Origin: Geobacter sp.
GTDB lineage: Bacteria > Desulfobacterota > Desulfuromonadia > Geobacterales > Geobacteraceae
Assembly: GCA_003857395.1 (NCBI GenBank)
Contig: RPRC01000141.1
Coordinates: forward strand, 1 to 18,737
Direction of reading: 5' to 3'
DNA length: 18,737 nucleotides
Made by a program: the position numbers and the translations under genes. The notes under the pieces were generated by a model. The model worked only from the letters and a program-made list of their open reading frames with translations. It was not told where the DNA came from and ran no database searches. Within the stretch, counting starts at the first letter, position 1. Every line of letters starts with the position of its first letter. Positions 1 to 18,737 of the stretch are shown piece after piece.

Positions 1-1
1 C

Positions 2-262
2 CACGGTGTCGGCGGTGCTTTTGGTGCCCTGGCAACCGGCGCTTTCGCAACTGTCGGCGCAACCGGTCTTATTGCGGGCAACACCGCGCAGTTCTTTTCC
101 CAGGTCATAGCAGTAGGCGCTGCTGCTGCCTATGCGTTCATAGTAACCTGCATTATTGCTTTCGTCATTGACAAGACTATCGGTCTCAGAGTTGACAAAG
201 AAGATGAAATCATCGGTCTTGATCAGACTCAGCACTCCGAGTCCGGGTACAATCTGTACTAA
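2..262 (+). CDS. amtB: Ammonium transporter AmtB, C-terminal 86 residues (5' end outside window)
   Basis: Reading from base 2 gives an open frame that ends in TAA at 260-262. It starts HGVGGAFGAL, matching the HGxxG stretch of Amt/Mep/Rh channels; in E. coli AmtB the His here is the second of the pore twin histidines (H318). Two hydrophobic, Ala/Gly/Phe-rich stretches follow, corresponding to the last transmembrane helices. The cytoplasmic tail begins at IGLRV, continues GLDQTQHSESGYNLY and stops. That tail matches the conserved AmtB C-terminal region where PII protein GlnK docks to block the pore. Amt channels conduct ammonium/ammonia across the inner membrane. The PII gene often lies beside amtB; it is not downstream here, so it may lie upstream, outside the window. 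The family call is secure; only the 5' end is missing. Confidence 0.95.
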   Translation, partial: HGVGGAFGALATGAFATVGATGLIAGNTAQFFSQVIAVGAAAAYAFIVTCIIAFVIDKTIGLRVDKEDEIIGLDQTQHSESGYNLY

Positions 263-308
263 GCTATTTTTCACTGTTACCGGAAACGGTACAGTCCAAC
301 TGCACCGA

Positions 309-342
309 CATGGAAAGCCGTCCTTTTGGGCGGCTTTCCATG
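309..342 (+). terminator. Strong 15-bp hairpin between amtB and the histidine kinase
   Basis: Bases 309-320 and 331-342 are perfect reverse complements (12 bp). Three further pairs (one G-U) close inside the arms, leaving a TTTT tetraloop at 324-327. It lies 46 bases after the amtB stop and 44 bases before the chosen kinase ATG. There is no T-run after the stem, so it is not a classical Rho-independent terminator. It could be a partial terminator, an mRNA 3'-end stabiliser or a structured leader of the kinase. Confidence 0.5.
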
Positions 343-386
343 CGCAGACCATGCAACCAACTCTCTTCTTTTCCAGTGGAATTGCC

Positions 387-1130
387 ATGGACAAACCATT
401 TGTCAAACATATGCCGCTGGATGGCCAAGCAGAAGATAAACTGCTCAGACGCTTGGCAAGTAATGAGAAAATGGCGGAGCTGGGCCGTCTTTCCGCAGGG
501 ATCATTCATGAAATCAATACCCCGCTTTCGGTAATTGCCGCTGCCTCGCAGATGGTCCTCTGTGAGCCGGACCTTCCGGAAGCGGTAACCGAGATGGTTG
601 AGCGGATTCATCAGGAAGCTCAGCGCCTGTCTCAGCTCACTCGCGGGATACTTTCCTTTTCTCGCGAGGAGGACGCTGCGGAGGGTGAGTCGGACATCAA
701 CCTCACCTTGCGCGAAGTCCTGTCATTTCTCAAATATGAGATTCAGAAACGCTCGATCAGTGTCGCTGAAGAACTGGATCCCCATCTGCCCCTTGTAAAC
801 GCTAATCAGAACCTTCTGAAGCAGATTTTTCTTAATCTCATCATGAATGCACTCCAGGCAATGGGTAGCAGTGGCCGCCTTACGGTTGACTCAACCCTGA
901 CCGAAGAGATGGAAGTACGGGTTCGTATCCAGGATAGCGGTTCCGGTATCCCCTTGGATACCCTTGAGAAGATATTCACTCCTTTTTATACCACCAAAGA
1001 GCCGGGTGTCGGCACGGGACTCGGTCTGTATGTTACCAGGAATAATATGGAACGCCTCCATGGCAGCATTCAGGTGCAAAGTTCGGAAGGAGAGGGTGCC
1101 TGCTTTACACTCTTTTTCCCTGTGCTCTGA
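387..1130 (+). CDS. Short two-component sensor histidine kinase (HisKA + HATPase_c), no sensor domain
   Basis: The 247-aa product from ATG 387 is almost only a kinase core. The dimerisation/phosphoacceptor helix has the H box GRLSAGIIHEINTPL with His41. The HATPase_c domain shows the N box (Asn154 in LIMNALQAM), G1 box DSGSG (183-187), F box IFTPFYTTKE and G2 box GVGTGLGL (207-214), so all catalytic elements look intact. No signal peptide, membrane helix, PAS or HAMP domain is visible. The frame is open back to a TTG at 156 inside amtB, and an ATG at 351 is possible. ATG 387 is preferred because the homologous part starts just after it, although its ribosome site (AGTGGA) is weak. Following amtB by 124 bp, it may be an NtrB-like kinase signalling ammonium or nitrogen status. 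That role is inferred; no response regulator is adjacent. Confidence 0.85.
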   Translation: MDKPFVKHMPLDGQAEDKLLRRLASNEKMAELGRLSAGIIHEINTPLSVIAAASQMVLCEPDLPEAVTEMVERIHQEAQRLSQLTRGILSFSREEDAAEGESDINLTLREVLSFLKYEIQKRSISVAEELDPHLPLVNANQNLLKQIFLNLIMNALQAMGSSGRLTVDSTLTEEMEVRVRIQDSGSGIPLDTLEKIFTPFYTTKEPGVGTGLGLYVTRNNMERLHGSIQVQSSEGEGACFTLFFPVL

Positions 1131-1160
1131 TGTTGTAGAAACTATCTTGCCTTGCCGGAA

Positions 1161-1310
1161 TTCAAAACTGATGCTCTCGCAAAAAGTCTCCACTACCGCT
1201 TTTGTCGTCATTCCCGTGAAAACGGGAATCCAGGAATTTCAGCATAGTACACAAACCCTGGATACCCGCCTACGCGGGTATGACGATATTTTGCGAATCC
1301 ATCAAAATTG
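1161..1310. repeat. Composite palindromic repeat with dRS3-like core
   Basis: The core at 1206-1285 is an imperfect inverted repeat of two hairpins: ATTCCC-N8-GGGAAT at 1210-1229 and ATACCC-N8-GGGTAT at 1262-1281. The first fits exactly the published neisserial dRS3 consensus, part of a GTCATTCCCG-type hairpin family common in many bacteria. The second differs by a compensatory base pair. Outside the core, TGATGCTCTCGCAAAA (1169-1184) recurs inverted and imperfectly as TTTTGCGAATCCATCA (1289-1304). Near-identical 10-mers (8/10) lie at 1161-1170 and 1301-1310, 140 bp apart. A related outer layout recurs at 13282-13431 around a different core. It fills most of the gap after the kinase gene. Confidence 0.8.
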
Positions 1311-1358
1311 TACTGGCGACTTTCCTTCCCATGATGTAACTAACGTAGGTCTTCCCTC

Positions 1359-1386
1359 TTGCAAGAACCCATACTTCTGATATTAT
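1359..1386 (+). promoter_or_regulatory. Possible sigma-70 promoter for the rubrerythrin gene
   Basis: TTGCAA (1359-1364), 16 bases, then TATTAT (1381-1386): 4/6 and 5/6 matches to the sigma-70 consensus. It would start a transcript near 1393 with a leader of about 155 nt before ATG 1548. Matches of this quality also arise by chance, so this is tentative. Confidence 0.3.
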
Positions 1387-1547
1387 AGATAAAATTCCGC
1401 TGACGGAACACGGGTCTGGTGAGAGATCAGGTTCTCATACCTGTGGTAATCGTTAAATGCCCGGTGTGCCTGATTACCTGGCCAAAATGGGTAGAATATT
1501 TTGGAGTGGATACAATTGTACACTTGCATCTGTCTGGAGGGCTATGT

Positions 1548-2036
1548 ATGAACGTCTTTGAAATTGCGATGGAAAAGGAACAAGAAGTCAAAACCTATTA
1601 TGAAAAATTAGCGGAAGAAACCCCGCACCTGGGGATAAAAAAGATTTTTACACTTCTGGCTGCTGATGAACAAAAACATTTTGATGCCGTGCAAGCCATG
1701 GGAAAAGAGTCTGGTTGCAGGATTCCTGCTGATTCTCCGGCGCTGGATGCTGCGCAGAAGGTGCTCGGCGACTTTTTCGGCGAGACGGGGCCAGCTTCCA
1801 AGCTGAAGAAAAGCTTGGACAGTTACCGTCATGCCTTGCTTGTTGAAGCGGAAAGTGTTCAGTTCTACGAGGGTCTCCTTGAAACGGTACAGGACAAGGC
1901 TATGAAAAAGGTGCTGACTACGATTCTCAGTCAAGAGAGGGAGCACTACAATATTGTCGAGAACCTCTATGATTACGTATTGAAACCGGAGTATTTTCTG
2001 GAGTGGGCAGAGTTCAGCAACCTGCGGAAATTGTAG
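1548..2036 (+). CDS. Rubrerythrin / ferritin-like di-iron protein
   Basis: A 162-aa all-helical protein with the four-helix ferritin-like pattern. Helix 1 has a Glu-rich stretch with EQEVKTYYEKLAEE. Helix 2 carries ExxH in EQKH (Glu41, His44), helix 3 has Glu100/Glu102 followed by FYEGLLE, and helix 4 carries ExxH in EREH (Glu130, His133). These supply the carboxylate and histidine ligands of the di-iron centre in this family. There is no C-terminal rubredoxin domain with paired CxxC, so it is the short rubredoxin-less form. Such proteins are linked to peroxide reduction or iron handling in anaerobes; the exact substrate cannot be read from sequence. The start at 1548 is set by GGAGGG six bases upstream; the frame is open back to 1419, but nothing homologous precedes this ATG. 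Only 9 bases separate it from the next gene, so the two are probably co-transcribed. Confidence 0.9.
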   Translation: MNVFEIAMEKEQEVKTYYEKLAEETPHLGIKKIFTLLAADEQKHFDAVQAMGKESGCRIPADSPALDAAQKVLGDFFGETGPASKLKKSLDSYRHALLVEAESVQFYEGLLETVQDKAMKKVLTTILSQEREHYNIVENLYDYVLKPEYFLEWAEFSNLRKL

Positions 2037-2045
2037 CGATACGGC

Positions 2046-2840
2046 ATGGAGATTGATTATCTTGATATCGCGGTTCAGGCGGCAAAGGCGGCCGGGCAGA
2101 TCCAGCGAGAGAGACTTTGGGGCGAATATTCGATAGACTTCAAGGGTGACAAAAATCTCGTGACCGAAGTTGACAGGTTATCGGAAGAGGCCATCCTTCG
2201 TCATCTCCGCACCGCATGCCCCAACTGCGATGTGCTTGCCGAAGAAAGTGGTGCCTGGGACAGCGGTTCTTCTCTGCGCTGGATCGTTGATCCTTTGGAC
2301 GGTACGACAAATTATGCTCATGGCTTCCCATGGTTTGCCGTTTCCGTAGCTCTTGAGGTTTTCGGCGAGATCCACGTGGGGGTAGTATATCACCCGATGA
2401 TGGATGAGCTTTTTACCTGTGTCCGTGGCAACGGTGCCTGGTTGAACGGCAGGAAGATCTCTGTATCAAAACGCCAGCCACTGAAAAGCTGTCTGCTGGC
2501 AACCGGATTTCCCTATGACAGGACTGAATCCAACGAAAACAATTTTGACAATTTTCTGCAATTCCAGCTCGCAGCTCGGGCCGTTAGAAGAGCCGGTGCC
2601 GCGGCCCTTGATCTCGCCTATGTTGCGGCAGGAAGACTGGATGGTTTTTGGGAGTGCAAACTCAATCCATGGGATGTGGCGGCCGGCAAGCTTCTGGTTG
2701 AAGAGGCGGGAGGGACGGTAACAAATCATGCCAACGAGCCATACTCTATCAAAGACCATCGAATACTTGCAGACAACGGACGTATCCATCAGGAAATGTT
2801 GAAAATACTTGCCTCCAGAAACACAATCCCCACACTTTGA
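2046..2840 (+). CDS. suhB: Inositol monophosphatase family protein (SuhB/IMPase-like)
   Basis: A 264-aa protein of normal family length. It has the metal-binding signatures of the lithium-sensitive phosphatase superfamily: LAEESG with Glu67, WIVDPLDGTTNYAHGFP with Asp82 and Asp85, and PWDVAAGKLLVEEAGG with Asp210. TEVD at 40-43 is the usual conserved segment before the active site. These residues bind two to three Mg2+ ions and hydrolyse phosphate monoesters such as inositol-1-phosphate. Bacterial members also act on other sugar phosphates, and E. coli SuhB has a separate rRNA transcription role, so the substrate is not settled. The ATG lies 9 bases after the rubrerythrin stop with only a poor ribosome site, which suggests translational coupling. 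No terminator hairpin follows directly; the downstream gap contains long palindromes instead. Confidence 0.92.
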   Translation: MEIDYLDIAVQAAKAAGQIQRERLWGEYSIDFKGDKNLVTEVDRLSEEAILRHLRTACPNCDVLAEESGAWDSGSSLRWIVDPLDGTTNYAHGFPWFAVSVALEVFGEIHVGVVYHPMMDELFTCVRGNGAWLNGRKISVSKRQPLKSCLLATGFPYDRTESNENNFDNFLQFQLAARAVRRAGAAALDLAYVAAGRLDGFWECKLNPWDVAAGKLLVEEAGGTVTNHANEPYSIKDHRILADNGRIHQEMLKILASRNTIPTL

Positions 2841-2970
2841 CTGACTCTCAATTCATTTCAGTGTAAATCAACGGATTTCTCATCTGTCGCGGCAGCAAGA
2901 AACTTTGCTCATACTAACCTGCCTCGCGCTTTTTCTGGGGAGAGGTTTTCTGTGCCAGCCGGCCTGTGTG

Positions 2971-3190
2971 GAACTTTCCATCCGGAAACTCCAAAACAAT
3001 GCTATCCCCCATTGGGCTGGGGCTTTCTCTGAGTCTCTCGTACGGCTTTATGGCAAGACAGTGAAAGCAAGGAAAGCGCTTGAATCCAGCAGGTAGCCCG
3101 TTCTGTGTCTCGGGTGGCGCCCGATTACGAGAGGCTTCGAGGAAGTTCCAGCCCAGCACCTGCCGAGACTTTCCGGATGGACGCTAACTA
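2971..3190. repeat. About 220-bp imperfect inverted-repeat element
   Basis: The left end CTTTCCATCCGGAAACTC (2974-2991) is mirrored by GACTTTCCGGATGG (3167-3180). Inside, 3011-3040 (gggctggggctttctc...ctcgt) pairs imperfectly with 3127-3151 (acgagaggcttcgagg...ccagccc), so the whole block can fold into one long hairpin. The end motif GTTTCCATCCGGAAAC is the same as in the palindromes at 13443 and 17544. Small ORFs here (63 aa plus, 81 aa minus) have no ribosome site or recognisable domain and are treated as chance. The flanks 2841-2970 and 3191-3340 show nothing I can name. Confidence 0.55.
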
Positions 3191-3340
3191 AATGCTATGT
3201 TCTCAGTTCAGATGCTGAATCAGTGGTATGCCTGAACGTAAATGTTTTGATTGAAAAGGCTTGTAACAGAGGGCTGAGAAGGTCTTTCGTCGTTGACAAT
3301 ACCCTGATGAAGGTGCTATGTATCAGCAGAATAAATAAGT

Positions 3341-3465
3341 AATTCCAATTCCATATCAAGGCCCTCTCAGCGTTGGCTCGTCTTCAGCTGCTCAACGTAC
3401 TCTTCAGTACGCCTCGCAGCCTCAATCCTCGCCGCCTTGAGATCATCCTTGACCTGGAATTGGTA
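3341..3465. repeat. Long palindrome with GTAC-centred apex, family copy 1
   Basis: Outer arms CCAATTCCATATCAAGG (3345-3361) and CCTTGACCTGGAATTGG (3447-3463) are near-perfect reverse complements. The apex is CGTAC-TCTTCA-GTACG (3396-3411), followed by CCTCGCAGC, whose GCAGC pairs with GCTGC on the left. Copies at 13443 and 17544 share the same apex and asymmetric CTC bulge. The element ends 26 bases before the start codon of the next gene. Confidence 0.7.
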
Positions 3466-3490
3466 TAAAACGGTTTTTGGAAAGGGCGGA

Positions 3491-5686
3491 ATGGTAGTTA
3501 TTCATCACGTGCATACTCACTGGGTACGGTTTGTCCTGGCGCTCGTTGTGCTGGTGTGTTTTTCTGTTTCCACCCATGCAGCCGAACTGGATGATTATTC
3601 GGTCTTCATTGGCGGGTTCACTGCCTTTCAGAACCAGGACTATCGTGGCGCTGCCAGCAAAATGTCGCAGTTTCTCAAGGAATACCCAGCCACTCCTTTG
3701 CGCGATATGGCCCTTTTCTGGCTGGCGAGAGCCCACTTTCGTCTTGGAGAGAAACGCGAGGCTGCTCGCTATATGGCTCTGTTTCTGAAAGAAAACCCGG
3801 ATACCCCGTTGCGGAACGCCGCAGAGCCTGAGTTGATTGCACTTGCTCGAAGTTATGATGAGCAGGGTGAGTCCTTCGTCGTCCGGGCTGATGAAAAACC
3901 TGTTGCCGAAGCGCAGGATCAAAAGACCATAGTGGCAGCGGCACCTGCTGCCAGAGCGGTTGCCGACCAGGCACGGACCGAGCAGTTGAGCACCGGAAAG
4001 CCTTCTGTGCCTGTTTCTGTCGCCACTTCGGAAAAAATTGACTCTTCGCGCGAGGTGCCTGCTCTGACCATGAAGGAGCGGGCGATCAATGAATATCGCT
4101 CAGTCCAGGAGAAATTTCCTGGAACGAAGGCTGCTTCAATTGCTGCTGAACGGTTGAGGGAGCTTCACGTGGGAACTCCCGCATCTGACAGTACTCTTGG
4201 ACGCGTCGCAGAAAGCCCTCGGGGGGGGAAGGCCGCCAATGTTGTAACTCTTGAAGTTGGACAATTCGCTGCTGCCGATCTTTCCGTTCGCCCCTTAAAG
4301 GAAAGCTCGGAAGCAGGAGTGAAGATTTCAATTCCCTTTGAAGTTGTCAATCGCGGCAACGGAACTGACAGTTTTGTGCTGGAGGAGGGCTTCCCCGAGG
4401 AATTTAATGCTCGGATAGCCGCCGCAGGTCATCCGGAGATATCGCTTGCATCTACTCCCCAGCTGGCCCCTGGAGAGAGTTTTTCCGCTATTGTTGATCT
4501 GACAGTTCCTGCTGCCATTATTGACGGGCAAAGAAGTGCCTATCCAGTAAGGCTGGTCTCAAAGTTTGATCGGGATCATTCACTGTCGAAGGAAATATCG
4601 CTGGTTTTTTCAGCGCCGCTGCTCAGGATGGTCGTAAGGCCCGATAAGGAGATTGTCCTACCGGGTGAAGCGATTACCTACCGGATGGCGCTCTTGAACG
4701 TCGGAAGTGCAGCAGCTAAGAAAATTTCTTTCTCACTCAGTTATCCTGCCCAATATGAGCCGGTTGAGCCGCTTCCCGCTGGATTCCGGCGTGACGGAAC
4801 GTCCCGGCTTGCTGTTGCCGAGATGGAAGTTGGTTCCGGGGGGCGAAAAGAATTTACCGTCGCATTCCGCTTGAAGGATGAAGCACTTGCCGGTCAGGAG
4901 CTCTTTTGCCGGGCAGAGTTGCACAATAGTGCCCTGCAACTGTCAGAGGCTTTTCTTTCCTCTGCGGCCATGGTAGGAAAGGTAAGCGGCGTGGCGGTCA
5001 GGATTCAGAACGAGAGTCGTACCGTCTTGCCGGGTGAAAGGGTTGTTATCCCTGTCAGTGTGATCAATACGGGAAATTTCCGGGAAAACATCACAATTAA
5101 GACTTCCATACCTTCTTCGATACGGTATGCCATGTATAGAAATGGCGGCAGCGGCGTTACACAGACGGATGAGCTTGTTACCGGTTCTATCAGTTCACTT
5201 TCACCACGGGAAGTGGTGTCACTTAAAATCGAACTGTTTACTCCAGCCGGTGTTGCCGATACATCTGAAACGTCCTTCACGGTTACCTTCGAACCGGAGA
5301 GCGACCGTTCCAAGTCCACAACAGCGTCAGTGCACCTTGTTTTTTCTCGGCCTGTCGTGACCCTTGAAATGGAGGCAAAGAGTGGACGTCTCAAGCCGGG
5401 CGAAATTGCCCATCTTGTTCTCAGTGCCGTTAATAATGGTTCGAGCATGGCAAAAGATGTTGAAGTGACAAGTTATTTGCCGGTGCGAATTGAAGTCGTT
5501 GCATCGGAACCTGCAGCTGTTGATGGTCAGAAGGGTGAACATATCTGGCGATTCTCCGAACTGGGCCCGGGAGAGAAACGAAGCATAGTACTGGCATACA
5601 GGATTAAACCGGGCGTTGCCGCAGGTACAAATCTCCAAATTGAAAATCGTTTCAGATACAAGGATCAACTGGGTAATTCGTACTGA
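3491..5686 (+). CDS. Exported protein with TPR-like N-terminus and Ig-like (DUF11/CARDB-type) repeats
   Basis: The 731-aa product starts at ATG 3491, preceded by AAAGGGCGGA; the frame extends to a TTG at 3437, but that lies inside a palindromic repeat. A signal peptide covers residues 1-31, with a hydrophobic core VRFVLALVVLVCFSV and a likely cut at THAA. Residues 33-120 form TPR-like helical pairs (YRGAASKMSQFLKEYPATPL, then a second copy with FLKENPDTPL), as in YbgF/BamD-type proteins. An Ala/Val-rich linker follows, then another TPR-like helix pair (about 194-225). Residues 250-731 hold about four beta-rich repeats with the VVNRGNGTDSF / NVGSAAAK / VINTGNFREN / AVNNGSSMAKDV signature of DUF11, CARDB and NEW3 Ig-like domains, known from surface and periplasmic proteins. 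It heads a cluster that includes a pilus motor ATPase, so a scaffold or adhesion role is plausible but unproven. An eight-G run lies at 4221-4228. The product ends abruptly at LGNSY without an anchor. Confidence 0.8.
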   Translation: MVVIHHVHTHWVRFVLALVVLVCFSVSTHAAELDDYSVFIGGFTAFQNQDYRGAASKMSQFLKEYPATPLRDMALFWLARAHFRLGEKREAARYMALFLKENPDTPLRNAAEPELIALARSYDEQGESFVVRADEKPVAEAQDQKTIVAAAPAARAVADQARTEQLSTGKPSVPVSVATSEKIDSSREVPALTMKERAINEYRSVQEKFPGTKAASIAAERLRELHVGTPASDSTLGRVAESPRGGKAANVVTLEVGQFAAADLSVRPLKESSEAGVKISIPFEVVNRGNGTDSFVLEEGFPEEFNARIAAAGHPEISLASTPQLAPGESFSAIVDLTVPAAIIDGQRSAYPVRLVSKFDRDHSLSKEISLVFSAPLLRMVVRPDKEIVLPGEAITYRMALLNVGSAAAKKISFSLSYPAQYEPVEPLPAGFRRDGTSRLAVAEMEVGSGGRKEFTVAFRLKDEALAGQELFCRAELHNSALQLSEAFLSSAAMVGKVSGVAVRIQNESRTVLPGERVVIPVSVINTGNFRENITIKTSIPSSIRYAMYRNGGSGVTQTDELVTGSISSLSPREVVSLKIELFTPAGVADTSETSFTVTFEPESDRSKSTTASVHLVFSRPVVTLEMEAKSGRLKPGEIAHLVLSAVNNGSSMAKDVEVTSYLPVRIEVVASEPAAVDGQKGEHIWRFSELGPGEKRSIVLAYRIKPGVAAGTNLQIENRFRYKDQLGNSY

Positions 5687-5812
5687 TTCATTAGCAGGCC
5701 TGGGTGTCTTTTCGCTTCTACCTGGTTTTCTGGATTCAGGTGCAGTTCTTGCGCGACAGTACAGGTGTCCTGATGTTTGTCTCAGGGACGAACTCTGCGG
5801 ACGAGGGAGAGC

Positions 5813-6472
5813 ATGACAGCCAGCAAAATTATTCCAGCAACTGATGCTATGACGCAATCCGGAATCGCTCCCCTTGTGTGGATCTGGTTCCCTGCAACCT
5901 TTCTGCTCTGTCTACTTTTTTTCTTGACGTGTTCTCCCGCTTTCGCAGGGGAATACCTCCTCTATCAGCCGAATCCGGTGGAGAGTGATGCGTCTCCGCA
6001 GCCTGGAGAAGGTGTCTTGGTGAAGAAAATCACTGTCAGGCGGGGGGATACCCTATCGGCCCTTTCCCGACAGTTCTCTGGGAAAGCCACCTATTTCCCG
6101 CAGATACTCCTGTTTAATAAAATACGTAACCCGAATCTGATCTATGCCGATCAAGAACTGCTTGTTCCTCTCTCCAGACCACTTCCAGCGCAAAAGCTAC
6201 GGCTCCCGGCTTCAGGGATGCCTGCCAAGTCCCGTGCTCGGTCCGCTACCCGTAATCAGACACAAGCAATTTTAAAAAATAGTGTCAAGAAGGAAGTGCC
6301 ATCAGCCGAGCGGCAGCTTTATGCGCAGGCTGAAGCTTTTTTTGCTCAAGGGAGATATCATGAGGCCCTTGACGGGTTTAACCTTTTTCTGAAAGAGTAC
6401 CCGCATTCCTCGCTGGTCCCCGAGGCAATCCTGTATCGGGGCGACTGCTTCCTCCGTCTTTCGGGGAGCTAG
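5813..6472 (+). CDS. Exported LysM + TPR protein (FimV-like layout)
   Basis: A 219-aa protein. ATG 5813 is favoured over the upstream in-frame TTG (5777) because GAGGGAGA precedes it by two to three bases. A signal peptide or N-terminal membrane anchor covers 1-45, with core WFPATFLLCLLFFLT and a possible cut at AFA/GEY. Residues 70-121 are a LysM peptidoglycan-binding domain (VRRGDTLSALSRQF ... FNKIRNPNLIYADQELLVPL). A basic linker follows, then a TPR-like unit at 163-216 (AFFAQGRYHEALDGFNLFLKEYP), much like the TPR of the upstream 731-aa protein. LysM plus TPR is the architecture of FimV/TspA proteins, which position pilus or secretion machinery at the cell wall; here that is inference. The protein ends in the second TPR helix (CFLRLSGS), shorter than expected for this layout, so it may be truncated. 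It lies 126 bp after the previous gene. Confidence 0.8.
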   Translation: MTASKIIPATDAMTQSGIAPLVWIWFPATFLLCLLFFLTCSPAFAGEYLLYQPNPVESDASPQPGEGVLVKKITVRRGDTLSALSRQFSGKATYFPQILLFNKIRNPNLIYADQELLVPLSRPLPAQKLRLPASGMPAKSRARSATRNQTQAILKNSVKKEVPSAERQLYAQAEAFFAQGRYHEALDGFNLFLKEYPHSSLVPEAILYRGDCFLRLSGS

Positions 6473-6771
6473 AATCTGGTTTGTCTCCTCGTACGAATTA
6501 CTCTCCGTTTCTATCAAGCATCAAACATAGCGTACGTCTGGATAAATGTCCTTTTTTGTGCCTTTATTCGCAAATACTTTTTGCACTAAGTGTTTTGTGC
6601 TCTACACGGGTGCTAAAGTAAACCCTATGTCCTGAGTCGACAGTATCCTTGCGGTATGTTAATGATAATATAGATCTCATGGAGATATCTGGCGCTCAGT
6701 TATCACCCGATATGATTAGTTCGGAGATGCTTCGAAGGAAGAAAGACCCCACGATAAATGATTAAAAAACA
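6473..6771. other. Intergenic stretch, nothing recognised
   Basis: AT-rich gap of about 300 bases between the LysM gene and the receiver-like gene. No ORF with a ribosome site, no strong hairpin with a T-run and no member of the window's repeat families was found here. Confidence 0.4.
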
Positions 6772-6801
6772 TTGACATTGAAGATAGTTGCGTGCGATAT
6801 A
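6772..6801 (+). promoter_or_regulatory. Possible sigma-70 promoter for the receiver-like/TM gene
   Basis: A perfect TTGACA (6772-6777), 18 bases, then GATATA (6796-6801) preceded by TGC, an extended -10 form. It sits 21 bases before ATG 6823, so the transcript would have a very short leader. The -35 is good and the -10 is weak. It would separate the genes from 6823 onward from the two upstream ones. Confidence 0.35.
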
Positions 6802-6822
6802 TACAAAATATGAGGGTTCTGT

Positions 6823-8013
6823 ATGCTTAATGTTTTTGTTATTTCCAGTGATAAAAGAGTTGATACCCTCATAGGGTACTTTCAGCCCTTTTTTAAGAGC
6901 AAGATACGCTGTGCCTCCGACTTTGACAACGGCCTGAAGGAAGTTTTCGAAAATCGGCCGTCGGTAGTTTTTATACAGAGCACGATTGGAACCGTTTCTG
7001 GTGAAACGGTGTCGAGGCATATAAAATCGCTCCTCGGGTCAGCATCGCCGCGAATTGTCTTCATGGGTGACATTGATAGTAAAGGCAAGAAAGGGACAAG
7101 CTGGTGTGATGACTGGATAAACGTCAGCGACTCAGCGCAGCAGTTGCAACAGGACTTTGCAGAACTTATTTCTCGAAGCTTTCCGGAGGATTGGCGGGAA
7201 ATTCAGCATGAGATGGATAAAACTGCATCCAGTGCTGCTGATAGCGCTCAAGATGATAGCAGTTCAGAAGAGGGGATTCCTGGTTATGTTGTATCCCGAC
7301 AGGGGGGGGCTGGGCACGCGGAAGTTGATGTGATTGGCGAGGCTGAAAATACATCGGTCCCGCAGAAAAGTGCTCGTTCTGGAACTGATATTTTGGGATT
7401 GAGCAGCGATATCGTAGAGGAAGAAGAATTCCCGGCCTATCAAAACCTTTATGATGACCCTTTGCTGGAGAGTGTCCTTCCCCCGCCGAAGCGTTGGTTC
7501 TCTGCGAAGTTTTTGACGGCTTTCATCCTGCTGGCAGTGGCGGGGATTGGTATCTACTTCTGGATGCTACACAATGGCGACAGCAAGATTCCTGCGACGC
7601 TTCCTCCTGTTAAGAATGCAGACCGTACAGCAACACCAGCGAAAAAAATCAAGGGCGGCATCAAAGGGCTGCCGTCTTTTGTGCGTAGTGAATGGCGTGA
7701 TGCTCCGTATGCGTTGCAGCATCCAGGATGGGAACGCTATGTTTCACCAGAGGTGGATTTCAGGATATTCAGGGAAAAGGACACGATAAAAGCTCTTCAG
7801 GGAATTAGCCTTGGTAAAAGAGGAGTTTCCAAGGCCTTTCTGGACAAAATTCTGGCACAGCTGGGACTCAACGGACCTTTTCCGGCTGGCAAAGAAGTTT
7901 TGAAAAACGGTTTTTTGGTGAAAACTTTTGTTTTTCCCGGGGTGGCTGAGCTCGTCACCTACCACGAGCAGGGTGGTACTGAAATCAAAGCCTTTGTACT
8001 GGAGTTTTCCTGA
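6823..8013 (+). CDS. Degenerate receiver-like domain + single TM + extracytoplasmic C-terminal domain
   Basis: A 396-aa protein with GAGGG six bases before the ATG. Residues 1-120 look like a CheY-type alpha/beta fold (MLNVFVISSD at strand 1, PSVVFIQSTIG at strand 3, RIVFMGD at strand 4). The position where a receiver carries its phosphoacceptor Asp is Gln52, and the acidic pair after strand 1 is reduced to SD, so phosphorylation is unlikely. A long acidic, Ser-rich linker (about 125-220) follows, containing an eight-G run at 7302-7309. A single transmembrane helix spans about 226-248 (KFLTAFILLAVAGIGIYFWML). The C-terminal 145 residues, basic near the membrane, would be periplasmic. I do not recognise that domain. 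Such a layout could pass a cytoplasmic signal across the membrane in the adjacent pilus-type system; this is inference. Confidence 0.7.
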   Translation: MLNVFVISSDKRVDTLIGYFQPFFKSKIRCASDFDNGLKEVFENRPSVVFIQSTIGTVSGETVSRHIKSLLGSASPRIVFMGDIDSKGKKGTSWCDDWINVSDSAQQLQQDFAELISRSFPEDWREIQHEMDKTASSAADSAQDDSSSEEGIPGYVVSRQGGAGHAEVDVIGEAENTSVPQKSARSGTDILGLSSDIVEEEEFPAYQNLYDDPLLESVLPPPKRWFSAKFLTAFILLAVAGIGIYFWMLHNGDSKIPATLPPVKNADRTATPAKKIKGGIKGLPSFVRSEWRDAPYALQHPGWERYVSPEVDFRIFREKDTIKALQGISLGKRGVSKAFLDKILAQLGLNGPFPAGKEVLKNGFLVKTFVFPGVAELVTYHEQGGTEIKAFVLEFS

Positions 8014-8113
8014 GAAGTATTTTGTTGCGCACTGTAATGTCTTGTGACATTAGTCTTCCCCTACTCTGGCAAGAGGGTAAATTTACTGCTGGTGCTTTAT
8101 TGACGGAGGTAGC

Positions 8114-9571
8114 GTGAAGCGGTACACCTGGCGACTGTTTTTTACTTTTTGTGTGGTTGTTATTTTTATGGCACTGGGTACTTCCGACTCCTTTGCCTTG
8201 GATCCCATGTTTGAACTTGATACAAAGGCTCTTCGCAGCAAGAATCCCCTGATCCCCAAAACCCCAAAAACCTCGAAAACTGATAAAGCGGTGTCTAAAA
8301 CGCAAGCTGCTGGTGGACCTCTCCAAAAACCACAATCTGACAGTACAGAAATAACAAGGCTCAAAGGAAAGCATGGTTCCCGTCGCGGAAGAGCTTCTTC
8401 GGGGCGTCGTACGAAACTGCTCCGAAAGTCTCAGGAGATAGCTAGGGCAAAGAAGCATCGTGAAATCAGAAGGGAGCAAGTATCCACGTCAGGTTCTCCC
8501 GGGATGGTACTGCACTCTTTTCGCATGGCAGCTGGAAGGGAGGGATCAATCCAGTGGACCAGGGATGTTTGGGACCGTCTCCTCCAACCCGGCCGGTATG
8601 AAAATGGTCCCCTGGTTGTTCAGGGGAGGAATTTTTCTCTTTCTCTTGATCCAAAACGATATCCCGTGTTTCCAGCAGCTGATGGCGGGAAGATTATTAT
8701 TGATGAAGGGATGACCCTGTCACCAATGGTAAAAACTATTCTGACGGAGAAAGATCCCGGGATCAGAATAGTAATGGGCAACCCTGCTGACCGGAAGAGA
8801 TTTTTCTCTTCGTTGCTTGCGGCAGCAAAATTTTATTCAGTTGAAGAGAATTTTGCCGTAGATTTTGGTGCTGACCCGAAACTGACCGTTACCTCTGATT
8901 TTAAGATAGAGAAGACCTCGGAAAGTCTGTTGAAAAATGATGTTGTGCTGGTCAATGTGACCGGGCAGCATAGGGGCATACCCCCGCAGTTGATTTCTTT
9001 CCTCGATAAAGAGGGTTTCCATGTGATTGACTCATCTCCGGCTTTTAGCGAGTTATCGGATGGCCGTAAGGTGTTGTACAGCATTGAGGGGAGTCGCCAG
9101 GATACGATAGTGGACGAACTATTCACGGCGCTCTCCGCCCCATGTGAGAAAAACAAGGATCTGCTGCTTGATGACGGTGCTCTGAGCGGTGTTACGTTGT
9201 CTGTGAGAGCTGATCGTTACAGTGAGGGTAACAAAAGAAAAGTAGTTATTTCTTTTTCCGAAAAAAACCCTGTGCAGTATACTTTGTTGCGGCTTCTTGA
9301 ACTCAAAGGGTACCGGGTTGTCATGCTCAATCCGGAAGACGACTTCAGGGAGATTTCTGAAAAGGTACTTTCTTCCTTGGGGTTACCCGCGGTATACGGT
9401 ATGCAGCCGCTCTGGGTAGACGACGGGACCCCATTCAATGTGAGGCTTTCCGGGTTCGTGTTGACGGGGAACGGACGAAATGGTGCACGCAGGTTTCTGA
9501 CAAATGTTCCCATAGATCCGCTTGTGGGAGAACTTGCCAGATACAAAGGGTTCGATGTCGTAGTACAGTGA
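8114..9571 (+). CDS. Exported protein of unknown function, 485 aa
   Basis: The start is GTG 8114, four bases after a clear GGAGG (8105-8109). A signal peptide covers 1-28 (RLFFTFCVVVIFMAL, cut near SFA/LDP). Residues 45-125 form a very basic, Lys/Arg-rich low-complexity region (GSRRGRASSGRRTKLLRKSQ) that could bind DNA, polysaccharide or cell wall. From about 135 on, a folded alpha/beta part includes DGGKIIIDEGMTLSP, DPGIRIVMGNPADRKRFF, KNDVVLVNVTGQHRG and, near the end, a similar-looking second half (VRLSGFVLTGNGRNGARRFL). I do not recognise the family. It lies 100 bp after the receiver-like gene and 34 bp before the PilB-type ATPase gene, so it probably shares a transcript with the motor gene and acts in the envelope. 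Confidence 0.7.
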   Translation: MKRYTWRLFFTFCVVVIFMALGTSDSFALDPMFELDTKALRSKNPLIPKTPKTSKTDKAVSKTQAAGGPLQKPQSDSTEITRLKGKHGSRRGRASSGRRTKLLRKSQEIARAKKHREIRREQVSTSGSPGMVLHSFRMAAGREGSIQWTRDVWDRLLQPGRYENGPLVVQGRNFSLSLDPKRYPVFPAADGGKIIIDEGMTLSPMVKTILTEKDPGIRIVMGNPADRKRFFSSLLAAAKFYSVEENFAVDFGADPKLTVTSDFKIEKTSESLLKNDVVLVNVTGQHRGIPPQLISFLDKEGFHVIDSSPAFSELSDGRKVLYSIEGSRQDTIVDELFTALSAPCEKNKDLLLDDGALSGVTLSVRADRYSEGNKRKVVISFSEKNPVQYTLLRLLELKGYRVVMLNPEDDFREISEKVLSSLGLPAVYGMQPLWVDDGTPFNVRLSGFVLTGNGRNGARRFLTNVPIDPLVGELARYKGFDVVVQ

Positions 9572-9605
9572 CGCCAAGGGGCTGTGGCCCAACAGGAAAA
9601 TTTGT

Positions 9606-11540
9606 ATGTCAATAAAGAAACTCGGTGAAATCCTTCTCGAGAGCAACCTGATAACCGAACCGCAGCTTCATGAGGCTCTTGAACTTCAGAAGTCATTTCC
9701 CGGTGAAACCATCGGCAGGCTTTTGTGTCGGCTTGGTTTTCTCAAGGAGTCTGACCTTAATTATATCCTGGAACAGACCGGTAAACGAAAAAAACTGGTG
9801 GATATTCTGCTTGAACAAGGTTTGGTAACCGAGAAAAGTATCGAACAGGCTCGTGTCTCGAGCAAAAAAGATAACATCCCCTTGGGAAAATCTCTTGTCA
9901 AGCTCGGGTTTTTGACAGAAGCGCAGATGGCACGGACAATCTCTGCCCAATACGATCTGCCGTTTGTTTCTCTCGGTACTATGCAGACTGATCCGGATTT
10001 TGCACGTTTCATAAACGCCAGCTATGCCCAAAAACAGCAGATCGTTCCGATCTCCAAGATCGGCAGTACCCTTACCCTCGCCATGGCCCAACCCATCAAG
10101 CTTACAGAACTGAAAGAGCTTGAGACAGCGACGCGACTGAAGATAATTCCCGTTATTGCCCTAGAGTCTGAAATCCTGACGGCACAACAGCGACTCTACA
10201 AAATCCAGCAAGCCTCCTCTTCCCTTTCCATTGAAGATGAAATGAACCTCGATATTCCCGACAGTATTTCGGAGATCCTTACCAAGACTGACTTTTACGA
10301 TGAGCCGGATATTGAAGACGAGGTAAAGAAGGTAACGGAACGGGACAGCGTAATTGTGAAGCTGGTCAATAAAATTATCTATGACGCTTACCAGAAACGG
10401 GCATCAGACATCCATATTGAGCCATATCCCGGCAAGAACGATATCATTGTCAGGATTAGAATCGACGGACGCTGCAAGATTTATCAGAAAATCCCCTACA
10501 AATATAAATACGCAATTCCCTCCCGTATCAAGATCATGTCGGATCTGGATATTGCTGAGAGACGAAAACCGCAGGACGGCAAGATTAATTTCAAAAAATT
10601 CGGACCAATAGACGTTGAGTTGAGGATTGCCACCATGCCCACGGTCGGGCAGCTTGAAGATATTGTTATCAGGATTCTTCACACTGGCGACCCCATTGCC
10701 TATGAAAGTCTCGGTCTTACTGAACGGAACAAGCAGGTCTTCGAGAAAGCGATTACAAAACCGTACGGTCTCATTCTCGTTGTGGGTCCTACCGGCGCGG
10801 GGAAGACAACAACCCTTCACTCGGCGATTGCACTGATAAATAAACCTGAGACGAAGATATGGACCGCAGAAGATCCCGTGGAGATTACCCAAAAAGGTTT
10901 GCGGCAGGTACAGGTAAATCCCCGCATCGGTCTTACCTTCGCGGCGGCGCTTCGCTCATTTCTGCGTCTGGATCCCGATATCATTATGGTTGGCGAGATG
11001 CGTGACGAAGAAACAGCGGCGATAGCCATTGAGGCTTCTCTGACAGGGCACCTGGTTTTTTCGACCCTGCACACCAACACCGCTCCTGAGACGCTGACCC
11101 GCCTTCTGGACATGGGAATAGATCCATTCGCTTTTGCTGATTCACTGCTGTGCGTTCTGGCCCAGAGGCTGGCTCGGAGACTCTGCAACAATTGTAAACG
11201 AGTGTACCGTCCCGATGCAGTCGAACTGGAAGAGATAATTGCCGAGTACGGGGTAGAGCAGTTCCGCTCCAACGGCCTGGTGTTCGATGACTTGACGCTA
11301 GCCGAGCCGGTTGGCTGTGAGGAATGTGGTAATACAGGCTATCATGGTCGTCTCGGTATACATGAACTTCTTGAATGTAGCGATGAGATCAAGGGGCTCA
11401 TCAAGAGAAAGCCTGAAGTGACGGAGATCAGGCAAACGGCAATTTCCGATGGCATGACCACCCTGAAGCAGGATGGTATTCTGAAGGCATTCCAGCACTT
11501 GACAGATATTCATGAAGTACGCAGGATCTGCATTAAATAA
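9606..11540 (+). CDS. pilB: Type IV pilus/type II secretion assembly ATPase (PilB/GspE family) with MshEN-type N-terminus
   Basis: A 644-aa extension ATPase, complete. The N-terminus has four MshEN-type half-motifs at 5-28, 35-57, 63-86 and 92-115 (pattern xLGxxLxxxGxIxxxxLxxALxxQ), followed by a T2SSE_N-like fold to about 205. The second and third copies are degenerate. The ATPase core has ASDIHIEP (276-283), Walker A GPTGAGKT (394-401), Asp box AEDPVE (421-426), Walker B DPDIIMVGEMRD (456-467 with Glu464) and His box GHLVFSTLHTN (481-491). The zinc cysteines Cys527, Cys530, Cys571 and Cys574, typical of PilB/GspE and absent from PilT, are all present. It powers pilin or pseudopilin assembly at the inner membrane. 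AGGAAAA precedes the ATG. pilB is used in the family sense; GspE or MshE paralogues cannot be excluded because no pilin or platform gene is in view. Confidence 0.93.
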   Translation: MSIKKLGEILLESNLITEPQLHEALELQKSFPGETIGRLLCRLGFLKESDLNYILEQTGKRKKLVDILLEQGLVTEKSIEQARVSSKKDNIPLGKSLVKLGFLTEAQMARTISAQYDLPFVSLGTMQTDPDFARFINASYAQKQQIVPISKIGSTLTLAMAQPIKLTELKELETATRLKIIPVIALESEILTAQQRLYKIQQASSSLSIEDEMNLDIPDSISEILTKTDFYDEPDIEDEVKKVTERDSVIVKLVNKIIYDAYQKRASDIHIEPYPGKNDIIVRIRIDGRCKIYQKIPYKYKYAIPSRIKIMSDLDIAERRKPQDGKINFKKFGPIDVELRIATMPTVGQLEDIVIRILHTGDPIAYESLGLTERNKQVFEKAITKPYGLILVVGPTGAGKTTTLHSAIALINKPETKIWTAEDPVEITQKGLRQVQVNPRIGLTFAAALRSFLRLDPDIIMVGEMRDEETAAIAIEASLTGHLVFSTLHTNTAPETLTRLLDMGIDPFAFADSLLCVLAQRLARRLCNNCKRVYRPDAVELEEIIAEYGVEQFRSNGLVFDDLTLAEPVGCEECGNTGYHGRLGIHELLECSDEIKGLIKRKPEVTEIRQTAISDGMTTLKQDGILKAFQHLTDIHEVRRICIK

Positions 11541-11576
11541 ATTCCTTTCCCCCTTGCTTTTCCCCCCTTCTCCCCG

Positions 11577-13160
11577 CTATTTATTCGTGCCTGCGCATTG
11601 TTTGAAATGGACGACATTTTCGCAGAATTTAAGTCCCGTCTCCAAGGAGATTTTGTTTTCTCTTACAAGCCGAGCCAAGGCGATATCAATGGATTCATAC
11701 TCTTCAGATGACTGCTGGAGCATGCTTCTTATCTGGTGGGTTTTCCCTTCACGGATCAGGTTTCTGGAGCGGACGCTGCCGATAAGTTTTTCCAGAGCAA
11801 GGACAACGCCGGTTTTGTTGATCTTTGGGACTAACCGCTGATTCAGGATCATTACGAAGCTTTCCGCCAACTGAACCCTGATCTGCTGTTGCTGCTGTGG
11901 AGGAAAAACGTCGATGATCCTCTCTATGGCTGAGGTGGAGGTATTGGAGTGCATGGTGCTGAGAACCAGGTGCCCGGTTTCGGCGGCCTGGATTGCTATG
12001 GCAAAACTTTCCGGATCACGCATTTCACCAATAACTATGACATCCGGGGCCTGCCTGAAAATATGCCGGAGTCCCTCGTGAAATGAGTCTGTGTCCAAAC
12101 CGATCTCGCGCTGGTTGACATTGCTGCACTTATGCTTGTGAAGGTACTCGATAGGATCTTCTATGGTGATGATGTTGCAGTGTCTCTTCCTGTTGATCAG
12201 GTCGAGAAGGGCTGCAAGGGTAGTCGTCTTTCCATGTCCGGTAGGACCTGTTATAAGGATGAGTCCCTGGGTCTTGAGGGCATATTCCTCAATCCATGGC
12301 GGCAAGCCGAGTTCCGCGACTGTTGGAATCGTTTCATTGATGTGGCGGACGGCTATGGAAATGGAGCTTCTTTGTAGATAAATATTGATTCTGAACCTGC
12401 CGATATCCGGATAGGTGTGGGCAAAGTCCAGCTCTTTCATCCGTTCGAATTCCTCTCTTTGCGTCACGCTCAACAACTCCCGAGCATAATAGAGAGTATC
12501 CTGTGGGGTCAGGAAGGTACTTGATATCCTGACAACATCAGTATCTTTTTTTAGGCAGGGTGGTGCCCCCGCCGACAGGAGGAGGTCTGATGCTTTCTGA
12601 TCTACAAGCATTTTGAACAATTGTTTGAGCTCGGTCAGATCGGAAAGGTGGTGTTGCTTCCTGACATGTGCTTCGATATCCGCACCCCTGAGTGGTTCAG
12701 ACAATTTCCCACCCAGATCTTCAATAATATTCAGCGCGGCGTTTATCTGGATAGCGGCCATTACGACCGGCTGAACACTCCTGCCGATAAAAAACTCGAT
12801 TTCCTTGACGGCGTTATAGTCGTGCGGTTGAACCATGGCAACGATGATACTTTTGCTGCTGGCCGCAATCGGCAGAGCTTCATGCTGCTTCATTTTTTCG
12901 AAAGGCAGCAGATTTATTACCGTGTGATCGATTTCCATGTTGTAGAGGTTTACGGTGGGAAGGCCCAATTGCAAGCCTAGCGGTTCCTGTAGTTCCTCCG
13001 CCTTCAGGTATCCAAGTGTGAGCAGGACCGATCCGAGATGCTCACCCGTTTGTGTCTGGACTTTTAAAGCCTTGGCTAGCTCAACTTCAGTGATTAGCTG
13101 GCAGGCTAGCAGGATTTCACCCAGCTTCATGTCTTTTGATTCAGGTAATGATATTTGCAT
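11577..13160 (-). CDS. pilT: PilT-type retraction ATPase fused to an N-terminal MshEN domain
   Basis: A 527-aa protein from ATG 13160, with AAGGG nine bases upstream; the GTG at 13169 overlaps that site and is less likely. Residues 12-35 and 41-64 are two 24-residue MshEN motifs separated by exactly five residues, followed by a T2SSE_N-like fold to about 155. From about 174 the protein is PilT: DLTELKQLFKMLVDQKASDLLLSAG, Walker A GPTGHGKT (305-312), Asp box IEDPIEYL (333-340), Walker B APDVIVIGEMRD (371-382, Glu379), His box TGHLVLSTMHSN, and RSRNLIREGKTHQI (475-488), a version of the PilT AIRNLIRE motif. The zinc tetracysteine motif of PilB is absent. PilT proteins are normally about 340-380 aa without this front domain. 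It converges on the extension ATPase with a 36-bp gap, so the two are transcribed separately. Retraction activity is inferred from family. Confidence 0.92.
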   Translation of the reverse strand: MQISLPESKDMKLGEILLACQLITEVELAKALKVQTQTGEHLGSVLLTLGYLKAEELQEPLGLQLGLPTVNLYNMEIDHTVINLLPFEKMKQHEALPIAASSKSIIVAMVQPHDYNAVKEIEFFIGRSVQPVVMAAIQINAALNIIEDLGGKLSEPLRGADIEAHVRKQHHLSDLTELKQLFKMLVDQKASDLLLSAGAPPCLKKDTDVVRISSTFLTPQDTLYYARELLSVTQREEFERMKELDFAHTYPDIGRFRINIYLQRSSISIAVRHINETIPTVAELGLPPWIEEYALKTQGLILITGPTGHGKTTTLAALLDLINRKRHCNIITIEDPIEYLHKHKCSNVNQREIGLDTDSFHEGLRHIFRQAPDVIVIGEMRDPESFAIAIQAAETGHLVLSTMHSNTSTSAIERIIDVFPPQQQQQIRVQLAESFVMILNQRLVPKINKTGVVLALEKLIGSVRSRNLIREGKTHQIRSMLQQSSEEYESIDIALARLVRENKISLETGLKFCENVVHFKQCAGTNK

Positions 13161-13281
13161 GATTGACACCCTTAAGAATATCGCTTAATGACTGAGGACT
13201 TCTGTGAAATGGGTTATTGTATTTCTAGGAAATATAATAATGCGAGAAATATTGCAATGAAATAATGCTCTGTAGCACATA

Positions 13282-13431
13282 ATCAATTATGATGCTTTCG
13301 CAAATTCGCTGAGCTGTCATCTCGACCGACAGGGAGAGATCTTGTAACCAGTTGTAAAAGCAAGATTCCTCCCTCTGGTCGGAATGACAAAATGTAGCGT
13401 ATTCACACTTTTTGCGAGTGTATCAATTATG
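13282..13431. repeat. Composite inverted-repeat element with 10-bp direct repeats
   Basis: Identical ATCAATTATG 10-mers lie at 13282-13291 and 13422-13431, 140 bp apart. Just inside are TGATGCTTTCGCAAA (13290-13304) and its imperfect inverse TTTTTGCGAGTGTATCA (13409-13425), the outer motif also seen at 1169-1304. The core 13315-13389 is an imperfect palindrome from TGTCATCTCGACCGACAGGG to CCTCTGGTCGGAATGACA, a different hairpin type from the 1206-1285 core. It lies upstream of the minus-strand PilT-type gene. Confidence 0.7.
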
Positions 13432-13442
13432 GTTAACTTATT

Positions 13443-13587
13443 TAGTTTTCATCCGGAAACGGTTCTTTTTTGCCCTGGCTGTGTCAATCCGTGGGCTTAC
13501 TTGTGCGGCGTACCTGTGTACGCCTCCGCGCAACCCCTTGATTTTCTTGCCAGGACAAAAAATCCCTCGTTTCCGAATTGAAAACCA
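13443..13587. repeat. 145-bp long palindrome with GTAC-centred apex, family copy 2
   Basis: Outer arms TAGTTTTCATCCGGAAACG and CGTTTCCGAATTGAAAACCA pair with each other, as do CCTGGC (13474-13479) and GCCAGG (13549-13554). The apex is GCGTAC-CTGT-GTACGC (13509-13524), followed by a CTC bulge and CGCGCAA pairing with TTGTGCG. It aligns end to end with the equal-length copy at 17544-17688, and several differences between the two preserve pairing. Confidence 0.75.
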
Positions 13588-13624
13588 ATAGTTTCACATC
13601 CGGAGTTTCCGGATGGAAACTATT
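13587..13624. terminator. 16-bp hairpin abutting the palindrome, terminator-like
   Basis: Arms 13587-13603 and 13609-13624 pair over 16 bp with one bulged A (13596) and an AGTTT loop. The arms repeat the GTTTCCATCCGG end motif of the neighbouring palindrome. TATATATTTTA follows, which is only partly T-rich. It may end transcripts in this gap or be a spare end of the repeat element. Confidence 0.4.
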
Positions 13625-13722
13625 TATATATTTTACCGGCCTGGAAACGCCAGAATTCAGACTTTGGTGGTTGCCGATGGAAGTTCAGAACATCAAAGGA
13701 GTCTAAAGGAAAACATAACAGC

Positions 13723-13736
13723 ATTACTGTAGTAAT
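13723..13736. promoter_or_regulatory. Possible operator palindrome beside the FAS1 promoter
   Basis: ATTACT-GT-AGTAAT is a perfect inverted repeat ending two bases before the -35 box of the promoter at 13739. The position suits a dimeric regulator, but the identity of any regulator is unknown. Confidence 0.3.
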
Positions 13737-13738
13737 AT

Positions 13739-13767
13739 TTGATAATATGCAAGTGTTAGGCTATAAT
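13739..13767 (+). promoter_or_regulatory. Sigma-70 promoter for the FAS1 gene
   Basis: TTGATA (13739-13744), exactly 17 bases, then a perfect TATAAT (13762-13767). It predicts a start near 13774 and a leader of about 64 nt before ATG 13838. This is the best sigma-70 match noticed in the window. Confidence 0.6.
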
Positions 13768-13837
13768 TATAGTCAAGAAATAACAGAATAACTGACCGGA
13801 CATTACACAAGTACGTGACTTGTCAGGGGAGGAAGAA

Positions 13838-14266
13838 ATGAAAGATATCTTTGAAACCCTAGAGGCGGATGATTCGTTCCGAAACCTTGTCGATGCCTTG
13901 AAAAGTGCGGGTCTGGAGGAGACCCTGAAAGAAGCAGGGCCTTTTACCCTATTTGCTGCGGATAACGTTGGTTTCCTGAAACTGAGTCTTGAAGAGATTC
14001 TGGCTGACAGCAAATTATTGAAAGAAACACTACTCTATCACCTTGTGGAAGGTAAGTTGTCCGAAGAAGACCTCCGGGCAATGGATTGTTCTCCTACGCT
14101 GAACGGTAAAACTCTGGCTGTTAGAGTCAGGCATGGGGTGCTGGTTGTTGACAACGGAAACGTGACCAGGGCTGACATTGAATGTTCCAATGGTGTCATT
14201 CACGTGATCGATTCCGTTTTCAGGCCTAGTTTGTCGGGCTGGTACGGGGATTGTGGCTGCTGCTGA
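13838..14266 (+). CDS. Fasciclin (FAS1) domain protein without signal peptide
   Basis: A 142-aa protein consisting of one FAS1 domain. It shows the H1 block (GPFTLFAADNVGF, compare the usual TVFAPTDxAF), the central YH block (LLYHLVEGKLS) and the H2 block (NGVIHVIDSVFRP). GGGGAGG (13826-13832) five bases before the ATG fixes the start; an upstream in-frame TTG (13820) precedes that site and is rejected. FAS1 domains usually sit in exported or surface proteins and mediate adhesion. Here no signal peptide, lipobox or membrane helix is visible, so the product should stay in the cytoplasm unless exported by another route. The C-terminus is Cys-rich (GDCGCC). The last 41 bases overlap the convergent DUF4080 gene. 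Confidence 0.85.
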   Translation: MKDIFETLEADDSFRNLVDALKSAGLEETLKEAGPFTLFAADNVGFLKLSLEEILADSKLLKETLLYHLVEGKLSEEDLRAMDCSPTLNGKTLAVRVRHGVLVVDNGNVTRADIECSNGVIHVIDSVFRPSLSGWYGDCGCC

Positions 14267-15995
14267 AGGGTGGTAGAGGGGAAAACACCTCCACCCGTAG
14301 ACCCCGTGCCGAAGCGGATACATAGACGAAGATCAGGTCGATCAGACCCGGAGTCGGGGGAGTGGTCCTGTAATCATGAGTAAAACGGGCAGTAAAGGTA
14401 CGAACTCTGCTGCCTGAGGGTTTATTCACCCCGGCCAGGACCGCATCGATGGTTTGCCGTGGCAGCGTCTCCCTGACCGGTCTCCATTCCACGCTGAAAA
14501 AAGATGGTATGACCCCTGCTGAGGGATATTCTCCCAGGCAAAAATCGTAGCAAAGTGCATCCTGGAAGTCACTGATCGCTTCCTTGGGCAGGGTTCCTTC
14601 ACTGAAATGCCAGATTCGTTCAAAGAGACCCTTTAGCGAGACCTGTACGGCTTTCGTCTCCTTTTTCATGAAACTCGCCATGGTGTCGAAAAAGTCTGTC
14701 AGCGGGAGATATCTTGCTACTGTTGCGAGCGAGCGGCTGAAGCGCTCGCTGTTGAAGTAAAGATCCAGAAGTCGGGATAATTCCTCGATGTGTCCTATTT
14801 CGTCGAAGGAGAGGTCAGGTGTACGCAATATCGTGTAGGGAGGAGTTGCGGAAAAGGCGTACTCTTCCCGGACAGCAATCTCGGTCATGGGGGAACCTTT
14901 GAGGACTTTTAACGGTTCGACCTGAATGTGATGGGGGTTGACGGGAAAGAGTCGTCCAAGGGAGGTGAGAAACCCCTGGTAATCTTCGCCCGGCAGTCCG
15001 GCAACCAGGTCCAGATGGACCGTCACTCCGGTTTCATCCCTGAGTCGTTTTACCATGGCCAGAAGAAGATCCGGGTCACTTTTTCTGCTCACGCGGGAAA
15101 GAGTTTCCTTGCCGGTTGCCTGAACCCCGATCTCGAACCGGAACATTCCTGCCGGCACCCTGGACAGTCTTCGCAGATTTTCCTCTGTCAGCAGGTCAGC
15201 AGCAATCTCGAAATGAAAGGTACTTGTTTTGTTGTGCGCAAGGATGAAGTCCCATATTTCATCCGCCCGCCCGGCATCGTAGTTGAACGTCCGGTCCACC
15301 AGCTTCACCACGTGGACTTCCTTTTGGATGAGGTAAAGGATGTCAGCGTGAATCCTCTCCATGGAGAAGGAGCGGACGCCCTTTTCCAGTGACGAAAGGC
15401 AGAATGCGCAGCTGAAAGGGCAGCCGCGGGATGTTTCGTAATAGACCAGTGGTTTGGTCGTGTCGACCAGATCCAGGGCGAAGGGGGAGGGGATCTCATC
15501 GAGATTTTCGATGGGATCCCTTTCCCGTGCGGCAACGATACCTGTCTCGTTTCGGTATGCTATGCCAGCGGGCATTGCGTCTGGGTTTATCGCTGTGTCC
15601 GCATTTTTTACCAGGTATGTCAGGAGTTCCTGCCAGCTTGTCTCTCCTTCCCCGCAAATAACAAAGTCAAAGGCACTATTGTCTCGGAGAAACTCTTCCG
15701 CGGAATAGGAGACCTCGGGGCCTCCTGCAACCAGGAGTGTTTCCGGTCTCACCAGTTTCAAATCTGCGGCAATCCGCGTTACCGCTTCAACGTTCCAGAT
15801 GTAGCAGGAAAATGCCACCAGATCCGCTTCCTCGCTGATGAGTTCGCGGAGAATCCCTGTACGTTGTTCGTTAACGGTGAACTCCCGAATGACGCTCTGG
15901 ATTCCCGCCATTTTGTTCGTTGCCGCTTTCAAGCAGGGCAGTGCCAGCGATGCGTGAATAAATTTTGCGTGAAGGGTTGTTAGAAGGATTTTCAT
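14226..15995 (-). CDS. B12-binding-domain radical SAM protein (DUF4080 type)
   Basis: A 589-aa protein. Residues 1-130 form a cobalamin-binding-like Rossmann domain (ADLVAFSCYIWNVEAV, TLLVAGGPEVSYSAEEF, FVICGEGETSWQELL). The radical SAM core follows with the 4Fe-4S motif CxxxCxxC at Cys192, Cys196 and Cys199 (SRGCPFSCAFC). Core elements include VVKLVDRTFNYD and FRFEIGVQATGKETLS. The C-terminal part (about 380-560) corresponds to the DUF4080 region found with such proteins. The family makes a 5'-deoxyadenosyl radical from SAM; the substrate is unknown. The start is ATG 15995, with no obvious ribosome site upstream. The low-complexity end (PPFSSSHNPRTSPTN) is encoded in the region overlapping the FAS1 gene, so the native C-terminus may have been extended by loss of an earlier stop. 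Confidence 0.88.
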   Translation of the reverse strand: MKILLTTLHAKFIHASLALPCLKAATNKMAGIQSVIREFTVNEQRTGILRELISEEADLVAFSCYIWNVEAVTRIAADLKLVRPETLLVAGGPEVSYSAEEFLRDNSAFDFVICGEGETSWQELLTYLVKNADTAINPDAMPAGIAYRNETGIVAARERDPIENLDEIPSPFALDLVDTTKPLVYYETSRGCPFSCAFCLSSLEKGVRSFSMERIHADILYLIQKEVHVVKLVDRTFNYDAGRADEIWDFILAHNKTSTFHFEIAADLLTEENLRRLSRVPAGMFRFEIGVQATGKETLSRVSRKSDPDLLLAMVKRLRDETGVTVHLDLVAGLPGEDYQGFLTSLGRLFPVNPHHIQVEPLKVLKGSPMTEIAVREEYAFSATPPYTILRTPDLSFDEIGHIEELSRLLDLYFNSERFSRSLATVARYLPLTDFFDTMASFMKKETKAVQVSLKGLFERIWHFSEGTLPKEAISDFQDALCYDFCLGEYPSAGVIPSFFSVEWRPVRETLPRQTIDAVLAGVNKPSGSRVRTFTARFTHDYRTTPPTPGLIDLIFVYVSASARGLRVEVFSPLPPFSSSHNPRTSPTN

Positions 15996-16093
15996 GGGGG
16001 CTATTGTAGCGGAGATTGCTGGTCATGGACAGCAGAAGTTGCTTTCTCCAGCAAGAGAACGTGCGATGTTGCTTCAGTCTCAGACCTGAATTC

Positions 16094-16138
16094 AACCCAC
16101 CTCAATCCCCCTTTATCAAAGGGGGATTGAGGTGAGTT
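16094..16138. repeat. 17-bp-stem hairpin repeat (CAATCCCCCTTT type)
   Basis: CACCTCAATCCCCCTTT (16098-16114) and its perfect reverse complement (16118-16134) flank a three-base ATC loop, with three more outer pairs after one mismatch. This AATCCCCC...GGGGGATT hairpin type is a common intergenic repeat in many bacteria. It lies between two divergent radical SAM genes and could act as a bidirectional terminator, although neither T-run is long. Confidence 0.7.
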
Positions 16139-16191
16139 CTTGCCGGGAACCCTTTTTTTTGTTAGGGTTGTCATTCAACGGAGGGAGAACA

Positions 16192-17517
16192 ATGCGAACG
16201 AAATCAATGCCCAAGCTTCTCTATGCGGATGCGAAGGGAAACATATACGATCACCCGGAACTCTGCATGGCGGGGATGAATGGCCCTGAAGCAGTTCTTC
16301 CGGAAGCTGTGGAACTCATACCGCTTCCGGAGGGAAGCCGGATCTTTACGATCCCCGGCACCCCACCCGTGGCGTGGGACGAAAAGCGAAAACAATTTAT
16401 GACCCTGGACTCGGTCAGGGAAGGGAAGCGCAGGGCGCCGATCCAGGCCGTCTCCGCTTTCATGGCGCCCGGCTATGTGCGGACCTTGCTTCCTGCCTGC
16501 GATTACAGCCGGAAAAAAGTGCATCTGCCCCTCTGGTCCTATACCGCTGTTGGCTGGGACGAGGAGCGGGACTGTTTCGTGGTTGCCGCCAGTCGGGTCG
16601 ATACCAATGACAACTGGAATCCCTGTAACTACGACGACCGGGAGCTTGATCCCCTGGTGCGGCGCCTTCTGGCCGAGATGCCTGATAACCGGCTTCTGGA
16701 GCAGTTGGCGCGCTGCGCCCTTGACTACCACTGCTTTGCCGCGAAAAACCTCTTCTATCGGCGCTGGGAGGCGCCCCTCCCCACCTCTCCGACCTGCAAC
16801 TCGCGCTGTCTCGGCTGTATCAGTCTCCAGCCTTCCGATTGCTGTCCCTCCAACCAGGAACGAATTAATTTTGTTCCGACAGCGGAGGAGATTGTCCAGC
16901 TGGCTCTTCCCCATCTCCAGGAAGCCCCGGAGCCGATCGTTTCCTATGGGCAAGGGTGCGAAGGTGATCCGATAATGCAGGCGGACGTGGTTGCAGAGGC
17001 AACCAGAAGGCTGAAAAAGGGAACCAGTCGCGGAACGATAAACTTTAATTCCAACGGTTCCATGCCGGATCGCATCAGGATGCTCTGTGACGCCGGCATG
17101 GACTCCATGCGTTTTTCTCTGAACTCGGCGCAGGAAAAATACTATGACAAGTATTACCGGCCGGTGGACTATACCTTTTCCAACGTCGTTGAATCGCTGA
17201 AAATCGCCAAGGAGAAGGGCCTTTTTGTTATGATCAACTACCTCGTATCACCGGGCCTGAGCGATGAAAGACGGGAGATTGATGCGCTTCTGAAGCTCAT
17301 CGGCGATACCGGTGTGGATATGATCCAAATGAGGAATCTCTCGATTGACCCGGATTTCTACAACAAAAGGATGGGGCTTTCCGGGAAAGGAATCGGTATG
17401 TACCGCATGCTCCAACAGATAAAGAAGGAATTTCCGCGCATCCAGTTCGGGTATTTCAACCGGACGAAGGAAAACTTTTATCCTCCGGATCTGGAGAAAA
17501 GCTGGCCTATCGACTGA
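16192..17517 (+). CDS. Radical SAM protein with about 200-residue N-terminal extension
   Basis: A 441-aa protein. The start at ATG 16192 has GGAGGGAG upstream; the frame is open to 16132, but that stretch contains a hairpin repeat. The first 195 residues form an uncharacterised domain with conserved-looking Trp, Cys and His positions (CMAGMNGPEAVLP, CDYSRKKVHLPLW, NPCNYDDRELDPLVRRLL). The SAM/4Fe-4S motif is CxxxCxxC at Cys202, Cys206 and Cys209, soon followed by a Cys-Cys pair (217-218, SDCCPSNQ). Later core blocks include IVSYGQGCEGDPIMQ, TINFNSNGSMPDRIRML and GMDSMRFSLNSAQEKYYDKYYRPVDY, typical of the radical SAM barrel. The family is clear and the substrate is not. It is transcribed divergently from the other radical SAM gene; no partner gene is visible. 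Confidence 0.85.
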   Translation: MRTKSMPKLLYADAKGNIYDHPELCMAGMNGPEAVLPEAVELIPLPEGSRIFTIPGTPPVAWDEKRKQFMTLDSVREGKRRAPIQAVSAFMAPGYVRTLLPACDYSRKKVHLPLWSYTAVGWDEERDCFVVAASRVDTNDNWNPCNYDDRELDPLVRRLLAEMPDNRLLEQLARCALDYHCFAAKNLFYRRWEAPLPTSPTCNSRCLGCISLQPSDCCPSNQERINFVPTAEEIVQLALPHLQEAPEPIVSYGQGCEGDPIMQADVVAEATRRLKKGTSRGTINFNSNGSMPDRIRMLCDAGMDSMRFSLNSAQEKYYDKYYRPVDYTFSNVVESLKIAKEKGLFVMINYLVSPGLSDERREIDALLKLIGDTGVDMIQMRNLSIDPDFYNKRMGLSGKGIGMYRMLQQIKKEFPRIQFGYFNRTKENFYPPDLEKSWPID

Positions 17518-17543
17518 TCAGTGAAAGATTGATTCATTCCAGT

Positions 17544-17688
17544 TAGTTTCCATCCGGAAACGGTCCTTTTTCGCCCTGACAGCGTCAATCAGCGGTCTTG
17601 TTTGTGCGACGTACAGTAGTACGTCTCCGCACAATCTCTTGATTTCCTTGTCAGGACAAAAAAATCCTCGTTTCCGAATTGGAAACCA
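17544..17688. repeat. 145-bp long palindrome with GTAC-centred apex, family copy 3
   Basis: Outer arms TAGTTTCCATCCGGAAACG and CGTTTCCGAATTGGAAACCA pair, as do CCTGACA (17575-17581) and TGTCAGG (17649-17655). The apex is ACGTAC-AGTA-GTACGT (17609-17622) with a CTC bulge, flanked by TTGTGCG and CGCACAA. It begins 26 bases after the stop of the radical SAM gene and may also serve as its transcription end. Confidence 0.75.
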
Positions 17689-17757
17689 GTTAGTTTTGCT
17701 GTTCTTGATTCGCTTGACAAAAGTCCTCCCTCCTTTGTATGTGCAAAAGGGTGGGTG

Positions 17758-17816
17758 TGTAGGGGCAGGCCCCTGTGCCTGCCCAAATCATGGGCAACCA
17801 CAGGGGCCTGTCTACA
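17758..17816. repeat. GGGGCAGGCCCCTGTGCC-type palindromic repeat
   Basis: TGTAGGGGCAGGCCCCTGTG on the left is matched in inverse by CACAGGGGCCTGTCTACA on the right, giving a 59-bp imperfect hairpin. Elements starting GTAGGGGC are a common dispersed intergenic type in bacteria. Confidence 0.6.
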
Positions 17817-17932
17817 ATATTTCGAGAATTTGCTTACGTTACAAATCCGCTGACCTCTTTTCTTCCTCGTAAAGACACCTTCCAAATTTGTACCTATTCA
17901 GCTTAGGTAGTACGGACAGCGGGAATTTGTAT

Positions 17933-17982
17933 CCCCTCCCTTGACGAACCTAGCTCCGGCGCGCAAGCGGGAGGGGTTTTTT
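17933..17982 (+). terminator. Rho-independent terminator inside a structured region
   Basis: CCCCTCCC (17933-17940) pairs perfectly with GGGAGGGG (17969-17976), followed at once by six T. The 28-base loop is large for a terminator. Around it, TACCTA/TAGGTA (17891-17909) forms a small hairpin, and ACAGCGG...CCGCTGT plus TATCC...GGATA give an alternative outer pairing that shares two C residues with the terminator stem. It insulates the sigma-28 promoter just downstream from the radical SAM side. Confidence 0.65.
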
Positions 17983-18042
17983 AGGATACCGCTGTTTCTT
18001 TTAGGAACGTGCTGAGTTACCCAGGCTATTTCAATTTTTTTC

Positions 18043-18069
18043 TAAAGTTTTTTCTCTGCATGCCGATAA
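18043..18069 (+). promoter_or_regulatory. Flagellar sigma-28 (FliA) promoter, exact consensus
   Basis: TAAAGTTT (18043-18050), exactly 11 bases, then GCCGATAA (18062-18069). Both blocks and the spacer match the published enterobacterial FliA consensus at every position, so chance is very unlikely. The start should fall near 18077, about 48 nt before the small ORF at 18125 and 183 nt before the MshEN-array gene at 18260. This puts the downstream gene or genes in the late flagellar class if the organism has FliA. Confidence 0.85.
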
Positions 18070-18124
18070 AGTCAAAATGTAACGGACTAATGTCCTTTCC
18101 ATTGATTTTAGGGAATTGGCCAAT

Positions 18125-18250
18125 ATGATTAAAACAAGAGATGGCGACTGCCGGATCACCTCGGCAGAGTCCTCTCGGGCCATGGTACTCCCTGCAATCA
18201 CGAGCAATATACAGGAAATGGCAATTGCGAAATATGGCACAAGCAACTGA
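18125..18250 (+). CDS. Small ORF, 41 aa, first in the sigma-28 transcript
   Basis: ATG 18125 to TGA 18250 encodes a polar 41-residue peptide (MIKTRDGDCRITSAESSRAM ...). A possible ribosome site, AGGGA, lies ten bases upstream, and the spacer between them is a perfect 10-bp palindrome, ATTGGCCAAT (18115-18124). It is in the same frame as the MshEN-array gene and ends nine bases before it, and its TGA overlaps that gene's GAGGA ribosome site. It could be a small protein or a leader cistron that couples translation. No known family is recognised; it is not obviously FlgM. It may be non-coding. Confidence 0.35.
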   Translation: MIKTRDGDCRITSAESSRAMVLPAITSNIQEMAIAKYGTSN

Positions 18251-18259
18251 GGACCCAAC

Positions 18260-18737
18260 ATGGCGTCACAAATAAAAGCCGGACGTTACATAGGCCAGAT
18301 ACTGGTGGATGGCGGATTCGTGTCTTCCCGAGATTTGGAACTGGCACTGGAGGAGCAGCGGGCTACCAACGAGTTGCTGGGCCAGGTGCTTACCAAAATG
18401 GGTGTCATTGATCCGATCGACCTCAAGGTGGCTCTTTCTGTTCAGGAGCAGCTCGTCCATCTGGAGGATGCCGTTAAGGCTGCGGCAGGTGTTCGCCAGA
18501 TGCTTGGCGCACTGCTTTTGCAGGCAGGGCAGATCAGTGAAGAACAGCTCGAGCGGGCTATCGCCGAACAGAAAAAGAGCGGCGGAAAGCTTGGAGAAAT
18601 CTTTGTTCGGCTCGGCTTCCTCACGGAACGACAGCTTACTGCACTGCTGGATTTTCAGAAGGGCCAAGAGGAACTGCCGTCGAAAATCAGTCCTTTAAGG
18701 TTGGGTGATATTCTGGTTTCCGCGGGCCATATTTCCC
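18260..18737 (+). CDS. MshEN-motif array protein, N-terminal 159 residues (3' end outside window)
   Basis: ATG 18260 follows GAGGA by six bases and an in-frame TGA; the frame stays open to the window end. The visible part is almost entirely copies of the 24-residue MshEN half-motif (xLGxxLxxxGxIxxxxLxxALxxQ) at 10-33, 39-62, 81-104, 110-133 and a fifth starting at 147. Copies 1-2 and 3-4 are each separated by exactly five residues, matching the paired 24+5+24 layout of the c-di-GMP-binding MshEN domain. So two full domains and the start of a third are present before any ATPase region. The first motif residue, usually Arg, is Tyr, Leu, Met, Lys and Arg in turn, so some sites may not bind. What follows, an ATPase or only more motifs, is unknown. 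The sigma-28 promoter upstream suggests co-expression with flagella. Confidence 0.85.
   Translation, partial: MASQIKAGRYIGQILVDGGFVSSRDLELALEEQRATNELLGQVLTKMGVIDPIDLKVALSVQEQLVHLEDAVKAAAGVRQMLGALLLQAGQISEEQLERAIAEQKKSGGKLGEIFVRLGFLTERQLTALLDFQKGQEELPSKISPLRLGDILVSAGHIS

What the first reader, a model, noticed from the sequence alone, without database searches (positions are those of the whole stretch)
18043..18737. Exact flagellar sigma-28 promoter driving an array of MshEN (c-di-GMP receptor-type) motifs
The promoter is a full match, TAAAGTTT-N11-GCCGATAA. The gene behind it encodes at least five 24-residue MshEN half-motifs with the diagnostic five-residue spacing, with no ATPase in the first 159 residues. 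MshEN domains are best known fused to pilus/secretion ATPases. An array under flagellar control would be a candidate c-di-GMP buffer, sensor or adaptor linking flagella with the pilus motors encoded nearby.
Basis: partly seen in the sequence, partly recalled or inferred. Interest (0 to 1): 0.75.

Follow-up and report, generated by a model that had tools for sequence, protein, structure and literature searches.

The report
c-di-GMP receptor fused to export signal
A gene switched on together with the flagellum appears to encode a pilus-type surface protein whose export signal carries a built-in sensor for the 'settle down' messenger c-di-GMP, an arrangement that could let bacteria decide inside the cell when to put a protein outside it.

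Summary
18043-18069 is an exact sigma-28 site. The gene at 18260 encodes four complete MshEN half-motifs and part of a fifth before the window ends, with no ATPase. In relatives, chaperone-usher genes lie beside it (16 of 19 loci), and four of four core relatives have tandem c-di-GMP-I-type riboswitches before the pilin genes. The sigma-28 site is kept in all five closest orthologs within unalignable DNA. The same receptor-plus-signal cassette precedes FN3/Ig, CAP, lipoprotein and tri-haem cytochrome payloads; the pilus-type domain also occurs with a plain signal peptide or a receiver domain. Best reading: a c-di-GMP receptor that gates export, processing or anchoring of a surface protein made in flagellated cells. 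Binding and gating are inferred.

The parts
18043..18069 (+). sigma-28 (FliA-type) promoter TAAAGTTT-N11-GCCGATAA
   Evidence: 0 of 16 mismatches, sole match with <=3 mismatches in window; kept in 5 of 5 closest orthologs; motif positions 0.81 mean pairwise identity against 0.29 in flanks
18070..18259 (+). 190-nt leader; no Rfam family at gathering threshold
   Evidence: sequence; Rfam scan of the window
18260..18736 (+). 5' part (159 codons) of the c-di-GMP-receptor / signal-sequence / pilin-like-domain gene; runs off the window
   Evidence: open frame; 97% identical over 159 aa to full-length P0003, 352 aa, 91% to L001
18287..18358 (+). half-motif 1, YIGQILVDGGFVSSRDLELALEEQ (module 1)
   Evidence: motif read from sequence; G3 in 115 and Q24 in 117 of 120 homologs
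18374..18445 (+). half-motif 2, LLGQVLTKMGVIDPIDLKVALSVQ (module 1)
   Evidence: G3 118, Q24 109 of 120; module 1 of the model of P0003 superposes on MshE+c-di-GMP 5htl, 56 residues, 0.7 A
18500..18571 (+). half-motif 3, MLGALLLQAGQISEEQLERAIAEQ (module 2)
   Evidence: G3 119, Q24 108 of 120; phmmer match of module 2 of P0003 to 5htl E 6.7e-8
18587..18658 (+). half-motif 4, KLGEIFVRLGFLTERQLTALLDFQ (module 2)
   Evidence: G3 120, Q24 120 of 120
18698..18736 (+). first 13 of 24 residues of half-motif 5, RLGDILVSAGHIS (module 3); rest of the gene lies beyond the window
   Evidence: complete in P0003 and L001

Best explanation
The window holds the FliA-driven start of a gene for an inside-out signalling surface protein. 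Its first ~200 residues are three tandem MshEN_N four-helix modules in the cytoplasm that bind c-di-GMP. The last ligand-binding helix continues directly into an internal Sec signal sequence (short positive n-region, ~15-residue h-region, AxA-type site), which sends a ~130-residue pilus-subunit-like domain across the inner membrane to a chaperone-usher system encoded downstream. The most likely working is that c-di-GMP binding next to the h-region changes targeting, membrane retention or signal-peptidase cleavage, so the pilin-like part is released or held according to the messenger. Motile cells (FliA active) would make it in advance; riboswitches ahead of the pilin genes would adjust pilin supply to the same messenger class. 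Shown by sequence: promoter and its conservation, array and ligand residues, signal-like segment, exported payload types, gene neighbourhood and riboswitches in relatives. Inferred: ligand binding by this protein, the direction of the effect, and which step is gated.
For: Exact promoter, within 3 mismatches in 5 of 5 closest orthologs and in 0 of the other 26 cassette genes, footprint 0.81 against 0.29. FliA above cut-off in G001 and G002 and in 12 of 18 others including G007 and G164. Near-consensus sites in G001/G002 precede flagellin, FlgM, CheW, CheY-like and MCP genes. Homology to the c-di-GMP-bound domains of MshE 5htl (E 6.7e-8) and PilF 8pdk (E 4.6e-7). Ligand Gly and Gln kept in 108-120 of 120 at all six half-motifs. 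A hydrophobic segment begins directly behind a half-motif end in 120 of 120 and 119 of 119 proteins of the two searches; c-region AxA in 143, looser [AVSTG]xA in 80, lipobox in 7, none in 9 of 239. Model helix 189-214 spans the last ligand helix plus the h-region. Payloads that need export: three CXXCH motifs in 8 of 119, strict lipoboxes in 6 of 119, CAP and FN3/Ig. Chaperone and/or usher beside 16 of 19 MshEN/C-dom genes with fetched flanks. Tandem riboswitches in 4 of 4 core loci. C-dom behind a REC domain in L134 and L135. Donor-strand-type fold: 30 of the 50 listed rows are chaperone-usher pilus subunits or pilin domains.
Confidence: 0.55

Rival explanations
1. LapD-like signal anchor: the signal sequence is not cleaved. 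The protein stays in the inner membrane and c-di-GMP binding is passed to the periplasmic pilin-like domain, which holds or frees chaperone-subunit complexes or the usher. It is a regulator, not a subunit.
For: A ligand helix running into the membrane segment suits conformational coupling. A REC domain replaces MshEN in L134 and L135, as expected for a signalling input. The array is three modules long, more than a mere targeting tag needs.
Against: A short h-region with AxA or lipobox patterns behind it in most of the family looks cleavable. The same cassette precedes lipoproteins, cytochromes and CAP domains, which usually act after release. C-dom also exists with a plain N-terminal signal peptide.
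Confidence: 0.25
2. c-di-GMP sink or buffer: three sites per chain, made with the flagellum, lower free c-di-GMP in motile cells; the exported part is incidental.
For: Three modules with conserved ligand residues under a FliA-type promoter.
Against: In all 239 listed homologs of the two searches a hydrophobic segment follows the array (the searches admit only proteins of limited length range). Single-module versions persist next to the membrane segment (L074-L076, L131), which serves coupling rather than capacity. The chaperone-usher neighbourhood is left unexplained.
Confidence: 0.07
3. The cassette is a docking or targeting element that has kept the MshEN fold for protein contacts (as N-domains of secretion and pilus ATPases do with their membrane partners; recalled) and no longer depends on ligand.
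For: MshEN-type domains can lose ligand binding: XpsE (PMC5013675) and PilF GSPII-A (PMC12002112 abstract). Half-motifs 1 and 3 mostly start with non-consensus residues.
Against: Gly3 and Gln24, needed for ligand contacts, are kept in 108-120 of 120 at all six half-motifs, whereas XpsE lost such residues along with binding (PMC5013675).
Confidence: 0.1

Closest known systems
MshEN_N domain of MshE (5htl) and GSPII-B of T. thermophilus PilF (8pdk)
   Same: Two 24-residue half-motifs with a five-residue spacer, Gly3 and Gln24 ligand positions, four-helix bundle; module 1 superposes on 5htl with 0.7 A over 56 residues
   Different: Three modules in a row, no MshEN_C half, no ATPase; followed by a signal sequence and an exported domain
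LapD (Pseudomonas; recalled)
   Same: Cytoplasmic c-di-GMP receptor, membrane segment, periplasmic output affecting surface attachment; works inside-out
   Different: LapD binds through a degenerate EAL domain with HAMP and a protease-binding periplasmic domain; none of these is found here by Pfam. Here the membrane segment looks like a cleavable signal sequence
Archaic (SCPU/Csu-type) chaperone-usher pili
   Same: Gene beside SCPU pilins, PapD-type chaperone and usher in relatives; predicted donor-strand-like fold of the C-domain
   Different: C-domain has no SCPU match and no profile similarity to 41 SCPU pilins; the searches named in Tried and rejected listed no chaperone-usher subunit with a c-di-GMP receptor in front of its signal sequence
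Flagellar FliA-dependent genes
   Same: Exact FliA-type promoter conserved in orthologs; same motif before flagellin, FlgM and chemotaxis genes in relatives
   Different: Product is a surface-pilus-linked receptor, not a flagellar or chemotaxis part
GEMM-I riboswitch regulons of Geobacter (PMC6456294, passages)
   Same: Tandem GEMM-I riboswitches ahead of surface and pilus genes
   Different: Here an additional protein receptor of the same messenger class is fused to a product of the same locus

Membership tests
MshEN_N c-di-GMP receptor domain | Two 24-residue half-motifs joined by 5 residues | tested here: met
   Read directly in the window for two modules; three modules in full-length homologs
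MshEN_N c-di-GMP receptor domain | Ligand-contact Leu2/Gly3 and Gln24 in each half-motif | tested here: met
   Gly3 115/118/119/120/120/119 and Gln24 117/109/108/120/118/120 of 120; position 2 Leu or Ile in at least 115 of 120
MshEN_N c-di-GMP receptor domain | First residue R/K/L of the extended consensus | tested here: inconclusive
   R/K/L in 48, 87, 39, 113, 115, 90 of 120 at half-motifs 1 to 6
MshEN_N c-di-GMP receptor domain | Four-helix bundle as in 5htl | tested here: met
MshEN_N c-di-GMP receptor domain | Binds c-di-GMP in vitro | not testable with these tools
   Needs ITC
Complete MshEN domain (Pfam PF05157) | PF05157 match (MshEN_C half) | tested here: not met
   No PF05157 match; DUF4388 and DUF2949 pass their cut-offs instead. 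Isolated MshEN_N of MshE still binds (PMC5013675)
T4P/T2SS ATPase (GspE/PilB) | PF00437 ATPase domain | tested here: not met
   None in the window part or in full-length L001 and L002
FliA-dependent gene | FliA promoter, conserved in orthologs | tested here: met
FliA-dependent gene | Organism encodes FliA | tested here: inconclusive
   Window's own genome not held; present in the 4 closest relatives G001, G002, G007, G164
FliA-dependent gene | Transcript lost without FliA | not testable with these tools
   Needs RNA-seq of a fliA mutant
SCPU-type chaperone-usher pilin | PF05229 SCPU domain or profile similarity to it | tested here: not met
   No Pfam match for C-dom; hhalign probability 0.8%
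Chaperone-usher system component | Encoded with chaperone and usher | tested here: met
   Chaperone and/or usher in 16 of 19 MshEN/C-dom loci; the window itself ends too early
Donor-strand pilus subunit | Incomplete Ig fold with N-terminal donor strand | tested here: inconclusive
LapD-type inside-out receptor | Degenerate GGDEF-EAL and HAMP | tested here: not met
   No such Pfam match
LapD-type inside-out receptor | Cytoplasmic c-di-GMP receptor joined through a membrane segment to a periplasmic output | tested here: inconclusive
   Architecture by sequence and model; topology and retention not measured

The most novel reading that the evidence does not exclude
A portable c-di-GMP-sensing export signal: a cytoplasmic MshEN_N triple module whose last ligand helix is the n-region of a Sec signal sequence, used in Geobacteraceae/Desulfuromonadales-type bacteria to make export, processing or anchoring of pilus subunits, adhesin-like FN3/Ig proteins, lipoproteins, CAP proteins and multihaem cytochromes directly messenger-dependent, a post-translational counterpart of the riboswitch.
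Probability: 0.35. Interest if true: 0.93.

Novelty: new variant of a known kind. Interest (0 to 1): 0.8.

Why it matters
c-di-GMP is known to act on transcription, RNA, enzymes, motors and (LapD, recalled) periplasmic proteolysis. A receptor welded to the signal sequence of the exported protein itself would be a control point at export of which I know no example, and it would be used on several payload classes, including cytochromes and pili. It is directly testable with fusion reporters. It also gives a concrete molecular link between flagellar gene expression and pilus-based attachment.

Tried and rejected
Soluble c-di-GMP buffer or adaptor to the type IV motors: rejected as the main reading because all 239 listed homologs continue into a signal-like hydrophobic segment. 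C-dom as a plain SCPU pilin: tested by hhalign against 41 SCPU sequences, not supported. FliA control as a property of the whole cassette family: rejected; sites with up to 3 mismatches occur in 5 of 31 genes, all five the closest orthologs, with 0.18 of 31 expected from first-order Markov resamples (100 per gene) and 0 of 31 on the reverse strand; two more of the 31 have 4 mismatches. No site with up to 4 mismatches was seen before the MshEN/C-dom genes, where the first Met of the frame was taken as the start (for L126 that Met is internal, so its upstream DNA was not properly tested). A terminator between the upstream gene and the promoter (17925-17992) is suggested by inverted G+C-rich stretches and a T run, but it folds no better than shuffles (z -0.84) and is not in the consensus scan. 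Foldseek with the full-length model gave no match at E <= 0.001; the C-dom model alone gave one (cannula CanA).

Literature: searches of MshEN with signal peptide, fibronectin, usher, cytochrome, c-di-GMP with chaperone-usher and Geobacter and FliA/sigma-28 with chaperone-usher listed nothing that by title or abstract describes this architecture. What I saw of papers: listings only, except PMC5013675 parts 1-3 of 7, PMC11731258 abstract, outline and passages, PMC12002112 abstract and outline, PMC12943098 passages and PMC6456294 passages. The supplement of PMC5013675, which tabulates MshEN fusions, could not be read, so an earlier listing of such a protein is possible.

Biases to know: the ten FliA-site genes scanned were picked by eye from 30; seven of ten are flagellar or chemotaxis families, the others are hemerythrin, DUF327 and one without a match. 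My first counts of the signal segment used a peak finder that misplaced some segments (P0061 for one) and skipped two proteins, anchored on the half-motif end, replaces them. The [AVSTG]xA pattern is permissive. The searches scored only about 8000 candidates sharing most words and list the best 120 of 317 and of 183.

Full report
OBSERVATION. The site at 18043-18069 matches the sigma-28 consensus at all 16 positions with N11 between the blocks and is the only site in the window with up to 3 mismatches (0.13 expected). The gene starts at ATG 18260 and is still open at the window end, 159 residues later. It holds four complete 24-residue MshEN half-motifs and the first 13 residues of a fifth, with the five-residue spacer inside both complete pairs. 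No ATPase is present. Pfam's model named MshEN (PF05157) is not hit; the families of unknown function DUF4388 and DUF2949 pass their cut-offs instead. In the window's own PilB PF05157 covers residues 116-201, which I take to be the MshEN_C half.

THE WHOLE PROTEIN. No genome is held for the window, so I used relatives. One scan of genome contigs gave L001 (91% identical over the 159 aa) and L002 (88%), plus one weak match, L003. A protein search gave P0003, 352 aa, 97% identical over the window's 159 aa. The full protein has six half-motifs, i.e. three MshEN_N modules, then a hydrophobic stretch such as LLTSILVGILALAAMPDAEA, then a domain of about 130 residues (C-dom). Sequence homology to the c-di-GMP-bound MshE domain is clear (5htl, E 6.7e-8), as it is to the c-di-GMP-binding PilF domain (8pdk, E 4.6e-7). 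In the 120 listed homologs the ligand positions Gly3 and Gln24 are kept in 108 to 120 sequences at each of the six half-motifs, the last three half-motifs being strictest. First residues vary: R, K or L in 48, 87, 39, 113, 115 and 90 of 120. K and L there go with very tight binding in PilF GSPII-B (6 nM; PMC11731258, passages), but the Y, P and M frequent in half-motifs 1 and 3 are outside the published consensus.

THE SIGNAL SEQUENCE. In 120 of 120 and 119 of 119 listed proteins of the two searches (and in 30 of 30 ORFs from the loci, an overlapping set) a hydrophobic 12-residue stretch follows a half-motif end; it starts one or two residues after the ligand Gln in 101 of 120 and 94 of 119, and at least one Lys/Arg lies at its start in 239 of 239. 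Behind it is AxA in 143, the looser [AVSTG]xA in 80, a lipobox in 7 and none of these in 9 of 239. In the AlphaFold2 model of P0003 (mean pLDDT 78.6) one helix, 189-214, contains both the last ligand helix and the hydrophobic segment. Payloads that must be exported to be made agree with the direction: 8 of 119 proteins of the second search carry three CXXCH haem motifs after the segment and 6 of 119 a strict lipobox.

THE CASSETTE IS PORTABLE. Of 196 relatives of G001, 174 have some match at E <= 1e-5 and 44 one at E <= 1e-30 to the L001 protein (the 44 is my count from its table). A tree of 47 chosen cassettes groups them largely by payload: the C-dom forms fall in two groups (87/77 and 79/65), the other payloads share one branch (98/90), and cytochrome and CAP forms intermix (midpoint root). 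I read this as exchange of payloads behind one cassette lineage. Conversely C-dom occurs behind three modules, one module (L074-L076, L131), a response-regulator receiver domain (L134, L135; Pfam of L134), or just an ordinary signal peptide (for example L122, L132, L136, L140, L141). Two unrelated signalling inputs in front of the same exported domain argue that the prefix is regulatory.

NEIGHBOURHOOD. Of 19 MshEN-bearing C-dom genes with fetched flanks (L001, L002, L070-L076, L123-L131, L133), 16 have a chaperone and/or usher in the fetched stretch; L070 reaches SCPU pilins at the contig end, L133 shows pilin-like hits only, and L076 shows none before its contig ends (Pfam of L001). L077, with only half a module, lies beside an SCPU gene. 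Plain-signal C-dom genes sit beside an usher in L122, L132, L136, L140, L141, and about 3 kb from one in G175, but not in L078, L137, L138, L139; the REC forms L134 and L135 also have none nearby. Three of 9 genomes checked have no usher. In the four core relatives with readable downstream DNA (L001, L002, L070, L071) a c-di-GMP-I and a c-di-GMP-I-GGC riboswitch lie between this gene and the pilin genes, on the same strand. None was found in L072-L078; among L122-L130 only L124 and L126 have one each, on the other strand. In Geobacter many such aptamers sense cGAMP instead (PMC6456294, passages), and in L001 the first aptamer has A where the model has the first G of GGC.

PROMOTER. The sigma-28 site is present with 0, 2, 1, 2 and 3 mismatches before the window gene and its orthologs in G001, G002, G007 and G164, and in none of the other 26 cassette genes at that level; Markov resamples expect 0.18 of 31, the reverse strand gives 0 of 31. 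In ungapped register around it the five sequences are near random: 16 motif positions have mean pairwise identity 0.81, 120 flanking positions 0.29, and the best flanking window of the same shape 0.50. G001 and G002 have FliA above the curated cut-off, as do G007 and G164, and have about twice as many sites with up to 3 mismatches as the reversed control pattern (81 against 41, 77 against 32), so about half of such sites are background. Sites with up to 2 mismatches lie before flagellin, FlgM, CheW, PAS-CheW, CheY-like and MCP genes (ten genes picked by eye from 30). So the window gene very probably belongs to the FliA regulon of this clade.

MECHANISM. The arrangement places a messenger site against a signal sequence. 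I think the likeliest function is control of export, cleavage or anchoring of the C-terminal part by c-di-GMP, timed by FliA so that swimming cells carry the sensor before they land. The main alternative is an uncleaved, LapD-like anchor. Which step is gated, and whether c-di-GMP permits or blocks it, is not decided by these data.

NOVELTY. MshEN fusions to receiver, HD-GYP, CheA, CheX, cyclase and kinase domains are in print (PMC5013675). A fusion to signal sequences of exported proteins did not appear in the searches named in Tried and rejected; the supplement of that paper was not readable here. I file it as a new variant of a known kind (c-di-GMP receptor domain fusions, inside-out signalling), with a fair chance that it is a new kind of export control.

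Noticed in passing
window 18125-18250 (+): A 41-codon open frame (MIKTRDGDCRITSAESS...) lies in the leader between the sigma-28 site and the gene, ending 9 nt before its ATG; I did not see it as a frame in the L001 leader by eye.
   Followed up: no
window 11577-13169 (-) and 9606-11540 (+): Two convergent ATPase genes, each with a PF05157 MshEN domain before T2SSE; the minus-strand one (530 aa) looks PilT-like to me, which would be an unusual place for a MshEN domain.
   Followed up: no
L001 17107-18591 (-) and 18528-18935 (-): A P-loop/AAA-type ATPase with one MshEN-like module at its N-terminus overlaps the frame of a PilZ-domain gene beyond the pilus operon.
   Followed up: partly
L001 11415-11505 and 11628-11718: The two tandem GEMM-I aptamers differ at the first G of the GGC stretch (A in the first, G in the second), which may mean different cyclic dinucleotides (specificity rule recalled).
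   Followed up: partly
L134, L135 (G606, G572): C-dom preceded by a response-regulator receiver domain and a hydrophobic segment, i.e. a two-component input in place of the c-di-GMP receptor; no pilus genes detected nearby.
   Followed up: partly
P0156, P0211, P0215, P0226, P0233, P0235, P0237, P0239: The c-di-GMP cassette and signal sequence in front of proteins with three CXXCH motifs, a possible direct messenger input to electron transfer.
   Followed up: partly
P0221 (587 aa): Receiver domain, then the triple MshEN cassette, then a lipobox and lipoprotein domain in one chain.
   Followed up: no
L084 12864-14363, L086 7445-8942: Two c-di-GMP-I riboswitches each lie close to FN3/Ig-type cassette genes in two genomes; which genes they control was not checked.
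   Followed up: no
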